From Alkaliphilus serpentinus (GTDB taxonomy: Bacteria > Bacillota > Clostridia > Peptostreptococcales > Natronincolaceae): a stretch of DNA of 53,705 nt. The position numbers and the translations under genes were made by a program. The notes under the pieces were generated by a model. It searched no databases. It saw only the letters and a list, made by a program, of their open reading frames with translations, and was not told the DNA's origin. Where the stretch lies: positions 1-53,705 of the forward strand of contig NZ_WBZB01000055.1 of NCBI RefSeq assembly GCF_009017255.1, in the 5' to 3' direction. Every line of letters begins with the position of its first letter. Position 1 is the stretch's first letter. Below are positions 1 through 53,705 of the stretch, in pieces.

Positions 1-5
1 AACAG

Positions 6-54
6 AACAAAAGCATTTCATGCGTTAATTTTCTATGGTTAAAATGCTTTTGTT
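6..54. terminator. Bidirectional hairpin terminator at window start
   Basis: A perfect 13-bp inverted repeat (6-18 and 42-54, arm AACAAAAGCATTT) encloses a 23-base loop, with A-rich and T-rich edges. It probably ends a gene lying left of the window. No ORF in the window reaches it. Confidence 0.6.
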
Positions 55-236
55 TTCCAGAGAACCCATGCGTTCTCTAGGACACTTCGTTTTCGGTCGT
101 CTCACCGTCTCGACGCCGTTCGTAGCATAGTGTCACTTTTTCGTGACACAACTCACCTCTCCTTATTTTTATAAGGGGGAGGGGCCCCTTAAAATCCCCC
201 ATTTAATAGGAAAAAAGAGAACTTTACTATTAAATA
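55..236. other. Gene-free spacer with several small hairpins
   Basis: No gene is seen. The stretch holds an AGAAC-type hairpin (59-65 with 72-78), a GTGTCAC/GTGACAC hairpin (130-136 with 143-149), a CTTAT stem-loop (161-176) and a GGGGCCCC palindrome (181-188). Bases 80-125 are richer in GC and CG dinucleotides than the surroundings. This could be a structured repeat remnant; no known RNA family is recognised. Confidence 0.4.
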
Positions 237-267
237 AAAAATCTCTCCGTAATTTAGAGAGATTTTT
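237..267 (-). terminator. Terminator of the DUF362 gene
   Basis: An 11-bp perfect stem (237-247 with 257-267) has a 9-base loop and a T run on either strand. It lies 17 bases past the stop codon of the minus-strand gene at 284, so it fits as that gene's Rho-independent terminator and may work both ways. Confidence 0.75.
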
Positions 268-283
268 ATTATAATTCTACATA

Positions 284-1306
284 TTATTTTATTTGGAATA
301 ACTGATACTTCGTTGTACCTAATCCTATTTTTTCAGCATGCTCTAGCGATAATCTTCCATTTTCAAAAAGCTTATCTCTGCTGTTTTCCTGTACTAAATC
401 TAAACATGCAGCATCTAAAGCTACAGGATCCTTTCCAGCTAGAATACCGATGTTATCTGTAATTGGCTTCATGGATTTACCCATACAATCACAATCTTTA
501 GTAATATTATGAAGAAAGGTTATGTATATGATATCTTTATCTTGTGCTGCTCCATAGGCATATTCAGAAAGCTTCTCTAAAAAGTGAGAACCTCCCCATG
601 TGTTTCTGATTGCACCATGAGGACACACAGCAATACATCCCGCACAGCCAATACACTTACTCTCATCAATGACAGCAGTATCCGTTCTATATATGGCATC
701 GAAGTCACATTTGCCTACACAGAGGCCACAAGCACTACATATTTCGGCATTTACAACAGGGGATATTCCTGAATGCTGTTCTAGCTTTCCTCCTCGTGCT
801 GCAAAGCCCATGGCCAACTGCTTAAGAGCCCCTCCAAATCCCGCTTGAATATGTCCTTTAAAGTGACTCATAACGATGAATTGTGAATAATTTTTAAATT
901 CCTTACCGATTTTGCATTTTGTTATGTATTCTTTATTAATTTCTATTTCATCATATTCTGTTCCAATTTCCCCATCAGCTATAATAATAGGAATCTGGGT
1001 AAAGCCGTGGTTTTGTGCTGTTTCAATATGACTTTCAGAAGTGGTTCTTGCACCCCTATATAATACATTGGTTTCGATATATGATGGAGACACTCCATTT
1101 TCCTTTAGATATTCTATGGTTTCATCATAACAGGCAGCTGGAATGAAGGTAGTGTTCCCTTTTTCGCCAAAGTGAACCTTTATTGGCACTTCCTTTTCAA
1201 ATTTATGTCCAGTTTCTGATACAATTTTTCTTAATAGTTTTAAAGCATCTTTACCTAATTCTTCATAGTTTGAATCTGAATTTTTAATAAGATATACCAC
1301 ACTCAT
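284..1306 (-). CDS. DUF362 domain protein with two [4Fe-4S] ferredoxin clusters
   Basis: The 340-residue protein combines an N-terminal DUF362 domain with two CxxCxxCxxxC ferredoxin motifs, CSACGLCVGKC near residue 190 and CIGCAGCIAVC near residue 220, so it should bind two [4Fe-4S] clusters. It has no signal peptide or membrane segment and is likely a cytoplasmic electron-transfer protein. The enzymatic role of DUF362 ferredoxin proteins is unknown. The ATG at 1306 follows AAGGAGAG at five bases; a TTG one codon upstream is less likely. The gene is monocistronic, ending at the hairpin at 237-267. Confidence 0.85.
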   Translation of the reverse strand: MSVVYLIKNSDSNYEELGKDALKLLRKIVSETGHKFEKEVPIKVHFGEKGNTTFIPAACYDETIEYLKENGVSPSYIETNVLYRGARTTSESHIETAQNHGFTQIPIIIADGEIGTEYDEIEINKEYITKCKIGKEFKNYSQFIVMSHFKGHIQAGFGGALKQLAMGFAARGGKLEQHSGISPVVNAEICSACGLCVGKCDFDAIYRTDTAVIDESKCIGCAGCIAVCPHGAIRNTWGGSHFLEKLSEYAYGAAQDKDIIYITFLHNITKDCDCMGKSMKPITDNIGILAGKDPVALDAACLDLVQENSRDKLFENGRLSLEHAEKIGLGTTKYQLFQIK

Positions 1307-1435
1307 CAAATCTCTCCTTTATGTATTTTATTAAAATCCTGTTACCTTAGGTGGATAATTAATACATTCTTGTTAGATCTATTACTTCACCGTATAATTT
1401 TACACAATTCCTCTAATATCATTCAACAAACTCCT

Positions 1436-2293
1436 TCATTCAGTGTTTTTCAACGTCACTGTCACAATTTCAGGACGATTAAAGATTCTGACAGGTATAA
1501 TACTATTTCCTAAGCCCCTGCTTACATACATTGTGGATGACCCTTTATGATATCTACCCTTTGTGTATTTCGGAAATAGGCCCTGATCTGGTGCAACCAA
1601 TCCACCTATAAATGGCAATCTAATCTGGCCGCCATGGGCGTGTCCTGTAAAAATCAAGTCGATATTATGTTCCCAATACAAATCGAATAGTTCAGGTCGA
1701 TGGGAAAGTAAAAGGGTAAATTTATTACTGTCAGGTAATTTCTTCAGCTGCTCCTCTAAATTACTGGTATTCGTACCCTCCTGGTAGCTCTCTGTATAGA
1801 AATCTGGGTCTGAGAGTCCCAGAAGTTGAATAGTGCTCCTTCCTTTTGTAAGATCATAGGCAGTATCATCCATGATATAAACTCCCGATTCTTTTAACTG
1901 CTGCTTAATTTTATCATACTGACCCAACCATGCTTCATGATTTCCTGATACGTAAAAAGTGGGGGCAATTTCCACTGCACCCTTAATAAAATCCATTGCT
2001 GTCTCCAGATGAAATTTACGTCTATCTATCAAATCTCCAGTAACAATAATCATATCCGGAGATAGGTTTTCAATTTCTTTCAGTAGTTTAGATTGCTCTT
2101 CTCCGAAGATTTTATTATGTAAATCAGATATATGTACAATTTTATAATTGTTGAAGTTAGAAGGGATCTTTGAATTATGATATATATAATTTGAGACAAC
2201 TATACTATTGTTTTGCCAAGTACAAAATCCCACTAAAACAATAATTATACCAATCCATCTTAACAATTTAGTTTTTCTAGTGTTTTTCCTCAT
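1436..2293 (-). CDS. Membrane-anchored metallophosphoesterase (YkuE-like)
   Basis: This 285-residue protein belongs to the calcineurin-like metallophosphoesterase family. The dinuclear metal site is complete: DLH at 57-59, GDLID at 86-90, GNHE at 117-120, His198, and GHAH at 217-220. One N-terminal hydrophobic segment (about residues 11-28) after a basic stretch would anchor it with the catalytic domain outside the cytoplasm. This resembles YkuE-type enzymes proposed to act on lipid or envelope phosphoesters; the substrate is not shown here. GGAGG lies eight bases before the ATG. The next gene upstream is a separate membrane protein, so co-transcription is possible but not needed. Confidence 0.88.
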   Translation of the reverse strand: MRKNTRKTKLLRWIGIIIVLVGFCTWQNNSIVVSNYIYHNSKIPSNFNNYKIVHISDLHNKIFGEEQSKLLKEIENLSPDMIIVTGDLIDRRKFHLETAMDFIKGAVEIAPTFYVSGNHEAWLGQYDKIKQQLKESGVYIMDDTAYDLTKGRSTIQLLGLSDPDFYTESYQEGTNTSNLEEQLKKLPDSNKFTLLLSHRPELFDLYWEHNIDLIFTGHAHGGQIRLPFIGGLVAPDQGLFPKYTKGRYHKGSSTMYVSRGLGNSIIPVRIFNRPEIVTVTLKNTE

Positions 2294-2341
2294 CTATCAA
2301 GCCTCCAACCTTAAAATAAGAGAGATTTTATATTTACGCAT

Positions 2342-3052
2342 TTATATCGACTTCCTTTTATATCGAAGCAGGAAGAGATAGATTATTACCATTGCCAGAA
2401 TTCCTAATAGTGACCAATAAAAAAACACACCACCTTTAGGATTAATGGCTCTGTAAAGAAGAATCATCAATATACAATATACGGCCGTTATGAAGGTAAA
2501 TAATTGGGAAGCCCATGTGTAGAGATTCTTAGGTTTTTTCTGAAAAAAGTCTCTAAAATTACTTTTAATCTCTGCTTTTTTTATCCATTGTAAAACATCC
2601 TTCCACATCCAGATGCTAACAATAAACGCAATGATTAGAAGCCGGGTCATCATATGAATATAAGCAAAAACTCCTTCTTTAGGTGTATCATAGCCCATTA
2701 TCATCATGAGACTATTGATTACAGTCACAATAGTGAAAGCCTCACAAATACCTTCTATAGGTGTTTCATCTTCCCACCAAACAGAGAATTTTTGAAAACC
2801 TTTTTTGAATGACATTTTCTTGACAATTATGGTATAAAAACCACTGGCTATAAGAAAGATTCCGTAAACTATAAGAATACTCTTAGTAATATCTCTATAG
2901 GCATTAGGGTGTAGTGTAATGAAATGCCCCATAATATATATGATTAACCAAGAAACACTACAAATAATCAGTAAAACCCCTACATTTTTTAGAATTTCTA
3001 ATGAATATTCTTTCTTCAATTTAAACCCCTTAACCGATAGTAATTTCTTCAT
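2342..3052 (-). CDS. Multi-spanning membrane protein, unknown function
   Basis: The protein of 236 residues has about six hydrophobic helices: two near the N-terminus, a middle pair, and two near the C-terminus before a basic tail. No family is recognised. I chose the ATG at 3052 because GGAGGTTA directly precedes it and the hydrophobic region begins soon after. The frame stays open upstream to another ATG at 3205 with an AGGAG site, which would add 51 residues with no hydrophobic character; that extension may be a remnant of another gene. It lies upstream of the phosphoesterase in the same direction with a 48-base gap. Confidence 0.6.
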   Translation of the reverse strand: MKKLLSVKGFKLKKEYSLEILKNVGVLLIICSVSWLIIYIMGHFITLHPNAYRDITKSILIVYGIFLIASGFYTIIVKKMSFKKGFQKFSVWWEDETPIEGICEAFTIVTVINSLMMIMGYDTPKEGVFAYIHMMTRLLIIAFIVSIWMWKDVLQWIKKAEIKSNFRDFFQKKPKNLYTWASQLFTFITAVYCILMILLYRAINPKGGVFFYWSLLGILAMVIIYLFLLRYKRKSI

Positions 3053-3367
3053 ATTAACCTCCACGACAATATTGGATAGACACTTCAATGTATATAAAAA
3101 CTCTACTATAACTCTTACGTCCAAATCGTAATATAAATCCTTTGTTATGTCAAGTTTAGCATTGAAACCCTTTCTGTGGCGACTAAAAATACCGTAAGGC
3201 TTCATGCTTTCATTCTCCTGTGTCTGAAAAATCTTAACTCTTATACTCTTTAAAAAATTTATTTCGTAATTCTAAAAGGTTTTACAGAATTTTTGTAGAA
3301 ATATCATCATAATATCAACATGCTTTTTAAGGCTGAAATCTTTTTTTATGACTTGGAGGTGTTTAAA

Positions 3368-5398
3368 ATGTTTGTAACTAAAAAGGATTCTATCGTTGAA
3401 GATTATCATGGTGTTAAGGTTTCGGACCCATATCGATGGCTTGAAGATGCAGACTCATTGGAAACAAGGGCTTGGAGCGACTATCAAAATCAATTAAGCC
3501 ATGAATACTTTAATAGGATCCCATCTAGAGATAAGTATCGAAATCGATTAACTAAGCTATGGAACTACTCGAAATATTTTACTCCCCAGAAGGTTAAAAA
3601 TCGTACTTTCTTTCTTAAAAATGATGGTCTTCAAAACCAAGAAATACTCTATATGCAAACCCATGATGAAAAACCAATGGTTTTGATAGACCCAAATACC
3701 TTTAGTGATGATGGTACTATCGCCCTAACTAACTACTCCATTAGCAAGGAGGGTAACCTTCTTGCCTATGCAACGTCCAAAAGTGGTAGTGATTGGCAAC
3801 AAATAAGGCTTAAGGATATCAACACAAATAAAGAATTAAAGGATTTGATTAAATGGTGTAAGTTCACAAACATAGCATGGGCTCCCAATGACTCAGGCTT
3901 TTATTACAGCCGTTTTCCAGAGACTGGGACAGTAGATCCAGGTGAAGAAAGCTATTACAACAGTATATACTTCCACAAAGTAGGTACTCCTCAGGAAATG
4001 GACCCCATTGTTTATCAAGATAGAATTCATAAAGAGCTCAGCCATTCTCCCTCTGTAACGGAGGATGGAGAATACATTCTTATACATGCTAGAAATGGCA
4101 CTTCTTCTAATAACAGATTCTATTACAGAGCTATTGATAGCAATGATGATTTTATTAGGCTAATTGATGAAGAGGAAGCTCAGTTTACTTTTATCCATAA
4201 CAAAGGCCCTATTTTTTATTTTAAAACGGACCTTGATGCCCCCAGAGGCAGGGTAATAGCCATAGATATTCATAACCCTGATAGAAATAATTGGAAGAAA
4301 ATCATTCCTCAGTCCAATGATACAATTGATTCTATTCAATGGATAAACAACAGCTTTGTAGTTGTGTATCTATACAATGCTCTGCACCAAGTTAAGGTTT
4401 TCAATTTAGATGGTTCCTTTTTGTATAATATCGATTTACCAATCATAGGTTCCATAACCGAAATTAAGGGTGATGGCGAAAGCACCGAGATGTCTTTGGG
4501 AATTACATCTTATCTCTTTCCTACAAGTATTTATAGATTTGATTTTAATAATCGACAGCTTTATCTTGTTTCAAAACCCCACATGGATTTCGATTCGTCA
4601 CAGTATCAAACAACCCAAGTATTTTTCAACTCAAAGGATGGAACAAGGGTACCAATGTTCTTAACCCACAAAAGGGGTATAGAATTAGATGGAAATAATC
4701 AAACGTTGCTATTTGGATATGGTGGATTCAAGATCAGCTTAACTCCCTCCTTTAATCCGGCAATCCTACCTCTATTAGAGGATGGAGGGATATTTGCAGT
4801 AGCAAATCTTAGGGGTGGAAATGAATACGGAGAAGAGTGGCATCAAGGAGGAATGCTTGATAAAAAGCAAAATGTTTTTGATGATTTTATCTCTGCAGCA
4901 GAGTTTCTAATCGAAAACAACTACACTAAAAGATCTAAATTATCTATTATGGGTCGCAGTAATGGAGGACTTCTTGTAGCTACCTGTATGGTGCAAAGGC
5001 CAGATCTATATGGAGCAGTTATTTGCAATGTTCCTGTAATAGATATGCTAAGATACCATCGGTTTACCATCGGCCGCTACTGGATAGGTGAATACGGAAA
5101 TGCCGAAGCAAATGCGGATCACTTTAAGTTTATGTATGCCTATTCTCCTCTTCACAATGTTCAAGAAGGTGAAAACTTTCCTCCAATACTAATAGCTACA
5201 GCCGACACCGATGACAGAGTTGTTCCTGCCCATGCTAAAAAATTTGCTGCAACTTTGAAGGAAAAATCTAAAGGTGACTCTCCAATACTCCTTCGGATTG
5301 AGAAGGATGCTGGTCATGGTTTGGGTAAACCTATATCTAAGTTAATAGATGAATGGGCCGATTTCCTTGCCTTCTTGTCAAAGGAATTAATGGTATAA
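3368..5398 (+). CDS. Prolyl oligopeptidase (S9A family serine peptidase)
   Basis: This 676-residue protein is a full-length S9A peptidase. The N-terminal half holds the seven-bladed propeller that restricts access to oligopeptides; the C-terminal alpha/beta hydrolase domain carries GRSNGG (nucleophile Ser531), the acid in TDDRVV (Asp615 or 616) and His650 in AGHGLG. It should cleave short peptides after proline in the cytoplasm; no signal peptide is visible. GGAGGTGTTTAAA precedes the ATG at 3368, which supports this start over an in-frame ATG at 3320 with no ribosome binding site. The gene stands alone, divergent from the membrane protein gene at 3052. Confidence 0.93.
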   Translation: MFVTKKDSIVEDYHGVKVSDPYRWLEDADSLETRAWSDYQNQLSHEYFNRIPSRDKYRNRLTKLWNYSKYFTPQKVKNRTFFLKNDGLQNQEILYMQTHDEKPMVLIDPNTFSDDGTIALTNYSISKEGNLLAYATSKSGSDWQQIRLKDINTNKELKDLIKWCKFTNIAWAPNDSGFYYSRFPETGTVDPGEESYYNSIYFHKVGTPQEMDPIVYQDRIHKELSHSPSVTEDGEYILIHARNGTSSNNRFYYRAIDSNDDFIRLIDEEEAQFTFIHNKGPIFYFKTDLDAPRGRVIAIDIHNPDRNNWKKIIPQSNDTIDSIQWINNSFVVVYLYNALHQVKVFNLDGSFLYNIDLPIIGSITEIKGDGESTEMSLGITSYLFPTSIYRFDFNNRQLYLVSKPHMDFDSSQYQTTQVFFNSKDGTRVPMFLTHKRGIELDGNNQTLLFGYGGFKISLTPSFNPAILPLLEDGGIFAVANLRGGNEYGEEWHQGGMLDKKQNVFDDFISAAEFLIENNYTKRSKLSIMGRSNGGLLVATCMVQRPDLYGAVICNVPVIDMLRYHRFTIGRYWIGEYGNAEANADHFKFMYAYSPLHNVQEGENFPPILIATADTDDRVVPAHAKKFAATLKEKSKGDSPILLRIEKDAGHGLGKPISKLIDEWADFLAFLSKELMV

Positions 5399-5408
5399 AA
5401 TAAATCAA

Positions 5409-5458
5409 AAAGGGGCCTCAAATTAGAAAAAATAATCTAAGATGAGACCCCCTATTTT
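5409..5458. terminator. Hairpin terminator after the prolyl oligopeptidase gene
   Basis: AGGGGCCTCA (from 5411) pairs with TGAGACCCCCT (from 5443), with extra pairing through AATTAGA and TCTAA, followed by TATTTTAA on the plus strand. It ends the plus-strand gene stopping at 5398. Confidence 0.7.
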
Positions 5459-5573
5459 AAGTTGCTATCTCTCTAATCACTCTATCTGGTACTTTTTATT
5501 ATGCAAAGAAAGCTTCCATATCACCATCAACAATTGGAATTCTCTTTTCTAAGGATGCTATTATTCCCACTGG

Positions 5574-6767
5574 TTAAAATAGGTAGGGACCATCAAATCT
5601 CTTTTCATATGCATCATTTGCTTTAAGCTGTCTATCCCAAAAAAAGTTTATGATTCCTTTACCCAGTAGCTTGAACATAATTTTCACACCAACTCCAAAT
5701 CGGATTGGTGCTGCCAATTTCCCGATACTTGTTGGGTTGAAGCACCCTTGATAAACCAACTCCTCAATTACCTTTACCATTGGCTCCATAAATTTCTCCT
5801 GGCTCTTAGGGGGCCGCATCTGTAAACCTTCTGTCCCACCCTTAATAGCTGTACCAACATAGGTTCTTTCTAGCCTGAGGGCCAATTGCTGAAGATATGC
5901 CTCAAGAAAATGAGATTGGCTACTTTCAGGAAAGCCCGATTGGACAAAAAAGCTTATACTCCCTTTTGAGGCTTGAAGCTTCTCCATAAATCCCATTACA
6001 TGGGAAGGCATTGCATGTACATATAGCGGCATGAATAACATTACATGCTTATCAATTAAAAAAGCATCAGCCCACTCCTGCCATTGATCTATTTCCTTTA
6101 AATCACGAATCTCAACCCTATCGCCAAGGGCTTCAACAACCTTCTTTAGAATAAGGGCAGAATTGCTGCTATTCCTTCTTGGGGAACCGTTATAAATTAC
6201 CAGTTTATCCATAGGTTCAATTGACCCAAAGGTCACTGTCTGATTTTTAGCCTTCCTTGATTTCAGTTGGCGTATTTTAACACCACCATCCTTTATGATT
6301 CGATAGGCATTAGATTTAAAGTGGTAGGCGGTACGAAACAAATAATCCTCAATAACCTGTTCTTCTTCATTGGTTAAACCTACAGTATCATAGTAGAATA
6401 CCATATTAGGGTATCGATGGTATCTAGCAACATGATGACATTCGCCATCTACCAATTCTATATACGGGTGGTAGTGGGGGATTGTCCTGTCTAAAAAGGC
6501 TTTAGCTTGATGGTTAATAAATCCTTGAGCTGTATCCATTAGTAAAATCACGGTGTCACTGTTTACATAGTCAGGATAAATTTCTGCCATTTGGTCCTTC
6601 ATTACACATCTACCAGGGGTCTTTAGCCAACAGCTCCAACAACCAATACATGCAGCTATAGATTCCTCTCCGAATCTAACAACCTTTAGGTGTTCATCAT
6701 AAAGATTTTGAATCGCCTCAACTACTTCATCATCCTTTTCTCCTCTTAAATCAAATAAAGTCTTCAT
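5574..6767 (-). CDS. Flavodoxin-fold NAD(P)H-dependent FMN reductase-like protein with two domains
   Basis: The 397-residue protein has an N-terminal half with CIGCWSCWLKTPGRC, a cysteine pattern of iron-sulfur flavoprotein and flavodoxin-fold reductases, and a C-terminal half with a second flavodoxin-like domain starting near residue 190 at YNGSPRRNSS, a typical FMN phosphate loop. It therefore looks like a tandem or fused flavin reductase of unknown substrate. GGAGAG precedes the ATG. Oddly, after the TAA the frame stays open for 24 more codons (to 5499) and reads like the conserved end of a protein (ASLEKRIPIVDGDMEAFFA), perhaps the tail of a deleted gene or of a longer ancestor. The gene at 6973 upstream is another flavodoxin-type protein. 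Confidence 0.75.
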   Translation of the reverse strand: MKTLFDLRGEKDDEVVEAIQNLYDEHLKVVRFGEESIAACIGCWSCWLKTPGRCVMKDQMAEIYPDYVNSDTVILLMDTAQGFINHQAKAFLDRTIPHYHPYIELVDGECHHVARYHRYPNMVFYYDTVGLTNEEEQVIEDYLFRTAYHFKSNAYRIIKDGGVKIRQLKSRKAKNQTVTFGSIEPMDKLVIYNGSPRRNSSNSALILKKVVEALGDRVEIRDLKEIDQWQEWADAFLIDKHVMLFMPLYVHAMPSHVMGFMEKLQASKGSISFFVQSGFPESSQSHFLEAYLQQLALRLERTYVGTAIKGGTEGLQMRPPKSQEKFMEPMVKVIEELVYQGCFNPTSIGKLAAPIRFGVGVKIMFKLLGKGIINFFWDRQLKANDAYEKRFDGPYLF

Positions 6768-6972
6768 TTATATCTCTCCTTCAATACCCTTTTTATGATC
6801 TCAATATAAATACTATAACTTAATATATAGAAAAATCAAAATCCATTTCTATAACCATTCCATTATGATGGCTAGGGGGATTTACTTGTACAACTTCATT
6901 TCCAAAAGGGAAAAGGATGAAGAAACCAAAAAGCATACTGTTTTCTTCAAATATATGGGGAGCATAGATTCT

Positions 6973-7512
6973 CTATGATTTAATAAGTAACTGTTTTAAA
7001 TAGGTAATCAAAGGCTCTATATATTCTCTACTAGAATGATCATAGGAGCCAGATATCGCCTTATTGGTTCCATCTTCTATATCAGATCTATTTTTTTTCA
7101 ATTCCAAAATCTTATGATAAATTTTCATCATAGCTTTATCAGATAATCCCATTTTTTCATAATTCAATCCACTTTGAAAATAGAATAATTTGAAACGATT
7201 TAGCTCATCTGGCGAATAATTATTCATTTTAATATTTGTAAAAATCTCCTCACTATAAGGCGCTCCCCCTGTTACAAAAACAACGATCTTTTTGCTAACT
7301 AAACTTAATACTTTCATTTTAAATTCCTTCAGTCCTTGGATACGACCAGCGTGGATACCAGCACCATAAATAATAATATCATAAGTATTCATATCAGCAT
7401 TATTCATTTCATCCAGTGGTATTACACGACAAGTAATAGCTTCGGTGATCCAGTCTACATATTTTTTTGTAAACCCCGTCTTTGATTTATAGATTAATAG
7501 AATTGATTCCAT
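6973..7512 (-). CDS. Flavodoxin domain protein
   Basis: The 179-residue protein starts with IYKSKTGFTKKYVDWI, an FMN phosphate-binding loop (T/S-x-T-G-x-T type), and continues with IIYGAGIHAGRIQG, matching the flavodoxin_5 (HemG-like) group. It probably acts as an FMN-dependent reductase or electron carrier in the cytoplasm. The C-terminal third is charged and does not resemble known domains. AAGGAGAG precedes the ATG. About 200 gene-poor bases separate it from the two-domain flavoprotein downstream. Confidence 0.8.
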   Translation of the reverse strand: MESILLIYKSKTGFTKKYVDWITEAITCRVIPLDEMNNADMNTYDIIIYGAGIHAGRIQGLKEFKMKVLSLVSKKIVVFVTGGAPYSEEIFTNIKMNNYSPDELNRFKLFYFQSGLNYEKMGLSDKAMMKIYHKILELKKNRSDIEDGTNKAISGSYDHSSREYIEPLITYLKQLLIKS

Positions 7513-7640
7513 ATAACCTCTCTCCTTGTTTTCTGATAATTTTATACCTTTTTATTTCCTATCATTTGCAAATTATGTAATTGTTTAAGAATGGTAATAT
7601 ATTATGATATTACCTCTTTTTTGTCAATACTTAGCAAATT

Positions 7641-7675
7641 AAAAACCCCTTAGAATTTAATCTAAAGGATTTTTG
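7641..7675 (-). terminator. Terminator of the DrrAB exporter operon
   Basis: On the minus strand AAAAATCCTTTAGA pairs with TCTAAGGGGTTTTT, using two G-U pairs, across a six-base loop. It lies just beyond the TAA at 7680 that would end the full-length permease. Its position supports the full 254-codon reading of the permease rather than the truncated one. Confidence 0.65.
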
Positions 7676-7679
7676 TTGA

Positions 7680-8444
7680 TTATAGTTTTTTGTAGATCCT
7701 CATTGCAATGATATATGCAATAACTATTATTGCCATACACCATGCCAAAGCGGACCAAATCTCATTTCCTACTGGCTGGTTTGCTAATAAGTCACGAATA
7801 GCTTCAACTATAGGAGTTACAGGTTGATTTTTCGCAAAAGCACCTACTGCTGAAGGCATCGTATCTGTTGGTACAAAGGCAGAACTGATAAAGGGTAAGA
7901 AGATAATCGGCTAAGCGAATGCACCTGCACCATCAGGTGTTTTTGCAACAAGACCGGCAATTACAGCAACCCATGTTAAAGCAAGCGTAAAAATCCCTAG
8001 AATTCCAAATACAGCTAACCACCCTAAGATTCCTGCTGAAGAACGGAAGCCCATTAATAATGCAACAAGTATAATTACTATTACAGAAATTCCATTTGAA
8101 ATTAATGAGGTTAAGACGTGACCCCATAATACTGTAGAACGAGCAATTGGCATAGAGTGAAAACGTTCAAAGATGCCACGGGCTTTATCTATAAATAAGC
8201 GGTAAGCTACATAGGCAATACCACTGCCAATGGTCATTAAGAATATACCCGGTAATAGATAATCAATATAGTTTTCTGCACCTGTTTCGATTGCACCACC
8301 AAATACATAAACGAATAAGAACATAATTGTTATTGGTGTAATACTAACTGTAATAATTGTATCCATACTTCTGAAGACATGACGCATAGAACGCCCAAAC
8401 ATAACACTCATATCTTTGAAGAAATATTTATTTGTTGATTCCAT
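7680..8444 (-). pseudogene. DrrB-type ABC-2 permease with an internal TAG stop
   Basis: The reading frame from ATG 8444 encodes an ABC-2 drug-exporter permease but meets TAG at 7911-7913 after 177 codons. The same frame continues for 76 further codons to TAA at 7680, and the continuation is clearly the rest of the protein: PIIFLPFISSAFVPTDTMP and AKNQPVTPIVEAIRDLL match the conserved DrrB region after the FA(Q/x)P motif, then a last membrane helix and a basic end. So one substitution, probably CAG to TAG, breaks the gene; there is no frameshift. The ATG directly abuts the TAA of the ATPase gene (TAAATG) with GGGGGAG in front, so the two are translationally coupled. The truncated product lacks the last helices and would probably be inactive. 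Alternatives are readthrough or a base-call error. Confidence 0.85.
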
Positions 8445-9206
8445 TTATCTCTCCCCCTTTTTCCCAATGATTGTTAAGAATATTTCTTCCAATGTCGGTT
8501 GTTTTTCTACATACTCTACTTTTGTAGGTGGGAATAGTTTTTTCAATCCCTCTAATGTATTTAAGGCAATGATTTTCCCTCCATGAAGAATAGCAATTTT
8601 ATCTGCAAGTTGTTCTGCTTCTTCTAAGTATTGAGTAGTTAAGAATACGGTCCTTCCTGCAGCCTTTAATTCTTTAATAATTTCCCAAACTTCTAAACGT
8701 GCTTCCGGGTCAAGGCCAGTGGTTGGCTCATCTAAGAAAATAATCTTTGGATTACCCACAAGGCTCATTGCTATATCAATTCTCCTTTTCATACCTCCGG
8801 AATAAGTACCTACTCTACGTCCTGCAGCCTCTGACATGCCAAATCGATTAATTAACTCCTCTGCTACTGTATTGGGATTTTTAAGATGCCTTAATTTTGC
8901 CATCATTTGAAGATTTTCCCGCCCGGTCAAAATCTCATCAATGGCAGCAAACTGACCAGTTAGACTGATTGAACCTCTAATCCTCGATGGATTTTCTTCA
9001 ATATCAAAACCATTAATCACAACACTTCCAGCATCTGCCTTTAGTAAAGTAGCCATGATTCTAATTATTGTTGTTTTTCCTGCTCCATTAGAACCTAGTA
9101 ATGCAAAGATACTTCCCTTCTCTACTTCTAAGTCTACACCTTTGAGTACTTCTACGTTTTTGTAGTCCTTCTTTAATCCTTTAATCTGAATGATATCCTT
9201 ATTCAT
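8445..9206 (-). CDS. DrrA-family ABC transporter ATPase
   Basis: The 253-residue ATPase has Walker A GSNGAGKT, signature YSGGMKRR, Walker B IIFLDEPTTGLD, and TTQYLEEAEQLAD where most ABC proteins have the H-loop histidine; the glutamine is typical of the daunorubicin-resistance (DrrA) group. It would energise export of a drug or metabolite through the adjacent permease. It is the fifth gene of an operon PadR-DUF1048-DUF1048-KTR-DrrA-DrrB, although a hairpin at 9285-9332 lies in front of it and may limit readthrough. Confidence 0.92.
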   Translation of the reverse strand: MNKDIIQIKGLKKDYKNVEVLKGVDLEVEKGSIFALLGSNGAGKTTIIRIMATLLKADAGSVVINGFDIEENPSRIRGSISLTGQFAAIDEILTGRENLQMMAKLRHLKNPNTVAEELINRFGMSEAAGRRVGTYSGGMKRRIDIAMSLVGNPKIIFLDEPTTGLDPEARLEVWEIIKELKAAGRTVFLTTQYLEEAEQLADKIAILHGGKIIALNTLEGLKKLFPPTKVEYVEKQPTLEEIFLTIIGKKGER

Positions 9207-9284
9207 TTTCTTTTCCTCCTCTGGAATATAGTAAACCTCTCAATCCTTTATCTAATCCTTGTGATAGAGCTTGAGTAGTTATCA

Positions 9285-9332
9285 TAAAAAAAGAGCCGAC
9301 AACTGTGATCTCATTCACAATTTATCGGCTCT
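9285..9332 (-). terminator. Terminator or attenuator overlapping the KTR stop codon
   Basis: AGAGCCGA (9292-9299) and TCGGCTCT (9325-9332) form a stem with an inner CTGTGA/TCACA pairing, followed on the minus strand by a run of T. The stem includes the TAA at 9322 of the KTR gene. It sits between the regulator half and the DrrAB half of the cassette, so it may reduce expression of the exporter. Confidence 0.7.
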
Positions 9333-9510
9333 GCGTCATGGCGTCTGGCTCTTTAATAACTGATATATTCAATTGTTGTACATTGATTATTCTTTCCTGT
9401 TTACACTTAGGACAAAATAGTGGAAAGTTCTTAAGTACCGTATCTGCACCTATTTTGACCCGTGTTTTGTTGCCACAGACTGGGCATAATATCCACTCGT
9501 ATTTACACAC
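9322..9510 (-). CDS. Cysteine-rich KTR domain small protein
   Basis: This 62-residue protein has a CPVCGNKTRVKI start and a CPKC pair, forming a four-cysteine zinc-ribbon-like knuckle with the KTR motif that names the family. Family members occur widely in Firmicutes and often on integrative elements near drug-resistance genes; their function is unknown. The start is a GTG at 9510 with GGGGG seven bases upstream. Its terminator overlaps the stop codon. The presence of this gene hints that the surrounding cassette has moved between genomes. Confidence 0.85.
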   Translation of the reverse strand: MCKYEWILCPVCGNKTRVKIGADTVLKNFPLFCPKCKQERIINVQQLNISVIKEPDAMTQSR

Positions 9511-9565
9511 TTTGCAACCCCCTTACCTTACTTTGTTGACGGTTGTTATTATTTGGAAACATTAA

Positions 9566-9916
9566 TTATTTCCTTTTATCCGTAACCTTTTTAATGGCCT
9601 TGTTAACATCTTTGTTAACAGATTCTTGATAAATGTCAGCATAAGTTTTTGAATCTTTGATTAAATCGTCGCAGAAAGCCGCTACATCACTGCCTGTCAC
9701 TTGCAGCACCCCTTTCCCAAAAGCCGCCCCCTCTTCAAAAAGATCTATAATTCCCGAGAGCAAACCGATCCCGTTGGATAACTCAACAGGCCCCACCTTA
9801 TAGAGATATTTTTGAAGCTCATTATATACAATTTGATAATCCTTCGGGAGGGCTTTGACCCGGGCCACATGGGCTCGCCACTCTTTTTTACCTTCGATGA
9901 TCTCTTGTATTCTCAT
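9566..9916 (-). CDS. DUF1048 family protein (second copy)
   Basis: The 116-residue helical protein is related to the product of the neighbouring gene at 9888 and to the DUF1048 family, which regularly occurs in pairs between a PadR regulator and a DrrAB exporter. Shared features are LPKDYQIVYNELQKY and a conserved acidic helix before CDDLI. The start at 9916 is six bases after GGAGG; the ATG two codons earlier abuts the GGAGG and is unlikely. The gene overlaps the first DUF1048 gene by 29 bases, showing tight coupling. Confidence 0.85.
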   Translation of the reverse strand: MRIQEIIEGKKEWRAHVARVKALPKDYQIVYNELQKYLYKVGPVELSNGIGLLSGIIDLFEEGAAFGKGVLQVTGSDVAAFCDDLIKDSKTYADIYQESVNKDVNKAIKKVTDKRK

Positions 9917-10274
9917 GTTCATCCTCCAATCTACCTAGTTTTTTAGCAATATTATTGTTGAGCTCCTCTCTCCATTTGTCGCGAGAAGATTTTGACCCTT
10001 CTTCGCCTGCCAGCGCTAAACAGAACCCTTTGACATCATCACCTAAAGCCTCTTGGACACTTTGCCCTTCCGCAACCGCTTCTTCCAATAGACCAAGGAT
10101 ACCATCAAGAATTGGCATGAGGTTCCGACCTGTGAAATCTGAGTACTCCCAAATATTAGCGTTAATTTCTTCCCATGCCCCTTGATAATCAGACGGTAGC
10201 TTTTTAGCTCGCGATTCGAAATCCTTAAGTTCTTTAGTCATGTCCCTTCCAGTAATCTTTTCCCATAAATTCAT
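9888..10274 (-). CDS. DUF1048 family protein (first copy)
   Basis: The 128-residue protein carries the DUF1048 pattern (WEKITGRDM, LPSDYQGAWEEI, and GDDVKGFCLALAGE). No membrane segments are present. The family's molecular role is unproven; the conserved context suggests it partners the PadR regulator or the exporter. Its ATG overlaps the PadR stop codon (TAATG), with AAGGAGC in front, so the genes are translated as a coupled set. Confidence 0.87.
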   Translation of the reverse strand: MNLWEKITGRDMTKELKDFESRAKKLPSDYQGAWEEINANIWEYSDFTGRNLMPILDGILGLLEEAVAEGQSVQEALGDDVKGFCLALAGEEGSKSSRDKWREELNNNIAKKLGRLEDEHENTRDHRR

Positions 10275-10597
10275 TATTTTTGCTCCTTCAACTCATTAAT
10301 TTTTGATGATACAAACTCCCATCTTTCCCAGAACTTCCTTAGTTCTACAAAACCTGTATCGTTAAGGGTGAAAAACTTTCGCGGTGGCCCCATATCCGAG
10401 GGTTTCTTTATCGTATCCACAAGTTTGTTTTTCTCTAGGCGAACTAAAATAGTATATACAGTTCCATCTACAACATCTGTAAAACCGAGAGAATTCAATT
10501 TCCTTGTAATATCGTAGCCGTATGTTTCTTCACGGCTTATAATTTCTAAAACACACCCCTCCAGGACGCCTTTAAGCATTTCTGTAATATTTTCCAT
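10274..10597 (-). CDS. PadR-family transcriptional regulator
   Basis: This 107-residue protein is a short PadR winged-helix repressor: ISREETYGYDITRKLNSLGF is the usual N-terminal recognition region, and VDGTVYTILVRLEKNKLV plus GPPRKFFTLNDTG form the wing. It lacks the longer C-terminal dimerisation helix of PadR-s2 types but keeps the amphipathic last helix. As first gene of the operon it probably represses its own promoter and releases it when an exported compound binds. GAGGTGATTT precedes the ATG. Confidence 0.92.
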   Translation of the reverse strand: MENITEMLKGVLEGCVLEIISREETYGYDITRKLNSLGFTDVVDGTVYTILVRLEKNKLVDTIKKPSDMGPPRKFFTLNDTGFVELRKFWERWEFVSSKINELKEQK

Positions 10598-10616
10598 AAA
10601 TCACCTCTTCACTATC

Positions 10617-10683
10617 TAGTATTACTGGTAATTAGTATTACTTACTACTACTATATAGTACCACGCAATAGTGGTTATGTCAA
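10617..10683 (-). promoter_or_regulatory. Promoter and likely PadR operator
   Basis: On the minus strand TTGACA (10678-10683) and TACTAT (10655-10660) are separated by exactly 17 bases, a near-consensus sigma-A promoter. The palindrome ACTATATAGT (10650-10659) covers the -10, ACCAC/GTGGT (10660-10675) lies in the spacer, and the 9-mer TAGTATTAC occurs twice in direct orientation 16 bases apart (10617, 10633) over the transcription start. These dyads and repeats are good candidates for PadR binding; which one is used is inference. Confidence 0.75.
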
Positions 10684-10776
10684 GATAATATGGTTACTTT
10701 TTTTACCGATTATTATATATACATCTAAAATTAAATTCTCAATCTTATTAATAAAAATACCTTTCTTACAGTCATA

Positions 10777-10806
10777 TAAAAAAGCTTCCTTCAATAGAAA
10801 GAAGCT
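10777..10806 (-). terminator. Terminator of wrbA
   Basis: On the minus strand AGCTTC and GAAGCT form the stem with GAAA/TTTC extension, followed by TTTTTTATA. It lies 18 bases after the wrbA stop codon. Confidence 0.75.
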
Positions 10807-10823
10807 CTCAGACAAATATAATC

Positions 10824-11435
10824 TTATCTTGTTAATTTTGAGGTAATGGTTGCTACATGATTTCCTAAGAACTTTGCACCTTCTAACTCATTTGTACTGG
10901 GTAATCTTTCACCCTCTCCTCCTGCAATGGTAGAAGCTCCATATGGAGAGCAACCGGTTATTTCATCAATTCGAGATTGACCTTGGAAGCTATAAGGTAA
11001 GCCTACAATGATCATTCCGTGATGTAAAAGGGGTATATGTGTACTTAATATTGTTGATTCTTGACCTCCATGCTGTGTACCAGTACTCGTAAATACGCTG
11101 GCTACCTTTCCAATTAAAGCACCCTTTGCCCATAAACCACCTGTTGAGTCTAAAAACTGTTTCATTTGACCAGTCATATTTCCAAATCTTGTTGGAGTTC
11201 CAAAAATGATAGCATCTGCATTTTCGAGATCACTAAGCTCTACCACTGGAATATCCTTAAAAGATTTTTGCATTTCAAGGGCTCCCATCTTCTCTAAAAC
11301 AGTTTCAGGAAGAGTTTCGGGTATTCTTCTTAGAATTACTTCAGCACCTTCCACCTGCTTTACACCTTCAACTACCGCATCAGCCATTCTTTTGACATGA
11401 CCATAGGACGAATAGAACAGAACCAATATTTTCAT
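10824..11435 (-). CDS. wrbA: NAD(P)H:quinone oxidoreductase WrbA
   Basis: This 203-residue flavodoxin-like enzyme has [11 protein letters not shown] (FMN phosphate loop), [19 protein letters not shown] and [12 protein letters not shown], which are the WrbA signatures. It should reduce quinones by two electrons with NAD(P)H and FMN as a cytoplasmic tetramer, protecting against redox cycling. GPPYSFQGQ-type and [12 protein letters not shown] segments are conserved. GGAGGAGGAG lies before the ATG. The gene is monocistronic and divergent from the encapsulin operon, an arrangement that fits an oxidative-stress neighbourhood. Confidence 0.95.
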
Positions 11436-11600
11436 TAAATCTCCTCCTCCTTTACATTTATTATTTTTGATACCCTTCTATCAATAAGGTAAACTTTATT
11501 TACTAGGTCTCCCACATATACGTTTTGCTACAAATGTCTGGGGGAGTTCCAATTACAGCTGGAGTTTAGAATTTCAATAATAGATCATTTATATATAAAA

Positions 11601-11633
11601 ATTTGAAAAAAAACTATTTTTTTATGCTATATT
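11601..11633 (+). promoter_or_regulatory. Candidate promoter of the encapsulin operon
   Basis: TTGAAA at about 11603 is followed after 19 bases by an extended -10, TGC plus TATATT (11625-11633). It lies 44 bases upstream of the ferritin start. The spacing is long but the extended -10 compensates. This is a sequence-based guess. Confidence 0.45.
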
Positions 11634-11676
11634 GGGTAAATATTATTGTGGATATATTTATAAGGAGGTATCGTAT

Positions 11677-12030
11677 ATGTCAAATTACCATGAACCAGTA
11701 GAACAACTGGACGAAAAAACCAAAAACATTTCAAGGGCAATAACCAGCCTTAAAGAAGAGCTTGAAGCGGTAGACTGGTATAACCAAAGGGTGGCAGTCA
11801 CTCAAGATGAGACCTTAAAGGCAATAATGGCCCATAACCGAGATGAAGAAATTGAACATGCCTGTATGACATTGGAATGGTTGAGAAGAAATATGTCTGG
11901 TTGGGACGAAGAGTTGAAAAATACGTTGTTTCAAGAGGGTCCAATAGTTGGACAGCATGGAGGAGAAGAAGAACACATATCTCCCCCAAAGAAAATAACC
12001 GGTAAATTAGAAATCGGAAGCTTAAAATAG
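11677..12030 (+). CDS. Encapsulated ferritin-like protein (EncFtn cargo)
   Basis: The 117-residue protein is a half-ferritin of the EncFtn family, which forms ring-shaped decamers and oxidises Fe(II) inside encapsulin shells. EELEAVDWYNQR and HNRDEEIEH hold the expected iron ligands; by motif alignment these are Glu28, Glu58 and His61 with Trp34 and Tyr35 nearby. A flexible Gly/Glu/Pro-rich linker leads to the C-terminal GKLEIGSLK, which matches the encapsulin cargo-loading peptide. The ATG at 11677 follows AAGGAGG by eight bases, so an upstream in-frame ATG is not the start. The shell gene follows 20 bases later. Confidence 0.93.
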   Translation: MSNYHEPVEQLDEKTKNISRAITSLKEELEAVDWYNQRVAVTQDETLKAIMAHNRDEEIEHACMTLEWLRRNMSGWDEELKNTLFQEGPIVGQHGGEEEHISPPKKITGKLEIGSLK

Positions 12031-12050
12031 TAGGATGGGAGGAAGAAATT

Positions 12051-12842
12051 ATGGAAATTTTGAAAAGAGATTTAGCGCCCCTTTCCCAAGAAGCTTGGGA
12101 GGAAATTGATTCTAGAGCAGCAGATGTATTAAAAAGTCATTTATCTGCTAGAAAAGTAATTAAAGTAAATGGGCCAAAGGGCTGGGATTATAGTGCACTA
12201 CCTAAGGGAAGACTTGATTTAATTGAAGAAGAAGAGGGAGGAGTATGCAGTGGTTTGTATAGTGTCCAGCCCCTTATAGAGACCCGAATTTCTTTTGAAC
12301 TGGACCGCTGGGAAATGGATAATGTTATTCGTGGAGCAAAGGACATCGACTTAGAGCCTTTAGAAGAAGCCGCCCATAAAATTGCCATGTTTGAAGAAAA
12401 CGCTGTGTACAATGGATATCAACAGGGGCAAATCCAAGGATTGATTGAAGCCACTAGCCACAATATTCTTTTAGGGAGGGATGCCAACAGTATTATGGAA
12501 GCTTTGTCTAAGGGAATGTTAATTTTACAGCATGCATATTCTAATGGTCCTTACACTTTAATTGTTGGTGATAAAGGCTGGAACTTAATCAACATGGTTG
12601 TGAATGGATATCCCTTAAAGAAAACCATTGAGGCTCTTTTAGGCTCACCCATCCTTTATTCACCCATTGTAAAAGATGCATTGTTAATCCCCTACGACCA
12701 TGAAGACTTAGAATTCACCATCGGACAAGACTTTAGTATTGGATATGAAAGCCATGATTCTAAAAAGGTAAAGCTTTTCATAACAGAATCCTTCACCTTC
12801 AGAGTACTGGACTCCAATATTATTGTAAAATATTCATTATAA
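12051..12842 (+). CDS. Family 1 encapsulin shell protein
   Basis: The 263-residue protein matches encapsulin nanocompartment shells (linocin-M18 family, HK97 phage capsid fold): the N-terminal FLKRDLAPLS-like helix that docks cargo, the acidic E-loop region GLYSVQPLIETRISFELDRWEMDN, and the P-domain with EENAVYNGY and the C-terminal ITESFTFRVLDSN. Sixty or more copies should assemble into an icosahedral shell storing iron with the adjacent EncFtn. GGGAGGAAGAA precedes the ATG at 12051. The two genes form a minimal iron-storage operon ended by the hairpin at 12864. Confidence 0.95.
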   Translation: MEILKRDLAPLSQEAWEEIDSRAADVLKSHLSARKVIKVNGPKGWDYSALPKGRLDLIEEEEGGVCSGLYSVQPLIETRISFELDRWEMDNVIRGAKDIDLEPLEEAAHKIAMFEENAVYNGYQQGQIQGLIEATSHNILLGRDANSIMEALSKGMLILQHAYSNGPYTLIVGDKGWNLINMVVNGYPLKKTIEALLGSPILYSPIVKDALLIPYDHEDLEFTIGQDFSIGYESHDSKKVKLFITESFTFRVLDSNIIVKYSL

Positions 12843-12848
12843 ACCTAT

Positions 12849-13264
12849 CTAATTAACAAATAAACCCGGTCTGAACAACCAATTTTTCAGATCGGGTCTT
12901 ATTTTTTTGGAGGGAATTCGTAAGATTAAAACAGAGCTAACTAATGTTAATTCAACTATTACGATGGTCAGCATGATTAAAAGCCAGAATGGTGTAACAT
13001 CCATACCCTCTTCCTCCAGTTTAATTCTGATATTGCTATACCTCCAATAGGCATATGCATAACTGGTTAATGCTGTAATGACTAAAATCGTACCCATAGT
13101 TCTTATAAACCACGTGGGACCTTCCTCATCTAAAAATGTAATAATCCCAATTCCAGCTCCATATAATGCTAAGTCAGTTCTTATCCAAGCAATGAAAGTT
13201 CTTTCATGAGCTAAATAAGAACCACCTGAGTAGATAGGGCAATTAAATCATTAGTGAATCTGTA
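12849..13264 (-). pseudogene. Frameshifted DUF202 (YidH-type) membrane protein
   Basis: The frame ending at 12849 is open up to 13250 and includes LAHERTFIAWIRTDLALYG, the DUF202 signature, before the first ATG at 13097. A start at 13097 would cut off the conserved N-terminus, and no start codon exists higher in this frame. The neighbouring frame just upstream reads DLIALSTQVVL. Adding one T to the T run at 13213-13215 joins the two, giving a normal DUF202 protein with three membrane helices. The end of the frame also runs through the terminator hairpin at 12864-12897. So the gene is broken at its start, or the base run was miscalled. DUF202 proteins are small membrane proteins of unknown function. 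Confidence 0.7.
12864..12908. terminator. Terminator after the encapsulin gene
   Basis: ACCCGGTCTGA (12864-12874) pairs with TCAGATCGGGT (12887-12897) with one G-U pair, then a T-rich tail on the plus strand. The minus-strand DUF202 frame reads through this hairpin, which suggests the last residues of that frame are not natural coding sequence. Confidence 0.85.
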
Positions 13265-13272
13265 CTATTTAC

Positions 13273-13716
13273 CTACTTATAGTTCATAGGAGTTCCCCAG
13301 TATTCGTACTGGTTAAAAGCTGGATCTGTTGAATCAAAATATATCCATATGGGGGCATGATTTAATTGTGGATGTGCTATAAAAAATCCATTATCTCCAT
13401 AGACGATAGCTTCAAGTGCCAATGGTAGTTCACGTCTAAAGATAGCATTACGTATAGAGTTCATTATGGGACCATAGTTACCTACATAAACATATACATA
13501 AAGAAATAGACCTATGTTAGAATTTCTCCACTCTGCCAAAACCTCATCCCTCATACTAGTAATTTTGTCATATGCGAATTGTAGACCTATAGTCAGAAAT
13601 AACTCAGCTGTTATATCTGAGTGTGTCAATGTATATTTTCTTCCCAGTATTGGTTCTGTCGTTGTTACACCCGGTCTAAATTCCACAGAAAGTTTCTCAG
13701 GATCTAATCTCATCAT
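13273..13716 (-). CDS. Staygreen (SGR, Mg-dechelatase family) homologue
   Basis: The 147-residue protein has the staygreen pattern: LDPEKLSVEFRPGVTTTEP at the start, RKYTLTHSDITAELFLTIG, and a conserved aromatic end (FDSTDPAFNQYEYWGTP). Plant SGR removes Mg from chlorophyll a; bacterial homologues occur in non-photosynthetic Clostridia and some show dechelatase activity, but their natural substrate is unknown. There is no signal peptide and nothing photosynthetic nearby. GGTGGTGAG lies upstream of the two successive ATGs. The broken DUF202 gene follows directly. Confidence 0.85.
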   Translation of the reverse strand: MMRLDPEKLSVEFRPGVTTTEPILGRKYTLTHSDITAELFLTIGLQFAYDKITSMRDEVLAEWRNSNIGLFLYVYVYVGNYGPIMNSIRNAIFRRELPLALEAIVYGDNGFFIAHPQLNHAPIWIYFDSTDPAFNQYEYWGTPMNYK

Positions 13717-14000
13717 AAACTTTAACTCACCACCTTTATTGCTTTTCTGTTTCCATTCCAGTATAATATGTTGCTATGTCTTCTAAACAATAAGATACTA
13801 ATTGCAATACATTATATTCACTTTGAGCCTAGAGGTTAATAATTTAAGCAGCCATTAAGAATATAAGAGAAGATTATCTACACTTATATAGGTGACTCCC
13901 TTAGGTGTATTTCGCAACCCCGTTTTTACGCCAATTACTTGTATATGTTTGATTTCATCTCTTATTTTAGTAAGGATTATCCTCAGTTTGAGATGAAAAC
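13717..14000. other. Gene-free region upstream of the staygreen gene
   Basis: No ORF with a ribosome binding site was found on either strand in this stretch. It must hold the promoter of the staygreen gene, but no strong -35/-10 pair stands out. A repeat copy follows at 14001. Confidence 0.4.
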
Positions 14001-14027
14001 AACACAGAGGAACCGTCCCCTTGTGTC
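14001..14027 (-). repeat. GGGGACGGTTCC hairpin repeat, copy 1
   Basis: One copy of the dispersed repeat in minus orientation: core GGGGACGGTTCC with ACACAA on one side and TCTGTGTT on the other. It lies between the staygreen gene and the terminator of the DUF5692 gene. Confidence 0.9.
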
Positions 14028-14043
14028 CTTATGTCCTAAAGAA

Positions 14044-14070
14044 AAATCCCCTAAAGCTATTATTTAGGGG
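14044..14070 (-). terminator. Terminator of the hyp operon
   Basis: CCCCTAAA (14048-14055) and TTTAGGGG (14063-14070) form a perfect 8-bp stem followed on the minus strand by ATTTTTC. It lies 30 bases after the DUF5692 stop and so ends the hypB-oxidoreductase-hypA-DUF5692 operon. Confidence 0.85.
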
Positions 14071-14100
14071 AACATATCCTATATATGGATTTAAATTAAT

Positions 14101-15027
14101 TTATAGATTATTGGCTTTCAAGCTTTTCTTATAATAGCTGGTATGGGTATATATCTCTTCCTTTAGTGGGTTCCTTTTGTCCCTTATCATGATATACACC
14201 ATATAAGCAAATACCCCTACATTAAATATCAGTGATATAGCACTGATGGTCAACAGACCACTTTGGTTATAGGTAGGTAGTATTTGAAAATAGTTACTTT
14301 GCTGAAAATCAATGGATAGGGAGAACATTGCGTATAAGGATAAAATCTGAGCTCTGTGTTGAAGCCACGCACCTCGTTTAAAAAAATATTCTGCTATGAG
14401 GGCAGCTAATAAAATACCAAATCCAGCATACATTGACCTTGTCGAAATACAATTGTATACATAGGTAAAATTCCATAATGTATAGCCGATGATGTAGCCC
14501 CACGTCATATCTGGCCAAATCATATCTCTTGTTTTGTCTCTTGATACTTTGATACCAGCAAATCCCGTTAGGGTTACTATACATAGTATTCCTGCTACTG
14601 CATTCATAATATTCCAGAGGCCACCAAGTATAAGAATTCCTCCTGGATCCACCTCCAACACTTTATAGGTTGCAAATACCTCGAATTCTCTGTAAACCGC
14701 TTCTGCAATATTTAATGCTAAAATAGTTACAGGGAATATAGCAGCAAATCTTCTTTCTCCTAATTTGGTGAATCTAATCAGCATAAAGCCATAAACCCCT
14801 GTTAATGCAGATACTACCTTAACCCATCCAAACCATGTGTTTCCTGTAGGAGAGCCCAATACTCCTAAGTATACCAATACCCCTAAAACTACTGGCAGTC
14901 CACAGTACACTGCTATGGACAAAGCTTTTGATCTTCTTGTAGCTTCGTTCAGTGCCAGCAATACAGCTACAAACAAAATAAATACTATAAAATTTTCTAT
15001 TGTTACGCCCTCAAATAACCAACCCAT
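14101..15027 (-). CDS. DUF5692 family integral membrane protein
   Basis: The 308-residue protein has about nine hydrophobic helices with WFGWVKVVSALTGVYGFM, IIGYTLWNFTYVYNC and similar aromatic-rich segments that I recognise as DUF5692. Function is unknown. A GGAGGAG site precedes the ATG. It is the last gene of the hyp operon, 47 bases after hypA, so it may serve the same enzyme system, for instance as a membrane partner; that is inference. Confidence 0.7.
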   Translation of the reverse strand: MGWLFEGVTIENFIVFILFVAVLLALNEATRRSKALSIAVYCGLPVVLGVLVYLGVLGSPTGNTWFGWVKVVSALTGVYGFMLIRFTKLGERRFAAIFPVTILALNIAEAVYREFEVFATYKVLEVDPGGILILGGLWNIMNAVAGILCIVTLTGFAGIKVSRDKTRDMIWPDMTWGYIIGYTLWNFTYVYNCISTRSMYAGFGILLAALIAEYFFKRGAWLQHRAQILSLYAMFSLSIDFQQSNYFQILPTYNQSGLLTISAISLIFNVGVFAYMVYIMIRDKRNPLKEEIYTHTSYYKKSLKANNL

Positions 15028-15074
15028 TACAAAATCTCCTCCTTTAATGGCTTTTTTAGTAGGTAGTAATTTTG

Positions 15075-15416
15075 TTAACCTGCTACAATTTCTTTAATAT
15101 TAAATTCCTCTCCTGAGATTAAGGCATATTCATCTCTATGACATTTGGGACATATTCTTCTGTGCTCAATAATATTGTAGACTTCATTACAGGACTTACA
15201 TTTTCCATTGGCGGGTAGCACAATGATTTCTAATTTTGTGTCTTCATAAGCGGTTTCACTAACAGCTGCTGGATAGCATTCTTCCAAAAATCTGGGAATT
15301 GCTTGGGATAACTGACCAACCTCTAATACAATCTTCTCCACCTTTGTCAATTGATTTTCTTGTACAAACCCATCCACTATTCTAACAACTTCGTAAACGA
15401 TACCTAGTTCATGCAT
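15075..15416 (-). CDS. hypA: HypA nickel metallochaperone
   Basis: The 113-residue protein begins MHELGIVYEVV; the His2-Glu3 pair is the HypA nickel ligand, so the ATG at 15416 is preferred over an ATG five codons earlier. The zinc site is Cys73, Cys76, Cys89 and Cys92. HypA works with HypB to load nickel into [NiFe]-hydrogenases or related Ni enzymes. GAGGG lies before the start. It follows the 927-residue oxidoreductase gene by 11 bases. No hydrogenase subunits or other hyp genes lie in the window. Confidence 0.93.
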   Translation of the reverse strand: MHELGIVYEVVRIVDGFVQENQLTKVEKIVLEVGQLSQAIPRFLEECYPAAVSETAYEDTKLEIIVLPANGKCKSCNEVYNIIEHRRICPKCHRDEYALISGEEFNIKEIVAG

Positions 15417-15427
15417 GATTCTTTCCC

Positions 15428-18211
15428 TCAATTTCTTTTATTTGTTTGGGTAAAAGGATTCATTTTCTTTGCCATTATTTTAACTTTTCTAGCCAGAGCC
15501 TTCTTGATGACAGCCTTTGGCAAGTCCTCAATTTTATAGCCCTTTACATCATAAACCCTTTCAAGCTTAATGGCTTCAAATTTACACCTTAATGTACATG
15601 CGCCACATCCAACACATAGGTATTCATCTATTTTAGTGGCACCACAGCCTAGACATCTTTCAGTTTCCTTCTTTATCTGTTCTTCTGTGAAGATGCCTCT
15701 TAAGTCTTTAAAAGTCGTTTTAGAGATCCTTCCATCTACAGGATTAATTTTTTGTCTTACAGTACCATCATATCCTTGAATTTCAGCCAGGTTATTTTTA
15801 TCTAAAGGATTGTAGGAATGAGTATCTCTACCGAAGACCAATGACTGACCCTTTTGAACAAATCTGTGTATGGAGACAGCTGCCTCTTTACCTGCTGCTA
15901 TTGCATCAATAGCAAATCTTGGACCACTGGTAACATCGCCACCGGCAAAAATATCGGTTTTTGAAGTCTGAAGGGTGACAGGATCAATTTCAATGGTATT
16001 CCAGTTGGTTAGCATTACATCTTCACCTTCTAACAGATTTCCATAATTGAAGGTTTGACCTATTGATAATATAACGTAGTCACATTCAACAATCCTTTTA
16101 TTTGATTCATCATACTGTGGATTGAATCTGCCATCTGAGTCCAGTACAGAAAGACAACCTTTGAATTCAACCCCAGTGACCTTACCATTGTCTGTTAAAA
16201 TTCTTGTTGGCCCCCAGGAATTGTGGATGTTTACACCTTCCGCTAGGGCCTCTTCTACTTCTTCAGGATGGGCAGTCATATTCTCTCTTGCTTCTAAGCA
16301 GAAAATGTCTGTTTGTTCAACACTATTTAGCCTTATAGCTGATCTGGCAACATCCATGGCAACGTTACCTCCCCCTATGACAACTACCTTGCCTTGGACA
16401 TTAGTTGGTTGAGATAGGTTGATTCTTCGAAGGAAATCTACTCCACTCAGCACTTCGTTGGAGTCTTCCCCATCTAACCCAAGTTTTCTGCCTAACTGCG
16501 CACCTATGGCAATATAAAAAGCGTTAAAACCCCTATCTCTAAGCTCTTGGATTGATACAGCTTTTCCAACCTCAACACCGATTTCAAACTTAATGCCCAT
16601 TTCCCTTAGTACAGCAATCTCCGCCTCTATAACATTCTTTTCCAGCCTGTAGGAGGGAATGCCAAAGGTCAGCATGCCACCTAGCCTTTTCTCTCTTTCG
16701 AATACAGTAACATCGTATCCATCAATGGACAAATCGTAAGCACAGGTTAGCCCAGAGGGGCCCCCTCCAATAACAGCAATTTTCTTATCACTATAATCAT
16801 GCCTTTTTTTAGGTAAGTAGCGAAGATCTTTATTTAAATCCTGCTCTGCGATAAACTTCTTGATATCATCGATGGCTACAGCATCATCAACATCCCCCCG
16901 GGTACAGTCTTCCTCACATAATCTTGGGCAAACACGTCCACAAACTGCTGGAAGGGGATTATGCTTCTTAATCAATTCTAGAGCCTCTGTATATCTGCCC
17001 TGAGAGGCCAGCTTAATATATCCCTGAACGGGAATGTGGGCAGGACAATTGGTAATACAAGGGGCTGTTCCTGAGTCTAAGGTGTTCCTTCTGTTAATTC
17101 TGTAATGACTGTTCCATTTGTCTTCCATCCATTCTGTATCCCTTGGTGTTTCTTTAATTATCCTTTCATCAATGGCTTCTTTAGTGCATAGCTTTTGTCC
17201 AAGTCTTAAGGCATTGGTAGGACAAACATCCACACACTCACCACATGCCACACATTTGGATTCATCAACCACTGATTTATAATTGGATCTTACAATATCA
17301 TTGTTGACATACTCATTGGCAAGTCTCATAGCATAGCAACCACAACCACAACAGTTGCAAATAGCGTGGGTGTGCCCTGGCTCATCTAAGTTTGGAATAG
17401 AGTGCATCAAACCATTGTCTTCTGCTCTTTTAATAATCTCAATGGCTTCTTCTCTTGTGATTTCCCTTCCTCGCCCTGTCTTGATGTAATACTCAGCAGC
17501 ATGGTCTAATTGAATACACATATCTTCTTTTAAGTGTCCACAACCCTCTCCCATCGCTTCTCTGGAGGTTCTACAGGAGCAATCGGATACAGAGAATACC
17601 TTTGCTTCCATTAGGTGTTTAGACAGTTCTTCATAGGAAGCTTTTCTAGAGTTCCCATCAATGGACCTTTCAATTGGCAATACCCGCATAGGTCCTGAAC
17701 CAATTGGCATAATCCCTACAGCCATAGGGCCTCTTTTACTTGCAAAGTGATAGAAGGCCTCTGCTACTTCAGGATGCTTAGCAACTAGCTCTTTGTTGTT
17801 ATTGATCATTTCCAAGTGTCCGGGCACAAAGATATCTTGCCAATATCTATCTACTCCATCTACTGTGTTTACGAAGGCAACCCCAGCCCAAGCTAAATAA
17901 TCCAATGCTTCTTTTACCTTTTCGTAGGGCTCCCCTGAAGCTTTTACAACATCCTCTGCACTAAGCTTTTTGCGAAACTCCAAATACATTGCCATCTTTG
18001 CTTGATAATCATTAAGGATAGGGGCAAGGGCATAGTACTCAGGCCCAAAGGGGATCGCCTCTCTGCTTGACCCTGCCTTGGTTCTTCCGATTTTGTTTGC
18101 AAGATCCACAATTTCTTTCCTATACTCTCTACCATCCACATCCCCCCAGGTTAAAGCAAAATTGAATCTTTTTGACTTGTTGAAATTGGTTTTTGTTTGG
18201 TTTTTGGCCAT
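15428..18211 (-). CDS. Large Fe-S flavoprotein: ferredoxin module fused to GltD-like NAD(P)H oxidoreductase
   Basis: The 927-residue protein joins several modules. Residues 1-190 are helical without a known domain. Residues 205-330 hold many cysteines (CSCR, CNCCGCGC) and a ferredoxin motif CVACGECVDVCP. Residues 375-440 match the Fe-S domain of glutamate synthase small subunit (CITNCPAHIPVQGY, CGRVCPRLCEEDC). Two Rossmann sites follow, FAD at GGGPSGL near 482 and NAD(P) at GGGNVAMDVARSAIR near 612, with GGDVTSGP closing the FAD site. The C-terminus has CLGCG and CVGCGACTLRC near 865. It should pass electrons between NAD(P)H, FAD and several [4Fe-4S] clusters. The nested position between hypB and hypA suggests a role linked to nickel enzyme maturation or reduction. 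Cytoplasmic; substrate unknown. Confidence 0.88.
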   Translation of the reverse strand: MAKNQTKTNFNKSKRFNFALTWGDVDGREYRKEIVDLANKIGRTKAGSSREAIPFGPEYYALAPILNDYQAKMAMYLEFRKKLSAEDVVKASGEPYEKVKEALDYLAWAGVAFVNTVDGVDRYWQDIFVPGHLEMINNNKELVAKHPEVAEAFYHFASKRGPMAVGIMPIGSGPMRVLPIERSIDGNSRKASYEELSKHLMEAKVFSVSDCSCRTSREAMGEGCGHLKEDMCIQLDHAAEYYIKTGRGREITREEAIEIIKRAEDNGLMHSIPNLDEPGHTHAICNCCGCGCYAMRLANEYVNNDIVRSNYKSVVDESKCVACGECVDVCPTNALRLGQKLCTKEAIDERIIKETPRDTEWMEDKWNSHYRINRRNTLDSGTAPCITNCPAHIPVQGYIKLASQGRYTEALELIKKHNPLPAVCGRVCPRLCEEDCTRGDVDDAVAIDDIKKFIAEQDLNKDLRYLPKKRHDYSDKKIAVIGGGPSGLTCAYDLSIDGYDVTVFEREKRLGGMLTFGIPSYRLEKNVIEAEIAVLREMGIKFEIGVEVGKAVSIQELRDRGFNAFYIAIGAQLGRKLGLDGEDSNEVLSGVDFLRRINLSQPTNVQGKVVVIGGGNVAMDVARSAIRLNSVEQTDIFCLEARENMTAHPEEVEEALAEGVNIHNSWGPTRILTDNGKVTGVEFKGCLSVLDSDGRFNPQYDESNKRIVECDYVILSIGQTFNYGNLLEGEDVMLTNWNTIEIDPVTLQTSKTDIFAGGDVTSGPRFAIDAIAAGKEAAVSIHRFVQKGQSLVFGRDTHSYNPLDKNNLAEIQGYDGTVRQKINPVDGRISKTTFKDLRGIFTEEQIKKETERCLGCGATKIDEYLCVGCGACTLRCKFEAIKLERVYDVKGYKIEDLPKAVIKKALARKVKIMAKKMNPFTQTNKRN

Positions 18212-18216
18212 TGACT

Positions 18217-18882
18217 CTATCCCCTCTTTCTTACTTCTTTTCTAATCCAATTTAACCATTCATCTAAGCCTTCTCCAGTTTTAGCTGATATAGGGAAGAT
18301 GATGATATCCTCATTTAGCCTTCTTACTCTTTCTTCTAGTAAGTCCATCCTAAAATCGAAATGCTCTATAGCGTCAATTTTATTGACTATCAATACATCT
18401 ACTTTTCCAAATATCTTAGGATATTTTAGAGGTTTATCATCACCTTCAGGAACGCTTAAAATTGCTACATTTTTCATGGCTCCCGTATCATATCCTGCAG
18501 GACAGATTAAGTTTCCAATATTCTCTAAAAAAACAAGATCTAATTCTTCCACACCTAATTCTTCAATCCCCTGCCTTGTCATGGTGGCATCTAAATGACA
18601 CATCCCACCTGTATGCAATTGAATGGCTTTTGCTCCTGCCTCTTGAACTGCTTTAGCATCTACATCCGAATCGATATCTGCCTCCATAACCCCGATTTTC
18701 ATTTCATCCTTTAATGCTTTAATGGTTCTCACAATGGTGGATGTTTTCCCACTGCCTGGGGATGACATGATGTTAACAAGATAAGTCCCCTGTTTCCTTA
18801 GTTGACTCCTGGTGATTTCTGCAACTTTAGCATTATCTTCTTGGATATTTTTCTTGATTGTGAATACTTTTAACTCATCCAT
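18217..18882 (-). CDS. hypB: HypB GTPase, nickel incorporation protein
   Basis: The 221-residue GTPase has P-loop SPGSGKTS (41-48), EADIDSDVDA, the metal-binding pair Cys95-His96 in GGMCHLDA, ENIGNLICP with Cys127, and NKID (167-170). It lacks the His-rich nickel-storage N-terminus of some homologues. It delivers nickel with HypA in a GTP-dependent way. The ATG at 18882 is seven bases after GGAGG; a TTG two codons upstream is less likely. It is first in the operon, five bases before the oxidoreductase. Confidence 0.95.
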   Translation of the reverse strand: MDELKVFTIKKNIQEDNAKVAEITRSQLRKQGTYLVNIMSSPGSGKTSTIVRTIKALKDEMKIGVMEADIDSDVDAKAVQEAGAKAIQLHTGGMCHLDATMTRQGIEELGVEELDLVFLENIGNLICPAGYDTGAMKNVAILSVPEGDDKPLKYPKIFGKVDVLIVNKIDAIEHFDFRMDLLEERVRRLNEDIIIFPISAKTGEGLDEWLNWIRKEVRKRG

Positions 18883-18913
18883 TTCCAAACCTCCAACACC
18901 TGATTTTACCTAG

Positions 18914-18942
18914 ATTATAACAAGAGGAGAACAACTCAACAA
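18914..18942 (-). promoter_or_regulatory. Promoter of the hypB operon
   Basis: Minus strand: TTGTTG (18937-18942), 17 bases, then an extended -10 TGT plus TATAAT (18914-18919). It lies about 30 bases upstream of the hypB ATG. This is a strong sigma-A type match. Confidence 0.7.
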
Positions 18943-19224
18943 TGAGGAATTTTGTCGGAGTTTTTGAATTAATTACTTTACCTATGTGTTTACAATCCAT
19001 GAATATTTGCAGCTCACTAATAATATGATTATTGTTGACATTCTTATGGAGGGAATTGTTAACAGTTAACCAAAGTAAAATTTTTCTTTATAGTCAGTAT
19101 TTCCTTCTGATTTTTGGTACATTGTTATTTTTTTGATTATTGTAATGAAGTTCCTTAGAATGATAAAATATATATAGCTTATTTTTCCATAAAAATAGGT
19201 AATTTTAGAAAAATGGTGACTGCT
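18943..19224 (+). promoter_or_regulatory. Intergenic region with candidate promoter for the transposase-like gene
   Basis: No gene is seen here. On the plus strand TTGATT (19133-19138) and TAGAAT (19156-19161) are 17 bases apart and could drive the gene at 19225. A GTTAAC repeat (GTTAACAGTTAAC near 19059) forms a small palindrome of unknown role. Confidence 0.4.
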
Positions 19225-20211
19225 ATGAACAAAAATCTTAAGTTTAATATCCTATCAGAGGGACAAATCAACGGCGTAAGTGCCACTTGCCAAAAATATA
19301 ACATTTCTAGGACTATTTATTATCGTTGGTTAAAAAGATATAAAGCCCAAGGGATTGAAGGTTTGGACGATATTAAAAAAGATTATATACCAATTAATAA
19401 AACAAGTGCTGAGATAGAAAATGCTTTGCTTGGCCTTTTCAAGAACTATCCTCAGTATGGCCCTAAAGCAATTAAATACCTCTTGGAAGAAATGGGTCAT
19501 CATATAAGTGAATCAGCAGTTTTTAATGTCATGAAAAGAAATAATCTAACCAATAAGGAAAGCAGAATCAGATTTGCAAAAAAGAAGGTGGACAATATTA
19601 CCGAAAGTCTTCCTCCTTTAAGTGAGCTAAAGAGTGGAGAATGCTGGATATCATGGATAATAGATTATGGAAAATTTGAAGGCATTGGGAACATCTATGA
19701 ATATACCCTATTTGATTTTAAGAGTAGAATCGCCTGTTCACGTTTGTATAATGACTTATCCCTTAATAATTTTGAAAATCTTTTAACTGCTGTAGCTATA
19801 CCAGTGGCCCAAACCCTGAACTTAAGCCTGAGATATTTATGCTTCTTTCAAGATTCAAGAATCATAAGACAAACTAGAAGCAGCTTCCACTCAAGGATTG
19901 ATGAAATCCTTCGGGATCATGGATATGACATAAAAATCCATATTCTACAATCAAGTGATGCCTTAGGGAAGATCGATGAAATTAAAAAACAATATACAGA
20001 AGGTTGTCTGTCCTTTCTACTCCCCTTCATTCATGGAGGAGCTTCCTTCAGCAACCTCAAGATTCAATTTCAAAAACACATTCGAGCATACAATATAAGC
20101 CATAAGACAACCTTTGGTAAGGAGATCTATACTCCTATCGACTACCATAATAAATTAACAAATACTAAGCTTATCTTGCCTTTATGGGCATACATAGATA
20201 GGCACTACTAA
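19225..20211 (+). CDS. Transposase-derived HTH protein, probably domesticated
   Basis: The 328-residue protein has the layout of IS481/IS3-type transposases: an N-terminal helix-turn-helix (CQKYNISRTIYYRWLKRYKA), a second HTH (YPQYGPKAIKYLLEEMGHHIS), then an rve-like core from about residue 130 and a TP-x-(x)-YH end. The usual TDNGxEF active-site segment is replaced by FQDSRII and the third acidic site is not evident, so DDE catalysis is probably lost. No terminal inverted repeats flank it. It is followed after 10 bases by an FAD oxidoreductase gene in the same direction, which suggests a fixed operon and a DNA-binding role. The ATG at 19225 has GGTGA in front; an ATG at 19213 is possible. 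Confidence 0.65.
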   Translation: MNKNLKFNILSEGQINGVSATCQKYNISRTIYYRWLKRYKAQGIEGLDDIKKDYIPINKTSAEIENALLGLFKNYPQYGPKAIKYLLEEMGHHISESAVFNVMKRNNLTNKESRIRFAKKKVDNITESLPPLSELKSGECWISWIIDYGKFEGIGNIYEYTLFDFKSRIACSRLYNDLSLNNFENLLTAVAIPVAQTLNLSLRYLCFFQDSRIIRQTRSSFHSRIDEILRDHGYDIKIHILQSSDALGKIDEIKKQYTEGCLSFLLPFIHGGASFSNLKIQFQKHIRAYNISHKTTFGKEIYTPIDYHNKLTNTKLILPLWAYIDRHY

Positions 20212-20221
20212 GGGTGATTAT

Positions 20222-21439
20222 ATGAGAGTTGCAATAATTGGAGCGGGATTTAGCGGAATGCTTGCAGCATATTTGCTGGAAAAGGAAGGTATAGGTGTTA
20301 CAGTTTATGAGAAGCAAGAACATATAGGGGGTCATTGCAGAACATTTTCAAGTAAAGAGCTGTATGCTGAGCTGGGCACAGTATTCTCCTTCTCTAAGCA
20401 TATTAAAGAGTTGCTAATTGAATTGCAGGTTGACTATACAGAACGGTTTACCTATAGAAACTTTGTTGATGAAAACTTTCATGATGTAGAGCACATTTCA
20501 AGGGAAGATGCTACTTTACTAATGAATGAACTGGTTAAGCTGGAAGGGATTTTAAAAAAGTATGATGAGCCTCTTAATGCTGTTAATTACGGATTTATCC
20601 ATAATGATTTATTAATACCATTATGCCAATTTCTCAGAAAACATGATCTAAAGATTTTTCGTGACGTCATTGCCCCTTACCTCTCATCTTATGGCTTTGG
20701 AGATATATCCAATACTCAGGCTTATTATGTATTTAAGGTCTTTACCCTAGAGATCATATACTCTTTTATTCGGGGAGATAAGCTCTTATTCATAAATAAA
20801 GGTACCTCTCAGATCATCCAAAAGCTTAGTCAAAACATATCAGATATAAGATATTCTATAGAAGTTCATAATGTAGAAGTTATCGGTAACAAAGTAAAGG
20901 TTGAAACTATTTATGGTTCTCACCATTATGATAAGGTACTGATTACTACAAAGCTACCAAGAGATGTGATTAAAGATGATTTATATAATCATTTAATGAA
21001 GAAAATTGATACAAATCCATTTATCACATGTGCCTATGAAGTAACCAACAAAAACATCGTTACAACCTATTATAAAGGAAATTTAGGTAAAATAGGCAAA
21101 ATGCAGTTTTTCCATACTTACAAGCAAAACAATAGAACCATACTTGTGGCCTATGCGTATGGAAATCTCCAAAAGGATTTAATCAGTGGAATAACAGAGG
21201 ATCTTCAAAGATCGAGAATCGCTGTAAAACATTTAATAACCGCTAAGCAATGGTATATATTCCCTCACTTAAAGATCCATAATCTTACTTCAAATTTTTA
21301 TCAGGATATAAGTGAAAGACAAAGGGTTAGTAACATTTGTCTTATTGGCTCCTTAGTATGTGAGCCTTCTATAGATAATTTATATATATCGGTGAAAAAT
21401 TCAGTAAGTGAGCTATTAAAGGGATATAGAAGTAAATGA
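20222..21439 (+). CDS. FAD-dependent oxidoreductase, amine-oxidase/protoporphyrinogen-oxidase-like
   Basis: The 405-residue protein starts with VAIIGAGFSGMLAAYLLE and VYEKQEHIGGHCRTF, the FAD dinucleotide fold and the GG doublet of flavin amine oxidase and protoporphyrinogen oxidase families. LGTVFSFSKHI follows where these enzymes bind substrate, and IGSLVCEPSIDNLYISVKN is the C-terminal FAD segment. There is no signal peptide or membrane helix. The substrate is unknown. It is translated directly after the transposase-derived gene with a GGGTGA site. A cluster of three repeat copies begins three bases after its stop codon. Confidence 0.8.
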   Translation: MRVAIIGAGFSGMLAAYLLEKEGIGVTVYEKQEHIGGHCRTFSSKELYAELGTVFSFSKHIKELLIELQVDYTERFTYRNFVDENFHDVEHISREDATLLMNELVKLEGILKKYDEPLNAVNYGFIHNDLLIPLCQFLRKHDLKIFRDVIAPYLSSYGFGDISNTQAYYVFKVFTLEIIYSFIRGDKLLFINKGTSQIIQKLSQNISDIRYSIEVHNVEVIGNKVKVETIYGSHHYDKVLITTKLPRDVIKDDLYNHLMKKIDTNPFITCAYEVTNKNIVTTYYKGNLGKIGKMQFFHTYKQNNRTILVAYAYGNLQKDLISGITEDLQRSRIAVKHLITAKQWYIFPHLKIHNLTSNFYQDISERQRVSNICLIGSLVCEPSIDNLYISVKNSVSELLKGYRSK

Positions 21440-21441
21440 TA

Positions 21442-21558
21442 GAACACAAGAACACAAGAACACAAGAGACACAAGGGGACGGTTCCTCGAGAACACAAGG
21501 GGACGGTTCCTCTGTGTCGAACAGAACACAGAACACAAGGGGACGGTTCCTCTGTGTC
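21442..21558 (+). repeat. Repeat cluster: (GAACACAA)x3 plus three GGGGACGGTTCC copies
   Basis: Three perfect tandem GAACACAA units (21442-21465) lead into three plus-oriented copies of the hairpin repeat at 21468-21490 (right arm lost), 21491-21518 and 21531-21558. Between copies two and three lie two more degenerate GAACA units. Each full copy can fold with ACACAA pairing to T(T/C)TGTGT and GG to CC around a CGG loop. The cluster lies directly after the FAD oxidoreductase stop codon. Confidence 0.92.
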
Positions 21559-21660
21559 GTACGTAGGAGTCATTTCATCGATAGTGTTTTCACTACACTA
21601 GTGAGTAATTGACACAGAGGTACCTATTGCTGCTTTTTCTATAGGTTTCCTTGGCTATAA

Positions 21661-21702
21661 TAAAAAACACCTCTAGTTAGGTATATCAAAAAACTAGAGG
21701 TG
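21661..21702 (-). terminator. Terminator of the SH3b lipoprotein gene
   Basis: An 11-bp perfect stem CACCTCTAGTT/AACTAGAGGTG (21668-21678 with 21692-21702) is followed by TTTTTTATT on the minus strand, 70 bases past the lipoprotein stop codon. Confidence 0.85.
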
Positions 21703-21771
21703 GGTACAGACAAGAGAACTGTATCTATATATTTCTATGTGTGTTAAATGTCATACCAATCAGCATACTTG

Positions 21772-23076
21772 TTATTGGTAAATAATCAGTCCTGGTTTGG
21801 GGTCGAGGTTCAAAACCTCTTCTGGAGTCATTAGGGGATTATCAAAGTGAACCCCTGGCTCATTGGAATAGAAATACCATAACTTGAAGCCTTTATAGGG
21901 TATATTTGTTGCCTTAGAATTTCTGGTATGGGTAGCGATCTTTCCTTCGGGAGAACCCCACCCAGATGTATTATGAACCGGCAGCACTGGATCATAATTG
22001 CTAGATACTGCTTCAATATCATGTATCATCTTATCCACAAACTGATGAAAAACAAATTGCCTTTTACCCTGGATTCCATTAGAAATCATATACTCACTCA
22101 TAATTTTTTGAACTTCATTAATTTCGCCACCAGTTAGATGACCTACCTCCTTCATTGGCTTATCAGTACGCCATTCTGGATCAAGAGCCAAATGGACGTT
22201 GGGATATTTCAAAAAGGGCAGGAGCTCTTTCAGTGCATCAGTGGGAGCATTTTTTCCCATTTGATGATCAAGGTATATTAACACACCATTATTATAGGCT
22301 TCTTCAATATATGACATCACTAGGTCAAAGTTCATGATACCAATTTCGCCCTTAGGCTGGACTGTTCCGTAGACAAGGTATATTGCTGGGATCACACTTT
22401 TATCTCCGTTTATGGCATCATATTTTTCAGAAGTCTTTTGTACTAGGGATATAAGCTCTTCCTTTGGATGACGTCCTACAATTCCCATTATTTTCGAATT
22501 GGGGTGACCGTAATAGGCAACAACTGTATTGTCATCAAAAAGGGTAGGGGATGTAAAATAATCATTCATCTCTTTATTATCAAAAAGTTTGGGTGATGAA
22601 AAAAGATCATTTATATCACTAACTGTATGCTGGGAAAAAATCCAGCCTTCATTATTATACTCCGAGTTATTAAACTCAATCTTATACCAGGTTGCTTCTT
22701 CCCTTGTAACCTCTTCAATAACTTGGACTTCTTTCCCCTTGACTAAGCTTCCAATCACTTTACTTTGACCATTGCCTTCGGCTCTGACATTCAACTTGTC
22801 AATACTAATATAAACTTTGCTTCCTATAACATTATTGCTGCTTTCGACAGGTGTTTTTTCGCCAGTATTTTCATTTTCATCTACTTCTTCTTGGTTTTCC
22901 TTTTCTTCAGTTCCTTCTTCTTCAGTAGCCTCATCAGCTGTGTCTGTGTTTTCTTGTTGATTTGGAGGTTGTTCCTCCTGTGGTGAAGCTTGGAGCTTTG
23001 TACATCCTGTGAAGCTAATTACCAATACTAATAATACTAATAATACTACTATTAATACAGATTTTTTCTTTGTCAT
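21772..23076 (-). CDS. SH3b-domain lipoprotein with glycosidase-like C-terminal domain
   Basis: The 434-residue protein has a basic N-terminus, a hydrophobic stretch and a lipobox (SFTGC), so it should be anchored outside the membrane. Residues 30-80 are a Glu/Asn/Thr-rich spacer. A bacterial SH3 domain follows (LNVRAEGNGQSKVIGSLVKG through GWIFSQH), a module that binds cell wall. The last 240 residues form a domain with VVAYYGHPNS, LIYLDHQ and LALDPEW segments, alpha/beta-barrel-like and reminiscent of glycoside hydrolases. A role at the cell wall is likely; the reaction is unproven. ATG at 23076 has GGGG six bases upstream; an ATG four codons earlier is possible. Two Spo0A-like boxes lie upstream. 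Confidence 0.75.
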   Translation of the reverse strand: MTKKKSVLIVVLLVLLVLVISFTGCTKLQASPQEEQPPNQQENTDTADEATEEEGTEEKENQEEVDENENTGEKTPVESSNNVIGSKVYISIDKLNVRAEGNGQSKVIGSLVKGKEVQVIEEVTREEATWYKIEFNNSEYNNEGWIFSQHTVSDINDLFSSPKLFDNKEMNDYFTSPTLFDDNTVVAYYGHPNSKIMGIVGRHPKEELISLVQKTSEKYDAINGDKSVIPAIYLVYGTVQPKGEIGIMNFDLVMSYIEEAYNNGVLIYLDHQMGKNAPTDALKELLPFLKYPNVHLALDPEWRTDKPMKEVGHLTGGEINEVQKIMSEYMISNGIQGKRQFVFHQFVDKMIHDIEAVSSNYDPVLPVHNTSGWGSPEGKIATHTRNSKATNIPYKGFKLWYFYSNEPGVHFDNPLMTPEEVLNLDPKPGLIIYQ

Positions 23077-23155
23077 TTTGTACCCCATTTCTTATGTATT
23101 ACTAACTCAAGTACATCTTTTCCCCATTGGCTTTCATGCAACTATCAATATATCC

Positions 23156-23187
23156 TTCGACAACACTATAATTATAAATTCGACAAA
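23156..23187 (-). promoter_or_regulatory. Two Spo0A-box-like sites upstream of the SH3b lipoprotein
   Basis: On the minus strand TTTGTCGAA (23179-23187) and GTTGTCGAA (23156-23164) match the Spo0A box consensus, in the same direction and 23 bases apart, 80-110 bases upstream of the start codon. A TATAAT-like stretch lies between them. Control by Spo0A is inference. Confidence 0.4.
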
Positions 23188-23500
23188 TTATGCTGCTACT
23201 TAATATGGTATAATAAAAACAATGTAAAGGCAATGTTAACTTATACCACACTTGCTACAATAGACTTGTCCTTTATAATACTTCTTAATTAGATATAACC
23301 CTAAAACAGAAACATCTTCTAAATAGTAGTCTGAAGGAGTATATATTTTTTGAATGGGATAGTATATCTCTAAGGTTCAAGGAATAAAAATAACCTTTAG
23401 TTAAGGTTATCCTTAGCTAGAGGTTCTAACGACACAAAGGAACCGTCCCCTTGTGTTGCCCTTGTGTTGTGTTCCTTGTGCCATGTTTCACCATGTGTCA
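23188..23500. other. Gene-free region containing repeat copy 5
   Basis: No gene is seen. AACCTT/AAGGTT and CTAAGG/CCTTAG inverted repeats near 23370-23420 form a nested hairpin, followed by one repeat copy (23431-23456) and degenerate TTGTGTT units up to 23480. Confidence 0.4.
23431..23456 (-). repeat. GGGGACGGTTCC hairpin repeat, copy 5
   Basis: Minus-oriented copy with arms ACACAA and TTTGTGTC. Degenerate CACAAG units follow it on the same side as the GAACACAA tandem seen at 21442. It lies downstream of the AraC-type gene ending at 23501. Confidence 0.9.
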
Positions 23501-24367
23501 TTACTTTATTGGAATGTAAATAGTTACTTCGGGAATATCCTTGTTTATTCTTTCCATATTTAGTTCTTCAAAATCCGTATTATCAATAAGCTCTAATCCG
23601 GATTTCGGTAACCACGTATTATAAACATATCTCCAAGTGCTTATCAGATTTTCAGGAAGTGGACCTTTTACATTAAAAGTTGCATATCTTGAAGCAGGTA
23701 TAATCTTTTTAACCAATCCCCTTGGTGGTGTAGTAGATTCTTCTACTTCACTACAAATTAAGTATGTGTAATTACCCTGTTCATCAAAGTCACAACTATA
23801 TCCCAAATAAGTATCTGGATAAATCTTATTAGGTATTTTATTTCCAAGGTTAGAGTTAAAGAACTTATTCCAAAACATAGGTATTCGTTTAAAATCCATT
23901 TCATCAGTCTTACTTGTCCTTAACTCAAAACCAATAACATTAAATTCACTTTTACTTATTATTTGGGGTCCAACTAAACTTTCCTTTAATAATGATTTAT
24001 AAATATTGCTATATATGTTCACTCTATCAAAGTTATAGGGTTTTTTCTTATGCTTACGATATTCTTTTGGTGAAATGCCAACTTCATCAACAAAGGCTCG
24101 AGTAAAAGATGCATGTGTTTTATATTGGTATTTCAATGCAATGTCAATAACCTTGATATTTGAATTAAATAATTCTTCTGCAGCACAAGACAATCTTCTT
24201 TTTCTAATGTAATCTTTTACTGTATATCCAACCATTGAATGAAAAATCCTATGATAATGATATAATGAACAATAGGCTTGGCTCGCTGCTAAAGATAAGG
24301 TAATATCCTTCAATAAGTTTTCTTCAATAAAATCAATTGATTTTTGAATTCTATTATAATAATTCAT
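23501..24367 (-). CDS. AraC-family regulator with GyrI-like effector-binding domain
   Basis: The 288-residue protein has two N-terminal AraC helix-turn-helix motifs (LAASQAYCSLYHYHRIFHSMVGYTV region and IDIALKYQYKTHASFTRAF with EVGISPKEYRKHK) and a C-terminal SOUL/GyrI-like small-molecule binding domain (PASRYATFNVKGPLPENL, TWRYVYNTWLPKSG, VTIYIPIK). Members of this family sense hydrophobic or cationic compounds and switch on exporters. ATG at 24367 follows AAGGGG; an upstream in-frame ATG is less likely. It is one of three such genes or fragments within 7 kb. The class D beta-lactamase gene lies directly upstream in the same direction but with its own 165-base spacer. Confidence 0.88.
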   Translation of the reverse strand: MNYYNRIQKSIDFIEENLLKDITLSLAASQAYCSLYHYHRIFHSMVGYTVKDYIRKRRLSCAAEELFNSNIKVIDIALKYQYKTHASFTRAFVDEVGISPKEYRKHKKKPYNFDRVNIYSNIYKSLLKESLVGPQIISKSEFNVIGFELRTSKTDEMDFKRIPMFWNKFFNSNLGNKIPNKIYPDTYLGYSCDFDEQGNYTYLICSEVEESTTPPRGLVKKIIPASRYATFNVKGPLPENLISTWRYVYNTWLPKSGLELIDNTDFEELNMERINKDIPEVTIYIPIK

Positions 24368-24531
24368 TATTTTGAACCCCTTATTATGATTACATAGTCC
24401 CAAAACTAATCTGATAATAGTTTTATATTATCAGTATAAAAATAAAAATACCATAAGATTTTTTCATTATCAATATGGTATTCGAAATATAAATTACAAT
24501 CACATAATACCCTAGCACTTGAGCTTTTATC

Positions 24532-25314
24532 TTAGAGTTCCTTAATAATCTTTAATTCTCTTAAATATTTAAAAACTAATTCTTTTCTATAGCCAGCATC
24601 TGAGTTTTGTCGAATATCTAAATTACATGCAAAAAACCAAGTATCTTTATCTGTTTCTATATATCCAACATACCATCCAATCTGAGGATCTACCCGCTGA
24701 GCCCATCCTGTTTTCCCTCTTAGAATATATTCAGCATTTTTTTCCTCAATCATAAGATCATTTAGAATTTGATAATTATCCTCATCAAAATCATATTCTT
24801 TATGATAAACTTTCTTCAAGAAATCGATCTGTTCTTTTGCAGATATTCTAATATCGCCTTCAAGCCAAAAACTATCAACTCTTGCTCCCACCTTTTTATT
24901 GCCGTAACTAATTTTATTTAAGTACTCTGAATACTTTTCAATTCCAACTTTTTTAGCTAGCTCCTGATAAAACCATACACAACTTGAAGGTAAAGCTGTT
25001 TTTAAGCTCTGGTCTTGATTCCATTCGAAAAGACCCTTGTCTATACCGTCCCATCTGATAATATCATTTTCATCCTTAATGATTTCTTCTTGTAAAACTA
25101 TCAATGTGTTTGGAATTTTAAATGCTGATGCAGGTAAATATCTTTGATTGGATCTTTCTTTATTAATAATAAATTCTTCTCCAGTTTTTAAAGAGGATAC
25201 AATAATTGTAGCATCTAACTTCTTATCCTCTATGTAGTTATTGGTAACAGTATTACTATTGCACCCACCTAAAGCAAGGACCAAAAATATCACTAAAAAA
25301 GTCTTTACTCTCAT
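24532..25314 (-). CDS. Class D beta-lactamase (OXA-type), lipoprotein form
   Basis: The 260-residue protein has a lipoprotein signal (LALGGC) and all class D serine beta-lactamase motifs, numbered from the ATG: nucleophile S63-x-x-K66 (SAFK), S-C-V at 111-113, YGN at 137-139, a Trp in FWLEGDIRIS where the carbamylated-Lys pocket tryptophan lies, and KTG at 201-203. It should hydrolyse beta-lactams on the outer face of the membrane. Clostridial class D enzymes such as CDD of C. difficile are close in form. The start is uncertain: TTG 25323, GTG 25317 and ATG 25314 all follow GAGAGG; the ATG is taken here. No BlaI operator was seen upstream, so control differs from the BlaI system at 33-36 kb. 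Confidence 0.9.
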   Translation of the reverse strand: MRVKTFLVIFLVLALGGCNSNTVTNNYIEDKKLDATIIVSSLKTGEEFIINKERSNQRYLPASAFKIPNTLIVLQEEIIKDENDIIRWDGIDKGLFEWNQDQSLKTALPSSCVWFYQELAKKVGIEKYSEYLNKISYGNKKVGARVDSFWLEGDIRISAKEQIDFLKKVYHKEYDFDEDNYQILNDLMIEEKNAEYILRGKTGWAQRVDPQIGWYVGYIETDKDTWFFACNLDIRQNSDAGYRKELVFKYLRELKIIKEL

Positions 25315-25545
25315 CACTTTCAAACCCTCTCTTATCCTTTTATTTTTGTAAATTCTACTTATGATTAATCAAAAATATTGTATCATTGTATATAATTATA
25401 AGGAAATTCCTATAAAATTCTTGATATTTTGTGCTATTTTTACGTATCCACTTGATTTGTAAAAAAATAAATTTTATACAATAATAACATTTTACTAAAG
25501 CGGTTTTTTTCTCCTCATAAAGTCGTTTTATATTATTACAAAGAG

Positions 25546-25588
25546 AAACCTCCTTAAGATCTATAGAAACTCGACCTTAAGGAGGTTT
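25546..25588. terminator. Bidirectional terminator after the DUF1540 gene
   Basis: A perfect 13-bp stem (25546-25558 with 25576-25588, arm AAACCTCCTTAAG) lies six bases after the DUF1540 stop codon, with T-rich sequence on both sides. Confidence 0.75.
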
Positions 25589-25593
25589 GATTT

Positions 25594-25752
25594 TTATTCT
25601 GTTTCGAAGCTACCGCAATCTGTTGCTTCTGGATTTGTAGCTCTGTTTGTATGCTTTACTACGTTAATATGGTCTAAGCTACAGAATGATTCATTTTTTG
25701 CATGATACTTACATTCATTAACTGTACATCCAATACTCTTATTTACTTTCAT
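25594..25752 (-). CDS. DUF1540 small cysteine-rich protein
   Basis: The 52-residue protein has four conserved cysteines (IGCTVNEC, FCSLD, TDCGSF) matching DUF1540, a likely metal-binding knuckle common in spore-forming Firmicutes. Function is unknown. The ATG at 25752 follows GGAGGTGTTTCA; the frame is open 12 codons upstream but without a ribosome binding site. The gene is monocistronic. Confidence 0.85.
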   Translation of the reverse strand: MKVNKSIGCTVNECKYHAKNESFCSLDHINVVKHTNRATNPEATDCGSFETE

Positions 25753-25950
25753 TGAAACACCTCCTGTTTTTTCTTTAAAAGCTTTCAATAAGCTTCATGA
25801 TTATTATCCACAAAATCTAAAATTTAATTCCTTCTAATGTGCAAGTATACTCCAAATAAAGCAGTTTTGAGTATAAAGGAATGTTAATTCTTATTCTAAA
25901 GGGGTAGGTTTTTACTAAGACTTTTAACAAATACAGAAGGTGAGATTATC

Positions 25951-26045
25951 ATGAAAATTAAAAAAAGTTGATGCTTAATAAGCTAATCGTAATATTGATT
26001 CTGGCCCTTTTAATTTACCCAATCTTGCTTTTTCTTCATCGTTAA
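25951..26045 (+). pseudogene. Short membrane peptide gene broken in an A7 run
   Basis: AAGGTGAG six bases before ATG 25951 starts a frame MKIKKS that stops at once. One extra A in the run at 25960-25966 would read MKIKKKLMLNKL and then a single hydrophobic helix ending LLFLHR before TAA at 26043, a 31-residue one-helix peptide. As written, only an inner ATG at 25971 gives a 24-residue hydrophobic peptide without a ribosome binding site. No family is recognised. Confidence 0.4.
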
Positions 26046-26126
26046 ATATTTTGTTTGTTTATACCCCTTAGAATAACATGACATATTCCGCTACTACCTT
26101 TTCTATTGATTGTCTTGACATAAAAA
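26046..26126. other. Gene-free remainder of the 25.75-26.2 kb gap
   Basis: Apart from the short peptide frame and the EFR1 terminator, nothing recognisable lies between the DUF1540 start at 25752 and 26203. Bases 25753-25950 should hold the DUF1540 promoter, but no clear -35/-10 pair was found. Confidence 0.3.
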
Positions 26127-26167
26127 ACACCTCCGATTTGAAGGATATTAATTCAAATCGAAGGTGT
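26127..26167 (-). terminator. Terminator of the EFR1 ferredoxin gene
   Basis: A 16-bp stem with one mismatch (26127-26142 with 26152-26167) is followed on the minus strand by TTTTTTATG, 36 bases past the stop codon at 26203. Confidence 0.85.
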
Positions 26168-26202
26168 CATCATAACTGTCACTTTTTGTACAGTAGTAGG
26201 AT

Positions 26203-26964
26203 CTAATTGCCATTTATACCGATATACTGCTTTTTTACTTTTTCATGCCGCAAAACTGTAATTGCCTTTCTTGGACATGCATTTACACATCTATAACAAA
26301 GGGTGCACTGGCCATTTTGAATCACCTTATTGTCTTTAGTTTCTAGATTATTCATGGGACAGATTCTAGTACATAACAAACAAGAATTACAATCAGAATT
26401 TATTCTTACGTCTTTCTTTGCTTTTTCCTCAATTTTATAGAAATAAACCCTTTGTGCAATAAGACCTAGGTATCTTGAAAAAACATTAAACCCCCGTCTT
26501 TTTATAATGCCTTTTTTTATGTTAATACAAATTTTATAGGTTTTCTTATCTGCGTTTATAACATATTTCTCTATTTTTTCTTTATTGGACATAGGATAGA
26601 AAAATAAATTGCATATATTACTAGGCATATTAAAATGTTCAGCATAAATAACACGATAATCTATATCCCTTAATAATTCAGTGAAAACCCTTGCTCCATC
26701 TCCAGAAAAGAGATTTTGAGTGGTAAGTATAATAATTTTTTTGCCATTTAGATGATATTTATACTTTGTTACAAATTCACGCATAATCAATGGCACGCAA
26801 GAACCATATATCGGATAGCAAAAACAAACTGTTTCAGCAGAAGAAATCTTATTGCCAAAATCAACACTTTCTTCTATTGAGTAATGTTGAGCTCTCATAA
26901 GTTTTGAAAAGGATTCTGCTATATATTTAGTGTTTCCGGTTCCAGAAAAATATAAAGTTAGCAT
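26203..26964 (-). CDS. EFR1-family ferredoxin (flavodoxin plus 2[4Fe-4S])
   Basis: The 253-residue protein begins MLTLYFSGTGNTKYIAESF, the FMN phosphate loop of the EFR1 flavodoxin domain, and ends with two ferredoxin motifs, CNSCLLCTRICP and CTLCYRCVNACP. It should shuttle electrons between NAD(P)H or ferredoxin pools and an unknown acceptor in the cytoplasm. The ATG at 26964 follows GGAGGGAATCT; the frame extends 12 codons upstream without a site. Two repeat copies lie beyond its start side at 27059-27109. Confidence 0.9.
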   Translation of the reverse strand: MLTLYFSGTGNTKYIAESFSKLMRAQHYSIEESVDFGNKISSAETVCFCYPIYGSCVPLIMREFVTKYKYHLNGKKIIILTTQNLFSGDGARVFTELLRDIDYRVIYAEHFNMPSNICNLFFYPMSNKEKIEKYVINADKKTYKICINIKKGIIKRRGFNVFSRYLGLIAQRVYFYKIEEKAKKDVRINSDCNSCLLCTRICPMNNLETKDNKVIQNGQCTLCYRCVNACPRKAITVLRHEKVKKQYIGINGN

Positions 26965-27058
26965 AGATTCCCTCCTCTTTGTGGTGCTGATTATTGTCAT
27001 GATTTAGTATTCAACAAATAACAGTTTTTCCCTTCTTTAGATTCAAATTCCTTCAGAG

Positions 27059-27109
27059 AGCACAAGGGGACGGTTCCGAGAGAGCACAAGGGGACGGTTC
27101 CTGTGTGTC
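27059..27109 (+). repeat. Two tandem GGGGACGGTTCC hairpin repeats
   Basis: Two plus-oriented copies: 27059-27077 (right arm missing) and 27082-27109 (right arm TGTGTGTC). The first is joined to the second by GAGAGAG. They lie between the divergent EFR1 and SDR genes. Confidence 0.9.
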
Positions 27110-27243
27110 GTATAGCTTCCTCTCGGTAGCGATTTCACAAGAGCTGATTCTTCACTAATTTTTTAGGGTATAAATTAAATAATGAGATTATATGGGTTTT
27201 CTTAAAACCTAATAAAATAGTTTAAAAAGGAGGATGAAAATTT

Positions 27244-27993
27244 ATGAAACTTAGAGACAAAGTAGCTGTTGTTACTGGGGCAGGCTCGGGAAACGGACGT
27301 GCTATAGCTATGGAGTTTGCTAAGGAAGGTGCCAAGGTTGTAATTATTAATAGGACTAGGGAAAATGGTGATGAGACCTTAATGAAAATTAAAGATATGA
27401 AGGGCGAAGGTATTTCCTTAGAAGCCGACGTATCAAACTCCAAGGAGTTTAAAGAAGCCATTGATAAAGCCCTTGAATATTATGGAAGAATTGACATAAT
27501 GGTTAATAATGCAGGTATTTTTGATGGACAGGATTATGAAACAACCGATGAAGAAACCTTTGAAAAGATTATTAATGTAAATCTTAAAGGAGTGTTTTTA
27601 GGTACAAAATTTGTATTAGATAATATGCTTAAAAACCAAAAGGGGGTAATTATTAATATAGCTTCTGTTGCAGGTATTAGAGGAGGGTTAGGTAGCCCCG
27701 CCTATACCGCATCTAAGCATGGTATCATTGGTCTAACCGGTGACGCTGCTACCAATTATGGTAAGGATGGTGTTAGATCCATTGCAATTTGCCCTGGTAT
27801 GATAGAAACCAGTATGACCAAGGATATACTAGAGGATCCATCGGAGGAAACTCAGCAGTTGATTGATTCTATACCTCTACAAAGAACTGGTAAACCTGAG
27901 GATATCGGGAAGCTTGCTGTATTTTTAGCCTCCGACGACTCAAGCTATATTAATGGTACACCCATTGTCATCGACGGTGGATTGGTGACATAA
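27244..27993 (+). CDS. Short-chain dehydrogenase/reductase (SDR)
   Basis: The 249-residue enzyme is a classical SDR: TGAGSGNG cofactor loop at 11-18, NNAG at 88-91, Asn113, and the catalytic Ser141, Tyr154 and Lys158. ICPGMIETSM and the IDGG end are typical of the FabG-like group. An Arg after the second strand (INRTREN) favours NADPH. It should reduce a carbonyl or oxidise an alcohol; the substrate cannot be read from the sequence. GGAGG lies ten bases before the ATG. The gene is monocistronic, with a repeat copy 26 bases after the stop. Confidence 0.92.
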   Translation: MKLRDKVAVVTGAGSGNGRAIAMEFAKEGAKVVIINRTRENGDETLMKIKDMKGEGISLEADVSNSKEFKEAIDKALEYYGRIDIMVNNAGIFDGQDYETTDEETFEKIINVNLKGVFLGTKFVLDNMLKNQKGVIINIASVAGIRGGLGSPAYTASKHGIIGLTGDAATNYGKDGVRSIAICPGMIETSMTKDILEDPSEETQQLIDSIPLQRTGKPEDIGKLAVFLASDDSSYINGTPIVIDGGLVT

Positions 27994-28019
27994 AATATTG
28001 CTCTTATAGTGATTGGCAA

Positions 28020-28048
28020 CGACACACAGGAACCGTCCCTGTGTGTTC
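28020..28048 (-). repeat. GGGACGGTTCC hairpin repeat, copy 8
   Basis: Minus-oriented copy with one G lost from the core (GGGACGGTTCC) and compensating arms ACACACA/TGTGTGT. One AGAACACA unit precedes it. It interrupts the small gene read on the minus strand from 28142. Confidence 0.88.
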
Positions 28049-28142
28049 TGTGTGTTCTTGGCTGTATCTTTTCACATTTGCTAATAATAGATGATACAAC
28101 TTGTAATGCTTTTGATGATTCTTCTTTTGAGTATTTTCCCAT
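28049..28142 (-). pseudogene. 5' part of a small conserved-looking gene cut by a repeat
   Basis: From ATG 28142 (AGAGGTG seven bases upstream) the frame reads MGKYSKEESSKALQVVSS then IISKCEKIQ in normal clostridial codon use, and then runs into the repeat copy at 28020-28048 and on into the SDR 3' end. The natural C-terminus is missing, so the repeat appears to have entered or replaced the 3' end. I recall similar short helical proteins in clostridia but cannot name a family. Confidence 0.5.
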
Positions 28143-28198
28143 GACATTTCACCTCTTGACTGTTTTGTTTACCCAAATTGCGTATAATTAAGGGAGTA

Positions 28199-28236
28199 GA
28201 ACCCCGTGAATCCCTTAGCAAAGGGATTGAGGTTTT
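28199..28236 (+). terminator. Nested hairpin between SDR and GNAT genes
   Basis: AATCCCTT (28209-28216) and AAGGGATT (28221-28228) form a stem with a four-base loop, flanked by AACC/GGTT pairing, then TTTTC on the plus strand. A TATAAT at 28183-28188 lies just upstream, so a short transcript is possible. AATCCCTTA occurs again near 28270. Confidence 0.35.
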
Positions 28237-28290
28237 CTTCTATACTCTATCCTGGATGACTTCTTAAATGAATCCCTTAAATGAGCACGA

Positions 28291-28863
28291 CTAACCTTTA
28301 TAATAATCTTCCCTGAGAATCCCATATATCTCTAAATCCACTAGCCCTTTACCTGACCACAATCTAGCTTGCCTTACTAATCCTTCCTTGATGAATCCGT
28401 TCTTTAGCAATACCTTTTTCGAAGCAACATTGTCTGGCATAACTTCGGCATGGATACGATTAATTTCTGCCACTTCAAACAGAAAAGTGATTAATCTCCT
28501 TACAGCTTCAGATGCTATTCCCCTTCCCCATTGATCTTCCGCCAAGAAGTATCCTATGGTTACCATATTAACCTTTTGATTAAAATCCATTGCTTCAATA
28601 ATTCCAACCAGCCTGCTGTTATCATTTTTTGAATACACACCCCATTTAATCCTGCTCTTCTTATTGTAGTCTCTCTCAAAATGGCCAATCATGTTTTCGA
28701 CTGTATTAATATTGCGCTTTGGTAAAATCCCACAAAATTCAAATACCTTGTCATTATTATAGATCGAAAATACTTCTTTTACATCCTCTTTTTCAATTCC
28801 TTTTAATATTAAGTTTGAAGACTCTAAAACAGGAAATTTCCCAAACAATATATCATTCTTCAT
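28291..28863 (-). CDS. GNAT acetyltransferase (RimJ/RimL type)
   Basis: The 190-residue protein matches ribosomal-protein-type N-acetyltransferases: LESSNLILKGIEKEDVKEVF at the start, the acetyl-CoA loop AEDQWGRGIASEAVRRLI (Q/RxxGxG/A form), and ASKKVLLKNGFIKEGLVRQA at the end. The acceptor is unknown. The ATG at 28863 is four codons after a GTG that could also start; GGTGG and AAGG precede it. It lies 22 bases after a truncated AraC-type gene read in the same direction. Confidence 0.88.
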   Translation of the reverse strand: MKNDILFGKFPVLESSNLILKGIEKEDVKEVFSIYNNDKVFEFCGILPKRNINTVENMIGHFERDYNKKSRIKWGVYSKNDNSRLVGIIEAMDFNQKVNMVTIGYFLAEDQWGRGIASEAVRRLITFLFEVAEINRIHAEVMPDNVASKKVLLKNGFIKEGLVRQARLWSGKGLVDLEIYGILREDYYKG

Positions 28864-28885
28864 CTTTCCTTCCACCTTTTTTGAT

Positions 28886-29116
28886 TTATTTGATAGGTAT
28901 ATATATTTCCATTGACATGTTCCCAGGGTATACCGACTTGCATACGTCGGTTACCTCAAAGTCCGGCCCCTCTTCCCTTTCATAATTGGAATTTGGCAGC
29001 CATGTCCCGTAGATATATCTCCAGGTGTTTTGAGCTGTTTCAACCGAACCATTTATTTTGAATACAGCATATTTCCCCCATTCAAAACCGGCTATATAAG
29101 TTTTGCTTAAGTTCAC
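28886..29116 (-). pseudogene. C-terminal fragment of an AraC/GyrI-like effector-domain regulator
   Basis: The 76-residue frame contains only the end of the effector-binding domain (FEWGKYAVFKINGSV, TWRYIYGTWLPNSN, MSMEIYIPIK), closely similar in pattern to the end of the full-length regulator at 23501-24367. The frame is open only about ten codons further upstream and no HTH region follows, so the DNA-binding half has been deleted. The first codon is a GTG without a good ribosome binding site. Confidence 0.75.
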
Positions 29117-29148
29117 AATATCGGGCTTATGGATATTTAAATTCCCAT

Positions 29149-29421
29149 GTGACTTTTAACAAAATGACTTTACTCGTTTTAATAGTAGCTTTATCCATAT
29201 TTTTTTCTGCATGTGGAAGTAAAGAAAAGAGTAGAGGCAATAATTCTAACGAAAATGCACCATCAATTGAGTATTATTCTTCTATTGATGAAGATGGCTT
29301 GATTACTATCAGTGATGATGTTTTCAAGGCAGTTAATCAAAGAGAATATATAAAATTCCAAGATGGTGAACATGCTACGTATAGTTTTATTTACTGGCAT
29401 GACTACCATATTATATCATAA
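29149..29421 (+). CDS. Small putative lipoprotein
   Basis: The 90-residue frame has a hydrophobic signal and lipobox (FFSACG) followed by a Ser/Asn-rich linker and a short polar region. No family is recognised. It may be a truncated remnant, because no ribosome binding site is evident before the GTG at 29149 or the ATG at 29164, and lipoproteins of this form are usually longer. It starts 32 bases from the truncated regulator, at an apparent rearrangement junction. Confidence 0.45.
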   Translation: MTFNKMTLLVLIVALSIFFSACGSKEKSRGNNSNENAPSIEYYSSIDEDGLITISDDVFKAVNQREYIKFQDGEHATYSFIYWHDYHIIS

Positions 29422-29483
29422 ATAGACAATGATATTGGCTTTTTTTGTTATTTAAATCAGATATTTTGAAGTGTAAATCCTTG

Positions 29484-29497
29484 GTGTAAGGTTACAC
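29484..29497. promoter_or_regulatory. 14-bp perfect palindrome upstream of an AraC-type gene
   Basis: GTGTAAGGTTACAC reads the same on both strands and lies between a TTGGTG and a TAAACT, spaced like promoter elements. It resembles MerR-type or other dimer operators and lies 168 bases upstream of the regulator at 29665. A TATAAT lies nearer the gene at about 29556. Confidence 0.4.
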
Positions 29498-29664
29498 TGC
29501 GCTAAACTTCCAAATTTTATATGACCACTTAAGAAAAACTCCTGCGCCAATGGTATAATCATTTATAAGGATTTTTTTGATTGGTATAAACTCCAAAAAG
29601 GGCATTGACCGTCAAGCTAAACTGTTTACTCACATGTTATTCTTTTTATAAGGAGGTGCTAAGA

Positions 29665-30573
29665 ATGCACGCATGGGAACAAATACAAATAACCGTAGAC
29701 TATATTGAGGAACATATTTCAGAGGAAATAAGAATTGAAAACCTGGCTAAACTTGCATCACTATCGCAGTTTTATTATCAGAGACTATTTACCCGATTGG
29801 TTAAGAAGCCTGTAATGGAGTATGTTAAACTGCGCCGTCTTGCAAAAGCATCAGTTGATTTACTAGACAAAAGAAAACGAATTCTGGATGTCGCTTTGAA
29901 TTCTGGATTTTCCTCCCACGAAACTCTAACACGAACATTTAAGGATGCTTATGGAATGACACCGGAGGAGTATCGGGCCAATCCAGTTTGGTTGAATAAC
30001 TTTGTAAAACCGCAACTGCTTTTAAATTACACCTTAGTCGATGAAAATGTACCATTGATTGCCGATGGGATTGTACTGGAGATCACACGACGACAAGTTT
30101 CATCCTCTCAATTTTTCATAGGACTTACAGTAGAAGAACCCATTAATGGGATGCCGGGAGGTGGTGAAACCGGCGTAGACACACTGGGAAAATTGTGGGA
30201 TACTTTCCACCAAAGGAAATCCACTATACCTGAATTAAAAGGGGAGGGCGATGAACTGGGCGTTGCTTATACCGGAACAAAGGAAGGCTATTATCGATAT
30301 TTTGCGGGAGCAGAAGCTATGTCAAACAAAACGCTGGAAGGTTATTCTTTTTGGGAGCTACCCAAAGGAGAATATATCGTCTGTTCTTTCGAAGGGGAGG
30401 ATTTCCATCATCTTATAATGGATACGGTGTATAAGGCCCACAAATACCTGTTTGAAACATGGCTTCCCAATCATAAACTCCATGTCAAGCCCTTTGCAGC
30501 AGAGCGCTATACCAGTCATAGCCCCGATACAACATCAATGGAAATATGGGTTTTGCCAGAAGTCTTGGAATAA
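29665..30573 (+). CDS. AraC-family regulator with GyrI-like effector-binding domain
   Basis: The 302-residue protein has two AraC-type HTH motifs (IENLAKLASLSQFYYQRLFTRL region and ILDVALNSGFSSHETLTRTFKDAYGMTPEEYR) and a GyrI-like ligand domain (GLTVEEPINGMPGGGETG, LPKGEYIVCSFEGEDF, TSMEIWVLPEV). It should activate transcription on binding a drug-like ligand. AAGGAGG lies before the ATG at 29665; 20 upstream in-frame codons lack a site. A DUF3788 gene follows 33 bases later, probably in the same transcript. Confidence 0.92.
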   Translation: MHAWEQIQITVDYIEEHISEEIRIENLAKLASLSQFYYQRLFTRLVKKPVMEYVKLRRLAKASVDLLDKRKRILDVALNSGFSSHETLTRTFKDAYGMTPEEYRANPVWLNNFVKPQLLLNYTLVDENVPLIADGIVLEITRRQVSSSQFFIGLTVEEPINGMPGGGETGVDTLGKLWDTFHQRKSTIPELKGEGDELGVAYTGTKEGYYRYFAGAEAMSNKTLEGYSFWELPKGEYIVCSFEGEDFHHLIMDTVYKAHKYLFETWLPNHKLHVKPFAAERYTSHSPDTTSMEIWVLPEVLE

Positions 30574-30606
30574 GAGAATAAACATTTTTTCGGAGGTGGA
30601 ACTCAT

Positions 30607-31032
30607 ATGGACTGGAATTTACTCTACAATGAAAGCACCCCTCCCAGCATGGACAGTATCATCAAATATGTGAGTAGTGAACTATGGGAGGAACTGAATT
30701 CCTTTTTGGAAGGTACCTATAAGATTCAGCCTAAATTTTCTTATAGCAGATGCTCCATGCAGCCTGGTTGGAATGTGAAATATGAAAAAAGCGGGAAGTC
30801 TCTGTGTAGACTCTACCCGATGGAGGGGTTTTTCATTGCCCTTGTAGTGATTGGTAACAAAGAAAGTTTTGAAATCGAACTGATGTTGCATTCCTTTAGC
30901 AAATACACACAGAGTTTATTGCAATGTACAACTAATTCTGCTGGAGGCCGCTGGCTGATGATAAATGTTACTGAACCAGAAATTTTGGAAGATGTAATCC
31001 GTTTGGTTCAAATAAGGGCAAAGTCAAAATAA
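30607..31032 (+). CDS. DUF3788 family protein
   Basis: The 141-residue protein matches DUF3788 (ELWEELNSFLEGTYKIQP, YSRCSMQPGWNVKYEKSGKSLCRLYP, GRWLMINVTEPEILEDV). Family members are small cytoplasmic proteins often placed beside AraC/GyrI-like regulators; the fold resembles YdhG/GyrI-type ligand-binding proteins and function is unknown. CGGAGGTGG precedes the ATG. It ends at a strong terminator. Confidence 0.85.
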   Translation: MDWNLLYNESTPPSMDSIIKYVSSELWEELNSFLEGTYKIQPKFSYSRCSMQPGWNVKYEKSGKSLCRLYPMEGFFIALVVIGNKESFEIELMLHSFSKYTQSLLQCTTNSAGGRWLMINVTEPEILEDVIRLVQIRAKSK

Positions 31033-31051
31033 TATGTTATTAATTAAAAAA

Positions 31052-31082
31052 GGCACTCTACTAAATTACATTGTAGAGTGCC
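31052..31082 (+). terminator. Terminator after the DUF3788 gene
   Basis: A perfect 10-bp stem GGCACTCTAC/GTAGAGTGCC (31052-31061 with 31073-31082) lies 20 bases after the stop codon, with A-rich sequence before and TTGCATT after it. It may also serve the minus-strand gene ending at 31117. Confidence 0.8.
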
Positions 31083-31116
31083 TTGCATTAAAAGTATCAA
31101 AAACTATAATATTAGA

Positions 31117-32190
31117 TTAAATGCTTCTTTCTTCATACTCAAAGGGTTCTTCGACAGAGTAAATTTCATGAAAAAATCCTTTAAATGGAATATCATCTTC
31201 CATACACTTAATGAGATAAGACAGTTCTTCATCACACTCTAAATCCTCACCATTGTTCCTCATTACCTCGAAAGCATCTATGATGTTTTCCATGATAACT
31301 ACTTTGATAAAAAGTGGAAGCTTTTCCAGCATAGAATGATCAATTTCTGTCTCTGATTGGTAACCCCCCAGAACCTCATCAAAGTAATCCTTCATAAACC
31401 TTTTGCGTTTATCTGCATCCTGTTCAAATTGTATCCAGCCTACCCCGTGTGTCCATATATTTGCTAGGTCATACATATACCAACAGAAACAGGAATTATC
31501 GAAATCAAAAACTGTGATTTGTCCTGTATCAAAATCAATCATGTAATTTCCATCGCTATAATCAAAATGTACCATACCAAAGCTTTCATGATTTCTGTCC
31601 AATCCCTCTAAAGTTTTAAGCAACTCTAAAAGTTTCTCCTTTAAAAGGGGTAGTGTATTGGGTATTAGTTTATTGATATATGCAGTATTGTATTTATCAA
31701 AAAAACTATATCGACGATGAAGGGGAGTATATCCCTTCGACAGTTGGTGCATCTTCCCCAGTACTTTCCCGCAGTTATAAAAGTATTCGGTAATAGAGAC
31801 ACCTTCCCGATACCGATAATTATTTTCCGCAAGCATTTTCCCTCTGGCCTTGTTAAATACACAGACATAAAAGCCTTGATCATTATAGGTTATCTCCTCT
31901 AGCAGATTTCCCTTCTGAGAAATGACTACATTCGAGACACTTGCACCATGTTCAAATAGATACTGGATATATTCAACTTCACCTTGGAAGTCCTCACGAC
32001 TCCTGTCATCCAAGAAGGAAATTCTGATAATTTTTGCACCAGCACCTTCTTTTTCACAGGTATAAGCAAGATTTCTTCCTCCTTCATGTGCCTTAATAGG
32101 GAGGATTTCATAACCTTCCAACCCGTACAATTCTAATATCACAGGAATTAAATATTGATCACTGATTTTTAATACTTCATTATAAGTCAT
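31117..32190 (-). CDS. Aminoglycoside phosphotransferase (APH)-like kinase
   Basis: The 357-residue protein has the APH/choline-kinase fold: catalytic loop HFDYSDGN (Brenner motif HxDxxxxN) and the DFG-like FDFDNS, both near residues 205-235. Related enzymes are homoserine, methylthioribose or antibiotic kinases; a spore-coat CotS-like role is another possibility. The substrate is not evident. GGAGAG precedes the ATG. It stands alone and converges with the DUF3788 gene. Confidence 0.82.
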   Translation of the reverse strand: MTYNEVLKISDQYLIPVILELYGLEGYEILPIKAHEGGRNLAYTCEKEGAGAKIIRISFLDDRSREDFQGEVEYIQYLFEHGASVSNVVISQKGNLLEEITYNDQGFYVCVFNKARGKMLAENNYRYREGVSITEYFYNCGKVLGKMHQLSKGYTPLHRRYSFFDKYNTAYINKLIPNTLPLLKEKLLELLKTLEGLDRNHESFGMVHFDYSDGNYMIDFDTGQITVFDFDNSCFCWYMYDLANIWTHGVGWIQFEQDADKRKRFMKDYFDEVLGGYQSETEIDHSMLEKLPLFIKVVIMENIIDAFEVMRNNGEDLECDEELSYLIKCMEDDIPFKGFFHEIYSVEEPFEYEERSI

Positions 32191-32242
32191 AATTCTCTCC
32201 TTTATTGACGGAGAGCTACAATATGGTCACTCCCCATGCAAG

Positions 32243-32270
32243 CAACACAAGGGGACGGTTCCTTTGTGTC
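32243..32270 (+). repeat. GGGGACGGTTCC hairpin repeat, copy 9
   Basis: Plus-oriented copy with near-perfect arms ACACAA and TTTGTGTC. It lies about 50 bases upstream of the APH-like gene's start codon, where it would be read in its 5' leader or promoter region. Confidence 0.92.
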
Positions 32271-32579
32271 GTTCAAATAAATATTGCTTTATGTCCTTAA
32301 TTAAATCAATATTAGAGTCCTCTACGGTAGTGCTATTAACTGGATTACTAGTGTTTTTCTTATATCCATCGCCCCTTAAATCTGGTCTAAATTCCTATTT
32401 ATTCTATTATACCTTAAAAAAACGTCTTAAGATATTAAGATATTTTCATACAATTTCAAATATTATGTAAGTTTGCATAGTGCTTAAAAACATGTAGAAA
32501 AGAGATGGCAGAGAGTTACGTAGTCACAGAAGCCCACGCCGTCTTTTCGCCGTCGTAACACCCACAACTATTTAAAAAA

Positions 32580-32615
32580 AATAAAACCACTTAAAACTCA
32601 AATCGTCTCAAGTGG
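32580..32615 (-). terminator. Terminator beyond the permease remnant
   Basis: On the minus strand CCACTTGA pairs with TTAAGTGG (32587-32594 with 32608-32615) and TTTTATTTTTTTT follows. It would end transcripts coming from the small membrane gene at 33078 or the decayed permease. Confidence 0.75.
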
Positions 32616-32673
32616 CTATTATATCGTCTATAACCCTAGTAAATATAACTGTTTAATAGGTCTTTGATTTTTC

Positions 32674-32859
32674 TTACAAATCATTAACATTAGATAATAT
32701 AGAATTCTTAAGAATTGTTCTATTAACTGTATATACTATGAAAGAAATAAAGAACATCTCTAATCCTAGTATTTTAGTAATATTGCTTTTGTTATATCCT
32801 ATTGACCTATACAAACCAATCTCATATTTTCTTTCAAATAATGATGTAGACAACGAGGT
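32674..32859 (-). pseudogene. Remnant of an FtsX/MacB-type ABC permease
   Basis: The open frame (61 codons) reads SLFERKYEIGLYRSIGYNKS then NITKILGLEMFFISF, the conserved cytoplasmic loop of FtsX-like permeases (E-I-G-x-x-R-S-I-G). No start codon fits, the frame is closed just upstream by TAA, and the remaining membrane domains are absent. It is a decayed fragment of a lost exporter gene. Confidence 0.65.
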
Positions 32860-32925
32860 TTATATTGCTCTAGTAGTGATATCAGTAGTTGTAGAAATAC
32901 TACCACAATGAAGACTTATAGAGCA

Positions 32926-33078
32926 TTAAATAAAAAACATATATACTATGAAGAATACAATGACAATAATAACACCTGCAATAACACTTAGATTTGAGAT
33001 TGATGAAGTTCTTTTTTTAAATAATGTTCCTTTTTCATCTAAATCAGTAATAATCCTTGACCAAAAGCCTCTAGACAT
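32926..33078 (-). CDS. Small single-helix membrane protein (50 residues)
   Basis: ATG 33078 is preceded by GAGGAGGATAAA, a strong ribosome binding site. The 50-residue product has a charged N-terminus (MSRGFWSRIITDLDEKG and KKR) and one C-terminal hydrophobic helix ending YMFFI, so it is likely a tail-anchored inner-membrane protein. No family is recognised. It lies between the BlaR1-type gene and the permease remnant and might have served the lost exporter. Confidence 0.6.
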   Translation of the reverse strand: MSRGFWSRIITDLDEKGTLFKKRTSSISNLSVIAGVIIVIVFFIVYMFFI

Positions 33079-33171
33079 TTTATCCTCCTCATTTACTATA
33101 GGTTATTGATTGTTCATTTGAATAAGTCAAATTACAGCACTTTGCCTAGAATAGCATTATTCACTGCATCC

Positions 33172-35441
33172 CTATTCAGCTTCTTTTCTATGCTCTCTAG
33201 ACACCATGTCTATTATTTGTTGTGCTTCTGCAATAGCTTCTTCCATTTCTAAATCACCATTAAGATATGCGGTGAATATTTCCCTTAATTGAGATTCCCC
33301 AGGAATTGGAAGGAAGATTTGATGTTGTTGATATAACTTATTTACACGTTCTAAATACTCTGATGGTAATTTCTTGACCTTGCTCTGTATATTCTGTAGA
33401 TCCAGGCTGCAATTTAAATAATACTCAGCGTCACGATAAAGATCCCCATTTACCTCGTTTAATTTATATACCTCTGCCAGTGTGCGTAACATTTCAACTG
33501 CTGTATCAATATTTTCACTATTTGGATTGATGACAAACCAATTTGCACGCATACGGTTCTTATCATTTTGGTCTTTGACCTGAGGCATTGGGAAATATTC
33601 TGAATATCTACTATACGGTCCCATAACGCCTTGTAATACATAACCATCATTATGTCTATATGAGTAATCATCACGAATTATATGTGACTCATACAATCTC
33701 TTTGCACTGACTAAAACGTCATAAAACGCTACATTATCTAAATCCACATGATATCGGTCGTAATCATAATGATTATAAATGTAACGGAAAACAATCTGAT
33801 CCATCACAAAATCTCTATGAATCGCAATTGATTCTTTGCCTTGATTAGACTGTCCCCATTCCTTGTCAAAATCTAATAAGTCATCGATAGTTTTTAATCG
33901 TTCGGGGGACCAGCCGATTTTTTCCATATCCGGTCTTGGGTACATAAGATTACCATATGTCTGAACTGATAAAGGGAAACCGAAGACTTCATCGTTGAAT
34001 GTACTACCTTCTACTAAGGCAGGGAACATGTGATCAAAAACCTCATTCATCTCAGGATAGGTTGAAAGGTCAACATAATATCCCTTACTTAAAAGACTCA
34101 CTGCAAACTCTGACTTGAATGGGATCACATATACATCAAAACTACTATCGCCCGATAAAAGAAGTGGTGCGACCTCTTCTAGTTCAAAAGAATCTTCGAT
34201 TTCTTGAAGAGGTAAATACGAGAATGTTACATCAGGCATATGCACTCTCATTAGTGCAGAAAAGTATTCATATGCATATTGATCAGACATCACGAGCTCT
34301 ACTTTCTCTTCTTGAGGGTTGTTCACTGGTATATTCGTTTCATTCTGAATGTCAGAACTGAGCAAACTTTTATCGTCTGATTTGCTAATCTCACTTTGTG
34401 TCATGAATCCAATTATGGTTGCTGCAACAACACATATAGCCACAATAAAGGTCTTTACTTTCCAAGGTTCAAAGTTCAATACATTTCTAATGCGTCTTTT
34501 GGTTTTCTTTTCTCCAAATGTCAGAGAATAGTTAGGCCAAACTTTATAGCCTTTATTTGCAAATCTGACAATTACTTCAGCATAATTGACTTTCTTATCT
34601 ACTCCAATTTCAGAAATAACTCTCTCATCACAAAAGCCTTCCATATCTTGTTTGAAATAGTGATAGCATAGCCATACTAAAGGGTTAAACCAATGAACCA
34701 AAGCAACCAGCAAAACTGCAGCATTTAATGTACCATCAAAAAACTTAATATGCTGTTTTTCATGAAGTAAAACATATTCCATCATCTCAGCATCAATTGC
34801 TTTTTTCTCAGGTAATACGATTTTGGGCTTAATGAAACCTATTACCATAGGTCCCTCGACATTACCTTGATAAATCGACAATTTAGAATCATTGAGATAC
34901 CTATAAAGAGTATTCTCTTTTCCTATTAGCTTTAGTTTTAGTTTTGAGTAAGTTCTTAGATATGATGATACAACAATACTCAACAGTAATATCAATCCAC
35001 TTAACCATACGACTGTCCCAATATCTATCCATTCAAATTTTATCTCATCGTTATTGATTTGATTAACAGAGTACGTAGGAATGTATTCATTATCAAGTAT
35101 CATTTCGTCATTTCTTGTATAAGTTTTTCCATCAGAGACCTCCATATCGACATTTGAATCACTACTGACATCTGTAGGGATACACTTAATCTCTTCAGAA
35201 ACGATTTTATCTTTATCATTCGTGGTTACTGTCGAAGCTTGTTCGAATTTGATTAGCTCTACTTTCAATGGCATATCTATTTCTAGAGGAAAGACAAACT
35301 TTAGAAAACAATAATCCAAAGAAAATAAAACAAACCTTTTTTCAGTTTATGATTTGTTACAAAACGAAACACCACCACAAGTGATGCCAATATACTTCCT
35401 AGCAAACTTAACTCTAATACTTTAAGAAATATATCATTCAT
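33172..35441 (-). CDS. BlaR1-type M56 metallopeptidase fused to a solute-binding-protein-like sensor (one-base frameshift)
   Basis: The main frame (33172-35319) has the M56 zinc site HEKQH and CDERV, five hydrophobic helices including KTFIVAICVVAATIIGF, then about 370 extracellular residues similar to type 1 ABC solute-binding proteins (YYVDLSTYPEM, VFGFPLSVQTYGNLMYPRPD, C-terminal AYLNGDLEMEEAIAEAQ) in place of the usual penicillin-binding domain. The true N-terminus (MNDIFLKVLELSLLG and VVVFRFVTNHKLKKGL), starting at ATG 35441, lies in another frame; adding one T to the run at 35305-35308 joins them as IVFLKFVFP. So the gene is broken, or miscalled, near residue 45. The start overlaps the blaI-like stop codon. 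Ligand binding outside should trigger the protease and inactivate the repressor. The ligand is unknown. Confidence 0.8.
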
Positions 35442-35796
35442 TGTGTTTCACCTCTTCAATCATTTTTTTAATTTCATTAATTTCTGCATTACTTATTTCT
35501 TCGCTCTGAATGAAATTCTGTACGAGTAATTTAAATGATCCTTGATATATCTTTTCTAATAGTAATTTTGTCTCTTTGATTCTTACTTCTTCAACTTCAA
35601 TCAAAGGCTTACAAACAAATCCTGGATCACTTCTTTCAATAGCCTGTTTCTTAATCAATCGATTGATCAATGTGTAAGTGGTATTCTTTTTCCAATCTTT
35701 TTCAGAAATCATATAATCCGAAATTTGATTTGCTTTCAATTCTCCTTTTTCCCATAACAAGTTCATAATTACTAATTCAGCATCTGTTAAATTCAT
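35434..35796 (-). CDS. BlaI/MecI-family repressor
   Basis: The 120-residue winged-helix protein matches BlaI/MecI: LTDAELVIMNLLWEKGELKANQI, then the recognition region KKNTTYTLINRLIKKQAIER, and a helical dimerisation tail. It represses its own operon until cleaved through the linked M56 receptor. GAGGTGATTAG precedes the ATG. Its last codons overlap the receptor start (AATGAATGA), so both are coupled. A textbook operator overlaps its promoter. Confidence 0.95.
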   Translation of the reverse strand: MNLTDAELVIMNLLWEKGELKANQISDYMISEKDWKKNTTYTLINRLIKKQAIERSDPGFVCKPLIEVEEVRIKETKLLLEKIYQGSFKLLVQNFIQSEEISNAEINEIKKMIEEVKHNE

Positions 35797-35810
35797 CTAA
35801 TCACCTCTTT

Positions 35811-35860
35811 CTACAATCGTAGTACACATTCATTCTACACCTGTAGAATTACTTTGTCAA
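35811..35860 (-). promoter_or_regulatory. blaI promoter with BlaI operator
   Basis: TTGACA (35855-35860) and TAGAAT (35832-35837) are 17 bases apart on the minus strand. The perfect palindrome ATTCTACACCTGTAGAAT (35832-35849) contains the BlaI/MecI half-sites TACA and TGTA and covers the spacer and -10. A second weaker dyad, CTACAATCGTAG (35811-35822), lies at the transcription start. This is autorepression by the adjacent regulator. Confidence 0.88.
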
Positions 35861-35920
35861 GCATTTATTTCATGAATAGAAATTATTTTTTTCTATTAAC
35901 GTTAAATAATCAATAGCAAA

Positions 35921-35944
35921 AAATAAGAGCAGAAATCTCTGCTC
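35921..35944 (-). terminator. Terminator of the ABC exporter operon
   Basis: GAGCAGA (35927-35933) and TCTGCTC (35938-35944) form a perfect stem with a four-base loop, followed by TTATTTTTTGC on the minus strand. It lies 142 bases after the permease stop codon at 36087; the gap holds a possible 33-codon ORF. Confidence 0.75.
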
Positions 35945-36086
35945 CCATTTCTTAATAATAGCTAACTTCTTATTGCTCTTGTAGCATCTAATCTTTGACT
36001 TTTTATTCTCGTTAATATAAGCATAATGCGAATGCATTGATCAACATCTAAACCCATGTACATATAGGTGATTTATATCTTCTGCT

Positions 36087-37736
36087 TTAGATTTCCAACT
36101 GTTTCCACACCCTTATAAAGACTGTTCTTGATAACAAAAATGTTGCGACTACTGTTGTAACTGAAAGTATAATCACTATAGGAAGGTTGATGATAGCACT
36201 AATATTCGATAGAATAATAATGTCAGACACAAAATCTTTAGCTAGAAATAAAGCTATACTTCCAGCAGATAAAATGCCATAAAGTACAGGTAGTACTATA
36301 GTAATGATGTTCCCTATAAAAGCATTATTCTCAAAAAAATCAGTTAATGCTAATAGTTCACCTGATATATATATTGCTGAACTTCCATAAAGTATAAAAA
36401 ACATGCCCAAGATTGATAGTAATATCAATTGTATGCTTAAGCCATTAACTACTGAATATGCAATAATACCCACAATACTTATGATATAAGCAGGGATGAA
36501 AAACATATTACACTGTATGTTAAATACCTTTCCCCCTTCTAAAGGCATAACCTTGAGAAGCCAGTAACGTTTCTTCCAAAGACTTTTATCCTTCGTTATG
36601 TCAGCTGGGATAAACAGGATCGAGACAGCAATAATATTAAATATAGATGCGATGGTTATTAGTAAAGAAATTCCTATTAAGGGATTCGTCGAAAATAGAC
36701 CTCCATAGATAAAGATAAATATCGAGAACAAATAGAACATAAGCATAAAAGCCGAAGCCATAAGCATTTCAATATTTCTAATTGCCATCTTCCACTCAAT
36801 CTTAATCCACTGGATTGTTTCATTAATCTTTAAGTCTTTGAAATTACTAGATTCAATTACTTTTTTCTTACTATCTGGGGTTTCAATAAACTGATTTTTT
36901 GCCCACCCTTCAAAAAACAATTTCTTTGATACCATAAATGCAATCAATATGAATAATATGGATGTTATCAATAAAAACAGCCCAGCATATGAACTCCACC
37001 CACCAATAACCATAGCATAAAAAAGTCTTACACTGGCTGTTACAGGAATTATGTCAGACATCCATGGTTTTTCTAACAAATCAATAAGCTTAAGTATATA
37101 AGTAGTGGATATATCCTGTGTTCGAGTAAAAACCACCGCAAAAGATACATTTATAGCAAAAGTAAAAATTGATGTTATGATGTTGAATACTTTTACTGAT
37201 ACAATTCTTGATCCTACCATGGCAACCATAACACCAATTGCACAAGGTATAATCGAGATAATAATATATAAAGGTATGATCATAATAAAATAAATCAATG
37301 GGGCATTTACCCACATTCCTAATGCTGCAAGAAAAGGGAAAAACAGAAACAGCATAGATTTAACACTGCTAATTATGTGTTCAAAAAACTTAAATAAAAA
37401 AACATAATTTAATGGAACGGGAATTGTGATTAAGTAATTCATATCAGGCGATTTATAGAAATTCCGAATAAAGGTACTGATACTCTGTACAAATGATATT
37501 AGGTATATCCAGATAACAGCCACAAAAAAGAATGCAATTAGCATTCCATTAACCAGTTCATGGGAAATGGCAATATTACTAAAAATATTTTTGTAAAGTA
37601 TATTAGTTAATAAAATCTGTCCCAATATTATTGCCGCAGTGATTGATAGTGTTCTCATAATTGCTTTTTTATCTTTCCACAAAGTATTTTTCAATGCTAA
37701 AAAACGCAATTTTATAAACCACTTAATATAACTCAT
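36087..37736 (-). CDS. ABC exporter permease, 549 residues
   Basis: The protein has about 12-14 hydrophobic helices in two halves with a charged central segment around residues 285-310, the layout of the putative ABC exporter permease family (two ABC-2-like halves). NYLITIPVPLNYVFLFKFFEH in the first half is the coupling-loop region. It partners the ATPase encoded immediately upstream. Export of a lipid, peptide or drug is possible; the substrate is unknown. The GGAGG of its ribosome binding site lies inside the last codons of the ATPase gene. Confidence 0.8.
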   Translation of the reverse strand: MSYIKWFIKLRFLALKNTLWKDKKAIMRTLSITAAIILGQILLTNILYKNIFSNIAISHELVNGMLIAFFFVAVIWIYLISFVQSISTFIRNFYKSPDMNYLITIPVPLNYVFLFKFFEHIISSVKSMLFLFFPFLAALGMWVNAPLIYFIMIIPLYIIISIIPCAIGVMVAMVGSRIVSVKVFNIITSIFTFAINVSFAVVFTRTQDISTTYILKLIDLLEKPWMSDIIPVTASVRLFYAMVIGGWSSYAGLFLLITSILFILIAFMVSKKLFFEGWAKNQFIETPDSKKKVIESSNFKDLKINETIQWIKIEWKMAIRNIEMLMASAFMLMFYLFSIFIFIYGGLFSTNPLIGISLLITIASIFNIIAVSILFIPADITKDKSLWKKRYWLLKVMPLEGGKVFNIQCNMFFIPAYIISIVGIIAYSVVNGLSIQLILLSILGMFFILYGSSAIYISGELLALTDFFENNAFIGNIITIVLPVLYGILSAGSIALFLAKDFVSDIIILSNISAIINLPIVIILSVTTVVATFLLSRTVFIRVWKQLEI

Positions 37737-37742
37737 ATTACT

Positions 37743-38480
37743 TTAACCCTCCTTCCTACTGTCAGTTATATTCAAGAAAATATCCTCAAGTGTCGACCCA
37801 AAGGCTTTATATTTTTCTTTCAGCTCCTCAAATGAACCTTCTGCTAACAATTCACCCTGATCTATTATACCAATTCTATCACATAGTTTTTCAGCAATTT
37901 CTAGTACATGAGTTGTGAATAAAACTGCCGAACCTTCATCAGCATACTTTCTAAACAAATCTTTGGCAGCTCTTGCACTTGAAGCATCTAGACCATTTGT
38001 AGGTTCATCAAGAAAAATAACTGAAGGATTGTGTAGAAGCGCAGCACAAAGAGTAATCTTCCTTCGCATACCCTGGGAATATGTTCCCATTAGCTTATCA
38101 GCATCATTCGTCATTTGTAGTTCATCTAGTAAAGAATTAATCTTTCTTACTGTATCATTACTTTTTCTTTTCATGTAAACATCTGAAACCACATTTAGAA
38201 ATTCTCTACCCGTGAGCTTATCATATAAATATGGATTTTCTGGGACATAGCCAAAATTTTTCTTGGCTTCTAGTGGCTGACTTACAATATCATAACCACA
38301 TATTTTAATAACTCCTGAAGTGGGCTTTAGAAGTCCAGTACATGCTTTTATTGTTGTCGTCTTACCTGCTCCGTTGTGCCCTAAAAAACCATATATCTCT
38401 CCCGGGTTTATTTTAAAACTAATATTTTTAACCGCTTCCTTTTTTCCATAGTTTTTTACAAGATTATTCACCTCTAACAT
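37743..38480 (-). CDS. ABC transporter ATPase (CcmA-like)
   Basis: The 245-residue ATPase has Walker A GHNGAGKT, signature YSQGMRRK, Walker B VIFLDEPTNGLD and the H-loop TTHVLE. It fits ATPases of ABC-2 exporters. The ATG at 38480 follows AAGGAG at eight bases; six in-frame codons upstream lack a site. The permease starts seven bases after its stop. Confidence 0.93.
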   Translation of the reverse strand: MLEVNNLVKNYGKKEAVKNISFKINPGEIYGFLGHNGAGKTTTIKACTGLLKPTSGVIKICGYDIVSQPLEAKKNFGYVPENPYLYDKLTGREFLNVVSDVYMKRKSNDTVRKINSLLDELQMTNDADKLMGTYSQGMRRKITLCAALLHNPSVIFLDEPTNGLDASSARAAKDLFRKYADEGSAVLFTTHVLEIAEKLCDRIGIIDQGELLAEGSFEELKEKYKAFGSTLEDIFLNITDSRKEG

Positions 38481-38555
38481 AAACACAGCTCCTTCCATTA
38501 ATTTCTATTTTTTATCAGGATTACTTTATGAACTTTCTTTCTTATTGATGGTACT

Positions 38556-38978
38556 CTACATATTTCTTTTTTCCCACAATTGTAGAATGAGCTTATATAG
38601 AAAAAATAGAAATAATGTGCCAAAAGAACTCACAGTAAAGCCCCCCAATATACCTCTAATATCCATCCCTATTCTTAAAAAAACAATAATTGCTGATAGA
38701 ATACCTGTCAGTAATGGAACTAAGTAAACAAAGTACCTCTGATCTTTTTTGCTCATTGGAACAGGGTACGTCATGGGAATACCTTTTATCGCTAATGCAA
38801 AAAATTGAGCTAATGATGCAATAAACCAAACTAAAAAGAAGTCGAGGGTATCCATAAGAGTTTGATTCAAGATAAACCACCGATACAATAGCACTGCAAA
38901 TATTCCAAACCAAAAAATCGTATAGCCAATGCTTTTGGCTATTTTAACATCTGCACTTACTCTCTCATCATTTTTCAT
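38556..38978 (-). CDS. Four-helix membrane protein paired with the HTH regulator
   Basis: The 140-residue protein has four hydrophobic helices with a short conserved loop (YPVPMSKKDQRYFVYLVP). It resembles small membrane proteins commonly encoded directly after YozG-type Cro/C1 regulators (perhaps DUF6773). The role is unknown; it may sense membrane state or modulate the regulator. The ATG at 38978 lies six bases after GGAGG inside the regulator's last codons; an ATG at 38984 abuts the GGAGG and is unlikely. It overlaps the regulator by 11 bases. Confidence 0.7.
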   Translation of the reverse strand: MKNDERVSADVKIAKSIGYTIFWFGIFAVLLYRWFILNQTLMDTLDFFLVWFIASLAQFFALAIKGIPMTYPVPMSKKDQRYFVYLVPLLTGILSAIIVFLRIGMDIRGILGGFTVSSFGTLFLFFLYKLILQLWEKRNM

Positions 38979-39180
38979 TTTCATCCTCCTCTAACCAAAA
39001 TAATTGATCAAGAGACTTATTTAGAACTTTGCATAACTTAAGCCCTAAGGCTATGGTAGGATTATATTTCTCCTTCTCCAAAAGCCCTATAGTTTGCCTC
39101 GTTACCCCTACTTTTTCAGCAAGCTCTTCTTGGGTGAGTTGTTTATCCATACGGCTTAATTTAATATTATTCCTTACAAT
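38968..39180 (-). CDS. Cro/C1-family HTH regulator (YozG-like), possible ATT start
   Basis: The protein of about 70 residues is one helix-turn-helix (LTQEELAEKVGVTRQTIGLLEKEKYNPTIAL) of the short Cro/C1 type. The first ATG at 39150 has no ribosome binding site and would remove the first helix (NNIKLSRMDKQL). The frame is open upstream to a GGAGGG at 39187-39192, and six bases after it lies ATT at 39178-39180, giving the expected N-terminus. I therefore prefer an ATT start, or a mutated ATG. It probably controls its own promoter through the 18-bp inverted repeat upstream and perhaps the linked ABC exporter. Confidence 0.75.
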   Translation of the reverse strand: MVRNNIKLSRMDKQLTQEELAEKVGVTRQTIGLLEKEKYNPTIALGLKLCKVLNKSLDQLFWLEEDENEK

Positions 39181-39203
39181 ACTAATCCCTCCAGTTTAAA
39201 AAA

Positions 39204-39257
39204 AAATGCAAAATATATATTCCATTATAATGTAATATATATTTTGCATTTTGTCAA
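39204..39257 (-). promoter_or_regulatory. Promoter with an 18-bp perfect inverted repeat
   Basis: Arms 39204-39221 and 39234-39251 (each AAATGCAAAATATATATT type) are exact inverted repeats around a 12-base centre. TTGACA (39252-39257) and TACATT (39229-39234) are 17 bases apart on the minus strand, so the repeat covers the spacer, -10 and start. It is the likely operator of the adjacent Cro/C1 regulator. Confidence 0.75.
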
Positions 39258-39588
39258 GCAATTCTTATGTATTTATTTCCTCAATTGTTTATACCTTCCT
39301 CTTAGCTACTGGTTGACCTAGCAGACCCAGTATTGGCCTGTCAGCAGAAATTTCGTGCACATACTGGACAGGGACCTCCCTATGTTTTGGGAGCGGTCTC
39401 TATCTTCTTTACAGCAAAAATGTAAAACCATACCTATTAACCATTCATTCAGACAATTCCAGATTTCCGTCTAGACTCTTATTTTATAAGAATAAACTCC
39501 TTACATCTGCAACTATTCTAAGTCTATAAGTTTTCCATTGGCTCAATTTATGCCTCCACCTCTGAAGTGGGTTGATTAAAGTTTATTT
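39258..39588. other. Gene-free region with paired segments
   Basis: No ORF with a ribosome binding site is seen. CCTGTC/GACAGG and GGGACC-TCCC/GGGA-GGTC pairings at 39330-39410 could form a structured RNA or a terminator of the MCP operon. No riboswitch class was recognised, and the position is downstream of the minus-strand MCP gene. Confidence 0.35.
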
Positions 39589-41286
39589 TTAAAGCTTAAA
39601 CTTTTGCACCATTGTACTAAGATCCTCAGCTAATCCAGATAGTGTACCTGCACTAAGAGAAAGATTTTCCATAGATTTATTTTGCTCTTCTGTGGAAGCT
39701 GCTGTCTCTTCTATGGCTGCTGAGTTTTCTTGTGATATAGAAGCAATCTGATCAATGCCAACATTGATTTCTTTACTACCATCGGCTATTTCATTTAGAT
39801 TGTTTGATACTTTTTCTATTTTTCCAATCATGTCACTGATTTCTTTGCTTATATTTTCAAAGGTTTTTCCAGAAATTTTAATTTGGTTGGTACCTTCTTC
39901 AACTTCAGTATAGGCATTTCCCAAAGATAATGTTACTGCACTTGATTGGTGTTGAACATTACTGATAATATCCGATATTTCAACGGCTGATACTCCCACC
40001 TGCTCTGCCAGCTTTCTTATCTCATCAGCTACCACTGCAAATCCCCGACCGGCTTCCCCAGCCCTTGCTGCTTCTATTGCCGCATTAAGAGCAAGGAGAT
40101 TGGTTTGGTCTGATATATTATTGATCACTTCTAGCAATTTAGAGATCTTTTGAGAGTCTTCATTTAATCTTTTAAGCTTGTCTACAGATTCATTAACCAT
40201 GCTATTGGTAGTTACCATATGGTTTACCGATTTATTCATTTCAACTAACCCGCTTTGGGCTGATGCTAAAACTAGTCTTGAGGATTCACTTAGTCTTTTT
40301 CCCTCTTGGTTTGCCCCTTCAATTAATCTATTTAAGTTATCAATTGAAGCTGCAATTTGACTGGAGGAGCTGGCTTGCTCTTCTGCACCAGCTGCCATTT
40401 CCTGCATGGTGGCGGCTACTTGTTCATTACTTTGTCGTGCCCTTAAGCTTACATCATTTAAATCTCTACTTTGGGTATTTATTTTTCTAGAGGCTTCTGT
40501 GGTATTCATTAAAATGCTTTTTAAGCTTTCTGTCATTTTATTTGTTGACTCTGCAAGAATCCCTACTTCATCTTTATTCTTCACCTTTACCTGATCCACT
40601 GTTAAATCTCCCTCAGCAATTTTTTGGAGAATATCAGAGACTAAATTAATTGGTTTAGTGATACTCCTGGTTATTGTAAGTGCTATGGTCATACCCAGCA
40701 AGATAGCTATTGCTATAGCAGCCCATATTTTAATAGTACTCTCTTTAAATAATATATCGGCATTTTTACTAGCATTATCGCTTGTTGCTATATTGTGCTC
40801 TACCAGCTGATCCAAACTTTTTTCAACTGCTCTGGTATATTGCCCTCCATCTATTAGAGCGTCTGAGGCTTCGTCTTTCTTGTTATTTTTGCTTAGTACA
40901 AAAACCCTTTGGATCATGTTTCTATATTCTTTAAAATCTTCTACAACGGTGTCATAAAGCATCTGTTCCTCTTCTCCATGGAAAGCGTAGCTCGCTAAAA
41001 GCAAATCGATTTCTTCTTTGTTCAAATTATACTCATCTTCCTTTTTTCTCATCCTGGCATCATCATTAGTAGTGATGTGTTCTAGCACTACTCCAAAATT
41101 CTTTGCCATAATATGTTGCATCTCCATTGCCGCCTCTATAGATGGAATTTCTCCTTCTGTTATGGTATCTAGCGAATCATTAAAGCTGTTCAAATCCGTT
41201 AGACCTGTTACCCCCACAGCTATGGTTAAGATCAAAAGTATAAAAAATCCAAAATATAATTTCTTGCCTATGGTTAGTTTCATCAT
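39589..41286 (-). CDS. Methyl-accepting chemotaxis protein
   Basis: The 565-residue receptor has an N-terminal membrane helix, a four-helix-bundle ligand domain of about 160 residues outside, a second helix ([19 protein letters not shown]), a HAMP domain, and a long cytoplasmic coiled coil with the conserved tip [39 protein letters not shown] segments offer methylation sites. It should signal through CheW to a CheA kinase not present in the window. It is the last gene of the P2-CheW-MCP operon. GGAGGG precedes two adjacent ATGs. Confidence 0.95.
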
Positions 41287-41313
41287 TAAATCCCTCCAGT
41301 TTAATTAATTCTC

Positions 41314-41766
41314 TTAAGCAGACTGAGTCTGTGTATTATCTTTGGACATTGATAAAATTCCTTTAAGGTCTAAAAGTATGATCATCCTTTCCTTTAAAGT
41401 TGCAATTCCTGAAACATATTGCTTCTCCATGCCTTCAACCACATGCGGTGGCGGCATTACATCTTCCTCATTAATTCTTAATACTTGAGATGCATCGTCT
41501 ACAATTAAACCCAGTTGTTTTCCTTTAAAATAAATGATGATAATGCGGCAACTTTTACCTAGCTCTTTGTTTTGTTTATTAAATTTCTTACGAAGAACAA
41601 TCAATGGGGTGATGACACCTCGTACATTGATGATACCTTCTACAAAATTAGGGGCATCTGGTAGTCTAGTGGGGTTTTGGTACTCGCCTATTTCTTTTAC
41701 ATACTCAATTCCAATTCCATATTCTTCTTCATTGATTTTGCATATCACATATTGCCTTTCTGTCAT
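41314..41766 (-). CDS. cheW: CheW coupling protein
   Basis: The 150-residue protein has the CheW SH3-like fold: YVICKINEEEYGIGIEYVKEI, NPTRLPDAPNFVEGIINVRGVITPLI and GLIVDDASQVLRI. It links receptors to CheA. Its start lies inside the preceding P2-like gene (38-base overlap), with GGAAGGAGG within that gene. The MCP gene follows after 27 bases. Confidence 0.95.
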   Translation of the reverse strand: MTERQYVICKINEEEYGIGIEYVKEIGEYQNPTRLPDAPNFVEGIINVRGVITPLIVLRKKFNKQNKELGKSCRIIIIYFKGKQLGLIVDDASQVLRINEEDVMPPPHVVEGMEKQYVSGIATLKERMIILLDLKGILSMSKDNTQTQSA

Positions 41767-42073
41767 TGGTACTTCCTCCTTCCTTCATAGCTTTATTTTT
41801 AATTAAAAGCTTAAGCTTTCTTTCCTTATTCATTGACTCTGAAAAAAAAGCCTGTATTTCTTCAATATTGAATTCTGTGGTAATTTCTAATTTAAATCCT
41901 TCCTGTCTAATCACTTCTGCACTTTGACTGTATTCCAAAATGTCCTTAGGAAAAATCTCAATTACATCAGCAATCTTTTTTAGATGATGGATAACTTCAA
42001 AGGCTTTTATGTTTTCCATCCCTATACATTCTTCTAAGTAGACTGTTACGGTATATGTCCTTTGTTTGTCCAT
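41729..42073 (-). CDS. Stand-alone CheA P2-like (CheY-binding) domain protein
   Basis: The 114-residue protein resembles the P2 domain of CheA, a ferredoxin-like fold that docks CheY: YTVTVYLEECIGMENIKAFEV, HHLKKIADVIEIFPKDI, and KLEITTEFNIEEIQAFFSES, in the strand-helix-strand order. None of the P1, P3, P4 or P5 parts follow. The last 25 residues are charged and overlap cheW. The start at 42073 follows GGGAGTGATAATAA. It might recruit response regulators to the MCP/CheW array; this is inferred. Similarity to P2 was judged by eye. Confidence 0.65.
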   Translation of the reverse strand: MDKQRTYTVTVYLEECIGMENIKAFEVIHHLKKIADVIEIFPKDILEYSQSAEVIRQEGFKLEITTEFNIEEIQAFFSESMNKERKLKLLIKNKAMKEGGSTNDRKAICDMQNQ

Positions 42074-42247
42074 TTATTATCACTCCCATAATTGTACAAT
42101 TCTTTGTCTCTATAAGGATTTTAATACCACACTATTATGAATAAAATATACTGCATTTTAGTAGTCTTTTGTTGTATTTTGTCGTAAAATGCAAAAAAAA
42201 AATCTGAATGGTTGTTTTAAAACTATGAATAGAATTTAAGCGATCAT

Positions 42248-43441
42248 TTATCTATAAGTATCAAATTTAATCTCTTTTATTAATTGGTCACAGCTCTCCA
42301 TAGTAATATTAAAAAGCTTTAATACCTTTTCATCTATTTCTTTTTGATGGCATTTGCAAATAATACTCCAAGAGTAAATATCTGCAATATGTACCAGGGA
42401 AACCAATTCTTTATTTATTACCAGTTCATCAAATGGATTGTGATGAAACAAGGCAGATTCTACTATGGGATGGGGAAGCTCCCACCAGTTTAATAAAAAT
42501 CCGCCTATCTCCTGGTGAGAAGGCTCTAAAAATTCCATTTCCTCAAAATAATAAAATGCATCTTGATTATTCTTAATACCTGATGTTACTTTCAAATACT
42601 CATCAGTAAAGTTATTGAGTAAAATGACCTTTCCGATATCATGAAGCAAACCTGCCACTGCACAAGTATCGGGTATTTTTTTATGTAGCAGTCGACTGTA
42701 GAGAAAAGATAAAATTTTATTGGTTATGGCCGAATGCGTCCAAATCATCTTAATATCTCTATGAAACTGCATATTTTTTATACCCTCTAAGGCTTTAAAA
42801 GTGCTGGTGCTTAAAATGATGTTTTGTACATTTGTAAGTCCCAAGTAAATAATTGCCTGCTTGATGGAGCCTGTTTGTATTCCATAAAAGGAAGAGTTTA
42901 CTATCTCAAGTATTTTTGCAGCTATTGAAGGATCCCTTTCTATTACCTCTGCAATTACCTTCATATCAGCATCCTGCTTAATTAAGCTATTCACCTTATC
43001 ATATATTTTTTCTGGTGTAGGTAGACAATCTATTTTATTGATGAGCTCAAGAAGCTTTTTATTTTTTAGTAAATCTTCTACTTTGAAAATTTGCTCTATG
43101 GTATTTACCAGCTCTTGATTTTTCCAAGGCTTAAGAAGATAAAGCTTTGCCAAGCTACTTCGTTTTATTTTTAATAGGGTACCTTCATCCATGTGTCCAC
43201 TTAGCACAAGCCTTATGGTGGAAGGAAAACGGTCTTTTGCTTTTTCTAGGAGTTGATACCCGCTTATTCCCGACATAATTACATCAGTTACCAACAAGTC
43301 TATCTTTTCACTGTTTAATATAATTAAGGCTTCTTCTCCACCATTTGCAGTAAAAATATTGTATTTGCTATTATTAAATACTCTCCTTAATGACTTCAAT
43401 ATCTGCTCTTCATCATCTACAAATAGTATATTTTTGTTCAC
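42248..43441 (-). CDS. Response regulator with HDOD output domain
   Basis: The 397-residue protein has an N-terminal receiver (FVDDEEQILKSLRRVF, phosphoacceptor Asp53, Lys in LLKPWKNQE) and an HDOD domain (residues about 135-330; INSSFYG-like, TCAVAGLLHDIGKVIL). HDOD proteins affect c-di-GMP signalling, motility or regulation without clear enzymatic activity. The start is a GTG at 43441 with AGGTGAT upstream. It follows the kinase gene by 34 bases and is probably its partner. Confidence 0.92.
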   Translation of the reverse strand: MNKNILFVDDEEQILKSLRRVFNNSKYNIFTANGGEEALIILNSEKIDLLVTDVIMSGISGYQLLEKAKDRFPSTIRLVLSGHMDEGTLLKIKRSSLAKLYLLKPWKNQELVNTIEQIFKVEDLLKNKKLLELINKIDCLPTPEKIYDKVNSLIKQDADMKVIAEVIERDPSIAAKILEIVNSSFYGIQTGSIKQAIIYLGLTNVQNIILSTSTFKALEGIKNMQFHRDIKMIWTHSAITNKILSFLYSRLLHKKIPDTCAVAGLLHDIGKVILLNNFTDEYLKVTSGIKNNQDAFYYFEEMEFLEPSHQEIGGFLLNWWELPHPIVESALFHHNPFDELVINKELVSLVHIADIYSWSIICKCHQKEIDEKVLKLFNITMESCDQLIKEIKFDTYR

Positions 43442-43475
43442 TATTTATCACCTAACACTCTCAGACTCCAAGTTA

Positions 43476-44846
43476 TTATTTTTTTACTAACTTACGCTTC
43501 ATGGGTTCAATCGGTAGCTTAATGGTAAATTTTGTGCCCACACCAGGGGTACTATCAACTATGATCTCACCGCCATTCTTGTTGACAATAATATCATATG
43601 CAATACTAAGCCCTAGTCCAGTCCCCTGTCCTGTGGGTTTAGTTGTAAAAAAAGGATCAAAAATTCTATTTTTGTATACATCTTCTATGCCTATCCCATT
43701 ATCTTCTATTTGGCAGATAATATATTCCTTTGACCATCTACTGCTGACAGTTATCAAACCTAAAGCATCAGATTTTTTTTCTTTTATTGCGTATAAGGCA
43801 TTTAGAGTCACGTTAAGCAATACCTGGTTAATTTGGTTTCCTAATACTTGGATTACTGGAATATCACTCAAAACTTCTACAACCCGGGCATGATGTTTGA
43901 TTTCATTTCTAGCCACCAGCAATACATTTTTTATTCCTTCATTTAAGCTATATGCTTCTAGTCGGGTATTTTGATCAACCCTTGAAAAAGTTTTTAGACT
44001 CATTACAATTTCGCTAATTCTTTCTAATCCGTCCTCAATATCCTCAAATAGCTCTTCAAGATCCCTACCAATAAAGTCCAGATCTATTTTTTCCTCCAAG
44101 TTTTTAATTTGATCAATTTCTGTTTTTAATTTTTCTCTTGGGGCATGATGAAAGCTACTTATACAGCTTCTATAGGCATCAAGGACTTTCTTATAGCTAT
44201 CAAAATAATTTCTTGAGGTTTCAAAGTTACTGTATATATACCCTAAAGGATTATTAACTTCATGGGCCACCCCCGCAGCCAGCTGTCCAATTGCCGCCAG
44301 CTTCTCTTGCTGTAGAAGCTGCTGTTGGGTATGTTTTAATTCGTCCATCGCCTTCGTTAATTCCTTGTTATTTTCCATCAGCTTTTTTTCAATTTTTTTA
44401 CACTCTGTAATGTCCCTTGCAACAGATAATACAAGGTTTTGTCCCTCTAATATAAAAATGCTTGCATTGACTTCAACGGGTATTGGCATTCCAGATTTGG
44501 CAAAGAAAATCATTTCAAAGAATACAGGCTCTTCTTGAAGCAATTGATTTTTTACTTTTTCTGCACTGCTGTTATCCATATGACTTCCTAATTTTTCAGG
44601 AGGAAGTGCAAGAAATTCTTCCCGTGTATAGCCAAGCTTACTACAAGTAGTATCGTTTACTTCAATGACTGAACCAGGAAGACCTTCATCCCCCATGATA
44701 GAGAAAAAGATAAAATCATTTGTGTTTTGAAATAGCTTAGAAAATGTCTTCAATTGGTTTTTATCCAGTAGTTTTTCTAAATTTAATGGCCATTTTAGGT
44801 GAGACTTTGACGTTTTCATCTCCTCATTAGATCTATGGCTTTGCAT
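43476..44846 (-). CDS. PAS-domain histidine kinase
   Basis: The 456-residue kinase has a PAS domain (residues about 35-150), a coiled linker rich in Gln and Leu, HisKA with the phosphorylated His in GVAHEVNNPLGY near residue 197, and HATPase with DNGIGIEDVYK, FTTKPTGQGTGLGLSIAYDI. No membrane helices, so it is a cytoplasmic sensor. It lies between two response regulators (LytTR 22 bases upstream, HDOD 34 bases downstream). GGGGTGAG precedes the ATG. Confidence 0.94.
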   Translation of the reverse strand: MQSHRSNEEMKTSKSHLKWPLNLEKLLDKNQLKTFSKLFQNTNDFIFFSIMGDEGLPGSVIEVNDTTCSKLGYTREEFLALPPEKLGSHMDNSSAEKVKNQLLQEEPVFFEMIFFAKSGMPIPVEVNASIFILEGQNLVLSVARDITECKKIEKKLMENNKELTKAMDELKHTQQQLLQQEKLAAIGQLAAGVAHEVNNPLGYIYSNFETSRNYFDSYKKVLDAYRSCISSFHHAPREKLKTEIDQIKNLEEKIDLDFIGRDLEELFEDIEDGLERISEIVMSLKTFSRVDQNTRLEAYSLNEGIKNVLLVARNEIKHHARVVEVLSDIPVIQVLGNQINQVLLNVTLNALYAIKEKKSDALGLITVSSRWSKEYIICQIEDNGIGIEDVYKNRIFDPFFTTKPTGQGTGLGLSIAYDIIVNKNGGEIIVDSTPGVGTKFTIKLPIEPMKRKLVKK

Positions 44847-44868
44847 ACATACTCACCCCTATTCACAA

Positions 44869-45717
44869 TCAAAACCTTAGTAATTTTTTTAACCTCTTCA
44901 TAGCACCTCTGCTGACTGGTATACTTTCTTTTCCTTCCTTTAACTTAAGGTTATAAGCAGAGTTAAACCATGGCACTATTTTTTCTACCCTCTCGATATT
45001 TACAATATAACCTCTGTGGCATCGAAAGAAATGATCTTTATCCAAATTATTTTCCCATGAGTTTAATGAATCAGTACTTTTGTATTTTCCCATTTCTGTT
45101 ATAACAAAAACATCTCCCTCCATTGCCATCAAATAAATGATCTCCGAAGGATCAATCAGTATAATGTTTTCATCGTCTCGAACCGGATATTTTCTAATAG
45201 CTTTGGCTTTTGATGCCTCTTTTTTAGCAGACATGGGGGACTCCAGGATTTGTTCAAAGGATTTTAATCGGTTAGACACCTCAACGATATGATCTCTGCT
45301 GTCATTTATAATTTCATATAGTGAAGCTTTTTTTTCCTGTTCTCGTTTGCTTGCTAGGGCTTTTTCAACTACCTCAATGACCTCTTGATTTTTCCATGGT
45401 TTAGAAAAGTAGTAATAAATACTGCCTTCATTTATTGCAGAAATGGCAATGTTAGTGTCTGTATAGCCGGTTATTAAAATTCTAATGGTATCAGGAGTAT
45501 TTTTCTTGGCAATTTTAAATACATCAATTCCTGACATATTAGGCATATTATGATCACAAATAATAATGTCTATTATATGATGGGCCATTATATCCAATGC
45601 CTTCTCCGGTGTTGTTGTGCTTAACACTTCATATTTATTTCTATCAAATATACGCCTTTGGGCATTTATTACTTTCAGTTCATCATCTACAATTAGAATC
45701 GTTGCATCCTTTTCCAT
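44869..45717 (-). CDS. LytTR-family response regulator
   Basis: The 282-residue protein has a receiver domain (ILIVDDELKVINAQRRIF, Asp55, SKPWKNQE) and a C-terminal LytTR DNA-binding domain (IILIDPSEIIYLMAMEGDV, FFRCHRGYIVNIERVEKI). It should regulate transcription when phosphorylated by the adjacent PAS kinase. The receiver strongly resembles that of the HDOD regulator (both contain KPWKNQE), suggesting common origin or shared partner. AAGGGG precedes the ATG. Confidence 0.94.
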   Translation of the reverse strand: MEKDATILIVDDELKVINAQRRIFDRNKYEVLSTTTPEKALDIMAHHIIDIIICDHNMPNMSGIDVFKIAKKNTPDTIRILITGYTDTNIAISAINEGSIYYYFSKPWKNQEVIEVVEKALASKREQEKKASLYEIINDSRDHIVEVSNRLKSFEQILESPMSAKKEASKAKAIRKYPVRDDENIILIDPSEIIYLMAMEGDVFVITEMGKYKSTDSLNSWENNLDKDHFFRCHRGYIVNIERVEKIVPWFNSAYNLKLKEGKESIPVSRGAMKRLKKLLRF

Positions 45718-45879
45718 CTCTAACCCCTTAATAGTATCTCGTACTCAAAATCTCTGCAGCAATCTCCATTTAGTAAGTGCAGCTAGTAAAATATTAATAG
45801 CATCCAAAATACTAACTAACTCATATTCTTATCAATTAAAATTTCCAAAGTCTGATCCCACTTTAACTAGTCTTATATA

Positions 45880-47555
45880 TTATTTATTTAACTTTGTCAA
45901 TTCATCCACAAAGGCTGGTCTTTTTCTATATAAGCAAATTAGCTCATTAATTACATCTTCCTGATTTTTCTTTCCGGCTATCTTTTTAAATCTCTTAAGT
46001 ATTCCGCATACACCTTGATAGGCCCTTCTATTAGATGAAGAATTTGCTGCTGCTTTAATGTATTTTTTATAAATCTCAATAACCTCGTCCTTAAACTTAT
46101 TCTCTAGCATCCCAGCATATTCTTCTATGATTCTTGGGTTTTCCCTTACAAACTCCATTAACTCATCTAAATCATTTTCTTCTACTATGAGTTTAAGATA
46201 CATATTCCTACCATGCCAACCCTTATCCTTTTTCAGCTCTTGCTTTATGTTATTATAAAATACTAACTTATGCCCGGTTACTAATTCTTTCAATTCCCTA
46301 TAATATTCAAAATTTCCATCAAATAAAAGCTCTTTTCCTAATTTCTCCTGCTCTTCTTTTTGGCAAAGTTCCTTATAGGCTTCATATCTTATTTTTTTCC
46401 ATTTTGATACTAATCCTGCAGATTGTTTATCTTTCTTTTCCCCCGCAAGAGCTAATTCTATAACTTTATGGTAGTTCTTATCTTTCATGTATTTATCTAT
46501 AAGTAGTTCTCTAAAAGATGTAAAGTTGAGATTAGCTTTTATAAATTCTTCAGCTTCTTCTTGAGTTCCATACTCTGCTATCAACTCAAATAATATTTTG
46601 AGCATTCTTTCATTGCTGTATCTTTTATACTCATCACCGAGGTTTGTATTCACCGAATATTCTATTTTCATTCTTAGCTTATTCCTTAACTCTTCTACAT
46701 CAGCAAATTCTGCACATAGTCTGAGGATATCAATTCTATAATCTTCCCATCCATCAAAAACCTTGTTATCGCTTTGTAGCACCAGCTTATTAAATATCTT
46801 TTCTCTTAAATCAATATATAGATCAGCACTATCAGTTACAATTTCTCCTATCAGTTCTATGGTTTCTGTTACTAAAAAGCCTATATTTCCATTAGAATCA
46901 TCTGCATATTGAAAAGCTTCAACCGCCTCCTGCAGCAGTAAAAATGCGATATCTAAAGCTAATAGTATATCATCGGTGTCTCTTACTTTATCTAATAAAT
47001 CTTCCATCTCACTGACAAAAGCAGAGTTTTGTCTGTATGTAATAAAGCCTTCTCTACCTGTATATTTCCTCACGATAGAATCTATAAGCTTTTTACATTT
47101 TTCAAGTTCCTGCCCATCATCAGCATTTGAATATTTAACAATGAGGCTATTCTTTAAAGTTATATCCTTTTTAGCTATGTCTATTATTATTCTGATCAGT
47201 TCTTCTTTAGAAAGATTGTTTAAAACTTCTTTTATCTCTGGCTGCTTTACTACATCTTTTTTCCCACTTGTTCCGCTATCCTTACTATTCAAGATCACAA
47301 ATAGCTCAAAATAAGCTGCCACTTGATGCTTGCATATAGGGCCAAAATCATAAGGACAATCACACTCAGAATACAATATTTCTCCATTGTCATCTATATT
47401 TACTACAACCTCGTAATCTTCACTTCCTTGAACTTGAAAAACATATTCATTATCTCCCTGATTATATGTTTCAACGATATTTCCTTCAATGTAATAGTCA
47501 TATCCTCTTCTAAAATTGTCTTGTTTATTTGGGACTCAAAATTATTTATATTCAT
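45880..47555 (-). CDS. SWIM zinc-finger protein (one-base frameshift near the start)
   Basis: The 3' frame (45880-47376, 498 residues) begins only at CDCPYDFGPICKHQVAAYF, the CxCx(n)CxH SWIM zinc finger, with a TTG as its only start. The preceding frame from ATG 47555 (GTGAGGTG ribosome binding site) reads MNINNFESQINKTILE and is joined by adding one A near 47508, giving GYDYYIEGNIVETYNQGDN then the SWIM motif. The restored protein has about 558 residues with a long helical repeat-rich region typical of SWIM proteins in Firmicutes. SWIM domains bind DNA or proteins; the role is unknown. Confidence 0.78.
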
Positions 47556-47666
47556 CTATAGCACCTCACTTCTTCTAAAAGGGTAACTCTTCAGTATCAT
47601 CATCTTTTGGAAAGACATATCATCCACCTTATCTGTGTGCCTTGAACCATCATCTTTATTGTTGCC

Positions 47667-47975
47667 CTAATCAATACCACTACATTCCCCAATGAAATGA
47701 CAGTATGTGTAACACACAGGAACCGTCCCCTTGTGTTCTCTGTGTTCCATCTTTATTACTTTTTTCTGGCTGACTTTCAGTAGAATATTTAATAATATTT
47801 TAACACGGTACAAACTATAAAGTCCAATATAAAGCATTTCATAATGTTCTATCGCAACCATTTCTTCTGCTTTTATGTTTTTACCCATATTCCATGAAAG
47901 ATCCCTGTACAGTGCAACTGCTCCTTCTTCCCCTTCAGTAGCCTGATATTTGCATACAGCATATTTAGAGCTCAC
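47667..47975 (-). CDS. Short ORF ending inside a repeat copy
   Basis: The frame starts at GTG 47975, overlapping the previous stop as GTGA. Its first 72 residues (AVCKYQATEGEEGAVALYRD, YIGLYSLYRVKILLNILLKV) look like real coding sequence with one amphipathic helix; the last 30 residues come from the repeat at 47711. The natural end is probably lost. No family is recognised. Confidence 0.4.
   Translation of the reverse strand: MSSKYAVCKYQATEGEEGAVALYRDLSWNMGKNIKAEEMVAIEHYEMLYIGLYSLYRVKILLNILLKVSQKKVIKMEHREHKGTVPVCYTYCHFIGECSGID
47711..47737 (-). repeat. GGGGACGGTTCC hairpin repeat, copy 10
   Basis: Minus-oriented copy with arms AACACAA and TGTGTGTT and one GAACACAGA unit before it. It supplies the last codons of the short ORF read from 47975. 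Confidence 0.9.
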
Positions 47976-48223
47976 TGTTTTAGGAGCTTTTTTCTAAGGA
48001 GTTTGACTAAAAATAATATTATAATTGGAATCACAGTCAAAAAATGAATATATGGTTTTACCATTTCTATGAGGGTTAACAATGACTCGAAACTTTCGTT
48101 TAAGGATTGTCCGATGAACAACAATACCAGAACATAAAGTCCACCAAAGATGGAAGCTATGATTAGTGGTGAGATGAGTAATGCTATTGTAATTATTACA
48201 AGTTTAATAGGCTTGTTTTTCAT
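47972..48223 (-). CDS. Small two-helix membrane protein
   Basis: The 83-residue product has two hydrophobic helices (about residues 7-37 and 57-77) and a basic end (KLLRKKLLKQ). No family is recognised. Its start overlaps the MFS gene by 20 bases with AAAGGAG upstream, so it is co-translated with the exporter. Confidence 0.6.
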   Translation of the reverse strand: MKNKPIKLVIITIALLISPLIIASIFGGLYVLVLLFIGQSLNESFESLLTLIEMVKPYIHFLTVIPIIILFLVKLLRKKLLKQ

Positions 48224-49451
48224 GGGTAGTCTCCTTTTTTTCGTACGGTTTTGCTAATAGGTAGCTGATTAAGCCACAGATAATCATGGTGATCCCTGCA
48301 ATTTTCATCCAATTATCAATACCGATTATTTCAGATACTGGACCTGCGATAAACATACTTACAGGAGCAGCAAAACTCATAACACTTGTGATGAGAGAAA
48401 GTACTTTACCAAGGTGCTTATCGTCGATTGATTTTTGTACGTAGGCCGTGAAGGGGATGCTAAAGCCCATACCCATACAACCAATGATAAAGATTACAAT
48501 ACAAAACACAAAAAATAAGTTACTTGTTAAAAAGCCTATAATAAAGGCACATAGACCAAGGATGGAGGAGCTTAAACCAATCATAAGAAATTGTTTCTTT
48601 AAACCACCAGTTATGCCAATAATCATAGCAGATATTAACATACCCACTCCAAATAGTGTTTGAACCAATCCGTTATGCCAAGCGGTTCCGTTAAAAAAGG
48701 ATTGAACCATTATTGGAAAAAATGTTCCGATAGGAACAAATATAATGGTTGTAATAAGCATTGGCAGTGCGAGGCGTATTAGGACCTTATTTGATCTAAA
48801 GGCTTGAAACCCTTCTTTAATATCTTTGAGGATAGGTGGGTGTTCTGACTTTGATTTGCTTGTAGGAACAGATATACCAGCTAAAGTGAGCACAGCCATG
48901 AATGCACCAATAACATCTAATAACATGGCAAAAGGTAGGGTGGTAATACTCATAATAAGAGCACCTAACATGGGACCAAGAATGTTGGTGGCAGAGTTAA
49001 CCATCTGTCCCATACCCCCAGCTTTTGTTAGTTCTGCTTTAGGCACTAAGCTTGGAATGATAGCTTGTAATGCAGGCTTGTGGAACGTTTCACCAATAGC
49101 TCTTAAAAACAGAGTAACATACACAATGATAATGGATTCGTAACCGAGTATAAATAGAATAAATAAGGCTAAACTTGAAGTGGCAACAAGAATATCTGCT
49201 GTAATCATAATGAGTTTTCGGTTGTAACGGTCAATCCATACTCCAGCAAACAATCCAAGAATCGCCTGTGGTAGTAAGCCAACAACACTTGCAATGGTGA
49301 TGGCTATCGGTGAACCAGTTGTTATGGTAATCCACCAGATTATAGAGAACTGGACAACACTTGAGCTTAATAGTGAAAAAGTTTGACCAATATATATTTG
49401 AAAGAAAGTTTTCTTCCATGATTTATTTGAGCTTTTTACTGTTTTCGTCAT
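48204..49451 (-). CDS. MFS multidrug exporter (MacAB-type Major Facilitator)
   Basis: The 415-residue protein has about 12 hydrophobic helices and the MFS loop signature GVWIDRYNRKLIMI (motif A); LFLRAIGETFHKPALQAIIPSLV is typical of the macrolide-efflux (Mef-like) branch. It should export drugs or a metabolite with proton exchange. The ATG at 49451 follows AAGGAG; the 24 codons upstream overlap the glycosyltransferase gene and lack a site. It follows that gene by 35 bases, with the two small membrane genes behind it. Confidence 0.9.
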   Translation of the reverse strand: MTKTVKSSNKSWKKTFFQIYIGQTFSLLSSSVVQFSIIWWITITTGSPIAITIASVVGLLPQAILGLFAGVWIDRYNRKLIMITADILVATSSLALFILFILGYESIIIVYVTLFLRAIGETFHKPALQAIIPSLVPKAELTKAGGMGQMVNSATNILGPMLGALIMSITTLPFAMLLDVIGAFMAVLTLAGISVPTSKSKSEHPPILKDIKEGFQAFRSNKVLIRLALPMLITTIIFVPIGTFFPIMVQSFFNGTAWHNGLVQTLFGVGMLISAMIIGITGGLKKQFLMIGLSSSILGLCAFIIGFLTSNLFFVFCIVIFIIGCMGMGFSIPFTAYVQKSIDDKHLGKVLSLITSVMSFAAPVSMFIAGPVSEIIGIDNWMKIAGITMIICGLISYLLAKPYEKKETTHEKQAY

Positions 49452-49486
49452 TAGGAATCTCCTTGTTAAGTATAAATAGGTAAATA

Positions 49487-50734
49487 TTAGTTTTCTAATA
49501 GGTGGACGATAATGTCTGCGCATTCTTTTGCACCGTTTTCTAATTGGATGGCACTACCTACAGATTTGGCTTTTGCAATGAGTGTTGGTTCGTGTGCATC
49601 AATAATTGTTTGGCTCAGGTTATCTGAATTTAAGTCATTGATATATATTGGTTTAACACCGATGCCAAGATCATAGGAGCGGTGTGCCCAAGCAAACTGG
49701 TCATTGGAGAAAGGTACAATGATGCTTGGAACTCCGGCGCTAAAGCCTGCAGCAGAGGTTCCTGCTCCACCGTGGTGACATACAGCTGATACATGTTTGA
49801 ATAACCATGTATGTGGAACGCTATCTAAGGCGTAAATATTGTCCGGTAAGTTATCTGGATGTCCGAAGCCTAGAATAACAGCACGCCTACCACTTTTTTT
49901 AATACCCTCTATGATAGTCTCTTTTAAGGTCTTATGTTTTTTTATCATGGACATAGATCCAAATCCAATGTAAATCGGTTTTTCTCCTGTATTAAGAAAA
50001 TCGACTAATGTCTGATCCGGAGTGTAATCATGGGCTTCTTCTACGAACCAATATCCTTTTTGGTGTATATGAGGATTCCAGTCAGATGGTCGGTTGAAAA
50101 TTTGGTTACTACATGAAATGATGGCTGGATTTTTTGGATTATTATGCAATTCATATGGAGCTCCAAAGTTTTTAGGTAACTGTCCGAATTCTTTTTTCCA
50201 GAATGTCTTTACTGAGTTCTTTCCAGCCATCCATAACATACCTTGGATTAGCTTGTAGCTTAATTTTTTCTTAAAGGTGCTTGGTTTTGATTTACCGTAC
50301 ATCACAACAGATAGATATTCATTGGTTCTGTGTATTGGGAATGGCGAAGCAAGGACTGCTGGTATGTTAAGTTGCTGCGCTGCAAAATACCCGATGGTAC
50401 AACCTGGGTGATAAATGATAAGTTCACTGTCTTTACATGCCTTGTAGTAGCCTGTGTTGGTGTATAGGCCATAGCGTTTCATTTTGTTAAAGGTGAGCAG
50501 CATTTTTAGTGGATTATCTGATGAGCCTGCATCTTCAAGTAGTTTGGGGTCAATGTCTAACTCATCCATATTCACGTTTATTGGATAGAAGTTAATGTTG
50601 TAGCCTTCAATGAAGCCTTTAAAGTTATCAGGTCCCGCTATTCTGACGTTTTTTCCCTGTTTTATTAGTTGCTGGGCTAGTGCAATATATGGTTGGAAAT
50701 CTCCTCTTGAACCTGCGCATAAAATAGTAATCAT
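49487..50734 (-). CDS. Family 1 glycosyltransferase (UGT/macrolide-glycosyltransferase type)
   Basis: The 415-residue enzyme begins MITILCAGSRGDFQPYIALAQ, the N-terminal acceptor domain of sterol and macrolide glycosyltransferases, and carries HHGGAGTSAAGFSAGVPSI and the following FSNDQFAWAHR, the nucleotide-sugar donor signature. It should transfer a sugar to a small hydrophobic acceptor. The ATG at 50734 follows GAAGGAG; 29 codons upstream are open without a site. It is first in an operon with the MFS exporter and divergent from a TetR regulator, an arrangement suggestive of inactivate-and-export resistance. Confidence 0.92.
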   Translation of the reverse strand: MITILCAGSRGDFQPYIALAQQLIKQGKNVRIAGPDNFKGFIEGYNINFYPINVNMDELDIDPKLLEDAGSSDNPLKMLLTFNKMKRYGLYTNTGYYKACKDSELIIYHPGCTIGYFAAQQLNIPAVLASPFPIHRTNEYLSVVMYGKSKPSTFKKKLSYKLIQGMLWMAGKNSVKTFWKKEFGQLPKNFGAPYELHNNPKNPAIISCSNQIFNRPSDWNPHIHQKGYWFVEEAHDYTPDQTLVDFLNTGEKPIYIGFGSMSMIKKHKTLKETIIEGIKKSGRRAVILGFGHPDNLPDNIYALDSVPHTWLFKHVSAVCHHGGAGTSAAGFSAGVPSIIVPFSNDQFAWAHRSYDLGIGVKPIYINDLNSDNLSQTIIDAHEPTLIAKAKSVGSAIQLENGAKECADIIVHLLEN

Positions 50735-50767
50735 GGTATAGTCTCCTTCGTTATTTTTTGATGTTTG

Positions 50768-50856
50768 ATTAATCCGACAATTTGTTGTATGATAAAAGTA
50801 TAAATGAGAGTTCCTAGACATTCAATCAACAATGTTCATGAATGTGTTGGATTAAT
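50768..50856. promoter_or_regulatory. Divergent control region of the TetR and glycosyltransferase genes
   Basis: ATTAATCCGACA (50768-50779) and TGTTGGATTAAT (50845-50856) are inverted repeats with one mismatch, placed at opposite ends of the divergent spacer, next to each start. ACATTCA/TGAATGT also pairs inside it. They are candidate TetR-type operators controlling both genes. Confidence 0.5.
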
Positions 50857-50868
50857 GAAAGGATTATT

Positions 50869-51498
50869 ATGAATAAAAAACAACCGGAAACAACAGAACG
50901 TACCAAGCAGATTATTAAAGATGCTTTTTGGGAGCTATACAAAGAGAAAAAGATTGAGAAAATTACGGTAAAAGATATTACGATGAAAGCTGGATTTAAC
51001 CGGTCAACCTTTTATGTATATTTTATTGATGTATATGATGTGCTGAATCAGATTGAAGAAGATGTAATGCCTGGGATGGAGCATATTCCACCTACAGGCC
51101 AAGTGCAGTCACCATCACCAGATTTTATGGGTGATTTAATAACAATATATGAAAAGAACAGTGAGTATTTTTCGGTGCTACTTAGTGAAAAGGGAGATCC
51201 TGCGTTTACAGTGAGGATGAAAAATTTATTTAAGGACATGATGAAAGAATCTATGAAGGATTTGCTTAATAAAGGTGATGTGATTGATGAATTGGAGCTT
51301 GATTATGCCCTTGAGTTTTTTACTGGTGCCACCATATCGGTAGTTAAGCATTGGTATGACAGTGGAAAGAATATGCCCATGGAGAAATTGATGCCTCTCA
51401 TGCAACAATTAATGAGTAATCGATTCACAGATAAAGTGATACTTTTGAAGGATAAAAATAAGGTTTCCAGCAATCGGTTCTTGCCACCGAAATTTTGA
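50869..51498 (+). CDS. TetR/AcrR-family regulator
   Basis: The 209-residue protein has an N-terminal HTH (RTKQIIKDAFWELYKEKKIEK, ITVKDITMKAGFNRSTFYVYF) and a C-terminal ligand domain with FFTGATISVVKHWYDSG, typical of the TetR_C group of Firmicutes. It probably represses the divergent glycosyltransferase-MFS operon. The ATG at 50869 follows AAAGGATTATT; an in-frame ATG nine codons earlier lacks a site. Confidence 0.9.
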   Translation: MNKKQPETTERTKQIIKDAFWELYKEKKIEKITVKDITMKAGFNRSTFYVYFIDVYDVLNQIEEDVMPGMEHIPPTGQVQSPSPDFMGDLITIYEKNSEYFSVLLSEKGDPAFTVRMKNLFKDMMKESMKDLLNKGDVIDELELDYALEFFTGATISVVKHWYDSGKNMPMEKLMPLMQQLMSNRFTDKVILLKDKNKVSSNRFLPPKF

Positions 51499-51549
51499 AA
51501 ACCTTTGATTATAAATTATCCTTAACACTGTTGCATAGAGCAATAACCT

Positions 51550-52371
51550 CTAATGTCCAAAGCCCTCTATTTTCCATCCCGTCTGAGGAGTCTCATAAAC
51601 CATACGGCAATCCCAAAACTGCTCTCCGCTACCGATGGTGAACTCCTTTTTGTATTGAAGATTCACTGTCACTCTAAAGATTTTAGTGTTTTTATCGGGT
51701 TCATCAATCAGTTCGGTATTCAATAGTTTTGTGGATTTTAGATTCTCAAGACTTGATCTTGCTCCAATACCACTATCGGTTAACGGTAACCAAATCCCCT
51801 CGTTAAATAATTCTTCGTTCTGAATGTTTAATGTTAAATTCCCAAGTAGAGCTTTTTTCGAAATACAGTATCCAGCTAACTTTGCATCTTTATTATCCAG
51901 TGCTGTGAAATATTCCTGGATTACCTGTTCCGGCTCTAATTTGGAGAGTCTTTCTTCGATATTATCCGCTCTGACCATACCATTAAGCCATCCGTAAATT
52001 GTTTTGCCTGTCACTTTTTCAAAACTATTCCCTCTTAGACTACAAGCGTTAAAAGCACTATGACGACCAGCACTAATGAAGGCGCCAATTACTTTGTCAT
52101 CTTTCTTTACAACAATTCCTCTGGAATCCTGTATTGGATAAAACACCTGAGGCATACTCTCATGGATTCTATAAATTTTAACGTCAATGTTGGCACTATT
52201 GGAATATCCGCTCATATCCAAACCTACATCCTTTGACAACTCATTATTATACGCAAAATAATATGCATTTGGATTAAAACCAGTTAAGACATTGATGTTG
52301 TTAAGTTTGTTATTCATAGCGCTAATTTGGTAATCCAGCGTCCATCCATACGTCTGAAACAGAGCCACCAC
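51550..52371 (-). CDS. 3' part of a frameshifted BlaR1-type receptor (extracellular C-terminal domain)
   Basis: This 273-residue frame begins in the middle of a domain, with GTG as its only start. Its C-terminal half is DUF4829-like (EPEQVIQEYFTALDNKDAKLAGYCIS through RVTVNLQYKKEF), an NTF2-like fold common in secreted proteins. Adding one A in the run at 52447-52449 joins it to the M56 peptidase frame at 52383-53705, reading YIVKDGGLYESGTDFARY then VVALFQTYGW. So both are parts of one receptor of over 700 residues. The DUF4829-like domain would lie outside the cell. Confidence 0.7.
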   Translation of the reverse strand: MVALFQTYGWTLDYQISAMNNKLNNINVLTGFNPNAYYFAYNNELSKDVGLDMSGYSNSANIDVKIYRIHESMPQVFYPIQDSRGIVVKKDDKVIGAFISAGRHSAFNACSLRGNSFEKVTGKTIYGWLNGMVRADNIEERLSKLEPEQVIQEYFTALDNKDAKLAGYCISKKALLGNLTLNIQNEELFNEGIWLPLTDSGIGARSSLENLKSTKLLNTELIDEPDKNTKIFRVTVNLQYKKEFTIGSGEQFWDCRMVYETPQTGWKIEGFGH

Positions 52372-52382
52372 ATCGGCGTCAT

Positions 52383-53705
52383 CTATATAAAAAAATGAAT
52401 CAATATAACGTGCAAAATCTGTCCCTGACTCATAAAGTCCGCCATCTTTACAATATAGGCTTTATTATACAGGGTATCGTAGTAAAGCTTGCAGCTATAT
52501 CCGCCAATATCATTAGACAATTTTATCGAATACTGATTTGTATGATTGTTCTCTAAGTCATCCTCCTGCACAGGTGTTAGGCTGGTTCTGAGGGTTGAAT
52601 CGATGTATGCAACTATTTGGGAATGGGTTGTTTCAAACTGGTTTGCTGACTTAAAACCCATCATGTCGGATAAAAACTCAATCCTTACCCTATCATACTC
52701 GGTATGATACGCCACATCCGTTGTGCCCGAAGGACTGGATGCGGTTTCAATAATAGAAAGCATTGTTTCATAGTCGTTTTGGCCTATTGTGTAATATCTC
52801 CACTGTTCATTCATGCGAACCATCGCAAGAAGGGGTTCTGATTCGTAAAACCGTAGTTCCTGATCCTCATTCCATTCTATTTGTATAGTAGCTGAAAGCT
52901 CCAGTGGTGAGTCCATTTTCTTTTCAGTCCATCTAACACCATCCAGAAACTCCGCTATAGCCCGTGCTGAGATATTAAAGCCTTCATCCCTTTCCGGTGC
53001 ACGGGAAACAAATAGTTCATTCTTTTGGTATGTTATGTTTACAAGATTTTGTATGTTAAGCATCGATAAATCCTGTTCACTATCCGCTGGATTTGATATC
53101 AATGTAATGCCAGAAACTATTAGAACAATGATCGAAGCAAACACTACCCAAAACCTTGGTCTTTTATAGTTCAACACGTTTTTAATCCTCCCTCTTACAT
53201 TCCCCTCTCCAAAAGCAAGGGGACTGCCGCTTATAATATGTTTTCCGGTAGCAAGCGACAATAACGAATTAGCATATGTCTTTTTAATATCTTCATTATT
53301 CATCTGTTTCAGAACTCTTTCGTCACAAGATAGTTCCATATCCTTACTCATTAACATAAACGCAATCCATACAAGGGGATTGAACCAGTGTACAGACAAT
53401 GTTAGAAAAGCTAACACCTTAATAATGTGGTCTTTTCGGTGGATATGGGTCTGTTCATGTAGCAAAATATAGCTTCTTTCAGTAGCGTTAAGCCCAACCG
53501 GTAAATATATCTTTGGTTTTATAAACCCAAGAACGAATGGTGTTTTCAAATTCTTAGCTTCGTAGATATTCTGCTCTATTAATTGTGCACTTTTAAGCTG
53601 TCTTTTTAACATAAAAATAGATACAAAGCTATAAACAAGCAATGCTATTATGCCTAAAACCCAGATGTATGCCGCTATTTCTATATAAATCTGCAATGGA
53701 TTTAC
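52383..53705 (-). CDS. M56 (BlaR1-type) metallopeptidase, partial at the window edge
   Basis: The frame is open to the last base of the window, so the first membrane helices are missing. It has a membrane helix (IWVLGIIALLVYSFVSIF), PFVLGFIKPKIYLP, the zinc motif HEQTH and CDERV, KRPRFWVVFASIIVLIVSGI, and then an extracellular region. The last 20 residues (MADFMSQGQ...) are out of frame because one A is missing at 52447-52449; the true continuation is the frame at 51550-52371. No BlaI gene is visible inside the window, but one would be expected just beyond the right edge. The sensor part is unlike the penicillin-binding domain of BlaR1. Confidence 0.82.
   Translation of the reverse strand, partial: VNPLQIYIEIAAYIWVLGIIALLVYSFVSIFMLKRQLKSAQLIEQNIYEAKNLKTPFVLGFIKPKIYLPVGLNATERSYILLHEQTHIHRKDHIIKVLAFLTLSVHWFNPLVWIAFMLMSKDMELSCDERVLKQMNNEDIKKTYANSLLSLATGKHIISGSPLAFGEGNVRGRIKNVLNYKRPRFWVVFASIIVLIVSGITLISNPADSEQDLSMLNIQNLVNITYQKNELFVSRAPERDEGFNISARAIAEFLDGVRWTEKKMDSPLELSATIQIEWNEDQELRFYESEPLLAMVRMNEQWRYYTIGQNDYETMLSIIETASSPSGTTDVAYHTEYDRVRIEFLSDMMGFKSANQFETTHSQIVAYIDSTLRTSLTPVQEDDLENNHTNQYSIKLSNDIGGYSCKLYYDTLYNKAYIVKMADFMSQGQILHVILIHFFI

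Follow-up and report, generated by a model that had tools for sequence, protein, structure and literature searches.

The window (the whole stretch of 53,705 nucleotides analysed here) encodes a stand-alone CheA P2 domain directly after a sensor histidine kinase and two response regulators, in a gene order that recurs in other genomes. The P2-only proteins of these genomes form one clade, the neighbouring HDOD regulators branch in the same way, and in one genus the P2 is under purifying selection. On balance, we favour the explanation that P2-only began as a CheA P2 domain, was set free and came to serve a conventional two-component module by docking or buffering one or both of its receivers.

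Locus layout and identity of the P2 protein

The open reading frames listed in a preliminary description of this DNA are all present at their positions on the minus strand, and Pfam bears out their domains (Table 1). The P2 gene was also rightly placed directly downstream of the LytTR, kinase and HDOD genes, with 174 bases between the HDOD stop and the P2 start, and the open reading frame coordinates give the 38-base overlap of P2 and cheW (41729–41766) that had been described. Below, G000 is the genome of the window and L-numbers denote loci; the other genomes with the module are G940, G964, G1011, G1190 and G1154.

Table 1. Features of the module and the adjoining chemotaxis genes in the window.
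Feature	Position	Strand	Basis
Response regulator, receiver + LytTR DNA-binding domain, 282 aa	44869..45717	-	Pfam; orthologue 5' of the kinase gene in 5/5 other module loci
Sensor histidine kinase (HK), PAS + HisKA + HATPase_c, 456 aa	43476..44846	-	Pfam
Response regulator, receiver + HDOD, 397 aa	42248..43441	-	Pfam; clade with five module orthologues
Conserved non-coding block in the HDOD–P2 gap	42178..42218	-	Alignment, L085
Stand-alone P2 (response-regulator-binding) domain protein, 114 aa	41729..42073	-	PF07194, 38.9 bits
CheW, 150 aa	41314..41766	-	PF01584, 120.9 bits
Methyl-accepting chemotaxis protein (MCP), 4HB_MCP_1 + HAMP + MCPsignal, 565 aa	39589..41286	-	Pfam

The free P2-like domain that had been suspected is a stand-alone P2. 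Its PF07194 match (E 9e-10, residues 6–78 in the Pfam scan) lies well above the curated cut-off of 23 bits, and the protein is P2 alone, whereas in a CheA kinase a single protein carries Hpt, dimerisation, HATPase and CheW domains. The P2-only proteins of the other genomes score 27.9, 30.8 and 26.0 bits, 26.8 in G1011 and 19.8, below the cut-off, in G1154; the six P2-only frames span 91 to 149 codons and encode no other CheA domain. A poor AlphaFold2 model from the single sequence (pLDDT 44.3) has the secondary-structure order E-H-H-E-H-E, which would be compatible with the P2 fold. Sequence searches of the PDB with P2-only, singly and as a profile, gave matches with E > 0.3 throughout, none of them a solved P2.

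Recurrence of the four-gene module

The order LytTR regulator, kinase, HDOD regulator and P2-only, all on the same strand, was seen in five other sampled genomes, from families f182 and f95. P2-only follows HDOD in all five other LytTR-HK-HDOD trios found, so the proposed tie of P2 to the neighbouring kinase and two regulators is real. Identities to the window are 48–54% for the LytTR regulators, 53–56% for the HDOD regulators and 33–45% for P2; the kinases are 51–60% identical across about 290 residues, while their N-terminal parts diverge. The carriers amount to three lineages alone, one of which has four close members, and this narrow spread weighs against our favoured explanation.

The association appears specific to the module. 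Profile searches (E ≤ 0.1) found no P2-only gene near other HDOD regulator genes in 57 stretches (L210–L266), and blastp with the window's LytTR domain (E ≤ 1e-5) found no LytTR neighbour in the same stretches. In 73 genomes of G940's order there were 99 P2 matches, and the four in frames of 91–138 codons all belong to module genomes. In named genomes, the P2 query returned no relative, and none of the 80 loci in the HDOD alignment, most of which matched in the receiver only, had a P2 by profile at E ≤ 0.01. P2-only was also absent from the plasmids and viral contigs searched.

Phylogeny and selection

In a tree with the P2s of CheA-length proteins, a branch supported at 92/90 sets the six P2-only proteins apart; these values are not starred and come from few alignment columns with one long row. 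This tree omitted L024 and L025, which aligned poorly, and L066–L068, which are the same genes as L085–L087. The six HDOD regulators of the module also form one clade (SH-aLRT 100), in a tree to which the 59 HDOD matches from outside the module contributed 28 sequences, and they branch in the same order as P2-only. Within genus g510, P2 is under purifying selection: dN/dS was 0.11–0.28 in five of six pairs, and the 0.95 of the sixth derives from a dN of 0.018 and a dS of 0.019.

Two observations might suggest instead that P2-only is a functionless, shrinking remnant of a lost CheA. Firstly, it is similar to the P2 found in a kind of CheA that did not turn up in G000. Secondly, it drifts faster than its neighbours, with 29–43% identity versus 47–62% for the other three module proteins, which also counts against our favoured explanation. 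However, a decaying relic would hardly form a single clade at the same position in three families, with open frames in all six module genomes, and the low dN/dS of most g510 pairs argues against it as well. The window CheW points the same way, being nearer to another CheW of G000 on contig C31 (55% identity) than to the CheWs in the che clusters of relatives (31–38%). We regard a relic as highly improbable.

The gap between HDOD and P2

The non-coding block between the HDOD and P2 genes is identical to L085 at 36 of 41 bases, and its alignment score was reached by none of 1000 shuffles versus L085 and by 106 of 1000 versus L209. The other genus has a terminator-like hairpin between HDOD and P2, and therefore P2 may be expressed separately, which speaks against our favoured explanation; in the window this hairpin is broken. 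Signal predictions for 39000–46200 were close to those in shuffles (32 versus 29.0 promoters, 4 versus 4.3 terminators), and no Rfam family was found in the window.

cheW, mcp and the resident CheA

The preliminary description saw the locus as a chemosensory operon lacking CheA. MCP and CheW are indeed encoded together (39589–41766), but most of this picture did not hold. CheA, CheR and CheB were missing from the seven proteins scanned between 39589 and 47376, and cheW and mcp were unseen in the visible stretches of the five other modules. The G1154 contig ends after 1.3 kb of downstream sequence. In line with the lack of a CheA beside P2, the CheA dimerisation domain PF02895 was not found in the window; the single match in the genome is a CheA on contig C5. 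As to the gene order, the part from the LytTR regulator to P2 is not confined to one strain, whereas the sequence P2-cheW-mcp is unique to the window among the six modules.

The C5 protein, a 680-codon frame with its own P2 (90.3 bits), is the sole CheA found in the draft assembly of G000, which is 99.75% complete. A P2-less CheA that could use a free P2, which the preliminary description had suggested looking for, was not found in it. P2-only has been kept in this genome although its one found CheA carries its own, distant P2, an observation that counts in favour of recruitment to the module.

It had been proposed that P2 brings both regulators to an MCP/CheW array and thereby couples the cytoplasmic kinase to chemoreceptors. 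The adjacency of P2, cheW and mcp in G000 and the overlap of P2 with cheW speak for this idea, which we consider very unlikely. Neither cheW nor mcp occurs in the visible part of any of the five other modules (1.3 kb downstream in G1154), and the CheA found in G000 has a P2 of its own. To our knowledge, moreover, P2 has no array-binding part, and a free P2 lacks the portions of CheA that attach to receptor arrays.

We also rejected P2-cheW-mcp as a shrunken cheA-cheW-mcp remnant, a reading made attractive by the matching gene order in che clusters of relatives. Because the CheW of the window has more in common with that on C31 than with those of the relatives' clusters, the arrangement is not simply a decayed operon of that kind, and P2-only recurs without cheW and mcp. 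Two other MCPs of G000 align with the last 309 residues of the window MCP without gaps, one over 308 residues and the other over 301. In our favoured explanation, cheW and mcp were added locally in G000 and probably feed into the genome's one CheA.

Proposed role of P2-only

P2-only would have a single origin, most likely a P2 of a full-length CheA that was retained as a separate gene. It would most likely act in trans on the HDOD receiver, the LytTR receiver or both, as P2 acts on CheY within CheA. Bound P2-only would then set the share of regulator that is free for phosphate from the module kinase, for dimerisation or for cross-talk. Receiver binding is a known activity of P2, with a Kd of 0.5 μM for the binding of CheY to CheA P2 (PMC5705603). 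For P2-only itself we infer receiver binding, the choice of receiver and the effect on phosphotransfer.

As the main alternative, the free P2 might draw CheY (or CheB) away from CheA. It would then be a decoy docking domain through which the module, as a sensor, addresses the flagellum, and firing of the module kinase would slow or reset motility. This would fit the position of P2-only among CheA P2s and the joining of the window P2 gene to cheW and mcp. Each of the six module genomes has one or more CheA-length frames that include a P2, so that P2-only may have a chemotaxis partner, a point against our favoured explanation. Free P2 fragments reportedly hinder chemotaxis of E. coli, a result ascribed to Morrison and Parkinson. 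However, the recurring neighbours of P2-only are a kinase and two regulators, not che genes. Furthermore, no branch in the P2 tree is longer than that of the resident CheA's P2 in G000, which lies far from this genome's P2-only; P2-only hence is no mimic of it. Titration of this kind seems rather unlikely to us.

More tentatively, a freed and recruited P2 may represent a CheA docking domain turned into a trans-acting subunit of a two-output HisKA system, with docking and phosphotransfer split over two proteins and phosphate perhaps shared between the LytTR and HDOD regulators. The docking role known for P2 is one inside CheA. If our explanation is true, the conservation of P2 as a free protein next to a kinase other than CheA would show docking to be a separate, movable function, and the module would offer a natural test of the roles of P2 apart from tethering, such as buffering, regulator choice and the blocking of cross-talk. 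The module is also a concrete candidate for a link from chemotaxis proteins to two-component systems of the ordinary kind.

Comparison with known systems

P2-only belongs to the same sequence family as the P2 of CheA (PF07194), with five of the six proteins above the Pfam cut-off and that of G1154 below it. In CheA, however, P2 is part of the kinase, whereas P2-only is free, and its gene has those of a HisKA-type kinase and a pair of output regulators as neighbours. The second che clusters of five relatives (G001, G005, G008, G015, G044) encode a P2-bearing CheA, whose P2 is one of the closer relations of P2-only. Their order CheA-CheW-MCP (L030, L031, L032, L035) resembles P2-cheW-mcp of the window, which nevertheless lacks the CheA, CheR and CheB of the relatives' che clusters (CheR and CheB were confirmed by Pfam in L029 only) and whose CheW and MCP are 35–38% and 27–31% identical, respectively, to those of these second clusters.

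In bipartite CheA, with a separate Hpt gene or as CheA3/CheA4 of Cereibacter sphaeroides, the separate piece completes a CheA of the same operon (PMC10782961). The likeness to P2-only is that a CheA domain has its own gene; it differs in that the CheA found in G000 has its own P2 and is encoded on another contig (C5).

Two-component auxiliary ('third component') proteins are small, are encoded with a kinase-regulator set and are thought to tune that set. No CheA P2 domain is known to us among them. P2-only shares with them its small size and its setting among kinase and regulator genes, and hints at a new type of helper in bacterial signalling.

Gene order and domains in the window

The six genes named in the preliminary description were all found at their places on the minus strand, with the domains of each confirmed by Pfam (see table). 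Its observation that the P2 and cheW frames share 38 bases also holds; 174 bases lie between the stop of the HDOD regulator gene and the start of the P2 gene. Elsewhere on this strand, a penicillinase-repressor (BlaI-like) gene precedes that of a BlaR1-type M56 peptidase of 715 aa, the last ~430 residues of which have no Pfam match.

Positions of features in the window and in other DNA stretches
Feature	Stretch	Position	Strand	Domains (Pfam)
LytTR regulator	window	44869-45717	minus	receiver + LytTR
Kinase	window	43476-44846	minus	PAS + HisKA + HATPase_c
HDOD regulator	window	42248-43441	minus	receiver + HDOD
Conserved non-coding block	window	42178-42218	minus	
P2-only protein	window	41729-42073	minus	P2, 38.9 bits (cut-off 23), residues 6-78 of 114
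CheW	window	41314-41766	minus	CheW
MCP	window	39589-41286	minus	4HB_MCP_1 + HAMP + MCPsignal
BlaI-like and BlaR1-type genes	window	33172-35796	minus	
Lone CheW, home genome	L028	8674-9129		
MCP match, home genome	G000:C60	38828-39184		
Gene upstream of LytTR regulator, genus g510	L085	13878-14912		
Second CheA of G004	L034	7331-11077		

Free P2 genes and the four-gene module

All genome counts in our P2 searches take in the home genome as well. With the window P2 protein as query, 60 genomes gave 18 other places, all in frames of 513–729 codons, and 391 genomes of the class gave 62, in frames of at least 370 codons. The Pfam P2 family matched 171 of the 393 genomes of the order; among the matches listed (at least about 51 bits) there were no short frames, all having at least 428 codons, and a weak free P2 below about 51 bits could be hidden. 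For 18 chosen genomes of this set, all 45 P2 matches were listed, and no frame was shorter than 507 codons. At phylum level (398 genomes), short frames accounted for 3 of the 43 other places (91, 91 and 138 codons, in G940, G964 and G1011). These three come from a single genus (g510), share 43–46% identity with the window P2 and gave the three top scores after the window itself. Pfam P2 gave 99 matches in 73 genomes of the order of g510, of which four, one in each g510 genome with the module (these three and G1190), lay in frames below 380 codons. The free P2 of G1154 was absent from this list, scoring 19.8 bits and thus below the Pfam cut-off; therefore, further divergent free P2s may go unseen. 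Our own P2 profile yielded one more short frame (249 codons, in G004), which looks less like a P2-only gene than like the front part of a CheA gene interrupted by an opposite-strand ORF. The second CheA of G004 seems split into two frames, with an opposite-strand ORF between them.

At the G940, G964 and G1011 loci, the genes for the LytTR regulator, kinase, HDOD regulator and P2-only protein follow in this order on a single strand, and the 20-kb stretches around these P2-only genes gave no cheW or mcp match. The proposal in the preliminary description that P2 docks the two regulators on an MCP/CheW array is very improbable. With up to 25 candidates scored per genome, the window HDOD protein matched 8 of the 73 genomes at E ≤ 1e-60. 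The complete trio of regulators and kinase occurs in five of these (G940, G964, G1011, G1190 and G1154), and in all five P2-only comes directly after HDOD. G1154 belongs to another family and genus than the g510 members; its contig ends 1.3 kb past P2, and the following gene has an ABC-transporter match. The other three genomes (G1174, G1164 and G1176) had neither a LytTR-domain neighbour nor a P2-only gene.

HDOD matches occurred in 39 of the 383 genomes searched in the home order; the window aside, all 56 listed matches had at most 48% identity, and with four candidates scored per genome a trio could have escaped. The surroundings of these 56 matches and of those in G1174, G1164 and G1176 were fetched as 57 stretches (L210–L266), two holding two matches each, with flanks of about 4–6 kb, some shortened by contig ends. 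None of the 57 contained a LytTR-domain neighbour (window domain as blastp query, E ≤ 1e-5), nor did a profile search (E ≤ 0.1) reveal a P2-only gene in any; very divergent copies of either could escape. A CheA-length protein with P2 lies within about 4 kb in 3 of the 57 (L222, L224 and L227), suggesting that HDOD-regulator/kinase sets and CheAs with P2 do meet. L224 carries HDOD regulator, receiver-kinase, lone receiver, CheA, CheW and CheR in a row on one strand.

The window kinase has a PAS domain; no PAS was matched in the kinases of L085 (a g510 locus) and L209 (the G1154 locus). Their N-terminal parts are unlike that of the window, while conservation extends over the kinase core, the two regulators and P2. 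P2 would thus belong with the core and regulators rather than with one signal. Upstream of the LytTR regulator, L085 has a gene with a GGDEF diguanylate cyclase domain, making a c-di-GMP link possible; the counterpart position in the window holds a different gene, DUF6880-like but below the cut-off.

Origin, selection and the conserved non-coding block

In the P2 tree (57 rows, 94 columns), the six P2-only proteins form one side of a branch with support 92/90 (not starred); one of them, L209, is a long row. With midpoint rooting, this set lies among the P2s of CheA-length proteins, and the root adjoins the home genome's own CheA. Parts of two che clusters with such CheAs were scanned, L029 (CheR and CheB) and L224 (CheR); the rows nearest to P2-only in the tree include L037, L038 and L039. 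The six module HDOD proteins likewise form one clade in the HDOD tree (34 rows; SH-aLRT 100). Both trees branch in the same order, first the window, then G1154, then g510, with inner-split support of 94/79 (P2) and 90 (HDOD).

Of the six P2 pairs within g510, five had a dN/dS of 0.11–0.28; the remaining value, 0.95, comes from a dN of 0.018 and a dS of 0.019. The other three module genes gave 0.08–0.21. Protein identity between window and L085 was 43% for P2 versus 48–62% for the other three, and between window and L209 29% versus 47–52%. By these comparisons, P2 is retained, yet is the fastest-changing of the four module proteins.

The gap between HDOD and P2 contains a 41-base block, including a run of T's, with 36 of 41 bases identical between window and L085; base identity across the four coding genes is 51–66%. 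Plain shuffles of the gap reached the alignment score in 0 of 1000 cases for L085 and for L087 (another g510 locus), and in 106 of 1000 for L209; the block is therefore common to the window and g510 only. In g510 it forms a strong terminator-like hairpin with T's after it. The window differs at two stem bases, and a weak fold is predicted there (−1.4 versus −21.5 kcal/mol or lower in g510). Relative to this distant genus, the block sequence is kept although the stem is broken. L209 has a separate hairpin of its own at the same position.

Chemotaxis genes and the proposed action of free P2

The window is a complete contig (C51) of a draft genome of 3.29 Mb in 83 contigs, 99.75% complete. P2 is matched twice in this genome: in the window gene and, at 90.3 bits, in a CheA frame of 680 codons on contig C5. 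This CheA frame also holds the sole match to the CheA dimerisation domain. The preliminary description had called for a search of the full genome for a CheA lacking P2; none was found, since the only CheA found carries its own. CheW is matched four times, once inside this CheA frame, and MCP 15 times. Over its C-terminal 309 residues, the window MCP gives ungapped alignments of 308 and 301 residues with two further MCPs of the home genome, which would fit an array shared with the one CheA. A further lone CheW (55% identity to that of the window) lies near a DegS-type kinase gene, on a contig without an MCP match. One of the MCP matches, on C60, has an in-frame TAG, likely a pseudogene or sequencing error.

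The established job of P2 is to bind CheY-like receivers, and its benefit inside CheA is tethering them beside P1. A free P2 cannot tether, and hence should act by binding: it might hold a regulator, favour one of the two, or mask a dimer face. The two module regulators are the first candidates as partners, with somewhat better than even chances, because they are present at all six loci. Alternatively, P2-only might bind the chemotaxis CheY, a distinctly less probable second candidate, for which all six module genomes offer CheA-length frames with P2. The genomics presented here does not separate the module regulators from CheY.

Comparison with known P2 architectures

A word search of open-licence literature on HDOD, LytTR, Dehalobacter or stand-alone P2 found no paper, and the papers that other word searches did find name no free P2 protein in their titles or opening lines of abstracts, which is weak evidence of absence. 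For E. coli, a Kd of 0.5 μM is given for the CheA P2 domain with CheY (PMC5705603). A broad survey of CheA architectures describes P2 loss and duplication, and Hpt as a separate gene (PMC10782961); its main text lacks the words 'standalone' and 'stand-alone', and the parts covered mention no separate P2 gene. In the Borrelia pair CheA1/CheA2, P2 is reported to be doubled within CheA2 (PMC10703414).
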